A stretch of 64,000 bases of DNA from positions 1 through 64,000 of the forward strand of contig NZ_SOHA01000005.1 in the NCBI RefSeq assembly GCF_004403065.1, written 5' to 3'. Below, one piece after another: positions 1-64,000 of this stretch; within the stretch, counting starts at the first letter, position 1, and each line of letters starts with the position of its first letter. This stretch comes from Cryobacterium cryoconiti (lineage in GTDB: Bacteria > Actinomycetota > Actinomycetes > Actinomycetales > Microbacteriaceae). Under the pieces are notes generated by a model, which worked only from the letters and a program-made list of their open reading frames with translations, searched no databases and was not told where the DNA came from. A program made the position numbers and the translations under genes.

Positions 1-450
1 GCGAAGGCTGCGGCCGATGCCGCGGCCGCCGCCCAGGCGCAGGCTGCGGCTGCCGCCCGGGCCAGGGCTGCCACACCGCCGCCTTCTGCTCCGGCCCCGA
101 AGCCCGCCGCTCCGGCTCCTGCCCGCCCTGCCGCCCCCACCAACCCCAGTGGGGCCCAGGCCATCGCCCGGGACATGATGGCGGCCAAGTACGGTTGGGG
201 GGCCGACCAGCTCGGCTGCCTGGTCAGCCTCTGGAATAAGGAGTCCGGCTGGAACGTGAATGCCTACAACCCGTCCAGCGGCGCCACCGGCATCCCGCAG
301 GCGCTTCCCGGCAGCAAGATGGCCTCGGCCGGAGCCGACTGGGCCACCAACCCGGCAACCCAGATCTCCTGGGGTCTGGGCTACATCGCGGACCGCTATG
401 GCAACCCCTGCGGGGCCTGGAACAAGTCGGTGGCCTCTGGTTGGTACTGA
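1..450 (+). CDS. C-terminal part of secreted lytic-transglycosylase-like protein (5' end outside window)
   Basis: Frame 1 is open from the first base to TGA at 448-450, so the gene begins upstream. The first ~55 codons encode an Ala/Gln/Arg-rich stretch and then a Pro/Ala-rich linker, typical of actinobacterial cell-wall proteins. The last ~100 residues form a compact domain with WNKESGWNVNAYNPSSGATG, IPQALPGSKMASAG and a final WNKSVASGWY. This looks like the lysozyme-like C-terminal domain annotated as 'aggregation-promoting factor C-terminal-like' in Microbacteriaceae; the ES in NKESGW is the likely catalytic Glu. Two Cys could form a disulfide. A role in peptidoglycan cleavage outside the cell is inference. 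Confidence 0.75.
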   Translation, partial: AKAAADAAAAAQAQAAAAARARAATPPPSAPAPKPAAPAPARPAAPTNPSGAQAIARDMMAAKYGWGADQLGCLVSLWNKESGWNVNAYNPSSGATGIPQALPGSKMASAGADWATNPATQISWGLGYIADRYGNPCGAWNKSVASGWY

Positions 451-470
451 GGTCGGGTCGCGCTCGCGCC

Positions 471-513
471 GACCGGTCAGTGCGCCACTGACCGGTCAGT
501 GCGCCACTGACCG
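471..513. repeat. 19-bp tandem palindromic repeat between convergent genes
   Basis: A 19-bp unit (gaccggtcagtgcgccact) is present about 2.3 times. Each unit carries the palindrome TGACCGGTCA, and the junction creates the perfect 14-bp palindrome ACTGACCGGTCAGT at 487-500. The stop codon of the minus-strand HAAS gene lies inside it, so it encodes the last residues of that protein. It may act as a bidirectional terminator, though there is no T-run. Confidence 0.6.
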
Positions 514-1488
514 ACGGGACTTCAACCATCCGTCGATAGCGTTCCAGAGGGACACTCCGACCACTCCCGCTCCGAGCAGAATGGCCAGGATGCGGCCCAC
601 TTCCGGCGGTACATTCCCTCGGCCGAGGGTGTAATCCACGAATTCCGGGTTGAACAGCTGACTGGTGATCAGCAGGTACAGGATCACCGTCGAGAAGACG
701 ACGGCGAGCACCGTGTTCAGCCACGCGAAGCCGGTGGTCCAGCCGTGGCGCGCGTAGACCGCGATCGCCAGGGCTGCTTCGAATGCGATGAGGATGAGCA
801 TTCCGCCCGGCCACCACGGCCACAGTTCGGAATTGAGCACCGGCATCGCAGTGGTCTGCGATCCGAGGCCGACGCCGATGTCCACGCCGTTCTCGGCGAC
901 GAGGACGAATCCGATGGATCGGTCCCAGAGCAGAGCGCCCGCGGCGAGGCCGAGGAACGCCAGCGAGGCGATGAGGTCGCCACGCCCGGCACCGGTCTCC
1001 TGCGGCTCGGGAAGCGCATCGAGCGTCCATCGTTCGCCGGTGTCGGCCCCGGTGCGCTCCAGGATGATGAAGACCAGGGTCGTCCAGAAGCCGACGTGCA
1101 CGATCGTTCCGATCGCGACGGAGAGGAGGACTCCGATGGTCTCCGCGATGGGCGCATCGGCGATGAGCTGCGCAATCAGCACGCCCACGACAGCCGTGAC
1201 GGGCGCGATGGTCCAGAGCAGTTTCAGCAGCCTCCACCAGGTGAGGTAGTACCTGGGGCCGATGAGCTGCAGGGGGCGGTCGGCGTAGCTGGCGGCCAGC
1301 ACATCCGGATCGCCGAGGGCCGTGAGCACGGCGCGCTCGGCGTCCTGCCGCACTTCGCCCTGCTCAAGGCGTGCTTCGATGTCGTCGGCGATGGCGGCCG
1401 AGAGCTCGGCGCGAACATCCGCCTGTGCGTCCTGTGGAAGAGTGCGCACGGTCGCGGAGATATAACGGTCAGTCAGAGTGGCAGTCAT
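496..1488 (-). CDS. HAAS domain membrane protein, partner of PadR regulator
   Basis: 330 aa. The N-terminal ~75 residues (DRYISATVRTLPQDAQADVR, then ALGDPDVLAASYADRP) match the HAAS/permease-prefix type helical domain that is regularly encoded next to PadR regulators. About six hydrophobic segments follow between residues ~90 and ~315. The gene overlaps the upstream PadR gene by 4 nt (ATGA), so the two are translationally coupled. HAAS proteins are thought to pass signals between the membrane and PadR-type regulators; the signal here is unknown. Confidence 0.75.
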   Translation of the reverse strand: MTATLTDRYISATVRTLPQDAQADVRAELSAAIADDIEARLEQGEVRQDAERAVLTALGDPDVLAASYADRPLQLIGPRYYLTWWRLLKLLWTIAPVTAVVGVLIAQLIADAPIAETIGVLLSVAIGTIVHVGFWTTLVFIILERTGADTGERWTLDALPEPQETGAGRGDLIASLAFLGLAAGALLWDRSIGFVLVAENGVDIGVGLGSQTTAMPVLNSELWPWWPGGMLILIAFEAALAIAVYARHGWTTGFAWLNTVLAVVFSTVILYLLITSQLFNPEFVDYTLGRGNVPPEVGRILAILLGAGVVGVSLWNAIDGWLKSRRSVAH

Positions 1489-1826
1489 TCAGTTCTCCCA
1501 TGGGTGAGGGACGCGATCGCTTCGGTCAGCGCGGCCCATTCGGTTGTGAGAGTGTCGGCCAGTCGGAGGCCGGCGGCCGAGGTGAGGTAGAACTTGCGAG
1601 GACGTGATTCCTCGGTGTTCCATTCGCTCGTCAGATAGCCCTGCTTCTCCAGACGGCGAAGCAGGGGATAGAGCGTGTTGGCGTCGGCGGCGAAGCCGTG
1701 CCGGGCCAGATCCTCGAGCAGCCCGTACCCGTAGCCGGCATGGCGGAGAAGGTGCAGGCACGCGAGCACGATCGTGCCGCGCCGCAATTCAAGGAGTTGC
1801 GGGTCGAAGTCGTCACTATCCTTCAT
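1485..1826 (-). CDS. PadR family transcriptional regulator
   Basis: 113 aa from the ATG at 1826, preceded by an SD-like GGTGAG; an in-frame GTG at 1850 would fall inside the probable promoter. The winged-helix core reads LELRRGTIVLACLHLLRH, GYGLLEDLARHGFAADANTL, YPLLRRLEKQGYLTSEW, the classic PadR layout with the YPLLRRLE recognition region. It probably represses its own operon with the overlapping HAAS gene via the inverted repeat at 1837-1857. PadR regulators often control membrane proteins and efflux; the ligand is unknown. Confidence 0.9.
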   Translation of the reverse strand: MKDSDDFDPQLLELRRGTIVLACLHLLRHAGYGYGLLEDLARHGFAADANTLYPLLRRLEKQGYLTSEWNTEESRPRKFYLTSAAGLRLADTLTTEWAALTEAIASLTHGRTE

Positions 1827-1836
1827 GCAGCTCACC

Positions 1837-1857
1837 ATACTGTGCACCACACACTAT
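1837..1857 (-). promoter_or_regulatory. Probable PadR operator overlapping the padR-HAAS promoter
   Basis: ATACTGTG-N5-CACACTAT: an inverted repeat with 8-bp arms and one mismatch, 11 nt upstream of the padR start. On the minus strand the far arm contains TAGTGT, a reasonable -10. PadR repressors commonly bind such ATA-TGTG/CACA-TAT repeats. Confidence 0.5.
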
Positions 1858-1960
1858 CGTCAAGAGTCAGGTGATTTCCGAGGACCCGGTTGCCTCGTTC
1901 GGCTACGCAGGCCTGAGATGAAGTAGATTCGATGAATTTAGAACTTAATGTCTTCTGCTA

Positions 1961-1976
1961 TAGAACATGTATTCTA
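1961..1976 (+). promoter_or_regulatory. SOS-box-like inverted repeat upstream of DUF222 gene
   Basis: TAGAACATGTATTCTA contains GAAC-atgt-ATTC, one mismatch from the Gram-positive LexA box GAACN4GTTC, with matching outer TAGAA/TTCTA arms. It lies just upstream of the -10 TAAACT (1984-1989). Confidence 0.4.
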
Positions 1977-1983
1977 AAAGTGC

Positions 1984-1989
1984 TAAACT
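1984..1989 (+). promoter_or_regulatory. -10 element TAAACT, leaderless start for DUF222 gene
   Basis: TAAACT ends exactly 6 nt before ATG 1996, so transcription would begin at the start codon. No Shine-Dalgarno sequence is present. Confidence 0.55.
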
Positions 1990-1995
1990 TCTGAT

Positions 1996-3504
1996 ATGGA
2001 CAACCGGGCCGATCTCAGCGACATCGAGGCCTTCGATAGTGGGCGTGTCGATGTCGAGGGCATTGATATCGAGGAGCTCGACGACGGCGGCGCGTTCGGC
2101 ATCGTCACGGCCGAATCGTCCGGCGACGCTGCCTCCCTCGATCGGAGGATGCGCGTGCTGGCGGAGCTGGTTTCCGCGGCCGCTGCCGCCGATCGACTGC
2201 TCGCGTCGGTGGCGGCGGCGCGGGCCGAGGCGGTCGACCAGGTGCGGGCCTGGTGCCTCGCCAACGAACTCGCCGCCGAACGTGATCGGGCCCGCCGGGC
2301 CAGGCTGGCCCAGGCCGCCGAGCGGGGGCTCGCGCCCGATCTCGACAGCACCTTAGACAGTACGGTCGACAGCACGGCAGAGAGCGCCGCCGACAGCGAG
2401 GCCGTGTCGGCGGGCGTGGCCGGCACCCGGTGGGACGCCCTCGAAATCGCCTACCGCACCGCGGTTTCCGAGCTTGCCTGTGCGCTGCACATCTCGCAGG
2501 CCTCGGCCTCCAACCTCATGTCGCAGAGCGAGGCCCTCACCGGCACGTTCACGGCCGCTCGCAATGCCCTCGCCACCGGCCAGATCAGCTACGCGCACGT
2601 GCGGCTGCTGATGGAACATGCAGCGTCCCTGCCCGAGGCAGCCCGGCCCGAATTCGAGGCCAGGATGCTGCCCGAAGCGAAGCGGCTCACCGTGGCCCAG
2701 TTCGACCGCGAGGCCCGCCGGGTGCGTGAGAAAACCCACCCGGAGTCGATCACCGCCCGCCGGGCGAAGAGCCAGTCCGACCGCACCCTCGTGTTCGAGC
2801 CCGCAGCCGACGGCATGGGCTGGCTGCACAGCTACCAGCAGCTGCCGGTCGCCCAGGCGATCTTCCACCGAGTCAACGACATGGCGGCCAGCCTGCAAGG
2901 CCCCGACGAACCCCGCACCCTGGCCCAGCTCCGGGCGGATGCCTTCGCGGCCCTCCTGATCGACGGCGTCACTCCCGCGGGGCTCGGCCGGGGCATCCGC
3001 GCCACCGTCAATGTGACGGTGCCCGTACTCACCCTGCTGGGCCGCAGCGACGAGCCGGGTCACCTCGAGGGATGCGGTCCGATCGACCCCGAGACGGCCC
3101 GCGAGCTGGCCGCAGGAGCCCCGAGCTTCACCCGCATCCTCGTTCATCCCGAGACCGGGGTGATGCTATCGGTCGGCCGGAATCAGTACCGCGTGCCGAA
3201 AGACCTCCGGCGACTCCTGGTGATCCGAGACGAGACCTGTCGATTCGCCGGCTGTAACCGGCCGGCGGCCCGAGCCGAGATGGACCACACCCACGAGTGG
3301 CAGGCCGACGGGATCACCCGCTACGACAACCTCGCCAGCCTCTGCGCGCCCGACCATCGGTTGAAGGCCGAAACCAACTGGGCGGTGACCCAGTCGCCAG
3401 GCGGCGAGCTGCACTGGACGGCGCCCAGCGGCCTGCACTACCGATCGGAACCGGCGATCCCGTTCGAGCCTCCGGGCGACGTGGCCGATCCGCCGCCCTT
3501 CTAG
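1996..3504 (+). CDS. DUF222 / HNH endonuclease domain protein (13E12-type)
   Basis: 502 aa. An acidic N-terminus is followed by an Ala/Arg-rich helical DUF222 region (residues ~50-330). It includes a low-complexity LDSTLDSTVDSTAESAADSE stretch at ~115-135. The C-terminal HNH nuclease motif spans ~413-455: CRFAGCNRPAARAEMDHTHEW, then YDNLASLCAPDHRLKAE, with the Cys pairs and DH/H residues of a zinc-stabilised HNH fold. This is the family related to the mycobacterial 13E12 repeat proteins, often multicopy in Microbacteriaceae. Its biological role is unsettled. An SOS-like box lies upstream. Confidence 0.9.
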   Translation: MDNRADLSDIEAFDSGRVDVEGIDIEELDDGGAFGIVTAESSGDAASLDRRMRVLAELVSAAAAADRLLASVAAARAEAVDQVRAWCLANELAAERDRARRARLAQAAERGLAPDLDSTLDSTVDSTAESAADSEAVSAGVAGTRWDALEIAYRTAVSELACALHISQASASNLMSQSEALTGTFTAARNALATGQISYAHVRLLMEHAASLPEAARPEFEARMLPEAKRLTVAQFDREARRVREKTHPESITARRAKSQSDRTLVFEPAADGMGWLHSYQQLPVAQAIFHRVNDMAASLQGPDEPRTLAQLRADAFAALLIDGVTPAGLGRGIRATVNVTVPVLTLLGRSDEPGHLEGCGPIDPETARELAAGAPSFTRILVHPETGVMLSVGRNQYRVPKDLRRLLVIRDETCRFAGCNRPAARAEMDHTHEWQADGITRYDNLASLCAPDHRLKAETNWAVTQSPGGELHWTAPSGLHYRSEPAIPFEPPGDVADPPPF

Positions 3505-3557
3505 GCCGTTCTGCACCGGAGCGGTCGGTTGGGGTCACAATGTCTCGTGAAACTCCC

Positions 3558-4973
3558 TCATCGATCGTCACGGCCGCCTGGTGTGGTCACCTCGGTGTCC
3601 GTGCGCTCCAGAACCCCGACGAAGACGCGGTAGAGCACGAGTCCGAGGGCAGCGACCCCGGTCAGGATCAACAGAATCGACCCGTAGGAGGATGCCTGGT
3701 CGGTGCCGGTGATACCGCCCAGGAGGTTGGGCTGCAGTTTCATCAGTGCTGCCGTGTAGGCGATCCCGACCGGCACGGCGATGTTGATGGTCAGGTTGTA
3801 GAAGCCGATGGCGATACCGGTGTTCTCGACCGGTACCCGCATGACGGCGGTCGACACGAGCGGGCCGTACATCAACGCAAACCCCATCCCGAACAGGATC
3901 ATCGAGATCACGAAGATCCCGATCCACTGGCCCACCAACAGAGCCGGAATCAGCATCGCGATGACGATCACGATCAGGGCGATGGTGATGGCCTGCTTGG
4001 AGGTGAGGAACCGGGCGATCTTGCCGGTTGCGGTGCCGACGATCACCGCGGCGATGTATCCGGGGATCAGCAGCAGGGAGACCTCGCCGAGGTTGTAGTC
4101 GTACACGTCGGAAATCAGGAACGAGAACAGGAAGGTGTAGCCCAGCTGCACCGAGTAGGTGACGAACACCACGATGATCATGAGCGAGTATTGGGCGTTG
4201 GCGAAGAACGCGCTCGTGATCACGGCGTTGTCATGGGTCCGGATGTGCCAGATGAAGAGAATCAGCCCCGCGCCGACGGGCAGCAGGTACAACGCGTTGA
4301 AGTTCTGCATGAACAGGATGAGCCCGGTGGAGAACACCGCGATCAGGAAGAGGCCGAACACATCGACGCGTCCGCCGCCCGTCGTCTCCGTGGAGACCGT
4401 CCGCAACACGACCGGGATGGCCAGCAGGGACAATAACGCGACCAGGAAGAACGCAGCCCAGCCGATGTAGGTGGCGATGAACCCGCTGCCTACTGTGCCG
4501 ATCAACAGGGACAGCTGGAAGGCAGCGGTGCTGAAGCCCAGGTACTTCTTCTGCTCGTCGCCCGTGAAGTGCTTGGTGACGTAGATCACGTAGAGGGTCT
4601 CGGCGGCCGCCAGGCCGGCGCTCTGAATCAGCCGGCCGACCAGGATCAGCCAGAAGTCGCCCTGGAAGACGAAGCCGATCAGTGACCCGATCGTCATCAC
4701 GATGATCGCGAAGATGATGAGTCTCCGGATACTGATCGAGTCGGCCAGCGCGGCGTAGACCACGGCCCCGATACCGATCAGGATTCCGGCCAGGGTGGCT
4801 TGCAGGCTGACGGTGTTGACCGGGAGGTCGAGGCTCTCTGCCAAAGCCGGGGACATGAACTTGAAGCCGTTGTCCAGCACCAGCGAGAAGACGAAGAGGA
4901 ACAACAGGACGGGGACGGCACGGCTCGGCGTGAAGACCCGGGCCGGGGCTGTGGTTTGGGTTGCGGTACTCAT
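3558..4973 (-). CDS. MFS transporter, probable nucleoside-related permease
   Basis: 471 aa from the ATG at 4973; the frame is open further upstream, but that part translates to Arg/His-rich noise. It has about 12-14 membrane segments and MFS-like loops (YAALADSISIRRL after TM2, GRLIQSAGLAAAETLY). The start overlaps the stop of deoD by 1 nt (TGATG), so it is translationally coupled to purine nucleoside phosphorylase. That suggests nucleoside or nucleobase transport, although the sequence alone looks like a DHA2/Tet-type antiporter. The substrate is inference from context. Confidence 0.8.
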   Translation of the reverse strand: MSTATQTTAPARVFTPSRAVPVLLFLFVFSLVLDNGFKFMSPALAESLDLPVNTVSLQATLAGILIGIGAVVYAALADSISIRRLIIFAIIVMTIGSLIGFVFQGDFWLILVGRLIQSAGLAAAETLYVIYVTKHFTGDEQKKYLGFSTAAFQLSLLIGTVGSGFIATYIGWAAFFLVALLSLLAIPVVLRTVSTETTGGGRVDVFGLFLIAVFSTGLILFMQNFNALYLLPVGAGLILFIWHIRTHDNAVITSAFFANAQYSLMIIVVFVTYSVQLGYTFLFSFLISDVYDYNLGEVSLLLIPGYIAAVIVGTATGKIARFLTSKQAITIALIVIVIAMLIPALLVGQWIGIFVISMILFGMGFALMYGPLVSTAVMRVPVENTGIAIGFYNLTINIAVPVGIAYTAALMKLQPNLLGGITGTDQASSYGSILLILTGVAALGLVLYRVFVGVLERTDTEVTTPGGRDDR

Positions 4974-5683
4974 CAGGCCAATTCCAGCGCGATCTCGATC
5001 ATGGCGGTGAAGGCGGTTTGCCGTTCTGCCGGGGTGGTCTTGGCGTTGGTGACGATCTGGTCGCTGACAGTGAAGATGGCGAGCGCATCGACGCCCGCGG
5101 CCGCGGCGTTGGCGAACAGCCCGGCCGACTCCATCTCGACGGCCAGGATGCCCATCTTCATCCACTTGCTCAGGGCGTCGGGATCGGCGCTGTAGAACAC
5201 GTCGGATGAGAGGACGTTGCCGACGTGGGTGCGGTGACCGCGCTCGTCGGCGACTCGCTTGGCCTGCTCCAGCAGCCGGTACGACGAGAGTGCCGCCCAG
5301 TGGCCGGGCAGGTTGAACTGGTCCAGATAGTTGGAGTCGGTCGATGCCCCCTGGGCGATGACCACATCGTAGAGGTCCATGTTCTCCTGCAGGGCGCCGC
5401 AGGTACCGACGCGAATCAGGTTCTTCACCCCGAAGTGGTGGATCAACTCATAGCTGTAGAGCGAGATGGAGGGAATGCCCATCCCAGTGCCCATGACGGA
5501 CACAGGGCGTCCCTGGTAGGTGCCCGTGAAGCCCAGCATGTTGCGAACCTCGTTGAAGCAGCGGACGTCATCGAAGTACGTCTCAGCGATGAACTTCGCT
5601 CGTAGGGGATCGCCGGGAAGGAGGATGGTCTCGGCGATCTCCACTCCCTTCGGATCAATGTGCGGTGTGCTGGTCGTGGTCAT
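4973..5683 (-). CDS. deoD: Purine nucleoside phosphorylase, DeoD type
   Basis: 236 aa, close to the ~239 aa of E. coli DeoD. It catalyses phosphorolysis of purine (deoxy)nucleosides to base plus (deoxy)ribose-1-phosphate in the cytosol. Visible motifs: ILLPGDPLRAKFIA (phosphate site), VMGTGMGIPSISLYSYEL, NLIRVGTCGA, LAVEMESAGLFANAAA (nucleoside site) and the catalytic Asp in TVSDQIVTNAKTT. The ATG at 5683 has an AGGAG 8 nt upstream. It is followed by a coupled MFS gene and diverges from a GntR-UTRA regulator, a typical nucleoside salvage arrangement. Confidence 0.95.
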   Translation of the reverse strand: MTTTSTPHIDPKGVEIAETILLPGDPLRAKFIAETYFDDVRCFNEVRNMLGFTGTYQGRPVSVMGTGMGIPSISLYSYELIHHFGVKNLIRVGTCGALQENMDLYDVVIAQGASTDSNYLDQFNLPGHWAALSSYRLLEQAKRVADERGHRTHVGNVLSSDVFYSADPDALSKWMKMGILAVEMESAGLFANAAAAGVDALAIFTVSDQIVTNAKTTPAERQTAFTAMIEIALELA

Positions 5684-5772
5684 GGTGACTCCTTCGTCTG
5701 GACTGCAGTATGAAGTTACACCTCTCAAGTACCATGTAAAACGTGATAACGTCAGAGTGACAAGGAGGTCTC
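5684..5772. promoter_or_regulatory. Divergent deoD / GntR promoter region
   Basis: 89 bp, distinctly AT-richer than its surroundings. It holds TTACA (5716-5720) and TGTAA (5735-5739) as an inverted repeat with 14 bp between them. A minus-strand TTTACA (5741-5736) could serve as a -35 with TAACTT 16 bp downstream. It is the likely operator region for the adjacent GntR regulator acting on both genes. Confidence 0.4.
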
Positions 5773-6564
5773 GTGACGACCCGTTTGGATCCCCACACGT
5801 TCTTGGGACAGCAGCTCCAGCTCGCCGCCGGGCAGCCGATTCGAGTCGCTGTCTACACGCGGCTCGCCGAGGGGATCCGCACTGGCGTGTTCCGGCTCGG
5901 CGAGATGCTGCCCAGGGAAACCGAGCTCTCCGCACTGCTCGGCGTCAGCCGCACACCTGTGCGCGAGGCGCTGATGCTCCTCGAAGAAGACGGGTTGCTG
6001 GTCACCCGTCGTGGAGTCGGGCGATTCGTCACGGACTCGATCCCGCACGGCGGTCTGGAACAGATGCGGCCATTTGAGATCGCCTTGGCCGAACCGAATA
6101 CGACGATGACCGTGCAGCCGGTGCGCTTCGAGTTGGAGGGCTTCACCGACTTCGTGTCCAGCCGGCTCGCGCTCGACCCGGCTGCCAACGCCTGGATCCG
6201 CGAGAGTGTCCTGCTGCAGGACGGTGTTCCCCTGGCCCTCGTTCAGGAACATCTCCCCGCTGGGCGCTACCTCAGCGATGTGAGCGCGCGCATCGCATCC
6301 GAACTCCCGGAGATGGCCGCGGCACCCCGCACGCTCCTCGCATCCATGCAGGCCGACGGCCACGTTTTCACGAATGGAATGTGTCAGGTCGTCGCAACCA
6401 ACGCCGGCCCTACGCGAGCGAAACTGCTGAACATCGACCCGTCTGTGGCGGTCCTCATTCTCACCCAGACGGCGGGTCTGGGCGGAGTGCCGCTCTACGC
6501 CGCGAAATGTGTCATCGCGCCCGGCCATGGGGCGCTGTCGATAATGCAGCACAACCCGAACTAG
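5773..6564 (+). CDS. GntR family regulator with UTRA domain
   Basis: 263 aa from GTG 5773, with AAGGAGG 5 nt upstream. An N-terminal winged helix (residues ~24-95: VYTRLAEGIRTGVFRLGEML, GVSRTPVREALMLLEEDGLL, RRGVGRFV) is followed by a ligand-binding domain of the UTRA/chorismate-lyase-like fold (~110-260). UTRA GntR proteins sense sugars, nucleosides and related small molecules. Divergence from deoD-MFS makes it the likely local repressor of nucleoside use. The effector is unknown. Confidence 0.85.
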   Translation: MTTRLDPHTFLGQQLQLAAGQPIRVAVYTRLAEGIRTGVFRLGEMLPRETELSALLGVSRTPVREALMLLEEDGLLVTRRGVGRFVTDSIPHGGLEQMRPFEIALAEPNTTMTVQPVRFELEGFTDFVSSRLALDPAANAWIRESVLLQDGVPLALVQEHLPAGRYLSDVSARIASELPEMAAAPRTLLASMQADGHVFTNGMCQVVATNAGPTRAKLLNIDPSVAVLILTQTAGLGGVPLYAAKCVIAPGHGALSIMQHNPN

Positions 6565-6622
6565 TCGGCGACCGCGACCGCGACGGCGCTGCCGCCTGAC
6601 ACCGGTGACCGGCGCCGGGGCG

Positions 6623-6628
6623 TAACCT
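6623..6628 (+). promoter_or_regulatory. -10 element TAACCT, leaderless start
   Basis: TAACCT ends 6 nt before ATG 6635. No Shine-Dalgarno sequence is visible. Confidence 0.5.
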
Positions 6629-6634
6629 CGAGCC

Positions 6635-7099
6635 ATGAAACGTGCGCTCGCGGTTGCCCTGGTGTCGGCCCAGTTCGTGCTTCTGCTGGCGCTGGCCTTC
6701 CTGCCTCACAGCACGTTGTGGCCGGTGAGTCCGGGCGTCGTCGTCGTCACGATCCTGCTCGCCCTCGCCGGTGCGGTCATCGCCGTTCTCGGAGTGCTCG
6801 GCCTCGGCCCGGCCCTCACGGCGAGCCCGATCCCGCGGGAACACGCGCCCCTCGTCACCGGCGGCGTCTACGGCCTCGTGCGCAGCCCCATCTACACCGG
6901 ACTGATGACCGGCGGCCTCGGCCTGGCGTTGATCGGCGCCTCGGCCCTGCACATTCTCACCTGGCTCGCCCTGGTGCTGCTCCTGGCCGGCAAAGCGCGC
7001 TGGGAAGAACGGATGCTCGTGTCCGAGCACCCCGATTACGCCGACTACGGCGCCCGCGTCGGGCGTTTCCTGCCTGGTATCGGCCGGCTGAAGTCGTGA
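6635..7099 (+). CDS. Isoprenylcysteine carboxyl methyltransferase-like membrane protein
   Basis: 154 aa with about four hydrophobic helices. The C-terminal half has the ICMT/PEMT signature: a GGVYGLVRSPIYTGL turn, then ARWEERMLVSEHPDYADYGA and VGRFLPG. Bacterial members are predicted S-adenosylmethionine-dependent methyltransferases of lipids or small molecules in the membrane; the substrate cannot be told. It is probably monocistronic. Confidence 0.75.
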   Translation: MKRALAVALVSAQFVLLLALAFLPHSTLWPVSPGVVVVTILLALAGAVIAVLGVLGLGPALTASPIPREHAPLVTGGVYGLVRSPIYTGLMTGGLGLALIGASALHILTWLALVLLLAGKARWEERMLVSEHPDYADYGARVGRFLPGIGRLKS

Positions 7100-7200
7100 C
7101 GCCGTAAGCAATCCGTAAGACCTGACGGACACTGGATCGGCAACGATGGAAGCACTAGACACAAGCCCCTATCGGTGAGAGCCGTGGCCAAAGGAACCCC

Positions 7201-7686
7201 ATGAACATGCACAGGAGCGCTGCCGCACTGGCACTGACCGTTGCGGTGGTCGTCGGCGTGAGCGGCTGCGCAAGCAGCACCGCCGGCACGCAGGTTGAAA
7301 GCCAGGCCGACAACCCGGCAGGCACGTCTGCCAGTCCGGCCACACCGGCGGCCGGCGAGGCCCCCACCCCGGCGACGGCAGCAGGCGCCTACATCGACTA
7401 TTCCGACGGAATCATCGCGAAGACCGAGGGCACCAAGGTGCTCTTCTTCCACGCCTCCTGGTGCCCGAATTGCCGGGCGCTGGAGAAAGACATCAACGCG
7501 GGCCCGCTCCCGGCCGGGCTCACCATCATCAAGGTCGACTTCGACAATGCCGTCGACCTGCGTCAGCAGTACGGCGTCACCCTGCAGACGACCGTGGTCT
7601 ACGTCGATGACGACGGTTCCGAACTCGGCAAGACGATCCTCGCCGAAGACCCCAGCGTCGACGCACTCGTCGCGGCTGCCCCGTAG
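7201..7686 (+). CDS. Thioredoxin-fold lipoprotein
   Basis: 161 aa. The signal peptide has a lipobox (VVGVSGCASS, Cys at ~23), then a Pro/Thr/Ala-rich linker (~30-60). A thioredoxin domain follows with VLFFHASWCPNCRALEKDI, a CxxC active site (WCPNC). It is anchored outside the membrane. AAAGGA lies 6 nt before the ATG. The stop overlaps the start of ccdA by 1 nt, so it likely receives electrons from that membrane reductase and reduces exported thiols. Confidence 0.9.
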   Translation: MNMHRSAAALALTVAVVVGVSGCASSTAGTQVESQADNPAGTSASPATPAAGEAPTPATAAGAYIDYSDGIIAKTEGTKVLFFHASWCPNCRALEKDINAGPLPAGLTIIKVDFDNAVDLRQQYGVTLQTTVVYVDDDGSELGKTILAEDPSVDALVAAAP

Positions 7687-8426
7687 TGGACGGTCTGCTC
7701 CTGGTCAGCCTGGCCGCGGGCATCCTGACCGTCGCGGCACCCTGCGTGCTGCCGCTTCTGCCCGTGATCGTGGGGGGATCGATCGTGAGCGAGGAGGCCG
7801 ATCCGCGTCGGGCGCGCCTCCGCCCGCTGGTCATCGCGGCCTCCCTCGCCGTCAGCGTGGTCGCATTCACCCTGCTGCTCAAGGCGACCACGGCTCTGCT
7901 GGGTATTCCGCCGCAGGTGTGGCAGGTGATCGCCGGCGGCATCGTGGTGCTGCTGGGCGTGAACCTGCTGGTCCCCACGCTCTGGGAGCGGGTGTCCTCG
8001 GCCCTCGGCCTGCAGAACCGCAGCAACCGCGCCCTGGACGCGTCGATCGGACGCCAGAGCCTGGGCGGAGACATCCTCACAGGGGCGGCGCTCGGGCCGG
8101 TCTTCAGCAGCTGCAGCCCGACCTACGCGCTCATCGTCGCGACGGTGCTGCCGGTCTCCTTCGGCGAGGGTCTGCTCTACATCGTCGTCTATGCGGCCGG
8201 TCTGGCAGGCACGCTGATGCTCGTGGCGTACCTCGGCCGGTCCTTCGCCAAGCGACTGGGCTGGCTGGCCGATCCCGCAGGATGGTTCCGCCGGACCGTC
8301 GGCGTGGCCTTCATCCTGGTCGGGATGGCCGTTCTGTTCGGGCTCGACAAGACGCTGCAGTCGTTCATCCTCGATCTCGGCTGGTACGACCCGATCGCCG
8401 GGCTCGAGGAGCTCCTGCGCTCCTGA
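7686..8426 (+). CDS. ccdA: Cytochrome c biogenesis protein CcdA-type thiol:disulfide transporter
   Basis: 246 aa, six predicted membrane helices. It has the CcdA/DsbD-beta hallmarks: an APCVLPLLPVI motif in TM1 (Cys) and GPVFSSCSPTYALI in TM4 (second Cys). These two Cys relay electrons from cytosolic thioredoxin across the membrane. The GTG start at 7686 overlaps the TAG of the thioredoxin lipoprotein gene (TAGTG). No ccsA/resB genes follow, so the pair probably serves general extracytoplasmic reduction, not a full cytochrome c maturation operon. Confidence 0.9.
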   Translation: MDGLLLVSLAAGILTVAAPCVLPLLPVIVGGSIVSEEADPRRARLRPLVIAASLAVSVVAFTLLLKATTALLGIPPQVWQVIAGGIVVLLGVNLLVPTLWERVSSALGLQNRSNRALDASIGRQSLGGDILTGAALGPVFSSCSPTYALIVATVLPVSFGEGLLYIVVYAAGLAGTLMLVAYLGRSFAKRLGWLADPAGWFRRTVGVAFILVGMAVLFGLDKTLQSFILDLGWYDPIAGLEELLRS

Positions 8427-8449
8427 CCCTCCCGGCCAGGCCGAACCGG

Positions 8450-8755
8450 CTAGAGAAAGATCAGAACCAGACGCACCCCGACAGCCAGAATGGCGGTGCC
8501 CGACAGCGCCAGCGACGCGAGCACCAGCCCGCGACCGCGGGCGCCGGCCGGGATGACACCGTAGGCCCGGAGGGAGAGGGACAGCCCGATCAGAGCCGCG
8601 AACAGGGCAGGGAAAGGCAATAGGACCGCGAGGACGACGCTGACGACCGACACCCAGAAACCCGGCACCCGTCCCGGCGTCTTCGACCAGTCCAGGTGGG
8701 GTGCCCCGAGACCCAGCAGATTGTTGCCCTCCATGTTCGCGCGCGGGTCGTCCAC
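8450..8755 (-). CDS. Small membrane protein, DUF4190-like
   Basis: 101 aa from GTG 8755 with AAGGAG 7 nt upstream. A short polar N-terminus (DDPRANMEGNNLLGLG) precedes two or three hydrophobic segments (~30-60 and ~75-100) separated by a basic loop (GARGRG). The layout resembles the DUF4190 family; the function is unknown. It diverges from jetA. Confidence 0.6.
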   Translation of the reverse strand: MDDPRANMEGNNLLGLGAPHLDWSKTPGRVPGFWVSVVSVVLAVLLPFPALFAALIGLSLSLRAYGVIPAGARGRGLVLASLALSGTAILAVGVRLVLIFL

Positions 8756-8869
8756 TTGTCGCTCCTTCAGCTTGTCGTGACAGTCTCACACGCCAGGGCC
8801 CGTCAGACCGCGTCCCTGCCCGTGCGTGGGGGCGGCTACCCTTGAGGAGGCCCGGAAAGGAACTTCTAT

Positions 8870-10372
8870 ATGAGCGAGCTTGCGGGCGAACTGGCACGGG
8901 TGCGCGAAGCGTTCGACAAGCCCACCCTGCGCCTGCTGGACCGCAAGTGGGCGCCGTTCGTGCTCTTCGTGTTCAAGTCCTCCTTCAGCCGCGACCGGCG
9001 CAGCGTGCAGGCCGACCTGCTGCACGCCCAGGTCGACGCGTACCTCGCCGACCTGCGGTCGGTCGGCAGTGACGTCCCGGGAAAGACCGGCCGCGCCCTC
9101 TGCGTGCAGTGGATGAACGATCAGTGGCTCTACCGCGAAACGGGGGAGGGCGATGAGGAGCACTACTCGCTCACGTCGCATGCCCTCGAGGCGCTGTTGC
9201 TGGTCGAGAGCCTGTCCCGCGATCGGGCGTTGATCAGCGAATCCCGTCTCACCACGATCGTCGACACGGTGCGCCACCGCGCCACGCAGGCCAACCCTGA
9301 CCGGGAGGAGCGCATCCGTCGCCTCGACCAGGAGATCGCCGAGAAAACGGCCGAGCGTGACCGCCTCGCGGCCGGCGGCGAGATCGCCGCTGCCTCGAAC
9401 GAGCAGATGCACGAGGGCTATGTCAACCTGATCGACCTGATCAATCAGCTGCCCAGCGACTTCAAGCGCGTCGAAGAGTCCGTTGCCGCCATGCACCGGC
9501 AGATCGTCAACGACTTCCGCGGTGAGGAACGCCCGATCAGTGAGGTCCTCGACGAGTACCTCTCCAAAACGGATGCTCTGATGACGTCGACCCCGGAGGG
9601 CCGGGCCTTCGAGGGAGCCTTCGCTCTGCTCCGCAACGACGACCTCCTGCAGGAACTGGGCGACGACCTCGAGACGATCCTGCTGCACCCCTTCGCCCTC
9701 GAGCTCAGCTCCATCGAGCGTCGCGGCTTCATGGGCACCGTGCGCCTGATCCGGAAGGGCATCGACGCTGTGCTCACCCAGCGCAACGGGCTCACCACCA
9801 CGTTGCGCGAGCACATCGTCAACCACGACGTGGTCAAGGACCGTGAGCTCGAACGGCTGCTGCGCGAGATCAACAAGGAACTCGCCCTCTGGATGGAGAC
9901 CGCCGGGCCCCGCTCCACGGTCACCGCCGAACTCATGCCGGGAACCCTCGACGTGGAGCACCTCCGGGAGCGGTTCTACGATCCGGGTGCCCACCGGGCC
10001 CCGCCTGCGCTGCAGGATGTCTCCGACGACGCCCCGCTGCCGCCGAGTCTCGACGAGATGCGCCAGCAGGGCGGCCCGCTGCTGGGGGAGCTGCGCGACG
10101 CGATCGTGACGGCCTTCAGCCACGGCGAGGCGGCATCCGTCGGCGACGCGTTCAACGAGCTCGACCCTGCCCTGCGCAGGCCGGTCGAAATCCTGGGGAT
10201 GCTGCAGATCGCCACCCAGATCGACGCGGTCAGCCGGGCTCAAACCCTCGAGCGCTTCGAAACCGTCCGGCCGGACGGCTCCACCCGCAGCTTCGCGGTG
10301 CCCCGAATCATGCTCAACGACGACGAAACCGCGGCGCTGTCCGCCCTGAACTACGGATCTGACGATGACTGA
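8870..10372 (+). CDS. jetA: JetA / MksF-like kleisin subunit (DUF3375)
   Basis: 500 aa. DUF3375-type protein: residues ~10-75 read [17 protein letters not shown] then [15 protein letters not shown], followed by a winged-helix segment ([20 protein letters not shown]) and long helices through the middle ([20 protein letters not shown]). In Wadjet type I and MksBEF systems this is the kleisin-like bridge of an SMC complex. AAAGGA precedes the ATG. It overlaps jetB by 8 nt, so the three subunits are made together. Wadjet restricts circular plasmids by loop extrusion followed by cleavage. Confidence 0.9.
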
Positions 10373-11075
10373 CGAGCACACTGACGAGCCCACCGATTTC
10401 GACTCACCCAGCTTTTCCCTGTTCGAGGGCGATGAGGGCGGGCTCACGGTGGAGCAGCGCCGCACCCTGGTGCTGCTGCTGAAGCACCGCTACATCTCCG
10501 CTGCGCTGCAGCCGGCCGAGTGGCAGACCCTGCTGCGCTCCGAGAGCCTGCTCACGTCGCGCCTGAACGACATGTTCCTCGACCTGCACATCGACCGGCA
10601 CTACGAGGTGGCGTTCAAACGGCAGGCGGTGGCCGAGGGCGGTGACCGGTTCCCCACCCTGCTGCACGACGTGTCCTACACGCGCGAAGAGACCATTCTG
10701 CTGGTGCTGCTGCGCCAGCGCTTCCGCAGCGAACGGGCGAACGGCCAGGACATCGTCATCGTGGACCGCGTCAACCTGGTCGAGAACGTCGGGCATTTCC
10801 GGCCCGAGCACGCCACCGACCGCTGGGGCGACGCACGCCGGGCCGCGGCAGCGGTGGACGCACTCGCCAAGGCGCGGGTGCTGCTGAAGACGAGCGACCC
10901 CGACCGGTTCCGTGTCTCCGCCGTGATCGAGGTGCTGCTGCCGGTCGAACGCCTGAGTGAACTGCTCGAATGGCTGGTCAGCCACAACGCCGATCCCGGC
11001 TCTTCAGCGCAATTACCGGAGCACGCCGACCTCGACCTCGCCGATCTCACCGCTCTGCCGGAGGCCCTCGCATGA
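10365..11075 (+). CDS. jetB: JetB / MksE-like KITE subunit (DUF4194)
   Basis: 236 aa. After a short acidic N-terminus come two winged-helix-like units: [38 protein letters not shown] and [14 protein letters not shown]. It matches the DUF4194/JetB position and size. In the complex it is the KITE subunit binding the kleisin JetA and the JetC heads. It overlaps jetA by 8 nt and jetC by 4 nt (ATGA). Confidence 0.9.
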
Positions 11076-14000
11076 CCGACTCCCCGCTGTTCTTCGTCGA
11101 CGGTCTGACCGAGGGCACCACGCAGTGGCGCGCCGAATCGTTCCAGATGGTCAACTGGGGCGGATTCCAGGGCCACCACGAGATCGCCTTCGCGCCGACG
11201 GCCACCCTGGTCTCCGGGGCCTCCGGAACCGGCAAGAGCAGCCTGCTCGACGCCTACCTCGCCCTGATGATGCCCTCGGACACCCCGTTCAACGGCGCGT
11301 CCAACGACGCCGGCTCGGGGCGTGCGCGCAGCGCCGACCAGCGCAGCCTGATGACCTATCTCAAGGGCAAGACCGACGCCAACCGGGAGGCCGGCACGGG
11401 GGAGTTGCAGGACCAGGTGCTCCGCGGTGCCAACGAGTCCACCTGGGGTGCCGTTGCCATGACCTTCATCGACGACAACCAGCGCCGGTTCACCGTATTG
11501 CGGGCCTATTTCGTGCCTCGCGGCGGCACCCGGTTCGCCGATATCACCATGAAGATGGCCACGATCGACGGCTACCTCGACCTGCGCGACCTGGCCGAAG
11601 TGACCGAGTCCCGGTTCGACAAGCGCGCCCTGAAATCCCGGTTCCCCGAACTGGATGTCTTCGACACCTACGCGGCGTTCGCCCAGACCCTCTACACCCG
11701 CCTCGGCATCGGCGCCAACGGCGAGGGCGGCAAGGCCCTGCGGCTGCTCGCCCGCATCCAGGCCGGCCAGCAGGTCAAGACGGTCGACGGGCTCTACAAG
11801 TCGATGGTGCTGGAGGAACCGGCCACCTATGCCGCCGCCGACAAGGCCGTCGCCCACTTCGAAGACCTGGAACGCTCCTACGGGGCCATGGTCGCCGAGG
11901 CGCAGAAGGCCAAGGTGCTCGAACGCCTGCCCGATCTGCACAACGCCTATGAGACGGCCACCGACAAGGCCGACCTGATCGACACGTTCGGCGTGCACCG
12001 CTCGGGCGACACCCCCTTCGTGCTCTGGCAGCTGCGCACCGAGCACACCCTGCTCGAGGGAGCCGCCGACGCCAACCGGCTGCAGCGCCGTGAAACCCAG
12101 GTGCGGCAAACGGCGGCGCGGGATGCCGAAACCGAGTTGAAGGTTCGGGTCGCCGACCTCCAGCGTCAGCAGCGCGAGAACGGCGGAGACGTTCTCGTCA
12201 GCCTGCAGAACGAGCTCGGACAGCTGAGAGACAAACGTGACGACGTGGCCGCCGAACGGGCGAAGTTCGACGAGCGGATCCAGCCGCTCGGGCTCTCCAT
12301 CGACTCCGCCGACGACTTCGACCGGGCCCGCGCCGACGCCGACGCGTTCCTGGCCGGCTTTCCCTCCGCGGAGACCGACCTGGAGGATGAGCGCACCGCG
12401 GTGCAGCGCACCGCCTACCCGATCGAGGAGAACCTCCGCGTCCTGAAACAGGAGCACACGTTCCTCTCGGGCCGGGCCAGCCTGGTCCCACAGCACCTGC
12501 ACAGCGCGCGGCTGCTGATCGCCGAGGCGTCGGGTATCCCCGCCGAGGAACTGCCGTTCCTGGCCGAGCTGATCGATCTGGCCCCCGGCGAAGAGTCCTG
12601 GCGGCAGGCGGCCGAGGTCACCCTCGCCTCCGTCTCGCGCGTCATGCTTGTCGACGAGACCCGCCTGCGTGCACTCAGCCTGGCCATCGACCCTTTGCGC
12701 ATCCCGGTGCGCATCCACTTCGAGGGGGTTCCCCTGCGGGGCCATCAGGAGATCGACGGCGACCCCCGCTTCGTGTCGGGCAAACTCGTCTTCACGGACT
12801 CGCCCTTCAGCGGCTGGGTGCAGGATCGGGTGCAGGCCGCGAACCTCGACGCGGAGTGCGTCGCCACGGCGGCCGACCTGGGCGGGAACGGCCCTCGGGT
12901 CACGCCGAGCGGGCAGACCCGCAACGGCTCCCGCGGCGCCCACGGCTGGAACAGCGACCAGAAGTCGATCATCGGCTTCTCCAGCCGCACCCGCCTGCAG
13001 GACATCGACGGGGAGCTGGCCCGCCTGCGGCTCACGGCCGACACCCTGGCACGGGAGGCATCCGGTCTCGGTTCGCGCCTGGCCGACCTGCGAGCCCGCA
13101 ACGCGGCGCACCGGGTCGTCGCCGACGCCGTCTTTTCGGTCATCGACGTGGCCGCCGCGGACGCCCGCATCACCGACAAGCAGGCCGAACGGGAGAGGGT
13201 CCTCGCCGACAGTGACGTGCTTCGCGCGCTGAAAGACGAGGAAGAGCGGCTGGCGGCCGAGCTGGAGGCCGCGCAGAAGCAGAAGCACGCCACCGAGGGA
13301 GCGCTGCAGGCCCTCGTGACCGAGCAGGGCCGGATCGTGGACCGGCAGGATGCCGTCACCAGCCGGCTCGATCGCATCGACGGTGACCCGGAAGCCGCTC
13401 TGCAGCTGTCCGAGGAGCATGCCACCCACCTCGACGCGCAGTTCGCGGCCGTCGCCGACCAGCACGATCTCGACGCGTTCGACGGGGCCATCAAACGCCT
13501 GCGCGAGCGCCTGACCGAGCAGTCCAGCCAGGACCGGGACAGCGCCGCCGGCGCCCGCAACACCCTGATCGGCATCTTCGAGACCTTCCAGAGCCGCTGG
13601 CCTGACCCCAATATCGGCGTCTCGCTCGATTCCTACCCGAGCTACCGGGACATCCTCGACGCCGTCTACACGCTCGGACTTCATGAGCGACGCCAGGAAT
13701 GGAAACGGCGCCTGGCGCTCTGGAGCGGTCAAGACCTGGTTCCGCTGGTCGGGGCCTTCACCACCTCCATCGAGGAGATCGAGGATCGGCTTCGCCCGAT
13801 CAACGAGATCCTCACCACCCTGCCGTTCGGCGCCGGGCGCGACCGGCTCCAGATCAGTCTGCGCCGCCTGCACCGCGACGATGCCACCGCGTTCCGCAAG
13901 GAGCTCAAGGCTCTGTCCGGGGGATCCACCGTCGCCTTCACCGACGAGCAGACCGAGAGCCGGTTCACCCGGCTGCAGGCGTTCATGGGGCTGATCCGCC

Positions 14001-14464
14001 GTCCCGCCGACGGGTCCCGGCAGGACACGCAGCGCGACCTGCTGCTCGATGTGCGCCGGCACGTGGAGATCACCGCCGTGCGTACCACCCCCGACGGTGT
14101 GGAGGTCAGCACCTACTCCTCTCTCGGCGGCAAGAGCGGTGGCGAGTCCCAGGAGCTGGTGGCCTTCGTCGTCGGAGCCGCCCTGCGGTTCCAGCTCGGC
14201 GACGAGAGCCGCACCCGCCCGCGCTTCGCCCCGGTCTTCCTCGACGAGGGATTCGTGAAATCGGACTCCGAATTCGCCGGCCGGGCTGTGGCCGCCTGGA
14301 AGGGGCTGGGCTTCCAGCTCATCATCGGTTCCCCGCTTGACAAGGTCACGGCGCTCGAGCCGCACATGGAACTGGTGCTCTCGATGACCAAGAACAACAC
14401 GACGGGGTTCTCGTACATCACCCCGCTGTCCTCGCCGCAGCCGGTTCCGCAACCCACACGGTAG
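11072..14464 (+). CDS. jetC: JetC / MksB-like SMC-type ATPase
   Basis: 1130 aa from ATG 11072 (an earlier in-frame start would lie inside jetB). Walker [21 protein letters not shown] (~49-68). Long coiled-coil regions follow (~290-480 and ~670-860) around a central hinge-like segment. ABC signature: [13 protein letters not shown] (~1018-1030); Walker [11 protein letters not shown] (~1052-1061). This head-coil-hinge plan is MukB/SbcC-like, as in JetC and MksB. ATP-driven DNA loop extrusion is established for the family. The gene normally followed by jetD is here followed by an unrelated DUF4383 gene. Confidence 0.93.
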
Positions 14465-14554
14465 GGCCTTGCGCGTTGTCCGCACCGGGCGAAAACTGGG
14501 AATGTTCCACCAACACCTTGTGTACCAACAAATGTGGTCCTAAGGAGGCCCGCA

Positions 14555-15004
14555 ATGACTAGTTCCCTCAACCGGATGTTCGGAATCGTCCTCGGAGCAC
14601 TGTTCCTCCTCCTCGGCCTGCTCGGCTTCACTGCGACAGGCAACGTCGGCTTCGTTGCGACGGAGGGTGGCTTGCTCCTTGGCACCTTCGAGGTCAACCC
14701 GATGCTCAACGTGGTCTACATGCTCCTCGGAGCGGCCCTGCTGATCGGCGGGGTGGCCAGTGTCCGGGCGGCGAAGATCGTCAACGGAACCGTCGGTGGC
14801 ATCCTGCTGCTGATGGGTATCATCGGCTTCTTCATCGTCGGCACCGAGTTCAACTATCTCGCGCTGAACACGGCCGATCACGTCCTGAACCTCGTGACCG
14901 GAGTGGCACTGCTCGGCGTCGCCCTGGCGGCGGAGAGGCGTGCGACACCGGCGATGACAACCACCGCGCAGAAGCAGAGCACCTACACCAGCGACACCGA
15001 GTGA
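14555..15004 (+). CDS. DUF4383 membrane protein
   Basis: 149 aa from ATG 14555, with AAGGAGG 6 nt upstream. Four hydrophobic helices alternate with short loops (GIVLGALFLLLGLLGF, LNVVYMLLGAALLIGGVA, GGILLLMGIIGFFIVG, NLVTGVALLGVALAAE). The conserved N/D-rich positions (FEVNPMLN, LALNTADHVLN) fit DUF4383. Unknown function. It has its own strong RBS and lies 90 nt after jetC, so it need not belong to that operon. Confidence 0.8.
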   Translation: MTSSLNRMFGIVLGALFLLLGLLGFTATGNVGFVATEGGLLLGTFEVNPMLNVVYMLLGAALLIGGVASVRAAKIVNGTVGGILLLMGIIGFFIVGTEFNYLALNTADHVLNLVTGVALLGVALAAERRATPAMTTTAQKQSTYTSDTE

Positions 15005-15016
15005 CACGCACCGGAT

Positions 15017-15045
15017 CAGGGCCTTCGTCGAGGAGGAGGGCCCTG
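15017..15045 (+). terminator. Hairpin after DUF4383 gene, possible terminator
   Basis: CAGGGCC (15017-15023) pairs with GGCCCTG (15039-15045) across a 15-nt loop. The only following pyrimidine run is short (TTCC), so termination is uncertain. Confidence 0.35.
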
Positions 15046-15079
15046 GTTCCAGCGCGTCTGCCCGCTAAGATTTTGTAGC

Positions 15080-15637
15080 GTGACCGCTATCAAGCTGATC
15101 GTCGATGAGGGGCTCACAATCGCGCTCTCCGCCGTTCGTATGGCGGTCAAGAACGACATCATCGTGGGTGCGCTCGGCGAGCATTCCGACTACGACCCCG
15201 AGCACTATGCGGCGATGGCGCGGCACGAGTTGCACCTGCTCACTCGTCAAAACGAGGAATACGCCCTGCGAGTGAAGCAAATGCGCAGGGCGCTGATCAA
15301 ATCACGGTGGACCGCCGACCTTTCGGAAGACCAGATCCACGACATCAGCCAGCTCAAGCTCCGCCGGCGCGTGCACGAGAAGCTGGCGGTGGCTCTGGAG
15401 GAAGTGGCCGCGGACGACGATCGGGTCGCGCGTCTCGTGCGCCGGGCCCAGCGCGCCGCGAGCGACGAGGTCAGCGACGCGGTGTCCTCACGCCTGATCA
15501 AGTTGAACATCGACTGGCGGGATCCCGACTACGAGGAACGCCGGGCGGCACGCACCGAAGTGTTCCTGCACATCGACCTGGCCCTGCTCAAGCTGAAGCA
15601 CGATGCGGCGATCGGCGCCGACGCCAGCGACTACTGA
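15080..15637 (+). CDS. Hypothetical cytosolic helical protein
   Basis: 185 aa from GTG 15080, with a possible -10 TAAGAT at 15066-15071. No signal peptide or membrane segment. The middle is strongly helical and charged (LHLLTRQNEEYALRVKQMRR; LKLRRRVHEKLAVALEEVAA), and the C-terminus contains IDWRDPDYEERRAARTEVFL. I do not recognise a family with confidence; similar proteins occur in Microbacteriaceae as uncharacterised. Codon use is like its neighbours, so it is a real gene. Confidence 0.7.
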   Translation: MTAIKLIVDEGLTIALSAVRMAVKNDIIVGALGEHSDYDPEHYAAMARHELHLLTRQNEEYALRVKQMRRALIKSRWTADLSEDQIHDISQLKLRRRVHEKLAVALEEVAADDDRVARLVRRAQRAASDEVSDAVSSRLIKLNIDWRDPDYEERRAARTEVFLHIDLALLKLKHDAAIGADASDY

Positions 15638-15669
15638 CGCGGCCGCCGGCGCCGACGGCCGGACGGCGC

Positions 15670-15837
15670 TCAGCTGCGGGAGAAAAGCCGGGCGAAGAAA
15701 CCGGGGGTGGGTGCATCGTTCTCGTGGCCGCGGCACCGCTGTGCTCCCGGAACGCCTCGCATCACCTGGTCGACGTGCTGACCGCACCCGGCCCAGGTCG
15801 TTTTTCCGCACTTCTTACACGTAACTTGACGGCACAT
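15670..15837 (-). CDS. 55-aa Cys-rich zinc-ribbon-like conserved small protein
   Basis: ATG at 15837, TGA at 15670-15672, 55 codons plus stop, with AAAGGGA ~6 nt before the ATG. The N-terminal two thirds read VTCKKCGKTTWAGCGQHVDQ, then VMRGVPGAQRCRGH. The CxxC, GCGxH and later Cys/His residues suggest a metal-binding knuckle. I recall this CGKTTW-GCGxH pattern from small conserved proteins in many actinobacteria. The tail FFARLFSRS is basic and amphipathic. A 16-bp CsoR-type palindrome lies 36 nt upstream. Function unknown. Confidence 0.75.
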   Translation of the reverse strand: MCRQVTCKKCGKTTWAGCGQHVDQVMRGVPGAQRCRGHENDAPTPGFFARLFSRS

Positions 15838-15872
15838 CTGTTGATCCCTTTCGTTGAACTTGTCTGCTCAAC

Positions 15873-15888
15873 ATACCCCATGGGGTAT
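15873..15888 (-). promoter_or_regulatory. Perfect palindrome ATACCCCATGGGGTAT, CsoR-family-type operator
   Basis: A 16-bp perfect inverted repeat with the ATACCCC/GGGGTAT arms characteristic of operators for CsoR/CstR/RcnR-family repressors. It sits 36-51 nt upstream of the 55-aa gene start and is followed on the other side only by the 3' end of the DoxX gene, so the small gene is the only plausible target. No CsoR gene is in the window. Confidence 0.55.
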
Positions 15889-15946
15889 CGGATTTGCCGT
15901 ATGGATCCTGAATACGTGGCTGAATCAGTCGCGAATCAGTCGCACG

Positions 15947-16396
15947 TCAGGAGTCCTTCCGGCTCGCACGCCAGGCACGCCACGCTCCGGTCGACCACAG
16001 TGCCCACAGCACGAGCACCGGCTGGAACAGCAGGCGGATGCCGCGGGCGACGTCCGTGTCCAGGCCGAACGAATCCGTCTGCGTCACGAACTGGGAGATA
16101 TTGCCCGGGAAGATCGCCAGGAAGAACACGGCCACGACCCAGCCCACCTGAACCTGGCGCCGGGCCAGCAACAGCAGCGCCAGGCCCAGGGTGATCTCCA
16201 CCACTCCGGACGCGAGCACGACGAAATCGCCCTCGAGCGGTAGCCAGGTGGGCACCTGGGCGAGGAACGCCTGCCTGTTCCAGGCCAGGTGGCTGATCCC
16301 GGCGAAGAGCAGGAACGCTCCCAGGGCCAACCGGGCGATCAACCGGGCGATCGAGGTCACGGTACGACCGGTTCCAGGTGCTCCGCCAGCGGTCAT
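15947..16396 (-). CDS. DoxX-like membrane protein
   Basis: 149 aa from ATG 16396, which overlaps the upstream gene's stop (ATGA). Four hydrophobic helices: IARLALGAFLLFAGISHLAW, VVLASGVVEITLGLALLLLA, VGWVVAVFFLAIFPGNISQF and LLFQPVLVLWALWST. The pattern with NISQF(V)T and an internal R fits DoxX/DoxD-related proteins, four-helix membrane proteins linked to redox or thiol stress in some bacteria. Third gene of a coupled operon pfkB-like - 102 aa - doxX. Confidence 0.75.
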   Translation of the reverse strand: MTAGGAPGTGRTVTSIARLIARLALGAFLLFAGISHLAWNRQAFLAQVPTWLPLEGDFVVLASGVVEITLGLALLLLARRQVQVGWVVAVFFLAIFPGNISQFVTQTDSFGLDTDVARGIRLLFQPVLVLWALWSTGAWRAWRASRKDS

Positions 16397-16701
16397 GCGG
16401 CGACCTTCGCGGCGATTTCGGCGTCGGTCCGGGCGTTGAAGACGCCCCACATCATGTGTGTCGGTCCGCTGCCGTCGCTACCGGGCGCCGCGGGGCGGCT
16501 GACCCAGCGCTCGGCTGCGGCGGTGGCGCCGAGCGCAGCCAGGGACGGGGCGATGCGAGTCTTGCGTAACGTGCCGGCCATCACCCTGCCGTCGGCGGCG
16601 AGCCGCCACCCGCGGCTGGCGGCGAGCACCTGCCCGACCTCCTCGTCGGTGAGCCAGCGGGAAAAGCTGCGGCTGGGCGGATCAATCGCGGTGAGTCTCA
16701 T
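16393..16701 (-). CDS. Hypothetical 102-aa protein
   Basis: 102 aa. ATG 16701 overlaps the stop of the kinase gene and its own stop overlaps the doxX start, both by 4 nt. Contains FSRWLTDEEVGQVLAASRGW and WRLAADGRVMAGTLRKTR, with no membrane segment or Cys. I do not recognise the family. The tight coupling on both sides makes it a genuine gene. Confidence 0.65.
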   Translation of the reverse strand: MRLTAIDPPSRSFSRWLTDEEVGQVLAASRGWRLAADGRVMAGTLRKTRIAPSLAALGATAAAERWVSRPAAPGSDGSGPTHMMWGVFNARTDAEIAAKVAA

Positions 16702-17657
16702 GCGAGCGCCACCAGGTCGGCTTCCAGCCGCTCGACGTCGGCACGGTGGCAGAGCTCCGTGGCCGGGGTCATGGCGGTGGCGCTGCCGGCGGCGACGGCA
16801 GCCCGGAAGGCCCGGTCCACCGGGTGCCCCTGCGCGATCCGCAGGACGAAGGCGCCGAGAAAGCTGTCGCCGGCCCCGACGGTGCTCTTCACCTCGACCT
16901 GCGGCACCCCGAGACGGATGATCCCGCTGGTCGTGGCGAGCACGGCACCCGCTCCGCCGAGCGTCAGGGCGACGATCTGCGCCGATCCGCGGGCGACGAG
17001 CTCGGCGGCCGCGTCGATCTTGCTCTGCTCGGTGTCGAGGGTTGCACCGACGAGCTCACCCAGCTCGCGTCCGCTGGGTTTGACCAGGTAGACACCCTCC
17101 GCGAGCGCCGCAGCGAGCGCCGGGCCGGACGTGTCCACGACGCAGTGGGCGCCGCGCTCGTTCGCGAGCCGGGTCACCCGGGCATAGAAGTCGTCCGGCA
17201 CTCCCGGCGGCAGGCTGCCGCTGGCGACCACATAGCCGCCCACCGGTATCGCCTCTTCGACGACGGAGAGACAGGCCCGCCACTCGGCTTCACTGAGCTC
17301 GGGACCCTCCAGCACGAAGCGGAACTGCTTGCCCGTTCCCGTCTCATCGACGGTGAAGCTTTCGCGGGTGCTTCCCTGGATCGGCACCGCCAGGGTCGGG
17401 ATGCGCTCGGCTTCGATCAACCGGCGGAAGGCCTCCCCGGTCGGGCCGCCGGCGGTGTAGACGGCGAGGGCCTGCCCGCCGAGCCGTTGCACCACCCGGG
17501 CCACGTTCACGCCGCCGCCGCCCGGGTCGAGGCGGGACCGGCCGCAGCGCATCTTGTGCTCGCTGACCACCTGCTCGGTCGACGTGCTCACGTCGAGTGC
17601 GGGGTTGACGGTGAGGGTGAGAATCGGCCGCACAGTAGCGGCCCGGGAGACGTCCAT
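16698..17657 (-). CDS. PfkB-family hexose kinase (1-phosphofructokinase / Pfk-2 type)
   Basis: 319 aa from ATG 17657, chosen because a TACGCT -10 lies exactly 6 nt upstream; the frame stays open further but that part looks non-coding. PfkB signatures: DPGGGGVNVARVVQRLGG near residue 45, the VVASGSLPPGVPDDFYARV substrate region, YLVKPSGRELGELVG, and the C-terminal KSTVGAGDSFLGAFVLRIAQ with the catalytic Asp in GAGD. Likely ATP-dependent phosphorylation of fructose-6-P, fructose-1-P or tagatose-6-P; no PTS or aldolase neighbours decide the substrate. Confidence 0.85.
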   Translation of the reverse strand: MDVSRAATVRPILTLTVNPALDVSTSTEQVVSEHKMRCGRSRLDPGGGGVNVARVVQRLGGQALAVYTAGGPTGEAFRRLIEAERIPTLAVPIQGSTRESFTVDETGTGKQFRFVLEGPELSEAEWRACLSVVEEAIPVGGYVVASGSLPPGVPDDFYARVTRLANERGAHCVVDTSGPALAAALAEGVYLVKPSGRELGELVGATLDTEQSKIDAAAELVARGSAQIVALTLGGAGAVLATTSGIIRLGVPQVEVKSTVGAGDSFLGAFVLRIAQGHPVDRAFRAAVAAGSATAMTPATELCHRADVERLEADLVALA

Positions 17658-17663
17658 GTCCCC

Positions 17664-17669
17664 AGCGTA
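17664..17669 (-). promoter_or_regulatory. -10 element TACGCT, leaderless start for hexose kinase
   Basis: On the minus strand TACGCT ends 6 nt before ATG 17657. Confidence 0.5.
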
Positions 17670-17752
17670 GAAGACTTCCGGGCGTGCCTCGTGCTGGCGC
17701 GGGGTCCGGCTCATAATCGGAGCATCCACTCACCGATGCCAGGAGGTTCACC

Positions 17753-18166
17753 ATGACGACACGGCTCAATCCCTACCTGGGATTCCGCGACAACGCCAGG
17801 GAAGCGATGGAGTTCTACCAGAGGGTCTTCGGCGGGGTGTTGACCCTGAGCACCTTCGGCGAGTTCCAGGCCAGTGATGATCCGACCGAGCAGGACAAGA
17901 TCATGCACGCCATGCTCAGCACCGACGACGGCCTGGTGCTGATGGGCTCCGATACGCCGAACCGGATGGAATATCGGCCGGGGACCAACTATTCCGTGTC
18001 GCTCAGCGGCGACGACGACCCGGTGCTGCGCGGCTATTGGGAGAAGCTTTCGGCCGGCGGCACGACCGTCATGCCGCTGTCGCCGTCGCCGTGGGATGAC
18101 AGCTTCGGGATCTGCGTCGATGAATTCGGCGTGACCTGGATGGTCAACATCGCTGCACCCGCGTAG
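17753..18166 (+). CDS. VOC family protein, PhnB/glyoxalase-like
   Basis: 137 aa, ATG 17753 with AGGAGG 6 nt upstream. Typical PhnB-like fold: LNPYLGFRDNAREAMEFYQR, VFGGVLTLSTFGEF, HAMLSTDDGLVLMGSDTP, then YWEKLSAGGTTVMPLSPSPW and FGVTWMVNIAAPA. These proteins are small metal-binding-fold dimers of mostly unknown substrate. Standalone gene. Confidence 0.85.
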   Translation: MTTRLNPYLGFRDNAREAMEFYQRVFGGVLTLSTFGEFQASDDPTEQDKIMHAMLSTDDGLVLMGSDTPNRMEYRPGTNYSVSLSGDDDPVLRGYWEKLSAGGTTVMPLSPSPWDDSFGICVDEFGVTWMVNIAAPA

Positions 18167-18177
18167 AACCGCGGCGG

Positions 18178-19173
18178 ATGGAGATCAAGCTGCCCCGCCT
18201 CGCGATGAACGATGTGGCCTACATGCGGGAGACCGTGTTTTACGAGGGGCCGCGTTTTCGCGAGCGGGTCAGCCGGTTCTGGATCCTGCTCGTGCTGGCA
18301 TCGGTCATCGCCGCTGCCGGTGTCGCCTCCGATTCCACCGCGACCGTGATCGGGGCGATGATCATCGCCCCGCTGATGATCCCGATCCAGGGCACCATGC
18401 TGGCCACGGTCCTCGGCGATCCGAAGAACCTCAGCCGGTCGATCGGCCTGATGCTGGCGGGTGCCGCCGCCGCCATCGGCATCGCCGTGCTGGTCGGGCT
18501 GCTGCTGCCCGTGGACGTCCTGGCGGAGAACAACTCGCAGGTCGCCGCCCGGGTTCATCCGCGCCTGATCGACCTGCTCGCTGCTCTCGGCACCGGGGTG
18601 GTCGGTTCCATCGCCCTGGTCCGCCGGGACATCTCCGACGCACTGCCGGGCGTGGCCATCGCGATCTCGCTCGTGCCGCCCCTCTCGGTGGTGGGCTTCA
18701 CCTTCGAAGCCGGTGCACTGCTGCAATCGCTCGGTGCGCTGCTCCTCTTCATGACGAACGTTGCGGCGATCCTCGGCACCGGCATCGTCGTGATGGCGCT
18801 CTACGGAGTCAACCGTTTGGGTGAGGCCCCGGCCACCCCGCGGGCGCGTCGCACGCACCGGCGCAACGGCATCCTGGTCGCCGTCGCCATGGGCGTGATC
18901 GTGCTCGTGCCCCTGAGCGTCTCAAGCGTGAGCGTGGCCCGCTCGAGCATCTTCGAGGCATCCGTGCAGTCGGTGTCCCAGCGCTGGGCGACGGATGCCG
19001 GCTGGCGCCTGCAGCGCGTGGCGACCGACCCCGACAATACGGTGGTCGTCAGCGTGGAGGGTTCCCTCCCGCTGCCGGACACCACCGTGCTGGAGCAGGA
19101 ACTGCGCGCCGGCGGACTCGACCCGAAGCAGGTGAGGCTCGTGCTGGTTCCCGCGTACACCGTCGACTACTGA
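18178..19173 (+). CDS. DUF389 membrane protein
   Basis: 331 aa; ATG 18178 is 12 nt after the VOC stop. About six membrane helices between ~35 and ~250, with the DUF389 core SDSTATVIGAMIIAPLMIPI, RRDISDALPGVAIAISLVPP and LGALLLFMTNVAAILGTGIV. The soluble C-terminal ~70 residues end with VRLVLVPAYTVDY. The family function is not established. Possibly co-transcribed with the VOC gene. Confidence 0.85.
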   Translation: MEIKLPRLAMNDVAYMRETVFYEGPRFRERVSRFWILLVLASVIAAAGVASDSTATVIGAMIIAPLMIPIQGTMLATVLGDPKNLSRSIGLMLAGAAAAIGIAVLVGLLLPVDVLAENNSQVAARVHPRLIDLLAALGTGVVGSIALVRRDISDALPGVAIAISLVPPLSVVGFTFEAGALLQSLGALLLFMTNVAAILGTGIVVMALYGVNRLGEAPATPRARRTHRRNGILVAVAMGVIVLVPLSVSSVSVARSSIFEASVQSVSQRWATDAGWRLQRVATDPDNTVVVSVEGSLPLPDTTVLEQELRAGGLDPKQVRLVLVPAYTVDY

Positions 19174-19188
19174 CGTGCAGGCCGACGC

Positions 19189-19194
19189 TACGAT
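19189..19194 (+). promoter_or_regulatory. -10 element TACGAT, leaderless start
   Basis: TACGAT ends 6 nt before GTG 19201. Confidence 0.5.
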
Positions 19195-19200
19195 GAGGCT

Positions 19201-19932
19201 GTGAAGCCCTTCCTGCTGCTGGCCACCCGTTCCGAGGACGAGGCCGCCGACGACGAGTACGCCGGTTTCCTCGAGGCCGGGGCACTGCTGCCCGAGCAAC
19301 TGCACCGGGTGCGACTCGAGGCCGGTCCGATGCCGTCGATCGACCTGGACGCGTACTCGGGCATCATCGTGGGTGGCAGCCCGTTCAACGCGAGCGATGC
19401 TCCCGCGGTCAAGTCGCCCGTGCAACGCCGCGTCGAGAGCGAGCTGGCCGAACTCCTCGACCGGGTCCTCGACCGGGACTTCCCGTTCCTCGGCGCCTGC
19501 TACGGGGTGGGGCTGATCACGAGCCACCTGCGCGGAACGCTCGACGGCACCTGGTCGGAGGAGGCCGGCCCGGCCTGGATCTCGCTCACCGACGCGGGGG
19601 CATCCGATCAGCTTTTCGCCCGGCTCGCGCCGAGCTTCGAGGCCTTCGTCGGACACAAGGAGGCGTGCTCGGCGCTCCCCGAGGGTGCCGTGCTGCTGGC
19701 CACCGGGCAGAACTGTCCGGTGCAGGCCTTCCGGGTCGGCCGGAACGTGTACGCGACGCAGTTCCACCCCGAGCTGACCAATGCGGGAATCCTGACCCGC
19801 ATTCGCATCTACCGGGAATACGGCTACTTCGATCCCGACGCCATGGAAGACGTCATCGCCGCCATCGACGCGTCCATCGTCACCGAACCGGCCAACCTGA
19901 TGAAGGCCTTCGTCGAGCGCTTCGGTCGGTGA
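19201..19932 (+). CDS. Class I glutamine amidotransferase-like protein
   Basis: 243 aa. Triad visible: nucleophile Cys in FPFLGACYGVGLITSHL (~100), His/Glu in YATQFHPELTNAG (~185). The oxyanion region IIVGGSPFNASD is also present. Likely a standalone GATase of the GuaA-N / YfeJ type that hydrolyses glutamine or gamma-glutamyl compounds; the acceptor is unknown. GTG start. Confidence 0.85.
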   Translation: MKPFLLLATRSEDEAADDEYAGFLEAGALLPEQLHRVRLEAGPMPSIDLDAYSGIIVGGSPFNASDAPAVKSPVQRRVESELAELLDRVLDRDFPFLGACYGVGLITSHLRGTLDGTWSEEAGPAWISLTDAGASDQLFARLAPSFEAFVGHKEACSALPEGAVLLATGQNCPVQAFRVGRNVYATQFHPELTNAGILTRIRIYREYGYFDPDAMEDVIAAIDASIVTEPANLMKAFVERFGR

Positions 19933-19964
19933 GGCGACAGCCGGTCCGGGGCAGGTCCCGCACC

Positions 19965-19970
19965 TAGAGT
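19965..19970 (+). promoter_or_regulatory. -10 element TAGAGT, leaderless malQ start
   Basis: TAGAGT ends 6 nt before ATG 19977. Confidence 0.55.
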
Positions 19971-19976
19971 GGTTCC

Positions 19977-22124
19977 ATGGAACTTGAACCAACCGACCGT
20001 TCTGCGGCGGCACTGCTGGAACTGGCACGATCCCTCGGCGTCGACACCTCCGTCACCGGCTGGGACGGCGCCTCGAGGCCCGTCGAGGCCGGAACCCTGC
20101 GCGCCGTTCTGGCTGCCCTCGGAGTGGCCGCCGGCACACCCGCCGAGATCGACGCCTCGCTGACGGAACAGTCCCAGGCTCCGCGGCGCCGCCTTCTGCC
20201 GCCCGTCGTCGTCGTGCGTGCGGGCAACGCGGCCGACGTCCCCGTGCACACCCACCCGGGCTCGACGGCACGGGTCTGGATCATCGCCGAGGACGGCACC
20301 CGGCACGACGTGGCGCAGCAGGGCACCCGGACCACGCCGCACACGGTCGACGGCGTCCCGATCAGCGAGGCGACCTTCTCGGTTCCCGCCCGGTTGCCCC
20401 TCGGCTGGCACAGGCTGCACGCCGCGGCCGACGGCCGGGAGGCGGACTGCGCCCTCGTCGTGACCCCGCCGATGCTGGAAACCACCCGTGCCCTGGCCGG
20501 GCGCCGGGATTGGGGTCTGATGGCGCAGCTGTACTCGGTGCGCTCCTCGCGGTCCTGGGGGATCGGAGATTTCGCCGACCTCGCCGACCTCGCCACCATC
20601 TCCGGTGCCCAGTACGGTGCCGGCTTCGTGCTGGTCAACCCGCTGCACGCGTCCGAGCCGGCCCCGCCGGTCGAGCCGTCCCCCTACCTGCCGTCGAGCC
20701 GGCGTTTCTTCCACCCGCTGTACCTCCGTGTGGAGGACGTGCCCGAGTACGCCTACCTGACCCCGGAGGCGCGGGCCGTCGTCGAGTCGCTGGCGACCCG
20801 GCAGCATCCGGCCAACCTGGAGCCCGACCACCTCGACCGCGACTCCGCCTACTCCGCCAAGCTGACCGCGCTGGAAGCCGTGCACCAGGTGCGGCGCAGT
20901 GCCGCGCGCGAACACCGGTTCGAGACGTTCCGTGCCGAGCAGGGCCAGGGCCTCGCCGACTTCGCACTCTGGTGCGCCCTGTCCGAGCTGTTCCCGGCGG
21001 ATGCCCCGGAATGGTCGATCGAGCCTCGAGGCCCCCGCGGCCCGTTCGCCGCCGAGCATCGGGAGCAGCTGGCGGACCGCGTCGAATTCCACTGCTGGCT
21101 GCAGTGGCTCTGCGACCAGCAGCTCGAGACCGCGCAGCGTGCGGCGACGGATGCCGGGATGACCATCGGCATCGTGCACGACCTTGCGGTCGGGGTGCAG
21201 TTCACCGGATCCGACGCCTGGACCCTGCGTGACGTGCTCGCGCCGGGCATGACCGTGGGCGCGCCGCCGGACATGTTCAACCAGCAGGGCCAGAACTGGT
21301 CCCAGCCGCCGTGGCACCCGGGCCGGCTTGCCGAGTCCGGTTACGCCGCCTACCGGGACATGCTCCGCAGCATCCTGCACCACGCCGGCGGGATCCGGGT
21401 GGACCACATCCTGGGACTGTTCCGACTCTGGTGGATCCCGGTCGGGGCCGGCCCGGGGGAGGGCACCTATGTTCACTACGATCACGAGGCCCTGATCGGC
21501 ATCCTCGCCCTCGAGGCCCAGCGGGCCGGAGCAATCGTGATCGGCGAAGACCTCGGCGTGTTCGAGCCGTGGGTGCGGGACTACCTCGCCGAGCGCGGCA
21601 TCTTCGGTACCTCGATCCTGTGGTTCGAGCGCGAGAACGACGTGCCGCTGGCCCCCGACCGCTACCGGCAGGCGTGCCTGACCAGTGTGAACACGCACGA
21701 CCTGCCCCCGACGGCCGGCTACCTCGCCGGTGACCACGTGGCCCTGCGCGAGTCGCTCGGGCTGCTCGGGCGGCCAGTGGCCGAGGAGCGCGCCGCCGAC
21801 CACGCCGAACAGTCCGCCATGCTGGCCGCGCTGCGCGAACGCGGACTGCTGTCGCCGGTCGGCACCGAGCCGGCGCCGACCGTGCAGGAGACGGTCGAGG
21901 CGCTGTACGCCTACACCGCGCTGACACCGTCGTCGCTCCTCGGCGTGGCGCTGGTGGACGCGGTCGGCGAGCGCCGCACGCAGAACCAGCCCGGCACCAC
22001 GAACGAGTACCCCAACTGGCGCGTCCCGCTGGCCGGCCCCGACGGCGCGAGCGTCCTGATCGACGACCTGGCCGCCAACCCGCGCCTCGCCGCTCTCGTG
22101 AAGGCGATCCGTACCGCACCCTGA
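19977..22124 (+). CDS. malQ: 4-alpha-glucanotransferase (amylomaltase, GH77)
   Basis: 715 aa, typical of the larger actinobacterial MalQ with an N-terminal ~150-residue extension. It transfers alpha-1,4-glucan segments between maltooligosaccharides in the cytosol. Motifs: YSVRSSRSWGIGDFADLADL (start of the barrel), NPLHASEPAPPVEPSPYLPS, the nucleophile region GGIRVDHILGLFRLWWIP, the acid/base region IVIGEDLGVFEPWV, and SVNTHDLPPTAGY. The maltokinase-like gene 5 kb downstream acts on related sugars but is not in the same operon. Confidence 0.95.
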   Translation: MELEPTDRSAAALLELARSLGVDTSVTGWDGASRPVEAGTLRAVLAALGVAAGTPAEIDASLTEQSQAPRRRLLPPVVVVRAGNAADVPVHTHPGSTARVWIIAEDGTRHDVAQQGTRTTPHTVDGVPISEATFSVPARLPLGWHRLHAAADGREADCALVVTPPMLETTRALAGRRDWGLMAQLYSVRSSRSWGIGDFADLADLATISGAQYGAGFVLVNPLHASEPAPPVEPSPYLPSSRRFFHPLYLRVEDVPEYAYLTPEARAVVESLATRQHPANLEPDHLDRDSAYSAKLTALEAVHQVRRSAAREHRFETFRAEQGQGLADFALWCALSELFPADAPEWSIEPRGPRGPFAAEHREQLADRVEFHCWLQWLCDQQLETAQRAATDAGMTIGIVHDLAVGVQFTGSDAWTLRDVLAPGMTVGAPPDMFNQQGQNWSQPPWHPGRLAESGYAAYRDMLRSILHHAGGIRVDHILGLFRLWWIPVGAGPGEGTYVHYDHEALIGILALEAQRAGAIVIGEDLGVFEPWVRDYLAERGIFGTSILWFERENDVPLAPDRYRQACLTSVNTHDLPPTAGYLAGDHVALRESLGLLGRPVAEERAADHAEQSAMLAALRERGLLSPVGTEPAPTVQETVEALYAYTALTPSSLLGVALVDAVGERRTQNQPGTTNEYPNWRVPLAGPDGASVLIDDLAANPRLAALVKAIRTAP

Positions 22125-22139
22125 GTCGCTCCGGCGGAG

Positions 22140-22145
22140 TAGGTT
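22140..22145 (+). promoter_or_regulatory. -10 element TAGGTT, leaderless start
   Basis: TAGGTT ends 6 nt before ATG 22152. Confidence 0.5.
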
Positions 22146-22151
22146 GGCGCC

Positions 22152-23183
22152 ATGGTCGGCGCAGCAGTCCTCCTCCCCGTGCCGGGGCCAGAGGGTATCC
22201 GCGAGATCCGGATCTCGAGTCCGGACCGCATCCTCTGGCCCCTGCCGGGCCTGACGAAACTCGACCTCGCCCGGTACATCGTGGAGGTTGGCGCCCCCTT
22301 CGTCGCTGCCAACGGGGACCGGCCGATCTCGCTCCAGCGGTTCCCCGGAGACATCGCGGGGGAATCCTTCTTCTCGAAGAACCCGCCGAAAGGGGCTCCG
22401 GACTTCGTGCGCTCGGTGAGCGTCGTCTATCCCAGTGGGCGCTCGCATCCGCAGCTCGTCATCGACGAGCCTGCTGCGGCCGTCTGGGCCGTTCAGATGA
22501 ACACCGTCGTCTTCCACCCGTGGCCGTCGCGGGCCGGAAACCCCGACAATCCCGACCAGCTGCGGATCGACCTCGATCCGCAGCCCGGCACCGACTTCGA
22601 TGATGCCGTCCCGGTTGCGCTTGAACTCCGCCGTGTGCTGGCCGAGGCCGGCCTGACGGCGTTCGTCAAGACGAGCGGTCACCGCGGCCTGCACGTGGTG
22701 GCGCCGATCGAGGCGACGCACGAGTTCCTTGCGGTGCGCCACGCGGTGATCGCGGCTGCCCGTGAACTCGAGCGCCGCCTGCCCGGCTCGGTGACGACAG
22801 CGTGGTGGAAGGAGGAGCGGGGCGCCCGCGTCTTCGTCGACTACAACCAGGCGAATCGGGATCGCACCCTGGCGGGGGCGTACAGCCCGCGGCCGCTCGC
22901 GCACGCCCCGGTCTCCTGCCCGCTGGAGTGGTCCGAGCTGGAGCGCGTCGACCCCCGGAGCCTCACGATCGGCACGGTCCCCGGGAGACTGGCGCTCGGC
23001 GGCGATCCGTGGGCCGACCTGTCCCGGCACCCCGGCAGCATCCGCACCCTGCTCGACTGGTGGCAGCGGGATCTGGCCGCCGGCCTGGGCGAACTGCCCT
23101 TCCCGCCCGACTATCCGAAGATGCCGGGGGAGCCGCCGCGCGTGCAGCCCAGCCGGGCACGCAACCGACAGGGGGACCCATGA
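22152..23183 (+). CDS. Standalone LigD-type polymerase/primase domain protein
   Basis: 343 aa of archaeo-eukaryotic primase fold. Motifs: LPGLTKLDLARYIVEV near the N-terminus, ISLQRFPGD and FFSKNPPKGAPDF, the catalytic RIDLDPQPGTDFDDA (paired Asp), FVKTSGHRGLHVVAPI, and KEERGARVFVDYNQANRDRT. This corresponds to the PolDom of LigD or mycobacterial PolD1/PrimPol-like enzymes, which fill gaps and add ribonucleotides in end joining and repair. No ligase or Ku gene is adjacent. The stop overlaps the next ABC gene (ATGA). Confidence 0.9.
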   Translation: MVGAAVLLPVPGPEGIREIRISSPDRILWPLPGLTKLDLARYIVEVGAPFVAANGDRPISLQRFPGDIAGESFFSKNPPKGAPDFVRSVSVVYPSGRSHPQLVIDEPAAAVWAVQMNTVVFHPWPSRAGNPDNPDQLRIDLDPQPGTDFDDAVPVALELRRVLAEAGLTAFVKTSGHRGLHVVAPIEATHEFLAVRHAVIAAARELERRLPGSVTTAWWKEERGARVFVDYNQANRDRTLAGAYSPRPLAHAPVSCPLEWSELERVDPRSLTIGTVPGRLALGGDPWADLSRHPGSIRTLLDWWQRDLAAGLGELPFPPDYPKMPGEPPRVQPSRARNRQGDP

Positions 23184-24097
23184 GTGCGGTAGAGGTCAGC
23201 GGTCTGCGCAAGCAGTACGGAGGGGTGAGCGTGGTCGACGACCTCTCCTTCAGCATCGAGCAGGGGGAGATCTTCGCCCTGCTCGGCCCGAACGGCGCCG
23301 GCAAGACCACGGCGGTGGAGATCCTGGAGGGGCACCGTCGCCGTGACGGGGGAACGGTGGATGTGCTCGGGTTCGATCCCGAGACCGGTGGGCGCCCGTT
23401 CCGGGAGCGGATCGGCATCGTGCTGCAGGAGGCCGGCTTCGACGAGGACTTCACCGTCGCGGAACTCGTGCGCCTCTACCGGGGCCTGTACCCGCGCCGG
23501 CTGGCCGCCGACGCCGTGATCGAGCAGGTGGGGCTGGCCGACAAGGCGAAGGCCCGCGTCAAGACCCTGTCCGGCGGGCAGCGCCGCCGCCTCGATCTCG
23601 CCCTGGGCCTGGTCGGAGATCCGGAGCTGCTCTTCCTCGACGAGCCGACGACCGGGTTCGACCCGTCAGCGCGGCTGCGAGCCTGGGACCTGGTGCAGGG
23701 CCTCCGCCAGCTGGGCAAGACCGTGCTGCTGACCACGCACTACCTCGACGAGGCCGAGCATCTGGCCGACCGGGTCGCCGTGATCGTGCGCGGGCGCCTC
23801 GTCGCGCTCGGTACGCCGGCCGACCTCGCCGCCGCGCAGCAGAGCGCCGTCGTGTCCTTCCGGCTTCCGCCCGACGCGACCATCGGAGACCTGCCGGTCC
23901 TCGGCCCCCGTCCGATCGCCCACGGAGCCGACTGGGAGGTGGCTACCGACCATCCCGCCGCGATGGTGCACACCCTGACCGGGTGGGCGCTGGGGCGCGG
24001 CAGCGAGCTCCCCGCCCTGAGCGTGCGCCGGCCGTCCCTCGAGGATGCCTACCTCGCCCTGATCGAGCAGGCCGCGCCCGCCGGGACGCGGCCGTGA
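23180..24097 (+). CDS. ABC transporter ATP-binding protein
   Basis: 305 aa from ATG 23180, overlapping the polymerase stop. Complete nucleotide-binding domain: Walker A GPNGAGKTTAVEIL, Q-loop IVLQEAGFDEDFTV, signature KTLSGGQRRRLDLALG, Walker B LLFLDEPTTGFD, switch His TTHYLDEAE. The C-terminal ~80 residues resemble the extension of DrrA/NatA-type exporters. It overlaps the permease gene by 4 nt (GTGA). Probably a drug, lipid or antimicrobial exporter; the substrate is unknown. Confidence 0.9.
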   Translation: MSAVEVSGLRKQYGGVSVVDDLSFSIEQGEIFALLGPNGAGKTTAVEILEGHRRRDGGTVDVLGFDPETGGRPFRERIGIVLQEAGFDEDFTVAELVRLYRGLYPRRLAADAVIEQVGLADKAKARVKTLSGGQRRRLDLALGLVGDPELLFLDEPTTGFDPSARLRAWDLVQGLRQLGKTVLLTTHYLDEAEHLADRVAVIVRGRLVALGTPADLAAAQQSAVVSFRLPPDATIGDLPVLGPRPIAHGADWEVATDHPAAMVHTLTGWALGRGSELPALSVRRPSLEDAYLALIEQAAPAGTRP

Positions 24098-25746
24098 GCG
24101 CGGTGTCTGGCCCCTCCGTCGCCCGGTTGATCCGGCACCAGCTCGGGTACGCGCTCGTGGCGCTCTGGCGGTCCCCGACGGTGCTGATCTTCACCTTCGC
24201 GATGTCGCTGGTGTGGCTGGTCGTGATCGGCATCGTCGCGGGCAACGAGGCCGTCGATCCGGTGGCCGGCGTGCGGGTGATGCAGTACGCCACCCCCGTC
24301 GCCATCGCCATGGGCACCTTCTTCGCCACGTTCCCCACCCTGGGCACGGCCCTGTCGGAGGCCCGTGACGCCGGCATCCTGAAACGACTTCGGGGAACTC
24401 CGCTGCCGGCGGCGGCCTACCTCGCCGGGCAGATCGGCGCCGCCATGATCTTCGCCGCCGTCTCACTCGTCGTCACGCTCGCGGTCGCCGTCACGTTCTA
24501 CGAGGTGCGGCTCCGGGGCGAGGTCCTGCCGGCCCTGGCCGGGACCCTGGTGCTCGGCATCGCCACCTTCGCCGCGCTGGGCCTGGCGATCGCGGCGGTG
24601 TCGTCGACCGCTGCACTCGCCCAGGCCCTGTCGATCGGAAGCGCCATCGTGCTGGCCTTCATCTCCGGCCTGTTCTTCGTGGGCGGCGACCTGCCGGCCT
24701 GGCTGACCCGGGTGGCCTCCGTGTTTCCGCTGAAGCCCTACGCGGACGCCCTGAAGGACCAGTTCGACCCGGCTGCGACCGGCTCCGGCTGGGACATCCG
24801 GGCACTCCTGATCCTGGCGGCGTGGGCACTGGCCGGCGTGTTCGTGGCCACCCGGGCCTTCCGCTGGGAGGCGCGGGCACACCTGTCTCGTCGCGGTCCG
24901 CGCGACGCATCGCCGACACGCACGACCGCGCCGACACGCACGACAGCGACAACCGCGACGAGCATGACGACCGTTTCGATTCTCCGGCGTCCCTCCACGG
25001 CCCGGCTGGTCCTCGGCCAGGCACGCGCCGCGAACCGGGCCACCTGGCGCGATCCGGGATCCTCCTTGTTCGTGGTCGTGCCGGTCGGTCTCTACGCGCT
25101 GCTGCTGGCGGTGCAGGGCAACGTGGTGTTGCCGAGCGGGATACCGTTCGCGACCTTCTACGCCGCCGGCATGATCACCTGGGGAGCCGGCACTGCCGTG
25201 TTCATGAACCTGCCCGAAGCCCTCGCCCGGGCGCGCGACCGCGGCCTGCTCAAGCGTCTGCGCGGCACGCCGCTCACTGCCGGCAACTACCTTGCCGGCA
25301 GCACGGTCGCCGGCCTGGGATTGACCTTCCTCGTCGCAGTGCTGGTCCTGTCGGTCGGCGCACTCTATTTCGGCCTGCGCATCCCGGTGGCCGGCCTGGC
25401 CCTCGGATTCGGGGTGATCGTGGTGGGCACACTGTCCTTCGCCGCCTGCGGATTCCTTCTGGCCGCCCTGGTGCCCAATTCGCGGGCCGTCGGGGCTGTG
25501 GGCCTGATGATCCTGTTCGTTCTGGCATTCTTCTCCGACGTCTTCCTGGTCGGCATCGGCCCGGACTGGACCGGCGTCGTCGGCTCCGTCTTTCCCCTCA
25601 AGAACCTGCAGAACGCGCTCACCGCAGCCTGGGACCCGTCCGGGCCCACCGTGGCCTGGGGCAATCTGGCGGTGCTGGCCGCCTGGTTCGCCGGCGCGGG
25701 CACGCTGGCCGTGCGCTTCTTCCGCTGGGACCCCCACCGCAGCTGA
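24094..25746 (+). CDS. Duplicated ABC-2 type permease (two permease domains in one protein)
   Basis: 550 aa from GTG 24094. Residues ~1-265 and ~300-550 are two homologous ABC-2 permease units, each with six helices and the shared motif DAGILKRLRGTPL / DRGLLKRLRGTPL. Each ends alike: VFPLKPYADALKDQFDP and VFPLKNLQNALTAAWDP. They are joined by a Thr/Arg-rich repetitive linker (TRTTAPTRTTATTATS, ~272-290). An in-frame ATG at 24964 sits exactly where a separate second permease (MTTVSILRRPS) would start, so this is probably a recent gene fusion. Membrane part of the exporter with the upstream ATPase. Confidence 0.88.
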   Translation: MSAVSGPSVARLIRHQLGYALVALWRSPTVLIFTFAMSLVWLVVIGIVAGNEAVDPVAGVRVMQYATPVAIAMGTFFATFPTLGTALSEARDAGILKRLRGTPLPAAAYLAGQIGAAMIFAAVSLVVTLAVAVTFYEVRLRGEVLPALAGTLVLGIATFAALGLAIAAVSSTAALAQALSIGSAIVLAFISGLFFVGGDLPAWLTRVASVFPLKPYADALKDQFDPAATGSGWDIRALLILAAWALAGVFVATRAFRWEARAHLSRRGPRDASPTRTTAPTRTTATTATSMTTVSILRRPSTARLVLGQARAANRATWRDPGSSLFVVVPVGLYALLLAVQGNVVLPSGIPFATFYAAGMITWGAGTAVFMNLPEALARARDRGLLKRLRGTPLTAGNYLAGSTVAGLGLTFLVAVLVLSVGALYFGLRIPVAGLALGFGVIVVGTLSFAACGFLLAALVPNSRAVGAVGLMILFVLAFFSDVFLVGIGPDWTGVVGSVFPLKNLQNALTAAWDPSGPTVAWGNLAVLAAWFAGAGTLAVRFFRWDPHRS

Positions 25747-25795
25747 CCGCTGACGTATGCCGTTTCGGGCATCCGTTCCGAGGAAAATGGATCGG

Positions 25796-27499
25796 ATGAC
25801 CACCCCATCGAGCACCACACTCTTCCGAGGCGCGCGCGATCGCCTCCTGCAGCTTCGCGACGGTCATGCGCGTGCCGCGGCCGAATTCGAATGGCCGGAT
25901 GTCGGTGCGAACTTCAACTGGGCCGTCGACTGGTTCGACGTCATGGCCGAGGGCAACGACAAGACCGCACTGTGGATCGTCGAGGAAGACGGCCGGGAGC
26001 TGAAGGTCACCTTCGCGGAGATGTCGGCGCGTTCCGACCAGGTGGCCACCTGGCTGATCGCGCAGGGCGTGGGGCAGGGCGACCACGTCATGCTGATGCT
26101 GGGCAACCAGGTCGAACTCTGGGAACTGATGCTGGCCATCATGAAGGTGGGCGCGGTCATCCTGCCTACCTCCACGGTGCTCGCGACCGGCGATCTGGCC
26201 GACCGTGTTCTGCGCGGTGGGGTGCGCCATGTGATCGCCAACGCCGGCGACGCCGCGAAATTCGACGAGGTCCCGGGCGACTTCTCCCGCATCTGTGTCG
26301 GCGCCGCCACGGACGGCTGGGCCGACTACGCGGATGCCGCCCTCGCACCGGCCGCGAAGCCCGGCGTGGTCGTCTCCTCCGATGACGCCTCGCTGATCTA
26401 CTTCACCTCGGGCACCACCAGCAAGCCCAAGATGGTGGTGCACACGCAGACCTCCTATCCCGTGGGACACCTGACCACCATGTACTGGATCGGGCTCCGC
26501 CCGGACGACGTGCACCTGGCGATCAGCTCGCCCGGCTGGGGCAAACACGCCTGGAGCAGTTTTTTCGCGCCGTGGATCGCCGAGGCCACGGTCTTCGTCT
26601 ACAACTACGCCCGGTTCGATCCCCACGCCCTCGCCGACCAGCTGCACCGCGCGAAGGTCACCACGTTCTGCGCCCCGCCGACGGTGTGGCGCATGCTGAT
26701 CCAGTCCGACGTGGGGGAGAAGCCCGGGGGGCTGCGCGAGATCCTCTCGGCCGGGGAGCCTCTCAACCCGGAGGTCATCCACCGGATCCAGCGGTCCTGG
26801 GGTCTGACGATCCGGGATGGCTACGGGCAGACCGAGACGACGGCGATCGTGGGCAACGCCCCGGGGTCCACGCTCAAGGCCGGTTCGATGGGACTGCCCC
26901 TGCCAGGCGTTGCGATCACGCTGCTCGACCCCATCACCGGGGAGGAGTGCGATGAGGGTGAAATCTGCCTCGACCTGTCCCGCACCGCGGTCAACCTGAT
27001 GTCCGGGTACCACGGCGATCCCGAGCGCACCCGGGAGGCGGTCCGCGGCGGCTACTTCCACACCGGCGACGTCGCCAGCCGCGACGCCGACGGGTACATC
27101 ACCTTCATCGGCCGCACCGACGACATCTTCAAGTCCTCCGACTACAAGGTCTCCCCGTTCGAGGTGGAGAGCGTGCTGCTGGAGCACCCCGCCGTCGCCG
27201 AGGCCGCCGTCGTGCCCGCGCCCGACGACACCCGGCTGAACATCGCCAAGGCCTACATCGCCCTGGCCGCCGGCTGGGAATCCGACGCCGCGACCGCCCT
27301 GTCGGTGCTGCGCCACGCCCGCACCGGCCTGCCTCCCTACATGCGTGTGCGGCGGGTCGAGTTCTTCGAGCTGCCCAAGACCAGTTCCGGCAAGATCCGC
27401 CGGGTCGAACTGCGCCAGCGTGAGGATGCCGCGGCCGCCGGGAAGCACACCCTGCCCGATGAATGGCGAGACGACCAGTTCCCCGAGCTCAAACGCTGA
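25796..27499 (+). CDS. AMP-forming acyl-CoA synthetase (medium-chain/ACSM-like)
   Basis: 567 aa from ATG 25796; ATG 25787 is an alternative (a GAGG lies 3 or 12 nt upstream respectively). ANL-superfamily motifs: LIYFTSGTTSKPKMVVHT (phosphate loop), ISSPGWGKHAWSSFFAPW, GLTIRDGYGQTETTAIVGN, YFHTGDVASRDADGYITFIG, KSSDYKVSPFEVES and the catalytic Lys in PKTSSGKIRRVEL. GYGQTE with the GWGKH motif resembles ACSM/benzoate-CoA-ligase-like enzymes, not Acs. It activates a carboxylic acid to acyl-CoA via acyl-AMP. The 3' end overlaps the convergent kinase gene by 11 bp. Confidence 0.88.
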   Translation: MTTPSSTTLFRGARDRLLQLRDGHARAAAEFEWPDVGANFNWAVDWFDVMAEGNDKTALWIVEEDGRELKVTFAEMSARSDQVATWLIAQGVGQGDHVMLMLGNQVELWELMLAIMKVGAVILPTSTVLATGDLADRVLRGGVRHVIANAGDAAKFDEVPGDFSRICVGAATDGWADYADAALAPAAKPGVVVSSDDASLIYFTSGTTSKPKMVVHTQTSYPVGHLTTMYWIGLRPDDVHLAISSPGWGKHAWSSFFAPWIAEATVFVYNYARFDPHALADQLHRAKVTTFCAPPTVWRMLIQSDVGEKPGGLREILSAGEPLNPEVIHRIQRSWGLTIRDGYGQTETTAIVGNAPGSTLKAGSMGLPLPGVAITLLDPITGEECDEGEICLDLSRTAVNLMSGYHGDPERTREAVRGGYFHTGDVASRDADGYITFIGRTDDIFKSSDYKVSPFEVESVLLEHPAVAEAAVVPAPDDTRLNIAKAYIALAAGWESDAATALSVLRHARTGLPPYMRVRRVEFFELPKTSSGKIRRVELRQREDAAAAGKHTLPDEWRDDQFPELKR

Positions 27500-28913
27500 C
27501 GGCCGCGACCAGGCTCCGGACGGCGGCGAGCGGAATCGGCAGCCACGACGGCCGGTTGAGGGTCTCGTACACGGCCTCGTAGACGGCCTTGTCGAGTTCG
27601 AACGCGTCCAGCAGTGCTTCCTGTCCGGCCAGGCTCTGGCCGGACCGCTCGGCATAGCCGTCGAGGAATCCCTGACGGCAGGCGGCGCCCCACGCTGCGG
27701 CACCCTGGTGGCGGCCGGGCGGGTGGTTCCCGGGCGCGGACCGCTCCACCGTGCCGGCCACGTAGGAGAACGAGCGCAGCATCCCCGCCACGTCCTTGAG
27801 CGGGACGTCGGGCCCGGTCCGGTCGGCCAGGGGACGCAGGGGCTCACCCTCGAAGTCCACCAGAACCCAGCCGCGCCCGGGAACCTCGAGCGCCTGGCCG
27901 AGGTGGAGGTCGCCGTGGATGCGCTGCAGGCCGGGCCAGTACGCCATCTCCGCCCGCAGGAAGACCGCTTCGACGGCCGAACCGTAACCGGCCAGCGCCG
28001 GAACGTCGCGGACGGCGCCATGGAAACGCTCGCGCATGCGTTCCACTTCGGCGGCGATGACTGCCGGAGTTGCCTCCCGGGTCGGCATCACGGCGGCGAG
28101 ATCGGCATGCACCGCGGCGATCGCCTCACCGAGCGCACGCGCCTGTTCACTGAAGTCCTCGCCCGCTCGTGCCGAGGCCAGCGCTGCACGCCAGGCATCC
28201 GGGGCGCCCGGCAGGAACTCCTGGGCGAATGCGAGGTGTCCGGTCAGGCGCACACCCGGCAGCTCCGGATCGACCCACTCGCCGACAACGCAGCCCACCG
28301 GCTCGGGCACGAACCGTGAGCCGGCCCGGGCCAGCGCCGATTGCACGGAAACGTCCGGGTTCTCGCCGGCGTGCAGCATCCGGAACACCTTGCAGATCAC
28401 GGGACGCACGACACGTCCGGCGGCGTCGACTCCGTCGAGGATGATCGAGGTGTTCGACTGCTCACCGCTCAGCACCCGGCTGGAGACCACCACGGCCGGC
28501 CGTTCACCCGGAACGGCGTCGACCAGGAGCTCGCCGCGTGCGCGGGCGCCGGCTGGCCCGGGAACGGTGGAATCCTCGTTCAGGATGAAGGTGAGCAGGG
28601 CCCGGCCGTAGGCCGGGTCACCGGGACCGTCGTACAGGTAGCTGCCGCCGCTGTCGCTGATCAGGGCGGCGTCGCCGCCGGGCAGCGGTGCCCGGCGCTC
28701 GGTGAGCGGCAGCTGATAGAGCGTGCGGGTCGGGGCGGCAGCATCGAAGATCAACTCCGTGCGGATGCTCACGCCCGGCTCCGTTGCCGGCAGCGCCCAG
28801 CGGCCGATGCTGACGAGGCGGGGGACCTCACCCCGCCCGGCGAACCATCGCTGCGTCGCGACCCAGTGGTTGAGGTGGTCCGGGAGTGCGATTACGCGAC
28901 CGTCGTCAGTCAT
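27489..28913 (-). CDS. mak: Maltokinase-like (Mak/Pep2) sugar kinase
   Basis: 474 aa from ATG 28913 (TACTCT -10 six nt upstream). N-terminal cap: LNHWVATQRWFAGRGEVPRL, typical of maltokinase. Aminoglycoside-phosphotransferase-like core: PVICKVFRMLHAGENPDVSV (ATP Lys), the catalytic loop QRIHGDLHLGQALEV and the metal motif VLVDFEGEPLRPL. Family members phosphorylate maltose to maltose-1-P (GlgE pathway) or glucosamine. No treS or glgE gene is adjacent, so substrate assignment is moderate. Confidence 0.8.
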   Translation of the reverse strand: MTDDGRVIALPDHLNHWVATQRWFAGRGEVPRLVSIGRWALPATEPGVSIRTELIFDAAAPTRTLYQLPLTERRAPLPGGDAALISDSGGSYLYDGPGDPAYGRALLTFILNEDSTVPGPAGARARGELLVDAVPGERPAVVVSSRVLSGEQSNTSIILDGVDAAGRVVRPVICKVFRMLHAGENPDVSVQSALARAGSRFVPEPVGCVVGEWVDPELPGVRLTGHLAFAQEFLPGAPDAWRAALASARAGEDFSEQARALGEAIAAVHADLAAVMPTREATPAVIAAEVERMRERFHGAVRDVPALAGYGSAVEAVFLRAEMAYWPGLQRIHGDLHLGQALEVPGRGWVLVDFEGEPLRPLADRTGPDVPLKDVAGMLRSFSYVAGTVERSAPGNHPPGRHQGAAAWGAACRQGFLDGYAERSGQSLAGQEALLDAFELDKAVYEAVYETLNRPSWLPIPLAAVRSLVAAVSV

Positions 28914-28917
28914 AGCG

Positions 28918-29436
28918 TCAGAGTACGCCCGGGCCGGCCACGGGAGCCGCCAGAAGGGAGACCACAACCGTGTCGCCCTTCGTGGACTGCTCGCCGATCG
29001 GCACGAAGCCCAGTCGGGAGTGGAACGCCAGGGACCCGGGGTTCGCCGGTTTGACGTTCACCTCGCAGAAGACCTCGCCGACCTCGGACTCGCCGGCCGC
29101 GGCGAAGATCGCGGTGTAGAGCAGCCGGCCCAGACCCTGGTTCCGGGCCGTTTCGGACACCACAATGCGGTCGACGTAGAGGAAGGCGTCGGACCGGGCC
29201 GAGAACCACCGGTAGTTCTCGCTCGCATAGTCGGCGCCGGCGCCGAAAAGCACGGCGAAGCCGAGCACCTCGTCCGGAGCGGCGTCGTGCACCACGCAGA
29301 GGGCCTGACTGCTGACCGCGAGCAGGGCGGTCAGGCTGGTCGCGTCGTGCGGATTGACGGCCGGTACAGCCGCGTTGTTGAGCCGGAGAACGGTGTCGGT
29401 GTCGGTGGGGCGAAGGCGTCGGAGCGAATAAGGCAT
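28918..29436 (-). CDS. GNAT family N-acetyltransferase
   Basis: 172 aa from ATG 29436. RPTDTDTVLRLNNAAVPAVN begins the fold. The acetyl-CoA loop is IVVSETARNQGLGRLLYTAI, and VNVKPANPGSLAFHSRLGFV closes the domain. This subgroup (predicted GNAT related to COG3818-type proteins) has no assigned substrate. It ends 4 nt before the kinase start on the same strand. Confidence 0.85.
   Translation of the reverse strand: MPYSLRRLRPTDTDTVLRLNNAAVPAVNPHDATSLTALLAVSSQALCVVHDAAPDEVLGFAVLFGAGADYASENYRWFSARSDAFLYVDRIVVSETARNQGLGRLLYTAIFAAAGESEVGEVFCEVNVKPANPGSLAFHSRLGFVPIGEQSTKGDTVVVSLLAAPVAGPGVL
28920..28925 (-). promoter_or_regulatory. -10 element TACTCT, leaderless kinase start
   Basis: Minus-strand TACTCT ends 6 nt before ATG 28913. 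It lies within the last codons of the upstream GNAT gene. Confidence 0.45.
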
Positions 29437-29442
29437 GGGATG

Positions 29443-29448
29443 ACGATA
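29443..29448 (-). promoter_or_regulatory. -10 element TATCGT, leaderless GNAT start
   Basis: Minus-strand TATCGT ends 6 nt before ATG 29436. Confidence 0.5.
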
Positions 29449-29464
29449 AACCACCCGGCGCACC

Positions 29465-30670
29465 CTATTTCGCGGGGCTGCTCCCGCGGAGCCCGACGGC
29501 GACCAGGGCGAGGCAGACGGCGCAGACCACGAACAGTCCGCTCAGCAGCGCCGTATAGCTGGCCAGGGCGTTGAGCGACGCGAAAAGAACCGGCAGCAGG
29601 AAGCCGAGATAGGTCAGGCTGTAGTAGACGCCGGTGATCCCGGCGAGGTCGGCGGGCGTCGAGATCTTCTGGATCTCGACGAGCCCGGCGACGATGCAGA
29701 TGCCGTACGCGGCGCCGAGAACAATGGCGCTGATGAGCGCGAGCACCGGGGACAGCACGATGGCCGTCGCGGCGCTGAGCGCCACCCCGACCAGCATCAC
29801 GCTCATCCCGACGGTGAGCGCCCGGCCTCCGGTGAGGCGGTTGATCCGGGCCACCTGCGGCTGCACGAACGCTCCGGTGCCGAGCGTCACGACCGTGAGC
29901 AGGGTCGCGTAGGCGAGGTTCAGGCTTCCGAGCTGGTCTTCGACCAGCTTGGGCATGATCGCGTAGGCGATGCCGGCGGCGCCGAATACCCAGGGGGCGG
30001 ACGGGGCGATCACGCGAACGAAGCGGCGGTGCCCGGCCAGCGGAACCGCCAGGTCCCGCCAGAACGGGCGGTGGGCCCGGTAGCGCGGAACAGTCTCCGG
30101 AGCCTTCACCAGTCGGGGGAGCACCAGCAGGCTGATGACGATGTGCACGAGATAGGGCGACAGGGTGGGCATGGGCCCCCACTGCGCGAGCGCACCGGCC
30201 ACACCGGCCCCGAGTCCGAAACCGATGGTGAGGGTCAGGGCCGGCCGCCGGGCACCGGCCGTCGGCCCGGCCTGGCGGTCGAATGGCGGGCTCGACAGTT
30301 CCTTGAGCCAGGCCGTCCCTACCGACATCGCCACGCCCACGCTCAGGCCGGCGAGGAGACGCCCGGTTCCGAGCATGACCGCACTGGAAAATCCCGCGCC
30401 GAGCAGGATGCTGGCGAGAATGCCCAGGAGCACGCCCGCCACGACCAGCGGCTTGCGGCCATAACGGTCCGAGAGGGCCCCGGCCAGCAGCAGTCCCGGC
30501 ACCAGGCCCACCACGTAGAAGCCGAGGAAGAGATCGGCCATGACCGCGGAATAGTGACCGAGGGATTCATACATGTGCAGGAGCGGGGTGAAGTGGTTCC
30601 CGCCCCAGGCCATGACGAACATGGCAGGTGCGGCGAGTTGCCAGGCGGGAACGGTGCGACGGAAAATCAT
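29465..30670 (-). CDS. MFS transporter
   Basis: 401 aa, about 12 membrane helices with the MFS loop-2 motif GALSDRYGRKPLVVAGVLLG and the repeat-related GRLLAGLSVGVAMSVGTAWL. It lies 61 nt downstream of a GntR-FCD regulator on the same strand, so it is probably co-transcribed. The divergent FAD-linked 2-hydroxyacid oxidase suggests uptake of a hydroxy acid such as glycolate or lactate, but the TM pattern equally fits a drug/sugar-type exporter. Confidence 0.8.
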   Translation of the reverse strand: MIFRRTVPAWQLAAPAMFVMAWGGNHFTPLLHMYESLGHYSAVMADLFLGFYVVGLVPGLLLAGALSDRYGRKPLVVAGVLLGILASILLGAGFSSAVMLGTGRLLAGLSVGVAMSVGTAWLKELSSPPFDRQAGPTAGARRPALTLTIGFGLGAGVAGALAQWGPMPTLSPYLVHIVISLLVLPRLVKAPETVPRYRAHRPFWRDLAVPLAGHRRFVRVIAPSAPWVFGAAGIAYAIMPKLVEDQLGSLNLAYATLLTVVTLGTGAFVQPQVARINRLTGGRALTVGMSVMLVGVALSAATAIVLSPVLALISAIVLGAAYGICIVAGLVEIQKISTPADLAGITGVYYSLTYLGFLLPVLFASLNALASYTALLSGLFVVCAVCLALVAVGLRGSSPAK

Positions 30671-30731
30671 GGGTCTTTTCTGAACAGGAGCTGGAGGCGC
30701 GAGGAGATGTGGGGGGAGTCGGGGAGGAGGG

Positions 30732-31409
30732 TCAGGGCGTCAGGAAGGCGTGGTGGCCGTCTTCCACGTGCTGACGCAGGGCCACCTCATAGGAGAGAGT
30801 GTCCCCGCCGCGCAGGTGGTGGGCAAGGATGCGATGTTCCTGAACCAGGCGGGTGAGGCTCTCCGGATCGCGCAGGGCCACCCGGTGCACGAGGCGTTCG
30901 AGTCGTGGGCCCAGCCGCGCGTAGATCCCGTCGATCACCCGGTTGTGGGTCTCGTCGACGATCCGGGCATGGAAGGCGTGGTCGGCGCGGGCGAACGTGA
31001 GCAGGTCACCGGCCTGTGCGGCGTCCTCCTGGATCCGGATCAGGTCCTGGAGGGCGGCATCGACGCGCGGTCCGTCGGCGGGCCGCGCGCTGAGAAGGGT
31101 CACCGCCGCGTTCTCGAGCATCACGCGCACCTGCAGCAGCTCGGCCGTCTCGGTGTCACCCAGTGCGGTCACGACCGCACCCTTCTTGGGGAAGAGCGTC
31201 AGTAGCCCGTGGGCCTCCAGGGCCAGGAACGCCTCCCGCACGGGAGTGCGGCTGATGGAGAGGGCTTCGGCAACCTCGCCCTCGGTGATCAGGGAGCTGG
31301 CGGCCAGGGTGCCGGTGATGATGGCCTCGGCGACGTTCGCGTACACCCGGTCCACCGCCGAGGGTGCCGCGGCGGACGTCGTGCCGCGGGGATCCCGGAG
31401 AAAACTCAT
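30732..31409 (-). CDS. GntR family regulator, FadR/FCD subfamily
   Basis: 225 aa. Winged helix at ~20-85: VYANVAEAIITGTLAASSLI, SISRTPVREAFLALEAHGLL, TLFPKKGAVVTAL. The FCD domain (~95-220) keeps metal-binding Asp/His positions (FARADHAFHARIVDETHNRV; HRILAHHLRGGD). FCD regulators of divergent glcD/lld genes respond to glycolate or lactate. The ATG at 31409 has TAGGAT exactly 6 nt upstream, indicating a leaderless mRNA. It probably controls its own operon and the divergent oxidase via 31425-31445. Confidence 0.88.
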   Translation of the reverse strand: MSFLRDPRGTTSAAAPSAVDRVYANVAEAIITGTLAASSLITEGEVAEALSISRTPVREAFLALEAHGLLTLFPKKGAVVTALGDTETAELLQVRVMLENAAVTLLSARPADGPRVDAALQDLIRIQEDAAQAGDLLTFARADHAFHARIVDETHNRVIDGIYARLGPRLERLVHRVALRDPESLTRLVQEHRILAHHLRGGDTLSYEVALRQHVEDGHHAFLTP

Positions 31410-31415
31410 GAACTC

Positions 31416-31421
31416 ATCCTA
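31416..31421 (-). promoter_or_regulatory. -10 element TAGGAT of the GntR-MFS operon
   Basis: Minus-strand TAGGAT ends 6 nt before ATG 31409. The GATGCA repeats sit immediately upstream, over the -35 zone. Confidence 0.55.
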
Positions 31422-31424
31422 GCC

Positions 31425-31445
31425 ATAGATGCATCAATAGATGCA
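31425..31445. promoter_or_regulatory. Probable GntR-FCD operator
   Basis: TGCATC-AATA-GATGCA is a perfect inverted repeat at 31430-31445. ATAGATGCA is also repeated directly at 31425-31433 and 31437-31445. It is placed between the divergent GntR gene and the oxidase gene, overlapping the -35 region of the GntR promoter. Confidence 0.6.
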
Positions 31446-31494
31446 ATTGAGAGCGCCGTCCGATTCTCCCCGGTTCGCCCCGATCCGCCCGCAA

Positions 31495-31500
31495 TAGAAT
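31495..31500 (+). promoter_or_regulatory. -10 element TAGAAT, leaderless oxidase start
   Basis: TAGAAT ends 6 nt before GTG 31507 and supports that start over the ATG two codons later. Confidence 0.55.
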
Positions 31501-31506
31501 TCAGCG

Positions 31507-32898
31507 GTGACCATGACAGCACCGCAACCGACCACCGCCCTCGCCCAACTGGCCCTCGCCCTCCCGGCCGCCCAGCTCCTGACCGGCCCACGCGCCGACG
31601 CTTATCTGCGTGACCAGTCGGACAGCACCCCTGCCGGCACGCCGCTGGCGGTCGTTTTCCCGGCCAGCACCGAGCAGGTTGCGGCCGTCGTGCGGGTCGC
31701 CGCGGCCCATCGCATCCCGATCGTGCCCCAGGGTGCCCGTACCGGGCTGGCCGGCGGCGCCAACGCGATCGAGGCCGGCATCGTGGTGAACCTCACCAAA
31801 ATGAACACCATCGTGACCGTCGACACGGTCGACCAGACCGCCACGGTGCAGGCCGGCGTGCGCACCTACGCCCTGGCCCGCGCTGCCGCGGCCGTCGGAT
31901 TGTTCTACCCGCCGGACCCTGGGTCCTGGAAGGGCTCGACCCTCGGCGGCAACGTCGCGACCAACGCAGGCGGGATGCGCTGCGTCAAATACGGGGTGAC
32001 CGGCAACTTCGTTCGCCGACTGACCGTGGTGCTCGCCGACGGCTCCATCGTTCACACCGGCCAGCGCACCATCAAGGGCGTCTCCGGGTATGACCTCACG
32101 GCGCTCCTGGTCGGCTCGGAGGGAACGCTCGGCATCATCACGGAGATCACGGTCGGGCTGCTGCCGGCTCCGGCCGACGCCTCCGGAGTGTCGGCCACGT
32201 TCGCCACGACGGAGGCGGCCCTGGCTGCCGCGGCTGTCATCGTCGCCTCCAACCGCCGCCCGAGCGTGCTCGAATACCTGGACGGACCCTGCATCGCCGC
32301 GATCAATGACTTCGACCCTGAGTCCCGGCTGCCGGCCGATGCCGCCGCGCTGCTGCTCATCCAGTCGGACCAGGCCGGTCAGGCGCACGCGGACGTCGAG
32401 GAGTATGCCCAGATCCTGAAGGCCGGGGGAGCGTCCACGGTCTCCGTCGCGCACGACCCCGAGCACCTCGACGAGCTGATGAGCGCCCGCCGGCTGCTCC
32501 AGCCCGCACTGCAGGCCGCCCGCGGGTCCAGCCTCAACGAAGACGTGACCGTGCCTCGATCCCAACTGCCGGCACTGCTCGCCGGGCTCACCGAGATTTC
32601 CCGCGAACTGGCGGTGCCGATCGGCACCGGCGGACACCTCGGCGACGGAAACCTGCACCCCGTGATCGGTTTCGACGCCGCGGTGCCGGCGCAGGTCGAT
32701 GCGGCCCACCGGGCGTTCGCCCGGGTGATCGCCCTGGCTATCACGCTCGGGGGCTCCGCATCCGGCGAGCACGGCATCGGCCTGCTCAAGAAGGATCACC
32801 TCGATGACGAGCTCGGTCCGGTGCTGCTGGACTTGCAGCGCCGCGTCAAAAAAGCCTTTGATCCGGACTCGATCCTGAACCCCGGAAAGAAACTCTGA
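31507..32898 (+). CDS. FAD-linked 2-hydroxyacid oxidase/dehydrogenase (GlcD / D-lactate dehydrogenase family)
   Basis: 463 aa. FAD_binding_4 domain: [69 protein letters not shown]-type [20 protein letters not shown]. The C-terminal cap has [15 protein letters not shown] and [20 protein letters not shown], ending SILNPGKKL. These enzymes oxidise glycolate, D-lactate or D-2-hydroxyglutarate and pass electrons to the chain. No separate GlcE/GlcF genes follow, so a single-subunit D-lactate dehydrogenase-like enzyme is more likely. Confidence 0.9.
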
Positions 32899-32899
32899 G

Positions 32900-32915
32900 A
32901 GGATCGCATCCTTTT
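32900..32915 (+). terminator. Weak terminator-like hairpin after the oxidase gene
   Basis: AGGAT-CGC-ATCCT followed by TTTT, starting 2 nt after the stop codon. The stem is only 5 bp, so strength is doubtful. Confidence 0.35.
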
Positions 32916-32960
32916 AACCGCGCGTGCGTGACACGCGGAAAAACTACGCAGAGCCAGAAC

Positions 32961-32985
32961 AGGGCCAATTCGCGTTTGGCCCTGC
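32961..32985 (+). other. Inverted repeat in pflB upstream region
   Basis: CAGGGCCAA (32961-32969) pairs perfectly with TTGGCCCTG (32977-32985) across a 7-nt loop. There is no T-run, so it is more likely an operator or an mRNA leader structure than a terminator. It lies 144 nt before the pflB start. Confidence 0.5.
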
Positions 32986-33022
32986 AAGACCGGAGTAGTG
33001 TTGAAAAAGAGGGCAAGTCACG

Positions 33023-33142
33023 GTGCATCGTCGCATTAGCCGGAGCCTCGTGGTCCTGCTCTCTCGGCCCGACTGTGGGAGAGACACTCTCGCGGAGGGT
33101 GTCTCGATCCACGAGGAGAGCAATCTACATGACCATAACTGA
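33023..33142 (+). CDS. Possible 39-codon upstream ORF overlapping the pflB start
   Basis: GTG 33023 with GAGGG 8 nt upstream, ending at TGA 33140-33142, 14 nt inside pflB in another frame. It would encode [20 protein letters not shown] followed by an acidic tail. It runs through the hairpin at 33081-33105. A translated uORF here could couple to, or regulate, pflB. There is no homology evidence, so this is speculative. Confidence 0.3.
33081..33105 (+). promoter_or_regulatory. Leader hairpin just upstream of the pflB ribosome-binding site
   Basis: GAGACAC (33081-33087) pairs with GTGTCTC (33099-33105), with partial internal pairing of CTC/GAG. It ends 7 nt before the GAGGAG Shine-Dalgarno (33113-33118), so it could affect translation or mRNA stability. 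Confidence 0.4.
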
Positions 33143-35387
33143 AGGTGTTCGCAGCGGAACGGATGATGCCGGCCGGACTGACTTCGTTTCCGGCCCCTGG
33201 CAGGATTCGATCGATCTGCGCGATTTCATCCAGCGCAATTACACGCCCTACCTGGGCGACTCAAGCTTCCTCGCCGGCGCGACCGCACGCACGACGGGCA
33301 TTTGGGACAAGCTGTCCGCGATGTTCCCCGAGGAACGTCGTAAAGGCGTCTACGACGTCGACGCGACCACGCCGTCGTCCATTACTGCCCACGCCCCGGG
33401 CTACATCGACAAGGCCAACGAGGTAATCGTCGGACTGCAGACGGATGCGCCGCTCAAGCGCGCCATCATGCCGTTCGGTGGCTGGCGCATGGTCGCCACC
33501 TCCCTCGAGACCTATGGCTACCCCGTGTCGCCCGAACTCGAAACGATTTTCACCGATTACCGCAAGACCCACAACACCGCCGTCTTCGACGTCTACACTC
33601 CCGCGGTCCGCCGTGCGCGCAGCAGCCACCTGATCACGGGACTGCCCGACGCCTACGGTCGTGGCCGTATCATCGGCGACTACCGCCGCGTTGCCCTCTA
33701 CGGTGTCGACGCCTTGATCGCCGCCAAGAAGAACGACCGCGCCGAAATCGACATGGAGCCCTCGACCGAGGACGTCATCCGCGCCCGCGAGGAGAACTCG
33801 GAGCAGATCCGGGCCCTCAAGGAACTCGTCCAGATGGCGGCGACCTACGGCTCCGACATCTCGAAGCCGGCCACCACGGCCCGCGAAGCAGTGCAGTGGC
33901 TCTACTTCGCCTACCTCGGTGCGGTCAAGGAGCAGAACGGTGCGGCGATGTCGTTCGGTCGCAACGCGGCCTTCCTCGACGCCTACATCGAGCGCGACAT
34001 GGCCGCCGGCATCCTGAACGAAGAGGGTGCCCAGGAGCTCATCGACGACCTCGTCATCAAGCTCCGCATCGTGCGCTTCCTGCGCACCCCGGAATACGAC
34101 GAGATCTTCGCCGGCGACCCGACCTGGGTCACCGAGTCGCTCGCCGGCATCGGTGAAGACGGCCGTCCGCTCGTCACCAAGACCACGTTCCGGTTCCTGC
34201 AGACGCTGTACAACATCGGCGCAGCACCCGAGCCGAACCTCACCGTTCTCTGGAGCGACGCTCTGCCCGAGGGATTCAAGCGCTTCTGTGCGCAGGTCTC
34301 CATCGACACGTCCGCCATCCAGTTCGAGTCGGACGAGATCATCCGCGCCGAGATGGGTGACGACGCCGCGATCGCCTGCTGCGTCTCGCCCATGCGCGTC
34401 GGCAAGCAGATGCAGTTCTTCGGTGCACGCGTCAACGCCGTCAAGGCGCTGCTCTACTCGATCAACGGTGGCCGGGACGAGGTGTCGGGCAAGCAGATCG
34501 CTCCGGAAACCGTGCCGAACGCCGACGAGGTGCTCTCCTACGACACCGTCTTCCCGGCCTACCTGGAAACGCTCGAATGGCTCGCCGAGACCTACGTCAC
34601 GGCCTTGAACTGCATCCACTACATGCACGACAAGTACGCCTACGAGCGTCTCGAAATGGCGCTGCACGACAAGGAGATCATCCGCACGCTGGCTTGCGGC
34701 ATCGCCGGCCTGAGCGTGGTTGCCGACTCCCTGTCGGCCATTAAGTACGCCACGGTCCGCCCGGTGCGCGACGAGACCGGCCTGGTTGTCGACTACACGA
34801 TCGAGGGCGAATTCCCCCAGTTCGGTAACGACGACGACCGTGTCGACACCATCGCCGTCGATGTGATGGAGCGGTTCATGCAGATGATCCGCAAGCACCC
34901 GACCTACCGCGGCGCCATCCACACCCAGTCGATCCTGACGATCACGTCCAACGTGGTCTACGGCAAGGCCACCGGCAACACGCCGGACGGCCGTCGTGCC
35001 GGCGAGTCGTTCGCACCGGGTGCCAACCCGATGAACGGCCGCGACACCCACGGAATGCTCGCGTCGGCGCTCAGCGTCGCCAAGCTTCCCTACAGTGAAG
35101 CGCAGGACGGCATCTCGCTGACCAACACGGTCGTTCCCAGTGGTCTCGGCCACACCAAGGACGAGCAGATCACGAGCCTGGTCGGCCTCATCGACGCGTT
35201 CACGTCGGCGACCGGTTACCACATCAACGTGAATGTGCTCAACCGCGAGACGCTCGAGGACGCCATGGCGCACCCGGAGAACTACCCGCAGCTGACGATT
35301 CGCGTCTCCGGCTACGCGGTGAACTTCGTCCGCCTGACCCGCGAGCAGCAGATGGATGTCATCAGCCGCACGTTCCACTCGCACTAA
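33129..35387 (+). CDS. pflB: Pyruvate formate-lyase (formate C-acetyltransferase)
   Basis: 752 aa (E. coli PflB is 760) from ATG 33129, with GAGGAG 10 nt upstream; the open frame extends upstream but that part is leader. It converts pyruvate + CoA to acetyl-CoA + formate anaerobically. The catalytic Cys pair is C417-C418 (AIACCVSPM, matching E. coli 418-419), and the glycyl radical site is G728 in [22 protein letters not shown] and [18 protein letters not shown] are also typical. It is followed by its activase. Codon choice is very regular (GCC/CTC/CGC/AAG), suggesting high expression. Confidence 0.97.
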
Positions 35388-35430
35388 TTTCCACTGATAT
35401 CAACGCGGCGACGCTGAGTAGGACGAGACA

Positions 35431-36288
35431 ATGCCAGCAGTAAACCTCGGCCTACCCAGCGCCGGCGTCGCTACCTCCCTGATGGACGGCTCATCCGTGA
35501 GCAGTGAGCAGGCCGATCTGGCCAAACTCCACCATCTCGAGATGGAAGCCATCCACAACGGAACAGTTGCCAGCGTCCACTCGTGGGAACTGGTCACGGC
35601 CGTTGACGGTCCCGGCACGCGGCTGACACTCTTCCTTTCCGGGTGTCTGCTGCGGTGCCAGTACTGCCACAACCCTGACACCTGGAAGATGAAGGACGGG
35701 CTTCTCACCACGCTGGACGACCTTGTCGCCCGGGTCAAGCGCTATAAAGGCGTCTTCGACTCGACCGGCGGCGGGTTGACCATCTCGGGTGGGGAGCCGC
35801 TCATGCAGCCCGCCTTTGTGACACGCCTCTTCGAGGAATGCCACAAGCTCGGCGTGCACACCACCCTGGACACCTCCGGGTTCCTGGGCAAGAGCGCGCC
35901 GGACAAGCTGCTGGACAATCTCGACCTCGTGCTGCTCGACGTCAAGTCCGGCCTCCCCGAGACGTACAAGGAGGTGACCGGCCGCGAACTCGCACCTACG
36001 ATCGCGTTCGGAGACCGCCTCAGCGAACGGAACATTCCCGTCTGGGCGCGTTTCGTTCTCGTCCCGGGTCTCACCGACGCCGTCGACAACGTCGACGCCG
36101 TCGCTGAGATCGTGTCGCGCTGGCCGAACGTCGAGCGCGTCGAGGTCCTGCCCTTCCACCAGATGGGTGAAGACAAATGGGACCGGTTGAACATCCCCTA
36201 TCCGCTGCACGGGTCGAATCCTCCGGATGAGGCACTGCTGGAACGGGTGCGAGGCCAGTTCGCAGCCCGCGGGCTGACGGTCTTCTAA
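35431..36288 (+). CDS. pflA: Pyruvate formate-lyase activating enzyme (radical SAM)
   Basis: 285 aa. The radical SAM cluster motif is LSGCLLRCQYCHNPDTW (CxxxCxxC, ~68-75). GGGLTISGGEPLMQPAFVTR carries the SAM GGE motif, and LVLLDVKSG and EVLPFHQMGEDKW follow. It generates the glycyl radical on PflB using a [4Fe-4S] cluster and SAM. It is ~40 residues longer at the N-terminus than E. coli PflA (246 aa); starts at residues 19 or 37 are possible. It lies 43 nt after pflB and is ended by a strong terminator. Confidence 0.93.
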   Translation: MPAVNLGLPSAGVATSLMDGSSVSSEQADLAKLHHLEMEAIHNGTVASVHSWELVTAVDGPGTRLTLFLSGCLLRCQYCHNPDTWKMKDGLLTTLDDLVARVKRYKGVFDSTGGGLTISGGEPLMQPAFVTRLFEECHKLGVHTTLDTSGFLGKSAPDKLLDNLDLVLLDVKSGLPETYKEVTGRELAPTIAFGDRLSERNIPVWARFVLVPGLTDAVDNVDAVAEIVSRWPNVERVEVLPFHQMGEDKWDRLNIPYPLHGSNPPDEALLERVRGQFAARGLTVF

Positions 36289-36327
36289 CCCGTCCTCTCA
36301 CCGGGCACATCACCGCGAATCAGACGA

Positions 36328-36359
36328 GGCGTGGCATCTCCCCAGATGCCACGCCTTTT
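36328..36359 (+). terminator. Strong intrinsic terminator after pflA
   Basis: GGCGTGGCATCT / AGATGCCACGCC: a perfect 12-bp stem with a CCCC loop, followed by TTTT. It closes the pflBA operon. Confidence 0.9.
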
Positions 36360-36469
36360 CTGCGCATTAAACCAGAGGATGCCTCCAGCCAAGCTGGGAA
36401 AAACCTTCGAATCCCCTAAGCTGAGATACATACAAAGACATGAATCGTGTCTCAACGAAAGGCAGCACA

Positions 36470-36958
36470 ATGACCACCGTCACGGTAACCTCCCCCGACA
36501 CCATCAGCTCCAGGAAAGCCGGAGTGGTTCGCCTGATCGGGCTTCTCGGCCTCATTGGCGGCCTTGCCTTTCTGCTCGTCGGCGGCGTGGGCTGGGCCAC
36601 CGTCAGCAGCCAGCTGGGTGAAGAGAACATTACGGTCGCTGAGGACGCCTCGTTCCTGGGCGGCGCCCCCGTCGTCGGCCCCTTCTCCGCTTACGCTCAG
36701 GCCGACATCATCAACCACCACGCCATGAAGGCCAGCGGCGGCAAGACCTATGCACAGCTCGAGCAGGACGACCCGACCCGCCCCACCGTCATGACAGCCT
36801 CGCTCCTGCGTGCGTCTCTGTTCACGTCGATTCTGGCCTTCGGCGTCTCCGCCTTCGCGATGGGCGTCGGCATTCTGATCGGCCTGTTCGGCTGGGCCCT
36901 CCTCACGCTCGCTCCGTCGGCGAAGACGACCAAGCCGGCAGTCGGCACCACCGTCTAG
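36470..36958 (+). CDS. Two-helix membrane protein of the family often mislabelled 'aromatic ring-opening dioxygenase LigA'
   Basis: 162 aa from ATG 36470 (GAAAGG 7 nt upstream; an ATG ten codons earlier lacks an RBS). TM1 is ~18-46 and TM2 ~118-148. Between them is a conserved external loop with LGEENITVAEDASFLGG and QADIINHHAMKASGGKTYAQ. I recall this architecture from many actinobacteria, where 'LigA' names are a database artefact: there is no dioxygenase motif. Function unknown. Monocistronic, flanked by two terminators. Confidence 0.75.
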   Translation: MTTVTVTSPDTISSRKAGVVRLIGLLGLIGGLAFLLVGGVGWATVSSQLGEENITVAEDASFLGGAPVVGPFSAYAQADIINHHAMKASGGKTYAQLEQDDPTRPTVMTASLLRASLFTSILAFGVSAFAMGVGILIGLFGWALLTLAPSAKTTKPAVGTTV

Positions 36959-36970
36959 TCACGGCTACTG

Positions 36971-37005
36971 CGGCCCGGCGGCGTTTGGCTGCCGGGCCCT
37001 TTTTT
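36971..37005 (+). terminator. Intrinsic terminator
   Basis: GGCCCGGC (36972-36979) pairs with GCCGGGCC (36991-36998), extended by inner GC pairs, then CTTTTTT at 36999-37005. Confidence 0.88.
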
Positions 37006-37055
37006 CGTTTAAGCAAGCCCCTAGCCCTTGAGGGAACCTCAGGTTTGCATGCCAT

Positions 37056-37091
37056 GGGACCCATTTTCTGGGCCCCTGGTTCAGGGGTCCC
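37056..37091 (+). promoter_or_regulatory. Overlapping palindromes in the PBP gene leader
   Basis: GGGACCC (37056-37062) can pair with GGGTCCC (37085-37091), while CCCCTG (37073-37078) can pair with CAGGGG (37082-37087); the two share bases and exclude each other. AACCTCAGGTT lies just upstream. The role is unknown; nothing else is seen in the 118-bp gap before the PBP gene. Confidence 0.4.
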
Positions 37092-37123
37092 CTTCGGGAT
37101 CCGATGAGGGTAGGGGTGATGCA

Positions 37124-39328
37124 ATGGGCACGTCGGGATTCACCAAACGCAGATCCGTCGGCGGGGTGCTCACAGCCCTCCTGGGCATCACGGTGATGAG
37201 TGTGGTCGCCGGGCTCCTCGTCACCGCCGGCGTGACCCCGGTCGTTGCGCTGACCGGCCTCGGCGCGACCAACGCGATCACGGTCTTCGAGAACCTGCCC
37301 GGCTACCTGGCCATCGACAAGCTGTCGCAGAAGAGCAACATCTACGCCACCCAGAACGACGGCACGCCTCTGCTGCTGGCGTCGTTCTACGATCAGAACC
37401 GGATCGAGGTGGGCTGGGACGAGATCAGCAGTTACGCCAGGGACGCCGTCATCGCTAGTGAGGACCCGCGCTTCTATGAGCACGGCGGCGTGGACGCCCA
37501 GGGAACGCTCCGGGCGGCGCTGACGACCGCGGTCGGCGGAGTGACGCAGGGGGGATCGTCGATCACCCAGCAGTACGTCAAGAATGTGCGGGTGCAGAAA
37601 TGCGAACTCGAAACGGACATCCTGCTGCAGAAGCGCTGCTACAACGCCGTGACCGAGACGAGCCCCGACCGCAAGATCAAGGAGATGCGTCTCGCGATCG
37701 GAGTCGAGAAAAAGTTCCCCAAGAACGACATTCTGCGCCAGTACCTCAACATCACCGGCTTCGGCGGAACCGTGTATGGGATCGAGGCCGCCGCGAACTA
37801 CTACTACAGCACGACCGCGGCCGCTCTCACTCTGCCGCAGGCCGCCAGTCTCGTGGCGATCGTGAACAACCCGGCCAAGTTCCGCCTGGACAACCCTGCA
37901 AGCGAAACCAACGGAGCGGCCAACGGCTACGCGGTCAATAAGGCCCGCCGGGATTACATCCTGCGTGAGATGCTCCGCTACCAGAAGATCACGGCCGAGG
38001 AATTCCGGGCCGCCCGCACCACGCCGGTCGAGCCGGTCATCCAGGAGCCGAGCACGGGCTGCCAGACCGCCCGTGGCGCCGCCTACTTCTGCGATTACGT
38101 GACAAACCTGCTCCGGAACGACCCGGCGTTCGGCGCCGACGAGGAAACCCGCCTGCTCAACTTCCGGCGGGGCGGCTACGACATCTACACCACCCTCGAC
38201 CTGGACCTTCAGCGAGCGGCGGAGGAGACCATAGCGGCGAATGTCCCGATGGAGTACCCCGGCTGGGATGTGGGCAGCGTGGTCACGAGCGTGCAGGTGG
38301 GAACGGGGCGCGTGCTGGCGATGGCGCAGAACAAGCTGTACAGCCAGGATCCGGTCGTCACGGCCACCAGTGCCGCCTACACCGGCGTCAATTACAACAC
38401 CGACTACGCCGAGGGCGGTTCGCGGGGGTTCCAGCCCGGCTCGACCTACAAGGTGTTCACGCTCGCCGAATGGCTGAAGACCGGGCACCGGCTCGACGAG
38501 CGCGTCGACTCGGCCCGCGAAGCCAACTGGGGAACGTTCAACGACAGTTGCCGGGGACCGCAGAACTATGACGCCCAGAACTGGAATCCACGAAATGACG
38601 CCGGGGAGAGTGGCGGAAACTACAGCGCGCTCGAGTCGACGCTCGGCTCCATCAATACGGGGTTCATCGGGATGGCCAAGGTGCTCGACCTGTGCGGCAT
38701 CCGTCAGACGGCCGAATCATTCGGTGTGCATCGCGCCGACGGTGACCCGCTGGCGCAGTCGGCGGCGTCCGTGATCGGAACGAACGAGGTGGCGCCTCTG
38801 AGCATGGCCGTTGCCTTCGCGGGTATCGCCAACCGCGGGGTGACCTGCTCGCCGGTCGCGATCGACCGCATCGTGGGCGCGGACGGCGACGAGGTGCCGC
38901 CGCCGGAGTCGACATGCTCCCCGTCGGTGGCCCCGTCGGTGGCCGCCGGCATGGTCTTCGCGATGCGCCGGGTGATGACCGACGGCACGGCGCAGCAGTC
39001 CTGGGGTGCCACGGAACCCCGGGTGCCGCTGATCGGGAAGACCGGAACAACGGATGGCGGCAAGGACACCTGGATGGTCGGCGCCAGCTCCAAGGTGGCG
39101 ACCGTGGCGGCCGTGGTCAGCGTCACGGGGGAGGCTCGTCAGCGGTCGATCAGCTTCGCAAGCGGCCCGGCGGCCACGGCGCGGCACCGGATGTGGCCCT
39201 TCGTGATGTCGGTCGCCAACGCCAAGTACGGCGGGGATGAAATGGAGGAGATCGGTCCGCCCCCGGTCGTCGTGCCGGTCTCGGATGCCGGGGATACCGA
39301 TGACTCGACGGATGATGCCGACGACTAG
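37124..39328 (+). CDS. Class A penicillin-binding protein (bifunctional transglycosylase/transpeptidase)
   Basis: 734 aa from ATG 37124 with AGGG/AGGGG upstream. TM at ~15-45. GT51 domain: catalytic Glu113 in AVIASEDPRFYEHGGVD, then QGGSSITQQYVKNV. Transpeptidase: nucleophile Ser440 in FQPGSTYKVF, SIN in LGSINTGF as the SxN motif, KTG in LIGKTGTTDGGKDTW. The C-terminus is a Pro/Asp tail (STDDADD). It polymerises and cross-links peptidoglycan outside the membrane. It overlaps the convergent SOUL gene by 4 bp. Confidence 0.93.
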   Translation: MGTSGFTKRRSVGGVLTALLGITVMSVVAGLLVTAGVTPVVALTGLGATNAITVFENLPGYLAIDKLSQKSNIYATQNDGTPLLLASFYDQNRIEVGWDEISSYARDAVIASEDPRFYEHGGVDAQGTLRAALTTAVGGVTQGGSSITQQYVKNVRVQKCELETDILLQKRCYNAVTETSPDRKIKEMRLAIGVEKKFPKNDILRQYLNITGFGGTVYGIEAAANYYYSTTAAALTLPQAASLVAIVNNPAKFRLDNPASETNGAANGYAVNKARRDYILREMLRYQKITAEEFRAARTTPVEPVIQEPSTGCQTARGAAYFCDYVTNLLRNDPAFGADEETRLLNFRRGGYDIYTTLDLDLQRAAEETIAANVPMEYPGWDVGSVVTSVQVGTGRVLAMAQNKLYSQDPVVTATSAAYTGVNYNTDYAEGGSRGFQPGSTYKVFTLAEWLKTGHRLDERVDSAREANWGTFNDSCRGPQNYDAQNWNPRNDAGESGGNYSALESTLGSINTGFIGMAKVLDLCGIRQTAESFGVHRADGDPLAQSAASVIGTNEVAPLSMAVAFAGIANRGVTCSPVAIDRIVGADGDEVPPPESTCSPSVAPSVAAGMVFAMRRVMTDGTAQQSWGATEPRVPLIGKTGTTDGGKDTWMVGASSKVATVAAVVSVTGEARQRSISFASGPAATARHRMWPFVMSVANAKYGGDEMEEIGPPPVVVPVSDAGDTDDSTDDADD

Positions 39329-39840
39329 GACTCGGCGATGACGACGAGTGCTTCGTTGTGCTTGAGGAAACCCGGCTTCCAGGGTGGGTCGAAGCGGGCG
39401 AAGTAGGGCTGGCCGGCCGGGAGGAGACCCTCACGGCGCACGGCCTCGATGAGGAGGGCGCCGTTCTGCGTGAATCGCTCGTCACTCCAGCCGCCGCTGA
39501 AGCGACGGGCGGCGACGGTGCGCTCGGCCACCTCCTTCGTGCTGACCTGCGCGTTGCGGGGCACGGGAACCTCCGCGGCGGGCATCCCCGCGGGGAGGAC
39601 GAAGCTGATCGTGTGGCTTCGCGGGGTCGTGGTCTCCTGGATCACCGGCGCGGTCATCGCGATGCGCGTGGAGGTGTCATTGTTGCCGCTGATGTACTGG
39701 AAGAGCGGTGCGAAGCCACGATTGCCGGCCCCGGAGAAATCCCCGGCAACCTCAACCTGTACGAGCACGGTGCGGGGGTAGTGGCGCAGTTCGAAATCGG
39801 CGTACTGACGCAGCACGTCGTAGCGCTGGTTCTCGGTCAT
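39325..39840 (-). CDS. SOUL family heme-binding protein
   Basis: 171 aa. SOUL/HEBP fold: YDVLRQYADFELRHYPRTVL, NRGFAPLFQYISGNND, IAMTAPVIQETTTPRSHTIS, VAARRFSGGWSDERF and ARFDPPWKPGFLKHNEALV. Bacterial SOUL proteins are predicted to bind heme or porphyrin; the role is unproven. TAAACT lies 7 nt before ATG 39840, so the mRNA may be leaderless. It follows dnaE2 on the same strand but has its own -10. Confidence 0.88.
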   Translation of the reverse strand: MTENQRYDVLRQYADFELRHYPRTVLVQVEVAGDFSGAGNRGFAPLFQYISGNNDTSTRIAMTAPVIQETTTPRSHTISFVLPAGMPAAEVPVPRNAQVSTKEVAERTVAARRFSGGWSDERFTQNGALLIEAVRREGLLPAGQPYFARFDPPWKPGFLKHNEALVVIAES

Positions 39841-39861
39841 GCATATCAGTTTAGGCGCGCA

Positions 39862-42800
39862 TCAGGCGGTGCGCCGGGGCCAGAGGTGGTGAACATTCTC
39901 GGTGGCCATGGCGGCCAGTTCCGCGGCCAACTCGTCGGCCAGATCGTGCGCACGGTCGGCATGTCGGGCGGCCGCTTCGGCGGCGTGACGCGTCGCGACC
40001 CGGCGGGAGACATCCGTGAGGTCCCAGAGGTTCTCGCCCGTGACCGAGACGCCCTTCGCGCCCGACCGGCGGGTGCGGCCGCGCACCAGCATCTGGTGGG
40101 TGTGGAACACCGGGCCGCCGATGCGCTCCTGAGCGTCGTGGAAGAAGACGACATTGGACACCGGTCCGGAGCCGTCGTCGAGGCTGACGAAGACCACCCG
40201 GCGCCCGCCCCGCATCGGCGGTGTGTTCGTGGCTCGGCGAACCCCGGCCAGGAGCACCTCGGTTCCGCCGGGCAGATTGACCAGCTCGGCAGCGGGTGTG
40301 ACGCCCAGTTCGGTGAAGAGCGGGTAGTAGCGGGCCATCTGATGCCCGGCCACCGCGAGGCCGAGGCTCTGCAGCTCGAGGTCGGACTGGGTGCGCCCGC
40401 GCAGCTCCAGAGAGGTCACCGCGGTGAACCGGGAGCCCTCGTATTCGAGCACGGGCAGGGGCACATCGAAGGCGAGCTGGTCGTCGTGGATGGTGACCGC
40501 GGTGCCGCGCAGCGACTGGATATGCGCCAGCAGCTCGTGGCGCCGGGCGCGGTCGTAGCCGATGAATGAGTCGAGCGCCCCCACCCGGGCCAGAGCCTCG
40601 AAGGTGCTGCGCCGGGGGCGAACCCGATCGCGAAAGTCCTGCAACGAGGTGAACGGCTGGTGGCGAACGATGCGGGCGCGTTCGGCCGCCGTGCAGCCGG
40701 CCAGTTCGGGCAGGGCCAGGCGGATGCCGCGTTGCCCGCCGCCGTCGATCTGCTCCACCCGGTAGTCCAGTGCGCTGCTCTGCACGTCGAGACCGAGCAC
40801 GGGCACGCCGAGGTTGCGCGCCTCGGCCACGATCAGGTCCTTCGGCCACATGCCGGGGGCGTGCGTGAGCAGGCCGGCGAGGAACACCGCCGGATGATGC
40901 GTCTTCAACCAGGCGGACTGATAGGTGGGAAGGGCGAACGCGGCGCCGTGCGCCTTGGCGAAACCGAAGCTGCCGAACCCGGCGAGCACCGTCCAGACCC
41001 GGTCGATCACGTCGGGCGCGAAGCCGCGCTCGGCGGCACGCTCGCGCACGAACTCCTCGATGCGGGGAAGCTGCTCGGGCTTGCCCAGGTGACGGCGGAA
41101 GACGTCCGCCCGGCCGAGCCCGCACCCGGTGAGCTCGTTGAACAGGTGCATCACCTGCTCGTGGAAGATCACCACGCCCTCGGTCTCCCGCAGGAACGGC
41201 TCGAACCGAGGGTGGATGTAGTCGGGGGCAACCTCGCCGTGCCGGGCCTGAAGGTATTTCAGAGGCATGTTGTTCTTCATCGGGCCGGGCCGGAACAGGG
41301 AGATCTCGACGGTCAGGTCGTTGAAGACCCGCGGCTGCAGTTTGCCGACCAGCTCCATCTGGCCTGGCGACTCGATCTGGAAGATGCCCAGGGTGCGGGT
41401 GGAGCGGATCAGCTCGAAGGTGGCCGGGTCGTCGAGGGGAATCCGGTCGAGGTCGATGCTCTCGCCGGAGAGACGATGGTGCTCCTCGACGGCGTGGGCC
41501 ATGGCCGACTGCATGCGCACGCCGAGGATGTCGAGTTTGATCAGGCCCATCGGGTCCATGTCGTGCTTGTCGAACTGGGACATAGGCAGCCCCATGCCGG
41601 ACGCCTGCACGGGCGTGCGGTCGAGCAGTGACGCGTCGGAGAGGATGACCCCGCACGGATGCACCGAAATGTGCCGGGGCAACCGGTCGAGTTTGGCGGT
41701 GAGGTCGACGAGCAGCTCGAGCTGCGAGGACGCCCGCACCTCGGCGGCGAAGTCGGCCAGTTCGGGTTTCTCGGCCAGGGCCCGCCGGAAGTCCCGGGCG
41801 TTGAACCGCCAGATCTGCTTGGCGACGGCGGCGACCTCTTCGTGGTTCATGCCGAGGGCAAGGCCCGCATCCCGCACCGCGCCCCGGCCGCGGTAGGCAT
41901 TCGTCATGGACATCAGCGACACCCGGTCGCTGCCGAAGGTGTCGAAGAGCGTTCGGTAGATGTCGTGGCGGCGTGCCGATTCCACGTCGATATCGATGTC
42001 GGGCAGGGTTTGCCGTTCGGGGGAGAGGAAACGTTCCCAGAGCAGGCCGTTGGAGATGGGCTCGACGGAGGAGGTGCGCAGGGCGTAATTGAGGACCGAA
42101 CCCACCCCGGACCCTCGTGCCTGGATGCGGATGCCCATGCCTCGGATGATGTCCGCCACCCGGGCGACGGTGAGGAAATACCCGGCGAATCCGAGCTGCT
42201 CGACGGTCTTCAGCTCATGCGCCAGGCGGGCATGTGCCGCCTCGCCCAGCGCGGAGTGGGAGTACAGGCCGTCGATGCCGGCGCTGGCCCGGGCGCGCAG
42301 CTCGGTGAGCGGGTCGCCCGTGACCCCGATGATGCGCGCCTCCGGCATGCGGGGCCGGCCGAGCCCGATGTCGGAGTCCGGGTCGAGGCTGCACCGGTCG
42401 GCGAGCAGCTCCGTGTCGCGGAAGAGCCGGTCCACGGCGCCGTCGTCGTGCAGCCCGGCATCGACGACCATGCGGGCCACCTGCCGCATGGCGCCCTCGG
42501 GCTTCAGCCAGGCCTGCCCGTTGCTCTGCAGCTGCTCGAGGTCCGCCAACGCCGTCAGAGTCCGGGCGGCGTCGGCCAGGTCGGCGGTGACGGCCTCGTC
42601 GGGGGTGCCGTACCGAACGGCGTTGGTGAGCACAGCAGGCACGGCGGCGTGCTCGAAGAGGGCGAGCATGCGGGTGGCCGGCGTCACGCTGCCGGTCGTG
42701 CCCGGCTCGGCCAGGTGGCAGACGATCTCGCCGGCCACCGACTGCGGCGGCATGGTGCGCAGCCAGGTGCTGAGGCAGGATCCGGCTGCGTCCGTGTCGC

Positions 42801-43224
42801 GGCGCTCGACCGATTGGCCCACATCGGAGGCAGGCCCGAGCAGCACCGTGAGGCAGCTGAGCCCGGCCAGCTCGGCCAGCCGGGTGCGGGCGATGCTGGG
42901 CTGGCCCGGTGATCGGTGGGCGGCGCTGACCGCGCGGCAGAGGGCGGCGTAGCCACGGCCGTCCAGGTTGCCATGGGCGAGCACGACGACCCGGCCCAGC
43001 GGCTGCCCGTCGTCGTCGTGCACCGCGAGGTCGGCGCCCAGCCCCGGCCGGATACCCTCCGCCACGCACGCACGCACATGCTTGACGGCGCCGTAGAGGC
43101 CGTCGCGGTCGGTGAGGGCGAGAAAGGAACCGTTCTGCTCCCGCGTCTGCTCGGCCAGCGCCTCGGGGAGCGTGACCCCGAAGTGGGTGGAGTAGGCGCT
43201 CGCGACATGGAGGTGCGAAAACAT
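39862..43224 (-). CDS. dnaE2: Error-prone DNA polymerase DnaE2 (C-family, SOS-regulated)
   Basis: 1120 aa, with AAAGGAG 7 nt before ATG 43224. Polymerase palm is intact: LPDIDIDVESARRHDIYRTL (catalytic Asp residues) and the RGSGVGSVLNYALRTSSVEP finger region, FRPGPMKNNMP, HPCGVILSD, PVLGLDVQSSALDYRVE. A C-terminal OB-fold is present (GRRVVFVSLDDGSGPVSNVV). The N-terminal PHP domain reads SHLHVASAYSTHFGVT, where the usual HxH before SxYS is H-V-A, so proofreading by PHP is probably lost. Role: translesion synthesis and induced mutagenesis. A perfect LexA box lies 41 nt upstream; imuA'/imuB are not nearby. Confidence 0.93.
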   Translation of the reverse strand: MFSHLHVASAYSTHFGVTLPEALAEQTREQNGSFLALTDRDGLYGAVKHVRACVAEGIRPGLGADLAVHDDDGQPLGRVVVLAHGNLDGRGYAALCRAVSAAHRSPGQPSIARTRLAELAGLSCLTVLLGPASDVGQSVERRDTDAAGSCLSTWLRTMPPQSVAGEIVCHLAEPGTTGSVTPATRMLALFEHAAVPAVLTNAVRYGTPDEAVTADLADAARTLTALADLEQLQSNGQAWLKPEGAMRQVARMVVDAGLHDDGAVDRLFRDTELLADRCSLDPDSDIGLGRPRMPEARIIGVTGDPLTELRARASAGIDGLYSHSALGEAAHARLAHELKTVEQLGFAGYFLTVARVADIIRGMGIRIQARGSGVGSVLNYALRTSSVEPISNGLLWERFLSPERQTLPDIDIDVESARRHDIYRTLFDTFGSDRVSLMSMTNAYRGRGAVRDAGLALGMNHEEVAAVAKQIWRFNARDFRRALAEKPELADFAAEVRASSQLELLVDLTAKLDRLPRHISVHPCGVILSDASLLDRTPVQASGMGLPMSQFDKHDMDPMGLIKLDILGVRMQSAMAHAVEEHHRLSGESIDLDRIPLDDPATFELIRSTRTLGIFQIESPGQMELVGKLQPRVFNDLTVEISLFRPGPMKNNMPLKYLQARHGEVAPDYIHPRFEPFLRETEGVVIFHEQVMHLFNELTGCGLGRADVFRRHLGKPEQLPRIEEFVRERAAERGFAPDVIDRVWTVLAGFGSFGFAKAHGAAFALPTYQSAWLKTHHPAVFLAGLLTHAPGMWPKDLIVAEARNLGVPVLGLDVQSSALDYRVEQIDGGGQRGIRLALPELAGCTAAERARIVRHQPFTSLQDFRDRVRPRRSTFEALARVGALDSFIGYDRARRHELLAHIQSLRGTAVTIHDDQLAFDVPLPVLEYEGSRFTAVTSLELRGRTQSDLELQSLGLAVAGHQMARYYPLFTELGVTPAAELVNLPGGTEVLLAGVRRATNTPPMRGGRRVVFVSLDDGSGPVSNVVFFHDAQERIGGPVFHTHQMLVRGRTRRSGAKGVSVTGENLWDLTDVSRRVATRHAAEAAARHADRAHDLADELAAELAAMATENVHHLWPRRTA

Positions 43225-43264
43225 GTGTGTACTCCTTTGGCAGCCTGGTCGAATGCGCGACTTA

Positions 43265-43276
43265 GAACAAGTGTTC
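43265..43276 (-). promoter_or_regulatory. LexA (SOS) box of dnaE2
   Basis: GAACAAGTGTTC, a perfect match to GAACN4GTTC, 41 nt upstream of the dnaE2 start and just downstream of a minus-strand TACACT that can serve as -10. Confidence 0.85.
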
Positions 43277-43413
43277 GATGTAGGGAGTGTACGTCACACG
43301 GGCGACACGCGCCACCGTCAGTCTGGTTGAGCCGGCTCTCTGGATAGGCTGGGGAACCCAGTCGCCGTTCCCGGTTGCCCCGCCCTCGTGCATCGCCTCG
43401 TTTGGAGATCCCC

Positions 43414-44541
43414 ATGACAACCCCCACTTCGTCCTGGACGGATTACCTCGGCCGGGCTTCCATCCGATCCGGCCAGGCCCTTCTGGTGCTCGCGCTGCTC
43501 GTGGTGGCGATCTTCGGGATCACCCAGCTCAAGCTGGTCTTCATCCCGCTTCTGCTCGCGCTGATCGTGGCGTCGGCGCTGCGCCCCGTCATGAGGTTCC
43601 TGCTGGCCCGCGGGGCGAACGAGTCCCTCGCCGCGGCGATCACCCTGATCGGGAGCGTCGCGGTCTTCGGCGGCGTCGTCACCCTCGTCGTGTTCGGCAT
43701 CCGTGGTGAGTGGAACACCCTGTTCACCTCGGCCAATGAGGGCCTGGACGCACTGCAGGATCTCCTCACCAGCGGCACGCTGCCGATCGATTCCGCCCAG
43801 ATCGATTCGGTGCGGGAGTCGGTCATCGCGTTCGCCACCAGCAGCCAGTTCGGGTCCGGTGCTCTGGCCGGGGTCTCCGTGGCCGCCGAGATCGTGGCCG
43901 GCCTGGTGCTCGGCCTCGTCGTGCTGTTCTACTTCCTCAAGGACGGCCCCCACATCTGGAGCTTCCTGATCCAGCCGCTCGCCGGCACGCGGCACGCGCG
44001 CGCCGTTCGGATCGGCCTGCGCAGCGTCGAGGTGTTCGGCAACTATGTGCGCGGCACGGCGATCGTCGCCTTCGTCGACGCCCTGTTCATCGGGATCGGA
44101 CTGTGGATCCTGCAGGTTCCGCTCGCGCTGCCGCTCGCCGTCATCGTGTTCGTCGGCGCCTTCATCCCCATCGTCGGGGCGACGGCCGCCGGCATCCTGG
44201 CCGCCCTGGTCGCCCTGGTCACGAACGACCTGACCACCGCCATCATCGTGGTCGCGATCGTGGTGGGTGTGAACCAGCTCGAGGGCAACTTCCTCTCCCC
44301 GGTGGTGCTCGGCAAGTCGCTGCGCCTGCACGGCCTTGTCATTCTGCTGGCCCTGACGGCCGGCACGATCCTGGGCGGCATCGTCGGCGCGATCATCTCC
44401 GTGCCGATCGCCGCCGTGGGCTGGGCCGTCATCAAGGCCTGGAACGCGCCCACCCTGCCGCCCGTTCCCGTACAGCCGGTCGCGTCGGCCGAATCCGTCC
44501 CGCCTGGACTCTCGATCGGGGCGGCCGGCGCGACGGTCTAG
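43414..44541 (+). CDS. AI-2E family transporter (PerM-like)
   Basis: 375 aa from ATG 43414 with a TTTGGAG-type RBS. Paired hydrophobic segments lie at ~20-60, then a soluble loop (TSANEGLDALQDLL), then ~150-340. Family signatures: LVLFYFLKDGPHIWSFL, FVGAFIPIVGATAAGILAAL, EGNFLSPVVLGKSLRLHGLV. The family includes AI-2 exporters and Na+/H+ antiporters; the substrate here is unknown. Standalone gene. Confidence 0.88.
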   Translation: MTTPTSSWTDYLGRASIRSGQALLVLALLVVAIFGITQLKLVFIPLLLALIVASALRPVMRFLLARGANESLAAAITLIGSVAVFGGVVTLVVFGIRGEWNTLFTSANEGLDALQDLLTSGTLPIDSAQIDSVRESVIAFATSSQFGSGALAGVSVAAEIVAGLVLGLVVLFYFLKDGPHIWSFLIQPLAGTRHARAVRIGLRSVEVFGNYVRGTAIVAFVDALFIGIGLWILQVPLALPLAVIVFVGAFIPIVGATAAGILAALVALVTNDLTTAIIVVAIVVGVNQLEGNFLSPVVLGKSLRLHGLVILLALTAGTILGGIVGAIISVPIAAVGWAVIKAWNAPTLPPVPVQPVASAESVPPGLSIGAAGATV

Positions 44542-44558
44542 CCGCCCGCACCGGGCGA

Positions 44559-46841
44559 TCAGTCGAAGGCGGACAGGCCCGTCACAGCACGGCCCACCAG
44601 CAGGGCGTTGATCTCGTAACTGCCCTCGTAGGAATAGATCGCCTCGGCGTCGGCGAAGATCTTGGCCATTTCGTACCGGGTGCTGATGCCGTTGCCGCCG
44701 AGCAGCCCGCGACCCAGGGCCACCGTTTCGCGCATCCGGGTCGTGCAGGCGGCCTTCGCGAGGGCCGCCTGGTCCATCGTGAGCCGCCCGCTCTCCTGCA
44801 GCCGCGCCAGCTGCACCATCAGCGACAGCGACAGGGTCGCATTGCCGATCATGCGGGAGAGCTGTTCCTGCACCAGCTGAAAGGATGCGATGGGCCGGCC
44901 GAACTGGCGTCGCTCCAGGGCGTAGGCGCGGGCCACGTCGAAGGCGGCGAACTGCTGGCCGACCGCCTGCCACGACACCCAGACCCGGGAGTTGCGCAGC
45001 AGCACGTTCGTGTCCTGGAAGCTCCGGCTGCCCGGCAGCCAGTTCGTGAACGGGATCCGGACATCCGTCAGGGTGATGTCGGCGTTCTGCACGATCCGCA
45101 CCGCGATCTTGTTCTCGATCGGGGTGGCCGTGAACCCGGGCCGCTCCTTCTCGACGATGAATCCCTTGATCTGCCGGTCAGCGGTGTCCCGGGCCCAGAC
45201 CAGCACGTAGTCGGCCATGGCGCCGTTGCCGATCCAGCGTTTGGTGCCGTTGAGCACCCACTCGTCGCCGCACCGGGTGGCCGTGGTCTCCATCATCCGG
45301 GAGATGTCGGAGCCGTGCTCCGGTTCGGTCAGGGCGAAGGCGCCGATCTTCTCCAGCGCCAGGAGGCCCGGCAGCAGACGCTCGCGCTGCTCGGGCGAGC
45401 CGAGCTCGTCGACGGCCGCGGCGAACAGTTCGTGGTGCACGCCGTAGAACGTGGAGATCGAGGTGTCGGCCCGGGTCAGCTCCATCTGCAGCAGCCCCGT
45501 GAGCAGGTGGCTGGTCGGCGCAGCACCGGTCGCGGCGAGGTTCTGCGCGGCGAGGTTCTGTGCGGCGAGGCGGGGCAGCAGCTCGAACGGGAACTCGGCC
45601 CGGTTCCAATAGTCCACGGCGAGCGGGCGCACCTCGGTCTGGTAGAACGCCCGTGCGGCGGCCAGCCGCTCGCGCTCATCCGGCGTGAGCAGATCGATGA
45701 CGAAGATCAGGTCGGCGTCGACGTAGGGTGGGGCCTGATCCGGTACCGGCCCCTGGCCGAGACCGCCACCGAGCCCGAGCTCCTGCTCACCCAGGGGCGC
45801 GAAGAACGCGTCGACGGATGCCCGCGTCACCTCGCCGAGGCCGGCCGGCGACCACCGGGGGCTGCGGTCCTTGTCGATCACCTGGGCCCGGATGCCCTCC
45901 TGCAGTTCGCTCCGCTGCAGGAAGCGCAGCGTCACTCGGTATTCCTGGTCGAGCACCTCATCCAGGCTCGGGAGCCGCCGGGCCCGGCGGAGCGACGCCA
46001 GCGTGACCGTGAGGGCGGTCGGCGACCTCATGAGGATGAGGGCGGCGGTGTCCCGCGCTACCTTCTCCGGAGAGTTCTGCAGGGCGGCGACGATCTCGCC
46101 CACATCGTCGAACGCGTAGCACTCGTCGATCCAGTGCCGCTGGGCGAGGAGAGCGGACGGCGGGGGAGTCTCGGCGAGGGCGCGCACCGCCTCGACCGCG
46201 CCGGTCCGGGCCAGGGCGCGGGCGAGATCCGGGAGCCGGGCGCTCGGCACGAAATGGTCCGCCAGACCCAGCGCGATGGCATCGGACCCGGAGGCCGTCG
46301 CGGCGGTCAGGGCAAGGTGGGTGCCGAGCTCGCCGGGAGCCCGGGACAACAGCCAGGTACCGCCGACGTCAGGCACGAAGCCGATCGCGGTCTCCGGCAT
46401 CCCCAGCCGTGTGCGCTCGGTCACGATCCGGGTGTTCGCGTGGCCGGAGACGCCGACCCCGCCGCCGAGCACGACGCCGTCCATCACCGCCACATAGGGT
46501 TTGGGATACCGCTGGATCTCTGCGTTCAGGTGGTACTCATCGGCGAAGAAGCGGGCGGCCTCGGCGTCGGCGTCCGCGCGCGTGTCCGCCGCCACGTCCC
46601 CGCCGCCGCGGTAGATCGCCACGATGTCGCCCCCGGCGCAGAGCCCCCGGTCGCCACTGCCGGTCAGGAGAACAGTCTCGACCTGGTCGTCGGCGGCCCA
46701 GCCGGCCAGCACCGCGGACATCCGTGTGATCATCGCGTGGGTGAGTGCGTTCAATGCCGCCGGACGGTTCAGAACGATCTCTGCGAGTCGTCCGTCACGG
46801 CGCAACAGCAGGTCCGGCCGGTCATCGATGAACTCGAGCAT
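44559..46841 (-). CDS. Fusion: 3-hydroxyisobutyryl-CoA hydrolase + acyl-CoA dehydrogenase
   Basis: 760 aa in one uninterrupted frame. Residues ~1-345 are a crotonase-fold HIBYL-CoA hydrolase: GDRGLCAGGDIVAIYRGG (oxyanion), LGMPETAIGFVPDVGGTWLL (catalytic Glu/Asp), NEVLDQEYR-type LDEVLDQEYRVTLRFLQ. After a Gly/Pro linker (~350-365), residues ~370-760 are an acyl-CoA dehydrogenase of the glutaryl-CoA-dehydrogenase-like branch: ALTEPEHGSDISRM, NGTKRWIGNGAMADYVLVWA, LGGNGISTRYEMAKI, and the base Glu739 in YSYEGSYEIN. Both are steps of valine/acyl-CoA catabolism. TAGCGT lies 6 nt before ATG 46841. Normally two genes. Confidence 0.9.
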   Translation of the reverse strand: MLEFIDDRPDLLLRRDGRLAEIVLNRPAALNALTHAMITRMSAVLAGWAADDQVETVLLTGSGDRGLCAGGDIVAIYRGGGDVAADTRADADAEAARFFADEYHLNAEIQRYPKPYVAVMDGVVLGGGVGVSGHANTRIVTERTRLGMPETAIGFVPDVGGTWLLSRAPGELGTHLALTAATASGSDAIALGLADHFVPSARLPDLARALARTGAVEAVRALAETPPPSALLAQRHWIDECYAFDDVGEIVAALQNSPEKVARDTAALILMRSPTALTVTLASLRRARRLPSLDEVLDQEYRVTLRFLQRSELQEGIRAQVIDKDRSPRWSPAGLGEVTRASVDAFFAPLGEQELGLGGGLGQGPVPDQAPPYVDADLIFVIDLLTPDERERLAAARAFYQTEVRPLAVDYWNRAEFPFELLPRLAAQNLAAQNLAATGAAPTSHLLTGLLQMELTRADTSISTFYGVHHELFAAAVDELGSPEQRERLLPGLLALEKIGAFALTEPEHGSDISRMMETTATRCGDEWVLNGTKRWIGNGAMADYVLVWARDTADRQIKGFIVEKERPGFTATPIENKIAVRIVQNADITLTDVRIPFTNWLPGSRSFQDTNVLLRNSRVWVSWQAVGQQFAAFDVARAYALERRQFGRPIASFQLVQEQLSRMIGNATLSLSLMVQLARLQESGRLTMDQAALAKAACTTRMRETVALGRGLLGGNGISTRYEMAKIFADAEAIYSYEGSYEINALLVGRAVTGLSAFD
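45531..45570. repeat. 15-bp in-frame tandem duplication inside the fusion gene
   Basis: cgcggcgaggttctg occurs twice (45531-45545, 45546-45560) plus a partial third copy, encoding AAQNLAAQNLA near the start of the dehydrogenase part. It looks like replication slippage and preserves the frame. Confidence 0.7.
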
Positions 46842-46847
46842 GGCCCC

Positions 46848-46853
46848 ACGCTA
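46848..46853 (-). promoter_or_regulatory. -10 element TAGCGT, leaderless start of the fusion gene
   Basis: Minus-strand TAGCGT ends 6 nt before ATG 46841. Confidence 0.5.
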
Positions 46854-46906
46854 CCGGTACGGGCTCGGATCGCTCGGAAGCGGCTCGGAAGCCACTCCGC
46901 GGCGAC

Positions 46907-47743
46907 TCAGAAACGGGCGAGCAGCTCCGTCTTCTTGGCATCGAATTCCGCGTCGGTGACGATCCCCGCGTCGCGCAGCCGGCCCAGCTGCAGCAGCTGG
47001 CCGACGGGTCCGGCCTCGATCGCGCGGGTGTCCGCAGCGGGTCGCGGCGCAGCCTCGAGCACGAGCGGCTCCGGGCCGGGACCGGCGGGCAGTTCGGGCG
47101 CCGGGGCCGGAGTGTGGGCGGCACCCTGCGACATCCGGTCGATCCCGGCCAGGGCGATGGCCGAGACGATGAACACCATGTGGATGATGACCTGCCAGAG
47201 CACGCCGTCCCAGGTGTAGACGTCGCCGGTGATGCTCTCCTGGCCCGCCGTCGACGTGGAGCCGCGGGCGGCGAGGTCGCCGACCTCGATGAACGTCTTG
47301 AGCAGGTGGATCGATGAGATGCCGACGATGGCCATGGCGAGCTTGACCTTGAGCACGTTCGCGTTGACGTGGGAGAGCCACTCGGGCTGGTCGGGGTGGC
47401 CGTCGATGGCGATCTTCGACACGAAGGTCTCGTAACCGCCGATGATGACCATGATCAGCAGGTTGGCGATCATGACGACGTCGATCAGGCCGAGCACGCC
47501 GAGCATGATGGTGACCTCTTCGATCACGATCCCGTCGGGGCCGGGGTGCGTGAACGCGTGCAGCACGCCCTCGCCGAGGTGGATGAGCTCGACCATGAAG
47601 ACGATCACATAGATGACCTGGGCGACGATGAGGCCGATGTAGAGGGGAGCCTGGAGCCAGCGGCTGAAGAAGATCATCAGGCCGACGCTTTTCACCCAGC
47701 CGGACTGGGAGCGGAAGGAGGTGGCGGTGGAGGTTTCAGTCAC
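46907..47743 (-). CDS. YqhA family (UPF0114) membrane protein with C-terminal SHOCT domain
   Basis: 278 aa from GTG 47743. Residues ~25-200 carry four helices in the YqhA arrangement (FFSRWLQAPLYIGLIVAQVI, MIANLLIMVIIGGYETFVSK, VNANVLKVKLAMAIVGISSI, LLWQVIIHMVF-like). After a Pro/Ala linker comes a SHOCT motif (LLQLGRLRDAGIVTDAEFDA). SHOCT domains bind oligomers or nucleic acids in several contexts. YqhA function is unknown. A TAGGAT -10 lies 6 nt upstream. Confidence 0.82.
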   Translation of the reverse strand: MTETSTATSFRSQSGWVKSVGLMIFFSRWLQAPLYIGLIVAQVIYVIVFMVELIHLGEGVLHAFTHPGPDGIVIEEVTIMLGVLGLIDVVMIANLLIMVIIGGYETFVSKIAIDGHPDQPEWLSHVNANVLKVKLAMAIVGISSIHLLKTFIEVGDLAARGSTSTAGQESITGDVYTWDGVLWQVIIHMVFIVSAIALAGIDRMSQGAAHTPAPAPELPAGPGPEPLVLEAAPRPAADTRAIEAGPVGQLLQLGRLRDAGIVTDAEFDAKKTELLARF

Positions 47744-47749
47744 CGGGTA

Positions 47750-47755
47750 ATCCTA
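47750..47755 (-). promoter_or_regulatory. -10 element TAGGAT, leaderless YqhA start
   Basis: Minus-strand TAGGAT ends 6 nt before GTG 47743. Confidence 0.5.
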
Positions 47756-47797
47756 GGGGGAGGCCGGATGGGAGAGCGCTGTATCCGGGTGTCGGGG

Positions 47798-47803
47798 TAG
47801 CGT
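47798..47803 (+). promoter_or_regulatory. -10 element TAGCGT, leaderless histidine kinase start
   Basis: TAGCGT lies 7 nt before GTG 47811. A weak match to the acidic-gene promoter motif (GATGGGAGAGCGCTGT) sits at 47767-47782. Confidence 0.4.
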
Positions 47804-47810
47804 GGTGCTC

Positions 47811-49286
47811 GTGAGCGGGAAGCCGGTGAAGGCCAGGGCGACCGGGGGTACCCGGCGGCTTCCTGTCCCGTCGGTGCGCGTGCGCATCCTGGCGACGATT
47901 CTGCTGGTGGCGGCGGCAGGCATGTTCGCCGCCGCCACGACCGCCTATGTCGTGCAGCGCGAGAGAACGCTGGCCGCCGTCGACGCGTCGCTGACGGATG
48001 CCGTCGACGACGCCCGCTTCGTCGCCGCCGACGCGGGGGAGACGACGCTGAACGGGGTGCTCGGCCAGGTCGTGCAGAGCATCCGTCCCGGAACCAACGA
48101 GACGACCCTCGCGATCATCGACGGCTCCGCGGCCCTCGCGCCCGGCGGCGACGTGGACTTCCGGCTCGAAGACGATGCGGCGTTCGTCGCCCGGGTCACC
48201 GCGGAGACCAGAGACGGGAATGTCGTTCTCGGCACCGTCAGCAGCCCCGGGCAGACCGTGCGCTACGTGGCTGCGCCGGTCAGTGTCGCGAACGATCCCG
48301 GCGAGGGGGTCTTCGTGGCCGCGTTCGACCTCGACGCCGAGCTCGGGCCGGTGACGGATGCCTGGTCCACCTCCCTGCGGGTCACGCTCCTCGCCCTGGT
48401 GGTGCTGGGGCTGGTGGGCTGGTTCGTCTCCGGTCGGCTGCTCGCACCCATCCGTTCGCTGCGCGAGGCCGCGGCCCGGATCACCGCCTCGGACGTGAGT
48501 GAGCGCATCCCGGTGGAGGGCCGCGACGATGTGTCCGAGCTGACCCGCACCGTGAACGACATGCTCGACCGGCTCGAGGGTGCCCTGACCGGGCAGCGCC
48601 GGTTGCTCGACGACGTGGGGCACGAGCTCAAGACCCCGATCACGATCGTGCGCGGGCACCTCGAGCTGATGGACGCCGACGACCCCGCCGACGTGCGGGC
48701 CACCCGGAGCCTCGCGATCGACGAACTCGACCGGATGAACGGTCTCGTGCGCGACATCTCCGCCCTGGCCGAGCTGCAGCGGCCGATGCGCCTGACCCGC
48801 ACGCCCGTGGACATCGCGGCCCTCACGGAGCAGGTGCGCACCAAGGCCGCCGCACTGTCAGGCCAGCGCTGGGTGAGCACCCGGACGGCGCACGTCGTGG
48901 CGCCGGTCGACGCGGAGAAACTGACGCAGGCCCTCCTGCAGCTCGCGGCGAACGCCGCCAGCCACGGTGCGGCCGGCGGCACGGTCGACGTCGGCAGCTC
49001 CGCCGACCAGGACGCCGCCGGAGCCCCGCGGCTACGCCTGTGGGTGCGTGACGACGGCCCCGGGATCGAAGTCGAGACGCAGGACCACCTCTTCGAGCGC
49101 TTCCACCGCGGCGGCGGCGGGCGCGGCACGGCCGGCTCCGGGCTCGGCCTCGCGATCGTACTGGCCATCGCGCGTGCCCACGGCGGCACCGTCTCGGTCG
49201 ATTCGGCCCCCGGGGCCGGCGCCACCTTCACGATCGAGCTGCCGCTGCTGCCGATCGAGACCAGCCCCGAAACGACGGAGACCTGA
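47811..49286 (+). CDS. Sensor histidine kinase
   Basis: 491 aa from GTG 47811 (GTG 47802 is an alternative; the TAGCGT -10 favours 47811). TM1 ~24-45, an extracytoplasmic sensor of ~140 residues without a recognised fold, TM2 ~190-212, HAMP (GRLLAPIRSLREAAARITAS), H-box with His271 in DVGHELKTPITIVRGHL, N-box QLAANAASHGAAGG, G-boxes VRDDGPGIEV and GSGLGLAIVLAIARAHGG. It autophosphorylates and passes phosphate to the next gene product. Kinase-first order is less common in OmpR systems. Confidence 0.92.
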   Translation: MSGKPVKARATGGTRRLPVPSVRVRILATILLVAAAGMFAAATTAYVVQRERTLAAVDASLTDAVDDARFVAADAGETTLNGVLGQVVQSIRPGTNETTLAIIDGSAALAPGGDVDFRLEDDAAFVARVTAETRDGNVVLGTVSSPGQTVRYVAAPVSVANDPGEGVFVAAFDLDAELGPVTDAWSTSLRVTLLALVVLGLVGWFVSGRLLAPIRSLREAAARITASDVSERIPVEGRDDVSELTRTVNDMLDRLEGALTGQRRLLDDVGHELKTPITIVRGHLELMDADDPADVRATRSLAIDELDRMNGLVRDISALAELQRPMRLTRTPVDIAALTEQVRTKAAALSGQRWVSTRTAHVVAPVDAEKLTQALLQLAANAASHGAAGGTVDVGSSADQDAAGAPRLRLWVRDDGPGIEVETQDHLFERFHRGGGGRGTAGSGLGLAIVLAIARAHGGTVSVDSAPGAGATFTIELPLLPIETSPETTET

Positions 49287-49288
49287 CC

Positions 49289-49945
49289 GTGAGCCGAATC
49301 CTCATCGCCGAAGACGAACTGCGCATCTCCTCCTTCATCGAGAAGGGCCTGGCCGCCGCCGGCTTCACCACCGTCACGGTCTCCTCCGGGCTCGACGCGC
49401 TGGACTACGCGCTGACCGGCGGGTTCGACCTGCTGGTGCTGGACATCGGCCTGCCCGGCATCGACGGCTACGAGGTGCTGCGCCGGCTGCGCGCCGAACC
49501 GTCGACGCTGCCGGTGATCGTGCTCACGGCCAGGGACTCGGCGGAGGACACCCTCGCCAGCCTGCAGGGCGGGGCGAACGACTACATGGCCAAGCCGTTC
49601 CGCTTCGACGAGCTGCTGGCGCGGATCCGGTTGCGACTCACGGATGCCGTGCGCGTCGCCCCGGCCCTGCTCGCCGTCCCGGGGCTCGAGCTCGACCTGC
49701 GCACCCGCCGTGCCATCGTGGGTGACCGGCAGGTCGACCTGTCAGCCCGGGAGTTCGCCCTCGCGGAGGAGTTCCTGCGCAATCCGGACCAGGTGCTGAG
49801 CCGCGAACAGCTGCTCAGCCGGGTGTGGGGCTACGACTTCGACCCCGGCTCCAACATCGTCGACGTCTACGTGGGTTACCTTCGGGCGAAGTTCGGCGCC
49901 GCTCGGATCGAAACGGTCAGAGGTATGGGCTACCGGCTGCGCTGA
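49289..49945 (+). CDS. OmpR/PhoB-type response regulator
   Basis: 218 aa from GTG 49289, 2 nt after the kinase stop. Receiver domain: acidic pair in LIAEDELRISSFIEKGL, phospho-acceptor D52 in LLVLDIGLPGIDGYEVL, T/K switch residues in VIVLTARDSAEDT and NDYMAKPFRFDELLARIR. The winged-helix output domain (~125-215) contains SAREFALAEEFLRNPDQVLS, GSNIVDVYVGYLRAKFG and TVRGMGYRLR. Probable targets are the two acidic-protein genes next door, which share a promoter module. Confidence 0.93.
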   Translation: MSRILIAEDELRISSFIEKGLAAAGFTTVTVSSGLDALDYALTGGFDLLVLDIGLPGIDGYEVLRRLRAEPSTLPVIVLTARDSAEDTLASLQGGANDYMAKPFRFDELLARIRLRLTDAVRVAPALLAVPGLELDLRTRRAIVGDRQVDLSAREFALAEEFLRNPDQVLSREQLLSRVWGYDFDPGSNIVDVYVGYLRAKFGAARIETVRGMGYRLR

Positions 49946-49984
49946 GGGGAGAGCGCGGCCGATAGCCCGGTGGGGGTGTGGAAG

Positions 49985-50413
49985 TCAGTCGTCGCTGTCG
50001 TCGCTGTCGTCGCCGGAGTCCTCGTGACCTGAGTCGTCAGAGTCGTCGTAGTCGTCGTAGTCGTCAGAGTCGTCGGAGTCGTCGGAGTCGTCGTAGGCGT
50101 CGGAGTCGTCGTGACCGGAGTCGTCGACGCGTCCGTCGCTGTCGTCGGGGGCATCGTTGACGTCGTCGGCGCCGTTGCCTCCGCCGACGCGTCCGTCGCT
50201 GTCATCGGGCGCGTCGCTCACGTCATCGGTGACTCCCGGGAACACGAGCGGAGTGGGGACATCCGTGGCGGTGTCATCGCTCGACACGCCGGAGACCGGC
50301 GTCGTGGGCGTCACCCCGGTGTCGGCCTGGGCAGCCAGAAGTCCGATCGACAGGAGACCGGCGATACCGACGGCGGAGAGGGCGATGGTGTGCTTGGTGC
50401 GGATCTGGAACAT
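49985..50413 (-). CDS. Secreted Asp/Ser-rich repeat protein
   Basis: 142 aa from ATG 50413 (AAAGG ~9 nt upstream; an ATG five codons earlier is possible). Signal peptide MFQIRTKHTIALSAVGIAGL then LLAAQA, so exported without a lipobox. The mature part has two copies of a DAPDDSDGRV motif and ends with ~60 residues of DDS/YDD/DSG low complexity. Extremely acidic; probable divalent cation binding (inference). No homology is recognised. It lies convergent to the response regulator gene. Confidence 0.7.
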   Translation of the reverse strand: MFQIRTKHTIALSAVGIAGLLSIGLLAAQADTGVTPTTPVSGVSSDDTATDVPTPLVFPGVTDDVSDAPDDSDGRVGGGNGADDVNDAPDDSDGRVDDSGHDDSDAYDDSDDSDDSDDYDDYDDSDDSGHEDSGDDSDDSDD

Positions 50414-50489
50414 GGCCTGACCTTTCATCTGCGCCGACTTCGGCGGGGGCTTCGGTGGGAATCACCTGGCTCTCACTCTTCCGCGAGGA

Positions 50490-50529
50490 GATGAGGCCCG
50501 AACCAGAGGGTTGTGAGAGCTCTCTCATC
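50490..50529 (-). promoter_or_regulatory. Promoter module A upstream of the Asp/Ser-rich protein gene
   Basis: Plus-strand view: GATGAG-N18-TGAGAGCTCTCTCATC. The 16-bp half (50514-50529) differs by one base from module B at 50960-50975, and the GATGAG half-site has identical spacing in both. Likely response regulator binding site. Confidence 0.6.
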
Positions 50530-50541
50530 CGGGGTGCTGCG

Positions 50542-50892
50542 TCAGTCGTCGGGCCGGTCTCCGCCGTTGTCATCGCCGCCATCGATCGCGTCGTCATCCC
50601 CGTCGTCGTCGACGACCAGCGGCGCCGGGGCCGGCACCAACGCGGGCGACCCGGGCTCTGACGTGGGGGAGACCGGAGCAGGTGTGGAGGGCGAAGCCGG
50701 TGAGGTCGGGCCCGGTGCGGGGTCCACCTCCACGACCAGGGCCGGCACGTCCACGGCCTGCCCCGGCTGATCCGCGATGGCAAGACCGCTCACCAGGGCG
50801 AGGGCGCCGGCCGACGCCAGGAGGACGCCGATGCCGGCTCCGATCAGCAGCAGCGAGCTCCGACGCGGGCGGGAGGGGCGCGAATCGCTCAT
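50542..50892 (-). CDS. Membrane-anchored/exported Pro-rich protein with acidic tail
   Basis: 116 aa, with GGAGAAG 5-8 nt before ATG 50892. Short basic N-terminus (RPSRPRRSS), hydrophobic signal/anchor (LLLIGAGIGVLLASAGALAL), then a Pro/Ser/Thr/Val spacer and a C-terminal Asp/Gly tail (VVDDDGDDDAIDGGDDNGGD). It shares the acidic character, and a nearly identical promoter motif, with the neighbouring gene. Function unknown. Confidence 0.65.
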   Translation of the reverse strand: MSDSRPSRPRRSSLLLIGAGIGVLLASAGALALVSGLAIADQPGQAVDVPALVVEVDPAPGPTSPASPSTPAPVSPTSEPGSPALVPAPAPLVVDDDGDDDAIDGGDDNGGDRPDD

Positions 50893-50935
50893 GGTCTTCT
50901 CCGATCGACGAATACGGTTCAGTCTGGACCGTGTG

Positions 50936-50975
50936 GATGAGACTCAGGCACGGGTCGGATGAGAACTCTCTCATC
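50936..50975 (-). promoter_or_regulatory. Promoter module B upstream of the Pro-rich acidic protein gene
   Basis: GATGAG (50936-50941)-N18-TGAGAACTCTCTCATC (50960-50975), the counterpart of module A. On the coding strand the order is GATGAGAGAGTTCTCA then CTCATC, ending 43 nt before the start codon. Confidence 0.6.
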
Positions 50976-50988
50976 TCCGCCGCAGCCA

Positions 50989-51016
50989 GGTTGCCTTCCA
51001 CTGAGTGGGAACAACC
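50989..51016 (+). promoter_or_regulatory. Inverted repeat upstream of pobA, candidate operator
   Basis: GGTTG (50989-50993) and CAACC (51012-51016) flank CCACT-G-AGTGG (50998-51008), giving a nested inverted repeat ~67-94 nt upstream of pobA. Possible site for an IclR- or MarR-type pob/pca regulator encoded elsewhere. Confidence 0.45.
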
Positions 51017-51082
51017 GGCCCGGTCGGCACCGTGACCCCGCAGGATGACACCATCACCTGTCACCGTCGCTAGGAGAAACCC

Positions 51083-52264
51083 GTGTCCCCAGAAAACACC
51101 CGTGTCGCCATCATCGGCGCCGGCCCTGCCGGTCTTCTCCTGGCCTGGGCCCTGCGCGACGCCGGCATCGACTCGATCGTGGTCGAGAACCGCTCCCAGG
51201 ACTACGTGCTCGCCCGCATCCGGGCCGGCGTGCTCGAACAGAGCGCCGTCGAAACCCTCACCCGGCTCGGCCTCGGCGAGCGCCTCCACGCCGAGGGGCT
51301 CGAGCACGACGGCATCTACCTGCAATTCGCCGGCGAGCGCCGCAACGTCGACTTCAACGAGCTGATCGGTCGCACGGTCACGGTCTACGGTCAGCAGGAG
51401 GTCGTCAAGGACCTGATCACGGCGCACACCGCCGCGGGCTCGACGATCTACTACGAGGCGGCGGATGTCCAGGTGCTGGGTCTCGAGTCGAAGACCCCCC
51501 GGGTCACGTTCGTCCACGACCGGGAAGCCCACTCGATAGCGGCCGACTTCATCATCGGCGCCGACGGTTTCCACGGCGTCTGCCGGGCGTCCATCCCCCC
51601 GACGGCGCTCACCCTCTACGACCGCAGCTACCCGTTCGCCTGGCTGGGCATCCTCGCCGACGTTCCGCCCTCGACCGACGAGCTGATCTACGCGCTGCAC
51701 GAGGACGGCTTCGCCATGCACTCGATGCGCTCGCCGCAGGTGTCCCGCCTGTACCTGCAGGTCGACACCGCCGACTCCATCGACCAGTGGTCGGATGAGC
51801 GCATCTGGGAGGCGCTGCAGACGCGGCTGGCCGTTCCCGGCTGGACGCTGAACGAGGGTGCCATCACCGACAAGTCGATCACCCCCATGCGCAGCTTCGT
51901 CGCCTCCCGGCTCTCCTACGGCAACCTGTTCCTTGCCGGGGACTCCGGGCACATCGTGCCGCCCACCGGAGCGAAGGGTCTCAACTCGGCCATCGCCGAC
52001 GTGACCCTGCTCGGCGCCGCCCTGGTCAGCCACTACGCGGGGGACGACGCGCCTCTGTCCGGCTACGGGGAAACCGCGCTCCGCCGCCAGTGGCGGGTGC
52101 AGCAGTTCTCCCAGTCGATGACCGAGATGCTGCACCGAGACCCCAGCGACCTGCAGTCGGCGGCGTTCAACTACCGCAGCCAGCTCGGCCGGCTCGACTA
52201 CCTGACCGACTCCGTGATCGCGCAGCGGGAACTCGCCGAGCAGTACACCGGCCTCCCGTTCTAG
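51083..52264 (+). CDS. pobA: 4-hydroxybenzoate 3-monooxygenase
   Basis: 393 aa from GTG 51083 (TAGGAGAAA upstream). Flavoprotein hydroxylase turning 4-hydroxybenzoate into protocatechuate with NAD(P)H and O2. Motifs: VAIIGAGPAGLLLAWALRDA (FAD Rossmann), RIRAGVLEQSAVETLTRLGL, the DG motif IIGADGFHGVCRASIP, PYPFAWLGILADVPPS-type loop and the GD motif LFLAGDSGHIVPPTGAKGLN. First gene of the pob-pca operon; it lies 26 nt before pcaH. Confidence 0.96.
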   Translation: MSPENTRVAIIGAGPAGLLLAWALRDAGIDSIVVENRSQDYVLARIRAGVLEQSAVETLTRLGLGERLHAEGLEHDGIYLQFAGERRNVDFNELIGRTVTVYGQQEVVKDLITAHTAAGSTIYYEAADVQVLGLESKTPRVTFVHDREAHSIAADFIIGADGFHGVCRASIPPTALTLYDRSYPFAWLGILADVPPSTDELIYALHEDGFAMHSMRSPQVSRLYLQVDTADSIDQWSDERIWEALQTRLAVPGWTLNEGAITDKSITPMRSFVASRLSYGNLFLAGDSGHIVPPTGAKGLNSAIADVTLLGAALVSHYAGDDAPLSGYGETALRRQWRVQQFSQSMTEMLHRDPSDLQSAAFNYRSQLGRLDYLTDSVIAQRELAEQYTGLPF

Positions 52265-52290
52265 CTGCCCAGGAACAGAGAGGAATGACC

Positions 52291-53067
52291 ATGAAAGACC
52301 ACACCTCGCAGTCCGAGATCAACGACGAGATGCGCGCCATCGAAGCGGAGGCGCGCGCCCGCGTCGACGACGGTGGAGCACCCGAACTGCACCCGCGGCG
52401 CAACTACCCGCCGTACCGCAGCTCGATCCTGCGCCACCCGACCCACGAACTCGTGCGCGTCGACCCGGAGGAAGTCGAACTGTTCTCGCCGGCGTTCGGC
52501 CACACCGACGTGAACGTGCTGGAGAGCGACCTCACGATCCAGCACCGCGGCGAACCCCTCGGCGAGCGCATGACGGTTTCGGGCCGGGTGCTCGACGGCG
52601 AAGGCCGCCCGGTGCGTCGGCAGCTGATCGAAATCTGGCAGGCGAACGCGGGCGGACGCTACGTGCACAAGCGCGACCAGCATCCGGCGCCGCTCGACCC
52701 CAACTTCACCGGTGTCGGCCGCGTGATCACAGGCGAGAACGGCGAGTACTCGTTCACCACGATCAAGCCGGGACCGTACCCCTGGCGCAACCACCTGAAC
52801 GCCTGGCGGCCCGCGCACATCCACTTCTCGCTGTTCGGCACCGCGTTCACCCAGCGCCTGATCACCCAGATGTACTTCCCGGGGGACCCCCTGTTCGCGC
52901 TGGACCCGATCTACCAGTCGATCACCGACCCGGCCGCCCGCGCCCGTCTGGTGGGCACCTACGACCACGACCTGAGCGTTCCCGAATGGTCGCTCGGCTA
53001 CAACTGGGACATCGTGCTCACCGGCCCCAAAGCCACCTGGATGGAGAGCGAGGAAGCCCATGACTGA
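52291..53067 (+). CDS. pcaH: Protocatechuate 3,4-dioxygenase beta subunit
   Basis: 258 aa from ATG 52291, with GAGAGGA 6 nt upstream (the ATG two codons earlier is too close to the SD). Intradiol dioxygenase with non-heme Fe(III). The expected ligands are present: Tyr in GGRYVHKRDQ, Tyr in GPYPWRNHLNAW, and two His in RPAHIHFSLFG. It cleaves protocatechuate to 3-carboxymuconate together with PcaG. It overlaps pcaG by 8 nt. Confidence 0.96.
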   Translation: MKDHTSQSEINDEMRAIEAEARARVDDGGAPELHPRRNYPPYRSSILRHPTHELVRVDPEEVELFSPAFGHTDVNVLESDLTIQHRGEPLGERMTVSGRVLDGEGRPVRRQLIEIWQANAGGRYVHKRDQHPAPLDPNFTGVGRVITGENGEYSFTTIKPGPYPWRNHLNAWRPAHIHFSLFGTAFTQRLITQMYFPGDPLFALDPIYQSITDPAARARLVGTYDHDLSVPEWSLGYNWDIVLTGPKATWMESEEAHD

Positions 53068-53641
53068 GCCGAAGCCCACGGAGTTCATTCAGACCCCGTC
53101 GCAGACCGTGGGTCCGTTCTACGGTTTCGCGCTGCCCTACGAGCGGGGCCCCGAGCTCGTGCCGGGCCGGCACCCGCACGCGATCCGCCTGCACGGCACC
53201 GTGACGGATGGCGCGGGCGACCCGGTACCGGATGCGATCCTCGAGCTGTGGCAGGCCGACGAGACCGGCGCCATCAGCCGGGAACAGGGAGCCCTCGACC
53301 GCGACGGCTTCACCTTCACCGGATTCGGACGTGCGGCGGTGGACCAGGCCGGCCACTTCACCTTCACCACCGTGAAGCCCGGCTCCGTCGGCGGGGGTGC
53401 CCCGTACATCGTCGTCACCGTCTTCGCCCGGGGACTGATCCACCACCTGTTCACCCGCGCCTACTTCCCCGAAGACGCCGAGGCGCACCGTCGCGACGCG
53501 GTGCTGGGCGCCGTGCCCCCCGCCCGCCGGGCCACCCTGGTCTGCGTGGCCGACGGCCACCCGGGCGGAACACCGTCCTACCGGTTCGACGTGAGGCTGC
53601 AGGGCGCCGACGAGACCGTGTTCCTGGACTTCGATGCCTGA
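53060..53641 (+). CDS. pcaG: Protocatechuate 3,4-dioxygenase alpha subunit
   Basis: 193 aa. TPSQTVGPFYGFALPYERG is the hallmark N-terminus, then VPDAILELWQADETG, FTFTTVKPGSVGG and TVFARGLIHHLFTRAYFPED. The alpha subunit lacks iron ligands but shapes the active site with PcaH. It overlaps pcaH and pcaB by 8 nt each. Confidence 0.95.
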   Translation: MTEPKPTEFIQTPSQTVGPFYGFALPYERGPELVPGRHPHAIRLHGTVTDGAGDPVPDAILELWQADETGAISREQGALDRDGFTFTGFGRAAVDQAGHFTFTTVKPGSVGGGAPYIVVTVFARGLIHHLFTRAYFPEDAEAHRRDAVLGAVPPARRATLVCVADGHPGGTPSYRFDVRLQGADETVFLDFDA

Positions 53642-55079
53642 GCGAGCCGGCGAGGGGGCCGGGTCCTACGACGTCGGCCTGCTGCACCCGCTCGGCTTCG
53701 GCAGCCGCGCCGACGAGCTGACCGGCGACGCAGCCTGGCTGCAGGCGATGGTCGACGTCGAGCTGGCCCTGACCCGCGGGCTGGTCGCCGCCGGGCTGGC
53801 CCCGGACTGGATGACCACGGTCTGCGACGAGCTGTCGGATGCCGGACGACTCGACCTGGCCCGGATCGCAGTCGAGGGGCAGGGTGGCGGCAACCCCGTG
53901 ATCCCGCTGGTGACGCACCTGGCGGCGGCCGCCGAGAGCCGCCGGCCCGGGGCATCCGACCACCTGCACGTGGGCGCGACGAGCCAGGACATCCTCGACA
54001 CCGCCGCCATGCTCGTCGCACACCGGGTGGCCGGCGAGCTCGCGGCCGGGCTGTTCGATCTGGCCGGCAGCCTCTCGGCGCTCGCCGACCGGCACCGCGG
54101 CACGGTGATGGCCGGGCGCACCCTCGGCCAGCAGGCCTCCCCGACCAGCTTCGGCTTCATCGCCGCCGGCTGGCTCGACGCCGTGCTGACGGCCGCCGAG
54201 CAGCTCGATCGGGTGCGGGCGAGCCTGCCCGTGCAATTGGGCGGCGCCGTCGGCAACCGTGCCGTTCTGAGCGATATCGCCCGGTCCCGCCTGCCCGCAG
54301 TGCCGGCCACGCAGACGGTCGATGCGGTCACGACGCACCTGGCCGCCGAGCTCGGACTCCGCGTGCCCGGAATCGGCTGGCACACCAACCGGTTGCCCGT
54401 GACCGGGCTGGCCGCGGCGCTCGCCGCCGTGGCCGGGAGCGTCGGCACCTTCGCCCTCGACGTCACCGTGCTCTCCCGCACCGAGATCGCCGAGGTCGGT
54501 GAGCGGCTGGCGGCCGGCCAGGGCGGATCCTCCGCGATGCCGCACAAGCGCAACCCGGTGACGGCCGTGCTGGTGACGGCGGCCGCCCGGCAGACTCCCG
54601 CGCTCGCCGCCACCCTGTTCGGCAGCCTGCTCGCCGAGGACCAGCGTCCCGGCGGAGCCTGGCACGCCGAGTGGCAGAGCCTGCGACTGCTCGAGCGGCT
54701 GACCCTCGGCGCGGTCGCCGGCGCCGCCTCGCTGGCGGGCCGGCTCGACGTGGACGCGGAACGGATGCTGCGCAACCTCGACCTGACCGACGGCCTGGTG
54801 TACAGCGAACGGGTGACCACCCTGCTCGCCGAGGCCCTCGGCAAGGCCGCGGCGTTCGCCCTGGTGCAGCGCGCGGCGGAGGAGGCCCAGCGCACCCGTC
54901 GCCCGCTGCGGGTGGTGCTGGCCGCCCTGATCACCGCCGGCGGTCACCCCGAGGAGCTCCGGTCGCGGGTGTGGACCGCGTTCGACGACGACCTCAGCCT
55001 CGGGCAGACCGACGCCGGCATCGACCGGGTGCTCGCCCGGTACCGTGGAGCCACAGAGACGAAGGGGACACCGTCATGA
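53634..55079 (+). CDS. pcaB: 3-carboxy-cis,cis-muconate cycloisomerase
   Basis: 481 aa, fumarase/aspartase superfamily. The signature GQGGSSAMPHKRNPV carries the mobile catalytic loop. VGATSQDILDTAAMLVAHR and MAGRTLGQQASPTSFGFIAA form the other conserved regions. It converts 3-carboxymuconate to 4-carboxymuconolactone. Its stop overlaps the next start (ATGA). Confidence 0.95.
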   Translation: MPERAGEGAGSYDVGLLHPLGFGSRADELTGDAAWLQAMVDVELALTRGLVAAGLAPDWMTTVCDELSDAGRLDLARIAVEGQGGGNPVIPLVTHLAAAAESRRPGASDHLHVGATSQDILDTAAMLVAHRVAGELAAGLFDLAGSLSALADRHRGTVMAGRTLGQQASPTSFGFIAAGWLDAVLTAAEQLDRVRASLPVQLGGAVGNRAVLSDIARSRLPAVPATQTVDAVTTHLAAELGLRVPGIGWHTNRLPVTGLAAALAAVAGSVGTFALDVTVLSRTEIAEVGERLAAGQGGSSAMPHKRNPVTAVLVTAAARQTPALAATLFGSLLAEDQRPGGAWHAEWQSLRLLERLTLGAVAGAASLAGRLDVDAERMLRNLDLTDGLVYSERVTTLLAEALGKAAAFALVQRAAEEAQRTRRPLRVVLAALITAGGHPEELRSRVWTAFDDDLSLGQTDAGIDRVLARYRGATETKGTPS

Positions 55080-56257
55080 CCCAGCCCACCATCCGCGGCA
55101 CAGTCGCACCGGCGCCGGCCGCGGGCACGCTGCCGCTGCTCGTGCTCGGCCCGTCGCTCGGCACCACCACCGCGCTCTGGGACGGTGTGGCCGCACGGCT
55201 CTCCGCCTCCTGGAGGGTGCTCTGCTTCGACCTGCCCGGCCACGGCGTCAGCCCCGCCACCCGGGAACCGTTCACCGTTGCGGAGGTCGCCGATGCCGTG
55301 ATCGCCCTCGTCGACTCGGTCGGCGGGGGAGCCTTCCACTACGCCGGGGTGTCGTTCAGCGGTGCCGTCGGACTCGAGCTGGCCCTGCGCCACCCGGAGC
55401 GCCTGCAGAGCCTCGCCGTCATCTGCTCCGCGGCCCGGATCGGCACTGTCGCCGGCTGGGTCGAGCGGGCCGCCCGGATCCGTGGCAGCGGAACGCCCTC
55501 CATCATCGCGGGCAGTGCCGAACGGTGGTTCGCGCCCGGGTTCCTCGACCGCGACCCGGCCGCCGGCTCCGCCGCGCTGGACCAACTCCTCGACGTCGAC
55601 GACGAGTCGTACGCGCTCTGCTGCGAGGCCCTCGCTGAGTTCGACGTGACGGATGCCGCGGCGGGCATCCGTGTTCCCACCCTCTGCGTCGCGGGTGAGT
55701 TCGACCGGTCCACCCCGCCCGCCCAACTGGCCGCCCTGGCCCGCCGCATCCCGGGGGCCCGGCTGGAGACCATCGACGGGGCGGCACATCTGGCCCCGCT
55801 CGAGCGGCCTGCCGAGGCGGCAGCCCTGCTGGAGGCCCACCTGGGCCGTCAGGCGGCGCGCTCCCGCACCGCGGCGGAGACCTACTCCGAGGGAATGGCT
55901 GTGCGCCGCGCGGTTCTCGGTGACGCGCACGTTGACGCTGCGACCGCCGCGATCACCCCGGAGACCGCCGACTTCCAGGACTTCATCACCCGCTACGCGT
56001 GGGGGGAGATCTGGAGCCGGCCCGGCCTGGACCGGCGCACCCGCAGCTTCCTCACCCTGGCCTGCCTGGTGAGCGGCGGGCACGAGAACGAACTGGGCAT
56101 GCACGTGCGCGCGGCCCTGACCAACGGGCTGACCCGCAGGGAGATCAGCGAGGCCATCCTGCACACCGCGATCTACGCAGGGGTGCCGGCGGCGAATTCC
56201 GCGCTCACCGTGGTGCGCGATACCTTCACGACCATCGACGCGCAGCGCTCGAACTGA
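55076..56257 (+). CDS. pcaL: Fused 3-oxoadipate enol-lactonase / 4-carboxymuconolactone decarboxylase
   Basis: 393 aa. Residues ~1-255 are an alpha/beta hydrolase (PcaD): VLCFDLPGHGVSPAT, nucleophile Ser95 in YAGVSFSGAVGLEL, Asp in VAGEFDRSTP, His in IDGAAHLAPLERP. Residues ~270-393 are the PcaC decarboxylase: GMAVRRAVLGDAHVDAAT, TRYAWGEIWSRPGLDRRTRS, ELGMHVRAALTNGLTRREIS. The fusion (pcaL) is usual in actinobacteria and performs two consecutive steps to 3-oxoadipate. Confidence 0.95.
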   Translation: MTQPTIRGTVAPAPAAGTLPLLVLGPSLGTTTALWDGVAARLSASWRVLCFDLPGHGVSPATREPFTVAEVADAVIALVDSVGGGAFHYAGVSFSGAVGLELALRHPERLQSLAVICSAARIGTVAGWVERAARIRGSGTPSIIAGSAERWFAPGFLDRDPAAGSAALDQLLDVDDESYALCCEALAEFDVTDAAAGIRVPTLCVAGEFDRSTPPAQLAALARRIPGARLETIDGAAHLAPLERPAEAAALLEAHLGRQAARSRTAAETYSEGMAVRRAVLGDAHVDAATAAITPETADFQDFITRYAWGEIWSRPGLDRRTRSFLTLACLVSGGHENELGMHVRAALTNGLTRREISEAILHTAIYAGVPAANSALTVVRDTFTTIDAQRSN

Positions 56258-56276
56258 CGGACCAAAGGACTGTTCC

Positions 56277-57077
56277 ATGGATAAGACGTTCACTTCTGCC
56301 GCGGCCGCCGTCGCCGACATCCCGGATGGCGCCTCCCTCGCCGTCGGCGGGTTCGGCCTGGTCGGCGTGCCGATCGTGCTGATCCGCGCTCTCCTCGCGC
56401 AGGGCACCACCGACCTCCGGGTGGTCTCCAACAACTGCGGCGTCGACGGCTGGGGCCTCGGCGAACTGCTGCGGGAGGGGCGGATCAGCCGGGTGATCGC
56501 CTCCTACATCGGCGAGAACAGGGACTTCGCCCGCCGCTACCTCGGCGGCGAGCTCGAGGTCGAACTGACCCCGCAGGGCACCCTCGCCGAGCGGCTCCGG
56601 GCCGGCGGCAGCGGCATCCCCGCCTTCTTCACCGCCAGCGGCGTCGGCACCATGGTCGCCGAGGGCGGACTGCCCTGGCGCTACGGGCCCGACGGCCAGG
56701 TGACGGTGTCGTCGCCGCCCAAGGAGACGCGCACCTTCGCCTCGCTCCGCGGCGGGGAGAAGGAGTATGTGCTCGAGGAGGCGATCGTCACCGACTACGC
56801 CCTTGTGCGCGCCGCGAAGGGCGACCGGCACGGCAACCTCGTGTTCGAGAAATCCGCCCGCAACTTCAACCCGGTCGCCGGCATGGCCGGACGCCTCACC
56901 ATCGCCGAGGTCGACGAACTGGTCGAGCCGGGGGAGCTCGACCCGGATGCCATCCACCTCGCCGGCATCTACGTGCACCGCATCGTCGAGCTCTCCGGCG
57001 CCCTGGCCGCCGACCTGCCGATCGAGAAGACCACCACCCGGCCGCGGCCCGCCGCATCCGTCGCAAAGGACCGCTGA
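56277..57077 (+). CDS. pcaI: 3-oxoadipate CoA-transferase subunit A
   Basis: 266 aa. The N-terminal CoA-transferase glycine-rich motif [40 protein letters not shown] and [20 protein letters not shown] match subunit A of succinyl-CoA:3-oxoacid transferases. With PcaJ it moves CoA from succinyl-CoA to 3-oxoadipate. It begins 19 nt after pcaL and ends 2 nt before pcaJ. Homology alone cannot separate it from ScoA; the operon decides. Confidence 0.93.
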
Positions 57078-57079
57078 TC

Positions 57080-57775
57080 ATGCCGTTGACCCGCAATGAG
57101 ATGGCCGCGCGCGCCGCGCAGGAACTCACCCCCGACAGCTACGTCAACCTCGGGATCGGGCTGCCCACGCTGATCCCCAACTTCCTGCCGGAGGGGGTGC
57201 ACGTCATCCTGCACTCCGAGAACGGGGTGCTCGGTGTGGGCCCGTACCCGTGGGAGGGCGAGGAGGACCCGAAGCTGATCAACGCCGGCAAGGAGACCAT
57301 CACGGTCAACCCCGGGGCCAGCTACTTCGACTCGGCGCAGAGTTTCGGCATGATCCGCGGCGGCCTGATCGACGTGGCCGTGCTCGGCGCGATGCAGGTC
57401 TCCCGGTCCGGCGACATCGCCAACTGGGCCGTGCCCGGCAAGATGATCAAGGGCATGGGCGGCGCCATGGACCTCGTGCACGGCGCCGACACCGTCATCG
57501 TCGTGATGGAGCACACCGCGAAGAACGGCGACTTCAAGATCGTGAACGAGTGCTCTCTGCCACTGACCGGCAAACGCGTCGTCACCCGCATCATCACCGA
57601 TCTGGCCGTGATCGACGTGACGCCGGAGGGACTCGTGCTGCGGGAGATCGCGCCCGGCCTCACCGTGGCCGAGGTGCAGGCGGCCACCGAGGTGCCGTTG
57701 CTCGTGCCGAAGACGCCCACGCTCATCCACACGCGTCTCACTGCGTCCGAACCCGAACCCGGGCCCGCGTCATGA
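57080..57775 (+). CDS. pcaJ: 3-oxoadipate CoA-transferase subunit B
   Basis: 231 aa. [20 protein letters not shown] leads to the catalytic Glu47 in [15 protein letters not shown], which forms the glutamyl-CoA intermediate. [20 protein letters not shown] and [17 protein letters not shown] follow. It partners with PcaI. The stop overlaps pcaF by 4 nt. Confidence 0.94.
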
Positions 57776-58983
57776 GGGACGTCGTCATCTGCGAACCGCT
57801 GCGCACCCCGATCGGCCGGTTCGGCGGTGTCTTCGCGGCCGTCGCGCCCGCCGACCTCGCCGCGGCGGTGATCGCGGCGCTGCTGGAACGAACCGGAATC
57901 GACGGGGCCGTGGTCGACGACGTGATCCTCGGCCAGGGCTACCCGACCGCGGAGGCGGCCTCCGTGGCACGTGTCGCCGCCCTGAACGCCGGCCTGCCCG
58001 TGACGGTCGGCGGCGTGCAGGTGGACCGGCGCTGCGGCTCGGGGCTGCAGGCCATCCTCGACGCGGCCATGCAGGTGCAGACCGGTGTCAGCGACATGGT
58101 CGTCGCCGGCGGCGTCGAATCGATGAGCCAGGCCCCGTTCTACACCGTCGACTCCCGCTTCGGCGTGGGCGGCGGCGCCGGAATCCTGCTGCGGGACGCT
58201 CTCAGCCGCGGCCGCGAGACCGCGGGCGGTCGCCGCTACCCGGTGCCCGGGGGCATGCTCGAAACCGCCGAGAACCTGCGCCGCGAATACGGCATCGGCC
58301 GCGCCGAGCAGGACGACCTGGCTCTCCGGTCGCAGGCGCGGGCATCCGTCGCCGTGGCCGAGGGCCGGTTCGACGACGAGATCGTGCCGGTGACGGTGCC
58401 GGGCCGGAAGGGACCGGTCGTGGTCTCCGCCGACGAGACCCCGCGGGCCGACAGCAGCCTCGAGGTGCTGGCGGGCCTCCGCCCGATCCTGCGAGAGACG
58501 GATGCCGACGCCACCGTCACCGCCGGAAACGCCAGCGGCCAGAACGACGCCGCGGCCGCGTGCATCGTGACCACCCCGGAACGGGCGGCCGAGCTCGGGC
58601 TGACCCCGCTGGTGCGGCTGGTCACGTGGGCGCGTGCCGGGGTGGAACCGTCCCGAATGGGGATCGGGCCGGTGCCGGCCACGGCCCGGGCGCTGCAGCG
58701 TGCGGGGCTGAGCCTGGCCGACATGGACCTGATCGAACTCAACGAGGCCTTCGCCGCGCAGGTTCTGGCGGTCAGCCGGGAATGGGAATTCGCCGAGGCG
58801 GACTGGGCACGCACCAATGTGAACGGGTCGGGCATCTCGCTCGGGCATCCGGTGGGAGCGACCGGGGCGCGCATCCTCGCCACCGGCGCCCGGCACCTGC
58901 ACCGCACCGGTGGGCGCTACCTGCTCGAGACCATGTGCATCGGCGGCGGTCAGGGACTCGCCGCGATCTTCGAACGGGTGTAG
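57772..58983 (+). CDS. pcaF: 3-oxoadipyl-CoA thiolase
   Basis: 403 aa from ATG 57772. Thiolase residues: nucleophile Cys88 in [14 protein letters not shown], His359 in [15 protein letters not shown], and Cys389 in [20 protein letters not shown] is also present. It cleaves 3-oxoadipyl-CoA to succinyl-CoA and acetyl-CoA, the last step of the pathway. Last gene of the operon; no clear terminator follows. Confidence 0.95.
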
Positions 58984-59018
58984 CGAGCGGCCGTCGCAAC
59001 CTTTCCCGCATCCGCGCG

Positions 59019-59024
59019 TACTCT
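59019..59024 (+). promoter_or_regulatory. -10 element TACTCT, leaderless moaE start
   Basis: TACTCT ends 6 nt before GTG 59031. Confidence 0.55.
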
Positions 59025-59030
59025 GAACGT

Positions 59031-59498
59031 GTGAATTCTGAAGGAACGACCGACCGACGCGACGCGAACCGTGACTCGAGCACCATCAACCAGGTGACCG
59101 TGGCGCCGCTCGACCTGGCCGCGCACGTCGCGGACGTGTCGACGGGATCCTGCGGGGCCGTCGTGACCTTCATCGGCCAGGTGCGCGACCACGATCCCGA
59201 CGCCGCCGGGCAGGTGACCGGCCTCGATTACAGCGCGCATCCGGATGCCGGCCGCATCCTGTCCGAGATTCTCGCCCGGGTCGCCGCGGAGTACCCGCAG
59301 GTGAACCTGTCGGTCAGCCATCGGATCGGCCACCTCGACGTGGGTGACCTGGCCCTGGTCGCGGCCGCGGCGAGCGCCCACCGCGCCGTCGCCTTCGAGG
59401 CCTGCGAGCGCCTGGTGGAAACCGTCAAGCTCGAGGTGCCGATCTGGAAGAAGCAATACGAGGTCGACGGGTCCACCGCCTGGGTCGGGCTGACCTGA
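59031..59498 (+). CDS. moaE: Molybdopterin synthase catalytic subunit
   Basis: 155 aa from GTG 59031. GAVVTFIGQVRDHDP, LDYSAHPDAGRILSEIL, the VSHRIGHLDVGDLALVAAAA-type region, HRAVAFEACERLVETVK and the catalytic Lys in VPIWKKQYEVDG match MoaE. It inserts dithiolene sulfur into cyclic pyranopterin during molybdenum cofactor synthesis, together with MoaD, which is not in the window. It lies before nitrogen-oxide genes, fitting a need for Moco in nitrate reductase (inference). Confidence 0.93.
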   Translation: MNSEGTTDRRDANRDSSTINQVTVAPLDLAAHVADVSTGSCGAVVTFIGQVRDHDPDAAGQVTGLDYSAHPDAGRILSEILARVAAEYPQVNLSVSHRIGHLDVGDLALVAAAASAHRAVAFEACERLVETVKLEVPIWKKQYEVDGSTAWVGLT

Positions 59499-59514
59499 AC
59501 CGGCGTACGGATTC

Positions 59515-59540
59515 ATAAAACGGACGTGTATCCTTTTTAT
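59515..59540 (+). promoter_or_regulatory. AT-rich inverted repeat upstream of DUF2249 gene
   Basis: ATAAAA (59515-59520)-N14-TTTTAT (59535-59540), unusually AT-rich for this genome, 42 nt upstream of the DUF2249 start. Possible NO- or redox-responsive operator; it does not match an FNR or NsrR consensus well. Confidence 0.35.
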
Positions 59541-59581
59541 TAGCGCACGGCTCGGTCGTGCCCCTGAGGAGGATCCATTCC

Positions 59582-59872
59582 ATGACCGCCGAACCCATCA
59601 CCCTGACCACCGCGCACACGTGCACCTGCAACCATGACGAGGCCGAGACCATCGTGCTCGACGGCCGCACCATCCCGCACGCGGTTCGTCACGCGGCCAT
59701 CTTCGGTGCCCTGGAATCCATCCAGCCCGGCTTCTCGCTCGACCTGATCGCCCCGCACGACCCGCTGCCGCTGCTGGCGCAGTTGGAGAAGGCCCGACCC
59801 GGCGCGTTCACCGTGTCGTACGTGGAGCGTGGCCCGGAGGCCTGGCGCATCCGCTTCACCCGCGCCGCCTAG
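59582..59872 (+). CDS. DUF2249 domain protein
   Basis: 96 aa from ATG 59582, with GAGGAGG 8 nt upstream. It has a Cys pair near the N-terminus (CTCNHDE), then the DUF2249 core: HAVRHAAIFGALESIQPGFS, LIAPHDPLPLLAQLEKARPG, WRIRFTRAA. DUF2249 proteins are TusA-like in fold and cluster with denitrification and NO-handling genes; the biochemical role is not established. It probably heads the transcription unit with the next two genes. Confidence 0.85.
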   Translation: MTAEPITLTTAHTCTCNHDEAETIVLDGRTIPHAVRHAAIFGALESIQPGFSLDLIAPHDPLPLLAQLEKARPGAFTVSYVERGPEAWRIRFTRAA

Positions 59873-59893
59873 CCACCCGAGATCAGACCAACC

Positions 59894-61069
59894 ATGCACG
59901 GCAATGGGCGACTGGCGTTTCTGCTGCTCGGCGGGCTCGCCCTGCTGGCCGGCCTCGATGGGGCGCTGCTCCTGCTGGGTCTCTCGGCGCCGGTTCTCAC
60001 TGCGCGACTCGCGGATGTGCACGGACCCCTGATGGTCTTCGGGTTCGTGGGCACCGTCGTCGTGCTCGAGCGGGCCGTCGCGGTGAGGAAGACCTGGGCC
60101 TACCTCTCACCGGGGCTCCTGGGCCTGGGCGGTCTGGCTATCGTGTCTCCGCTTCCCCTGCTGGTCGGTCAGGTTGCCTTCGTGGCCGGGTCGGCCGTTC
60201 TGCTGGTCATCTACCGGGCGATCTGGCTCCGGCAGCCCTCCACGTCCACCGCCGTGCAGGCGCTCGGCGCCCTGCTCGGCCTCACTGCCACCGTGCTCTG
60301 GCTCGGCGGTGTGCCCGTTCCACGACTGGTGCCCGCGATGACGCTCTACCTCGTGCTCACGATCGCCGGCGAACGCCTCGAACTCGCCCGCATCTCGCCC
60401 TCCGTCGATCACCGGGCCGAAATCCGGATGCTGGTCGCCGGCCTGGTCCTGACCCTCGGCACCGTTCTCGCTCTTCTCTGGCCGGCGCTCGGCTACCCCG
60501 TTCTCGGGCTCGGCCTGCTCGGGCTCGTCGCCTGGCTGTTCCGGCACGATGTGGCGTCCCGTCTCATCCGCAGCACCGGTCTGCCGCGGTACATGGCCGC
60601 GTGCCTGCTGGCCGGCTACGGCTGGTTGCTCTCGGTGGGCGCGAGCTGGGTCATCGTCGGCCCGAGTTTTTCCGGTCCCGGCTACGACGCCGTGCTGCAC
60701 GCCGTCTTCCTGGGGTTCGTGATGTCGATGATCATGGCGCACGCCCCCACGATCCTGCCGGCCGTACTGCGCCGGCCGCTGCCCTACCGGCCCGTGCTCT
60801 ACCTGCCCGTCGTGCTGCTGCACGTCTCCCTGCTGGCGCGCATCCTGCTCGGTGACGCACGCGGCCTGCCGGCCCTGGTGCAGTGGGGCGGCGTGGCCAA
60901 TATCGTCGCCGTGCTGCTGTTCGTTCTGCTGGCCGTGGTCTCGGTACTCCGCGGAACGCCGCGACGCCAGGCCTCGGCCCGCCCGCTCACCCCGCACCGC
61001 CCGCTCACCCCGCACCGCCCGCTCACCCCGCCCCGCCCGCTCACCCTCGAACCGAAAGTCAAACCATGA
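59894..61069 (+). CDS. Polytopic membrane protein, NnrS-like
   Basis: 391 aa with about 11-12 hydrophobic helices. The segment YDAVLHAVFLGFVMSMIMAH then APTILPAVLRRPLPYRPVLY resembles the conserved His-containing core of NnrS-type heme/copper membrane proteins linked to NO stress. HGPLMVFGFVGTVVVLERAV near the N-terminus is also NnrS-like. The C-terminus carries a four-copy RPLTPH repeat. It overlaps the nirK fusion by 4 nt, so the two are tightly coupled. Confidence 0.7.
   Translation: MHGNGRLAFLLLGGLALLAGLDGALLLLGLSAPVLTARLADVHGPLMVFGFVGTVVVLERAVAVRKTWAYLSPGLLGLGGLAIVSPLPLLVGQVAFVAGSAVLLVIYRAIWLRQPSTSTAVQALGALLGLTATVLWLGGVPVPRLVPAMTLYLVLTIAGERLELARISPSVDHRAEIRMLVAGLVLTLGTVLALLWPALGYPVLGLGLLGLVAWLFRHDVASRLIRSTGLPRYMAACLLAGYGWLLSVGASWVIVGPSFSGPGYDAVLHAVFLGFVMSMIMAHAPTILPAVLRRPLPYRPVLYLPVVLLHVSLLARILLGDARGLPALVQWGGVANIVAVLLFVLLAVVSVLRGTPRRQASARPLTPHRPLTPHRPLTPPRPLTLEPKVKP
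60980..61051 (+). repeat. 18-bp tandem repeat, four copies, in-frame
   Basis: Unit cgcccgctcaccccgcac repeats as copies 1-2 exact, copy 3 one change, copy 4 diverged. It encodes RPLTPH-type hexapeptides at the cytosolic or external tail of the membrane protein, right before the nirK start. Likely copy-number variable. Confidence 0.85.
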
Positions 61070-63687
61070 GCCGTCGGCTGTGGCACATTCTCACCGGACT
61101 TCTGGTTCCGGCCTGGCTCCTGCTCACCCTCGTCGCCGTGCTGATCCACCGTTTCCTGCCGGTCGCGCCCTGGCTCATGGTGCACCTGCTGTTCCTGGGG
61201 GCCGTGAGTACCGCCATCCTGATCTGGAGCCAGCACTTCGCCGACACCCTGCTCCGGCAGCCGGCTCCCGGCGGGCGGACCGGGCTCGGCGTGCGGCTCG
61301 GCGCGCACACCGTGGGCGCGGTGCTCGTGATCGTGGGGATCGTCGGCGGCTGGTGGCCCGTCGTGCTGGCCGGCGGCATCCTGGTCGGCGCGAATGCGCT
61401 CGTGCACGCGCTGCTGCTGTTCCGGCAGTCGCGCGGTGCGCTGCCCGGCCGGTTCGCGCCGCTCGTGCGGTACTACATGGCGGCCGGAGTCTCGCTGGCG
61501 ATCGGCGTGGCCCTGGGTGTGCTGATGGCCCGCACGGACTCGGGGAGCGAGACCTACGAGCGCCTGTTCATCGCCCATATCGGGCTCAACCTGCTCGGCT
61601 GGGTCGGCCTGACCGTCATCGGTACGGTGGCCCTGCTCTGGCCGACCGTGCTGCACGCCCGGGTGCAGACGACCCGCGCCTCGAACCAGGGCACCCTGCC
61701 CCTGTTCCTGGCCGGCCTGACCGTGCTCGGGCTCGGCTCGCTGATCGATCAGAGGCTGGTCGCCGCCGCGGGCGTGCTGCTCTACCTGGTCGCGCTCGGC
61801 CTGGTGCTGGTGGAGGCCGTGCGCCTGGCCAGGCAGTCGCCGGCCGTCACCTTCGCCGGCTGGAGCCTCGGCGCCGCCCTGGCCTGGTTCTTCGGTTGTG
61901 TGCTCGGGTTCGGCCTTCTCGTCGCGTTCGCGCCCAGCTGGGTTCTCGCGGCGGACCGGCTCGAGCAGCTCGTGCCGGTGTTCGCGGTCGGTTTCGCGGC
62001 TCAGATCCTGCTCGGCGCCCTGACCTACCTGCTGCCGGTCGTACTCGGCGGGGGGCCGCGGGTGTCCAAGGCCACGACCCTTGAACTCGAGCGCGGCGGC
62101 CTGTTCCGGGCGATCGTCGTCAACGGTGGACTGGTCCTGTACCTGCTGCCGGTGCCCAGCCTGGTGAAGGTCACCGTCTCCCTCCTGGTCGTCGGTGCGC
62201 TCGCCTCCTTCCTGGTGCTGATGACGAGGGCCCTGCGGCAGAATCGTCGGCTGCGCCGGGCGACGGATGCGACGGTTCCGCCGAGCCCGGCGTCGCCGCC
62301 GGTCGCCGTGTCACCGCCACGACGCACCGGCCCGACCGTCACGGCCGTCGGCGCCCTGCTCCTGGCCGTGACCCTCGGGATCGCCCTGGACCCGTCCGCC
62401 GCCGGCATCCCGAGCATCGGGGCCACCGGCGCCGCGGCATCCGTCGACGTGGCGGCGACCGGCAGGACGACCACGGTCGACGTCGTCATGAAGGACACCC
62501 TGTTCAGCCCCGACACCATCGAGGTGCCCGCCGGGGACACCCTGGTGATCAACCTGACCAACGCCGACGACATGGTGCACAACCTCGTGCTCGCCACCGG
62601 CGTGGTCTCCGGTTCCATCGCCCCCGGCGCCAGCGCTCGGGTTGACGTCGGGGTCGTGGCGGCCGACGTCGAGGGTTGGTGTTCGATCGCCGGACACAAG
62701 CTCCTGGGCATGGTGCTCACGGTCGTGGCCGTCGGGGGAGAGTCTGCCGACCACGGGGATACGGGCCACGGCTCCGCGGCCCCCGCCGGCTCGGCCGGCG
62801 CGGCGGACGACCTCGACCTGATGCGGGAACCCGACGCCGACTTCACGGCGCGGGAGGCGGCGCTCGGAGCGGCGGGCGCGGAGACCGTGCACACCCTGAC
62901 CATGCGGGTGGAGGACGTCGAAATCGAGGTGTCGCCCGGCGTCACCCAGACCCTGTGGACGTTCAACGGTACGGCTCCCGGCCCCACTCTGCGGGGGAAG
63001 GTCGGCGACGTCTTCGACGTGACCTTCGTCAACGACGGGTCGATCCAGCACTCCATCGACTTCCATGCGGGTGCCCTCGCGCCCGACCGACCCATGCGCA
63101 GCATCAACCCGGGGGAGAGCCTGACCTACCGCTTCACCGCGACCCGGTCGGGGATCTGGCTCTACCACTGCAGCACGATGCCCATGTCGGTGCACATCGC
63201 GAACGGCATGTTCGGGGCCGTGATCATCGATCCACCCGGGCTCATCCCGGTCGACCGGGAGTACGTGCTGGTGCAGTCCGAGTTCTACCTCGGTGTGCAG
63301 GGCGGGGAGGCCGACGCCGACAAGGTGGCGGCGCAGTTCCCCGACCTGGTGGTGTTCAACGGCATCGCCAACCAGTACGGCGCCCGCCCGCTCGCGGCGA
63401 AGGTCGGCGAGAAGGTGCGTATCTGGGTACTCGACGCCGGGCCGAACGTGGGCAGTTCCTTCCACATCGTGGGCGGCCAGTTCGACACCGTCTACAAGGA
63501 GGGCGACTACCTGCTGCGGGACGGCGGCAGCACCGGGACGGGTGGTTCCCAGGTGCTCGACCTGGCCGTGGCCCAGGGCGGCTTCGTTGAGCTGACGTTC
63601 CCCGAGGCCGGCAACTACCCCTTCGTCAGCCACGTCATGTCCGACGCCGAGAAGGGCGCCCGGGGGGTCGTCCGGGTGGCGCCCTGA
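61066..63687 (+). CDS. nirK: Membrane-anchored three-part copper nitrite reductase (TM domain + cupredoxin + NirK)
   Basis: 873 aa from ATG 61066, overlapping the previous stop. Residues ~1-400 are a polytopic membrane domain with a further TM at ~425-443. A cupredoxin follows (~465-565) with a full type 1 Cu set: His505, Cys539, His544, Met549 (WCSIAGHKLLGM). The NirK unit (~600-873) has all ligands: type 1 His662, Cys702, His710, Met715 (YHCSTMPMSVHIANGM); type 2 His667, His701, His856; catalytic Asp665 (HSIDFHAG) and His800 (FHIVGG). It reduces nitrite to NO; the fused cupredoxin is a likely built-in electron donor. Confidence 0.93.
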   Translation: MSRRLWHILTGLLVPAWLLLTLVAVLIHRFLPVAPWLMVHLLFLGAVSTAILIWSQHFADTLLRQPAPGGRTGLGVRLGAHTVGAVLVIVGIVGGWWPVVLAGGILVGANALVHALLLFRQSRGALPGRFAPLVRYYMAAGVSLAIGVALGVLMARTDSGSETYERLFIAHIGLNLLGWVGLTVIGTVALLWPTVLHARVQTTRASNQGTLPLFLAGLTVLGLGSLIDQRLVAAAGVLLYLVALGLVLVEAVRLARQSPAVTFAGWSLGAALAWFFGCVLGFGLLVAFAPSWVLAADRLEQLVPVFAVGFAAQILLGALTYLLPVVLGGGPRVSKATTLELERGGLFRAIVVNGGLVLYLLPVPSLVKVTVSLLVVGALASFLVLMTRALRQNRRLRRATDATVPPSPASPPVAVSPPRRTGPTVTAVGALLLAVTLGIALDPSAAGIPSIGATGAAASVDVAATGRTTTVDVVMKDTLFSPDTIEVPAGDTLVINLTNADDMVHNLVLATGVVSGSIAPGASARVDVGVVAADVEGWCSIAGHKLLGMVLTVVAVGGESADHGDTGHGSAAPAGSAGAADDLDLMREPDADFTAREAALGAAGAETVHTLTMRVEDVEIEVSPGVTQTLWTFNGTAPGPTLRGKVGDVFDVTFVNDGSIQHSIDFHAGALAPDRPMRSINPGESLTYRFTATRSGIWLYHCSTMPMSVHIANGMFGAVIIDPPGLIPVDREYVLVQSEFYLGVQGGEADADKVAAQFPDLVVFNGIANQYGARPLAAKVGEKVRIWVLDAGPNVGSSFHIVGGQFDTVYKEGDYLLRDGGSTGTGGSQVLDLAVAQGGFVELTFPEAGNYPFVSHVMSDAEKGARGVVRVAP

Positions 63688-63758
63688 GATCGGAGCGGCC
63701 GTCCGGTCCCGCTCCCGGTGCGGTTGTTTTTACGACATTGATAAGGAAAACTAGTCTC

Positions 63759-64000
63759 GTGCCCACCGAATCGCTCGACGCCCGAACCCACCACGCCCTG
63801 TCCGGCATCAGCCGGGTCGCCATCCTCGAACTGCTCCGTTCCAGCGATGAGCCTCTGGACGTTCCCGCCCTTGCCGCGCGGGTGGGGTTGCATCCGAGCA
63901 CGGTGCGTTCGCATCTGGATCGACTGGTGGCGGTCGGCCTGGCCGTCGAATCCGTCGAGGCACGGTCCCGACCGGGCCGCCCGAGACTGTTGTACAGTGC
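63759..64000 (+). CDS. HTH regulator, COG2345/SufR-like (N-terminal part, runs off window)
   Basis: Partial: 80 codons from GTG 63759, with AAGGAAAA 8 nt upstream. ArsR-like winged helix: GISRVAILELLRSSDEPLDV, ALAARVGLHPSTVRSHLDRL, VESVEARSRPGRPRLLYSA. The RPGRP(R) wing is typical of COG2345 regulators such as SufR, which often carry a C-terminal Fe-S cluster; that part is outside the window. Its position after nirK suggests NO or redox control of this cluster. Confidence 0.75.
   Translation, partial: MPTESLDARTHHALSGISRVAILELLRSSDEPLDVPALAARVGLHPSTVRSHLDRLVAVGLAVESVEARSRPGRPRLLYS

Follow-up and report, generated by a model that had tools for sequence, protein, structure and literature searches.

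A JetABC complex without its JetD nuclease in Cryobacterium, possibly retained as a second condensin

Cryobacterium cryoconiti has genes for JetA, JetB, and JetC (MksF, MksE, and MksB), which are the kleisin, the KITE subunit, and the ATPase of a Wadjet-type motor, but it does not seem to encode the nuclease, JetD. Our preferred reading, to which we would give a probability of roughly 0.6, is that the stem lineage of Cryobacterium lost JetD and that JetABC has been kept as a nuclease-free second condensin beside Smc. The three genes lie at positions 8870-14464 of the window, by which we mean the whole 64,000-nucleotide stretch of DNA that was analyzed. They are real genes and form a tight, fully co-directional operon, whose features are as follows.

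8870..10372, + strand: jetA (mksF), DUF3375 kleisin, 500 amino acids (Pfam, PADLOC, phmmer, dN/dS)
10365..11075, + strand: jetB (mksE), DUF4194 KITE subunit, 236 amino acids, with an 8-nt overlap with jetA
10419..10445, + strand: JetB N-terminal motif LFEGDEGGL, residues 19-27, a candidate JetD contact
11072..14464, + strand: jetC (mksB), SMC-type ATPase, 1130 amino acids counted from the ATG within the 4-nt overlap (ATGA) with jetB
11216..11239, + strand: JetC Walker A motif GASGTGKS, residues 49-56, intact
14117..14143, + strand: JetC ABC signature region SSLGGKSGG, residues 1016-1024, intact
14225..14254, + strand: JetC Walker B motif, residues 1052-1061, within the Pfam SbcC_Walker_B match (residues 991-1077)
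14534-15004: gene for a DUF4383 protein, about 70 nt downstream of jetC (Pfam, 6e-21)

Both the overlaps of 8 and 4 nt and the identities of the three proteins (DUF3375, DUF4194, and SMC-type ATPase) had been proposed in the original prediction; the gene coordinates confirm the overlaps, and Pfam and PADLOC confirm the identities. In particular, JetA matches DUF3375 across residues 12-482 (E = 4.6e-106) and PADLOC's JetA model at 611 bits, and its best match among solved JetA chains is 8q72 (phmmer, E = 1.1e-15). JetB matches DUF4194 (E = 4.9e-34) and PADLOC's JetB model (358 bits). As a single sequence, JetB has no match in the PDB; an 18-row JetB profile matches the solved JetB 8dk1 (E = 7.3e-15). 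JetC matches SbcC_Walker_B (1.8e-22) and AAA_29 in Pfam and PADLOC's JetC model (1362 bits), and its residues 22-1100 align with the solved JetC 8dk2 (phmmer, E = 6.3e-41). In its motor, then, the Cryobacterium system resembles Wadjet type I (for example, that of E. coli GF4-3 or P. aeruginosa PA14): it has a DUF3375 kleisin, a DUF4194 KITE protein, and a MukB-like SMC protein with intact ATPase motifs, in the order A-B-C, and its proteins match the chains of solved JetABC complexes, JetA and JetC as single sequences and JetB as a profile. Matches to models of JetA, JetB, and JetC would thus not count as evidence that a plasmid-cutting system is at work. Scans for promoters and terminators and against PHROGs added nothing.

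What sets the system apart from Wadjet type I is that JetD is missing both from the locus and from the genome, and that the system is nearly universal in its genus and tracks Smc. The absence of JetD next to jetC had been noticed at the outset and is borne out: scans of the flanking genes with Pfam and PADLOC found no JetD, so that the operon lacks a nuclease with DUF3322 and JetD_C domains. The whole-genome search that had been suggested as a check was also negative, with no matches in the assembly (3.43 Mb in 46 contigs; completeness 100) to the profiles for PF09983 (JetD_C) or PF11795 (DUF3322, the other JetD domain). As a positive control for both searches, Corynebacterium glutamicum was the only one of 14 control genomes with matches. 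Since the genome also encodes ScpA and Smc, JetABC is an additional, second condensin-type complex.

The comparison of loci across related genomes, also suggested at the outset, extends the absence of JetD to the whole genus. Orthologues of JetC (64-100% identity) are present in 53 of 57 Cryobacterium genomes; named orthologues whose JetC is 91-93% identical belong to Cryobacterium. A JetD_C match lies beside the orthologous jetC in none of these 53 genomes, and at 52 of the loci at least 1.3 kb of contig continues past jetC (in G042, the contig stops after 240 bp). A JetD_C match does occur elsewhere in the genome in 21 of the 53, next to a second JetC in 17 cases, and the other 32 have none anywhere. 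Across all 57 genomes, JetD_C occurs in 23, and in 19 of these it adjoins a second JetC. These second JetCs are 24-28% identical to the JetC of the window, apart from those of G021 (33% over a partial match) and G023 (49%). Shorter JetD_C matches were found in G018, G019, G022, and G036, without a second JetC among those listed. JetABC is probably not essential, because four of the 57 genomes (G043, G052, G054, and G055) lack an orthologue and jetC is frameshifted in three of the 53 (G008, G024, and G041). Each of these three is a one-contig assembly, and the frameshifts could be sequencing errors. The stops that were flagged in the JetCs of G009, G032, and G049 sit at the C-terminal end, which leaves 50 of the 53 frames unbroken.

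JetC seems to be inherited much as Smc is. Across 26 Cryobacterium genomes, distances from gap-free columns of JetC and Smc are correlated (Mantel r = 0.874; Spearman, 0.449), and none of 2000 permutations gave as high a Mantel correlation. These are the 30 of 57 genomes from which an Smc locus was retrieved, minus G052, G054, and G055 (no orthologue) and G041 (frameshifted jetC). Smc itself is present in 56 of the 57; the sole match in G045 falls inside its JetC. Protein distances average 0.221 for JetC and 0.241 for Smc. Thirteen of 23 splits are common to the two proteins; given the 10 that are not, there may have been some transfer within the genus. All three genes are under purifying selection: among five close genomes, with 10 pairs for each gene, dN/dS was 0.06-0.15 for jetA, 0.03-0.15 for jetB, and 0.12-0.14 for jetC, so that all 30 of the gene pairs fall within 0.03-0.15. 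Relatives of JetC that are carried by mobile elements (16 plasmid records and one phage record) are all less than 60% identical, and no member of the lineage in the window turned up among the plasmids and phages in the collections searched. As in MksBEF-type systems, this is a stable, vertically inherited chromosomal gene (53 of 57 genomes; Mantel r = 0.874; 13 of 23 splits). The low dN/dS, the intact motifs of JetC, and the Smc-like inheritance suggest that the motor is maintained much as a housekeeping condensin would be.

Several known systems help to interpret such a motor. In Wadjet, as an excerpt of PMC12647877 describes it, the plasmid is extruded by JetABC acting as a dimeric motor, and JetD becomes active once extrusion is complete. 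In Cryobacterium, JetC dimers, the JetA kleisin, and the JetB KITE protein would likewise form a dimeric, ATP-driven motor, which would load on DNA and extrude loops. Without JetD, neither a stall nor the end of extrusion would be followed by a cut, and the complex might help to fold or segregate the chromosome. This is the role of MksBEF in P. aeruginosa, which organizes and segregates the chromosome according to a passage of PMC7485682 and which has likely lost JetD according to a passage of a review (PMC10586767). The system in the window is also a MukB-like SMC-kleisin-KITE operon without MksG, and it resembles MksBEF of strain PAO1 as a three-subunit MukB-like condensin beside Smc, a likeness that is set by description and gene content rather than by sequence alignment. 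C. glutamicum MksBEFG is another actinobacterial MukB-like complex that exists alongside Smc-ScpAB. However, it includes the nuclease MksG and, as reported in part of PMC7083940, acts on plasmids and does not measurably contribute to chromosome folding. We favor a chromosomal condensin because the nuclease-free MksBEF acts on the chromosome and the nuclease-bearing MksBEFG acts on plasmids. Among the options that the original prediction had listed, the comparative evidence favors the MksBEF-like condensin, and the option of a nuclease encoded elsewhere is ruled out as far as a recognizable JetD homologue in the same genome is concerned.

MukBEF of E. coli is a more distant parallel. Like the Cryobacterium complex, it is a Wadjet-group condensin without MksG/JetD; an excerpt of PMC7617805 mentions several such members, including both MukBEF and MksBEF, with operons given in Data S1. 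However, Cryobacterium JetC matches the Pfam MukB family only with E = 0.00078, which is below the cut-off, and Cryobacterium retains ScpA and Smc, whereas MukBEF is said in part of PMC10586767 to have replaced Smc-ScpAB. Thus, JetC is not MukB by sequence, and Smc-ScpAB has not been replaced. The review also proposes that a defence system stands in the history of both condensins, MukBEF and MksBEF. Unlike in PAO1, the loss in Cryobacterium can be located within a lineage of actinobacterial JetABCD systems that includes JetD-bearing sister species, and the nuclease-free state is best read, from these sequence comparisons, as having been reached independently of MukBEF and MksBEF. JetD-less complexes of the Wadjet group are already published, and operons of the Cryobacterium type may be among those listed in Data S1 of PMC7617805. 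The pattern of repeated loss in Micrococcales seems to be undescribed: in the open-licence part of PubMed Central, we found no report of JetABC lacking JetD in either Cryobacterium or Microbacteriaceae, nor any of JetD being lost repeatedly in Micrococcales.

If JetD was lost, the surfaces that it contacted might be expected to have drifted. According to a passage of the review (PMC10586767), JetD contacts JetABC, including at an IFDR motif at the N terminus of JetB. The N-terminal motif of Cryobacterium JetB is a candidate for this IFDR motif; when the JetB profile is compared with the solved chain, the aligned region starts inside or just after it. Residues G22, D23, G25, and L27 are invariant in the 18-row alignment of JetB, in which rows with and without JetD are mixed and which contains no row from the group c30. 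More broadly, of the positions that are conserved in 15 JetD-bearing rows, the 11 Cryobacterium rows keep 25 of 27 in JetA, 20 of 22 in JetB, and 97 of 98 in JetC. Decay of the interface as a signature of jetD loss is therefore rejected for Cryobacterium, and the retained interface is the main result against the picture of a lost nuclease and an interface that is free to drift. It may leave room for another partner or for a second function of these JetABC surfaces; if the JetB motif does serve JetD, its persistence favors a partner that is still bound. Group c30 keeps fewer of the same positions (15 of 27, 16 of 22, and 85 of 98, respectively). In c30, the motif and JetD do not go together, because the motif is unrecognizable in the JetD-less rows and in the one JetD-bearing row (L171) alike; it is also unrecognizable in the divergent JetD-bearing L186.

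The retained interface bears on the main rival explanation, which is that JetABC still restrains plasmids but does not cut them. Small circles would be fully extruded and then only compacted, silenced, or mis-segregated, and jetD would have been shed because cutting is costly. Nearly all of the tested conserved positions, as well as the JetB motif, are retained as in JetD-bearing relatives, and MksBEFG of C. glutamicum acts on plasmids rather than on folding (again from part of PMC7083940). These same two points, the lack of visible relaxation at positions conserved with JetD and the lack of a folding role in C. glutamicum, count against a condensin.

Defence modules are generally expected to be patchy. 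Cryobacterium JetABC is instead nearly universal and tracks Smc without changing any faster, and it is the other, JetD-bearing systems of the genus that are patchy (JetD_C in 23 of 57 genomes). On balance, we consider plasmid restraint without cutting to be unlikely, and a chromosomal condensin remains our preferred reading.

It is less probable still that JetABC recruits a nuclease from elsewhere, either a JetD acting in trans or an unrelated enzyme. The retained JetB motif would fit such a partner, and 21 of the 53 genomes with JetABC do have JetD_C elsewhere, adjoining a second JetC in 17. However, the genome of the window has neither JetD domain, JetD_C gives no match at all in 32 of the 53, and JetD sequences track their own JetC (see below), which argues against free exchange. 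The genes around the operon do not point to a replacement effector either. Downstream, the DUF4383 neighbor that had been claimed is indeed there (6e-21), followed at 15080-15637 by a gene for a 185-amino-acid protein that has no Pfam match and is near jetABC in only part of Cryobacterium. Upstream of jetA, on the minus strand, is a gene for a membrane-like protein of 101 amino acids; it had been labeled DUF4190-like, but its sole Pfam match is to DUF5429, with E = 0.008, which is below the cut-off. At the Cryobacterium loci compared, neither the DUF4383 gene nor this upstream gene accompanies jetABC consistently. We also clustered the flanking open reading frames of 80 loci from nine groups and examined the 25 largest clusters. 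None of these is a constant neighbor of jetC across the groups that lack JetD, and a replacement effector beside jetC was rejected as a candidate. Nearly all of the 25 are confined to one genus group. Just two span groups: one has eight loci (three from c30, two from Cryobacterium, two from c37, and one with JetD) at scattered distances and on both strands, and the other has seven (six from Cryobacterium and one, L133).

Two further explanations can be set aside. A decaying Wadjet remnant on its way to being lost would account for the frameshifted jetC in three of 53 genomes and the missing orthologue in four of 57, but it is very improbable given a dN/dS of 0.03-0.15, intact motifs in JetC, 50 of 53 unbroken frames, and retention throughout the genus. 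An assembly artefact, in which jetD would fall into a gap or belong to a contig that is missing, has next to no probability and is already refuted: although the assembly is in 46 contigs, its completeness is 100, the operon is interior to its contig with the DUF4383 gene about 70 nt downstream, and the same locus without JetD_C recurs in the one-contig genomes G031 and G044.

Returning to a condensin that arose by loss of the nuclease, the closest relatives of the operon do have jetD. Outside the genus, the most similar JetCs are from Glaciihabitans tibetensis (75% identity) and a Glaciihabitans metagenome-assembled genome (72%), followed by Streptosporangium amethystogenes at 61%, and in each of these jetD lies directly 3' of jetC. 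The original prediction had allowed that jetD might always sit beside jetC and have been lost only here. The first part holds for the nearest relatives; the second does not, because jetD is missing throughout the genus (0 of 53) and again in other genera and families. Among 14 aligned JetDs, the acidic residues E245, D290, D292, E370, and E372 (alignment numbering) are common to all. Distances between JetDs track distances between the accompanying JetCs, both across 23 JetD-bearing loci (r = 0.913) and across the 13 loci of the lineage in the window (r = 0.821), with none of 2000 permutations as high in either case, and the 13 JetDs of this lineage form one clade (100, starred). The JetD of L171 is placed with this lineage in one JetD tree and with canonical JetDs in another.

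In a tree of 93 JetC rows, the JetD-less Cryobacterium clade (95, starred) lies beside JetD-bearing Glaciihabitans (99, starred). JetD changes state 10 times in this tree, at least nine of them on starred branches, as compared to eight changes in an earlier tree of 88 rows; these counts are approximate, as long branches meet. The 93 rows exclude 14 near-duplicates as well as L223, a locus where the contig stops after jetC. A loss-only model requires 19 losses, a figure that we do not rely on. Parsimony alone cannot separate gain from loss, but we favor loss because JetD is co-inherited with JetC. Most simply, the ancestor of the lineage would have had JetD, which then disappeared on the Cryobacterium stem and repeatedly elsewhere in Micrococcales.

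Within some genera, the gap can be seen at short range. Loci L171 (with JetD) and L175 (without) are from one genus, and both flanks of jetD align at 82-83% identity; positions 8366-9549 of L171 (1184 bp, containing jetD) are missing from L175, where 39 bp are left. L221 (with JetD) and L222 (without), also from one genus, share 93% identity up to the end of jetC and 85% past it; the jetD slot of L222 holds 1.8 kb with a large open reading frame on the minus strand. Similarly, L166 and L165, again of one genus, are 92% identical through jetC, and only L166 has JetD. We searched for remnants with 28 JetD proteins (tblastn) in up to 4.5 kb downstream of jetC at 102 JetD-less loci (53 from Cryobacterium and 49 others of the family), and the best match had E = 0.038. 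With no JetD pseudogene visible downstream of jetC, the losses look clean or old.

The step from defence to condensin would be old in Gammaproteobacteria. Here it is visible at short range, in loci of one genus that differ in JetD while their jetABC stretches are 92-93% identical. Together with the JetD-bearing sisters of a JetD-less genus, these are natural matched pairs for asking what a defence motor does on its own chromosome when it does not cut. We tentatively propose, at somewhat short of even odds, a broader pattern: in Micrococcales, and possibly across more of Actinomycetota, an anti-plasmid motor would have become a housekeeping second condensin many times and independently, each time by loss of jetD and with jetABC nearly unchanged. 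The JetB surface that is thought to bind JetD would have been kept by a second, chromosomal function, as a site for a loader or unloader.

Operons without JetD also occur beyond Cryobacterium. In a sample of 398 genomes from the family, JetC is present in 101 and JetD_C in 48. Outside Cryobacterium, JetD_C is absent within 5 kb at 40 of 47 places where JetC is at least 34% identical and at 12 of 48 places where it is at most 31% identical (six weak fragments were left out and split matches were merged; the contig of G350 ends after jetC). In a sample of 376 genomes from the order, 162 have JetC and 84 have JetD_C. Among the matches listed, places free of JetD_C make up 36 of 40 at 34% identity or more and 48 of 96 at 31% or less, excluding places already counted for Cryobacterium or the family and the five weakest listed places; one contig in this sample (G597) ends after jetC. 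Four of those five weakest places have JetD_C close by and one has none. In the genus g51, all seven of seven genomes have the JetD-less operon, with neighbors in common.

One Cryobacterium genome (G023) carries two jet systems: the orthologue of the window's jetABC, which lacks an adjacent jetD, and a complete JetABCD operon (G023:C39:94732-98040). By sequence comparison, the JetC of the complete operon is 49% identical to the window's JetC and belongs to the same broad lineage. G023 thus offers a natural comparison, inside one cell, of systems with and without the nuclease. Four other Cryobacterium genomes contain short matches to the JetD domain, JetD_C (59-152 positions; G018:C33, G019:C47, G022:C1, and G036:C48), all away from the orthologous jetABC. 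None of the JetC matches listed for these four genomes is a second JetC. The short matches may be what is left of a canonical Wadjet operon that these genomes have lost. Separately, jetC is frameshifted in three Cryobacterium assemblies of one contig each (G041, G024, and G008; loci L115, L116, and L117), which could reflect either sequencing error or real inactivation.

In the JetD alignment, the protein from Glaciihabitans tibetensis (L038) has changes at near-invariant positions (N246 to D and G295 to S) and retains the invariant acidic residues. Judging from its sequence, this JetD, from the lineage closest to the genus that lacks jetD beside its jetABC, may be at an early stage of decay.

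At two loci without jetD, the slot is occupied by another open reading frame, on the opposite strand in both:

8052-9815 (oriented), minus strand: 588-aa ORF of L222, at the jetD position of its sister locus L221; by eye, it looks like a phospholipase-D-type (HKD) protein.
8432-9859 (oriented), minus strand: ORF in the jetD slot of L169, a relative of the jetD-bearing locus L171; by eye, a putative transporter (MFS).

Further afield, two families of the order sample have JetC sets at 26-31% identity, and most of their entered JetC places have no JetD close by (29 of 34 in f12 and 15 of 18 in f6). This pattern suggests more nuclease-free lineages, beyond the window's own. A JetC-like protein (26.5% identity, 96% of the query covered) is also encoded at 25760-28966 of MT835499.1, a 54-kb phage record that derives from human faecal samples.

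Near jetABC in part of Cryobacterium lies one more gene:

15080-15637 of the window, plus strand: 185-aa gene with no Pfam match.

Its position varies by species: it is downstream of jetABC in some and upstream of jetA in others.
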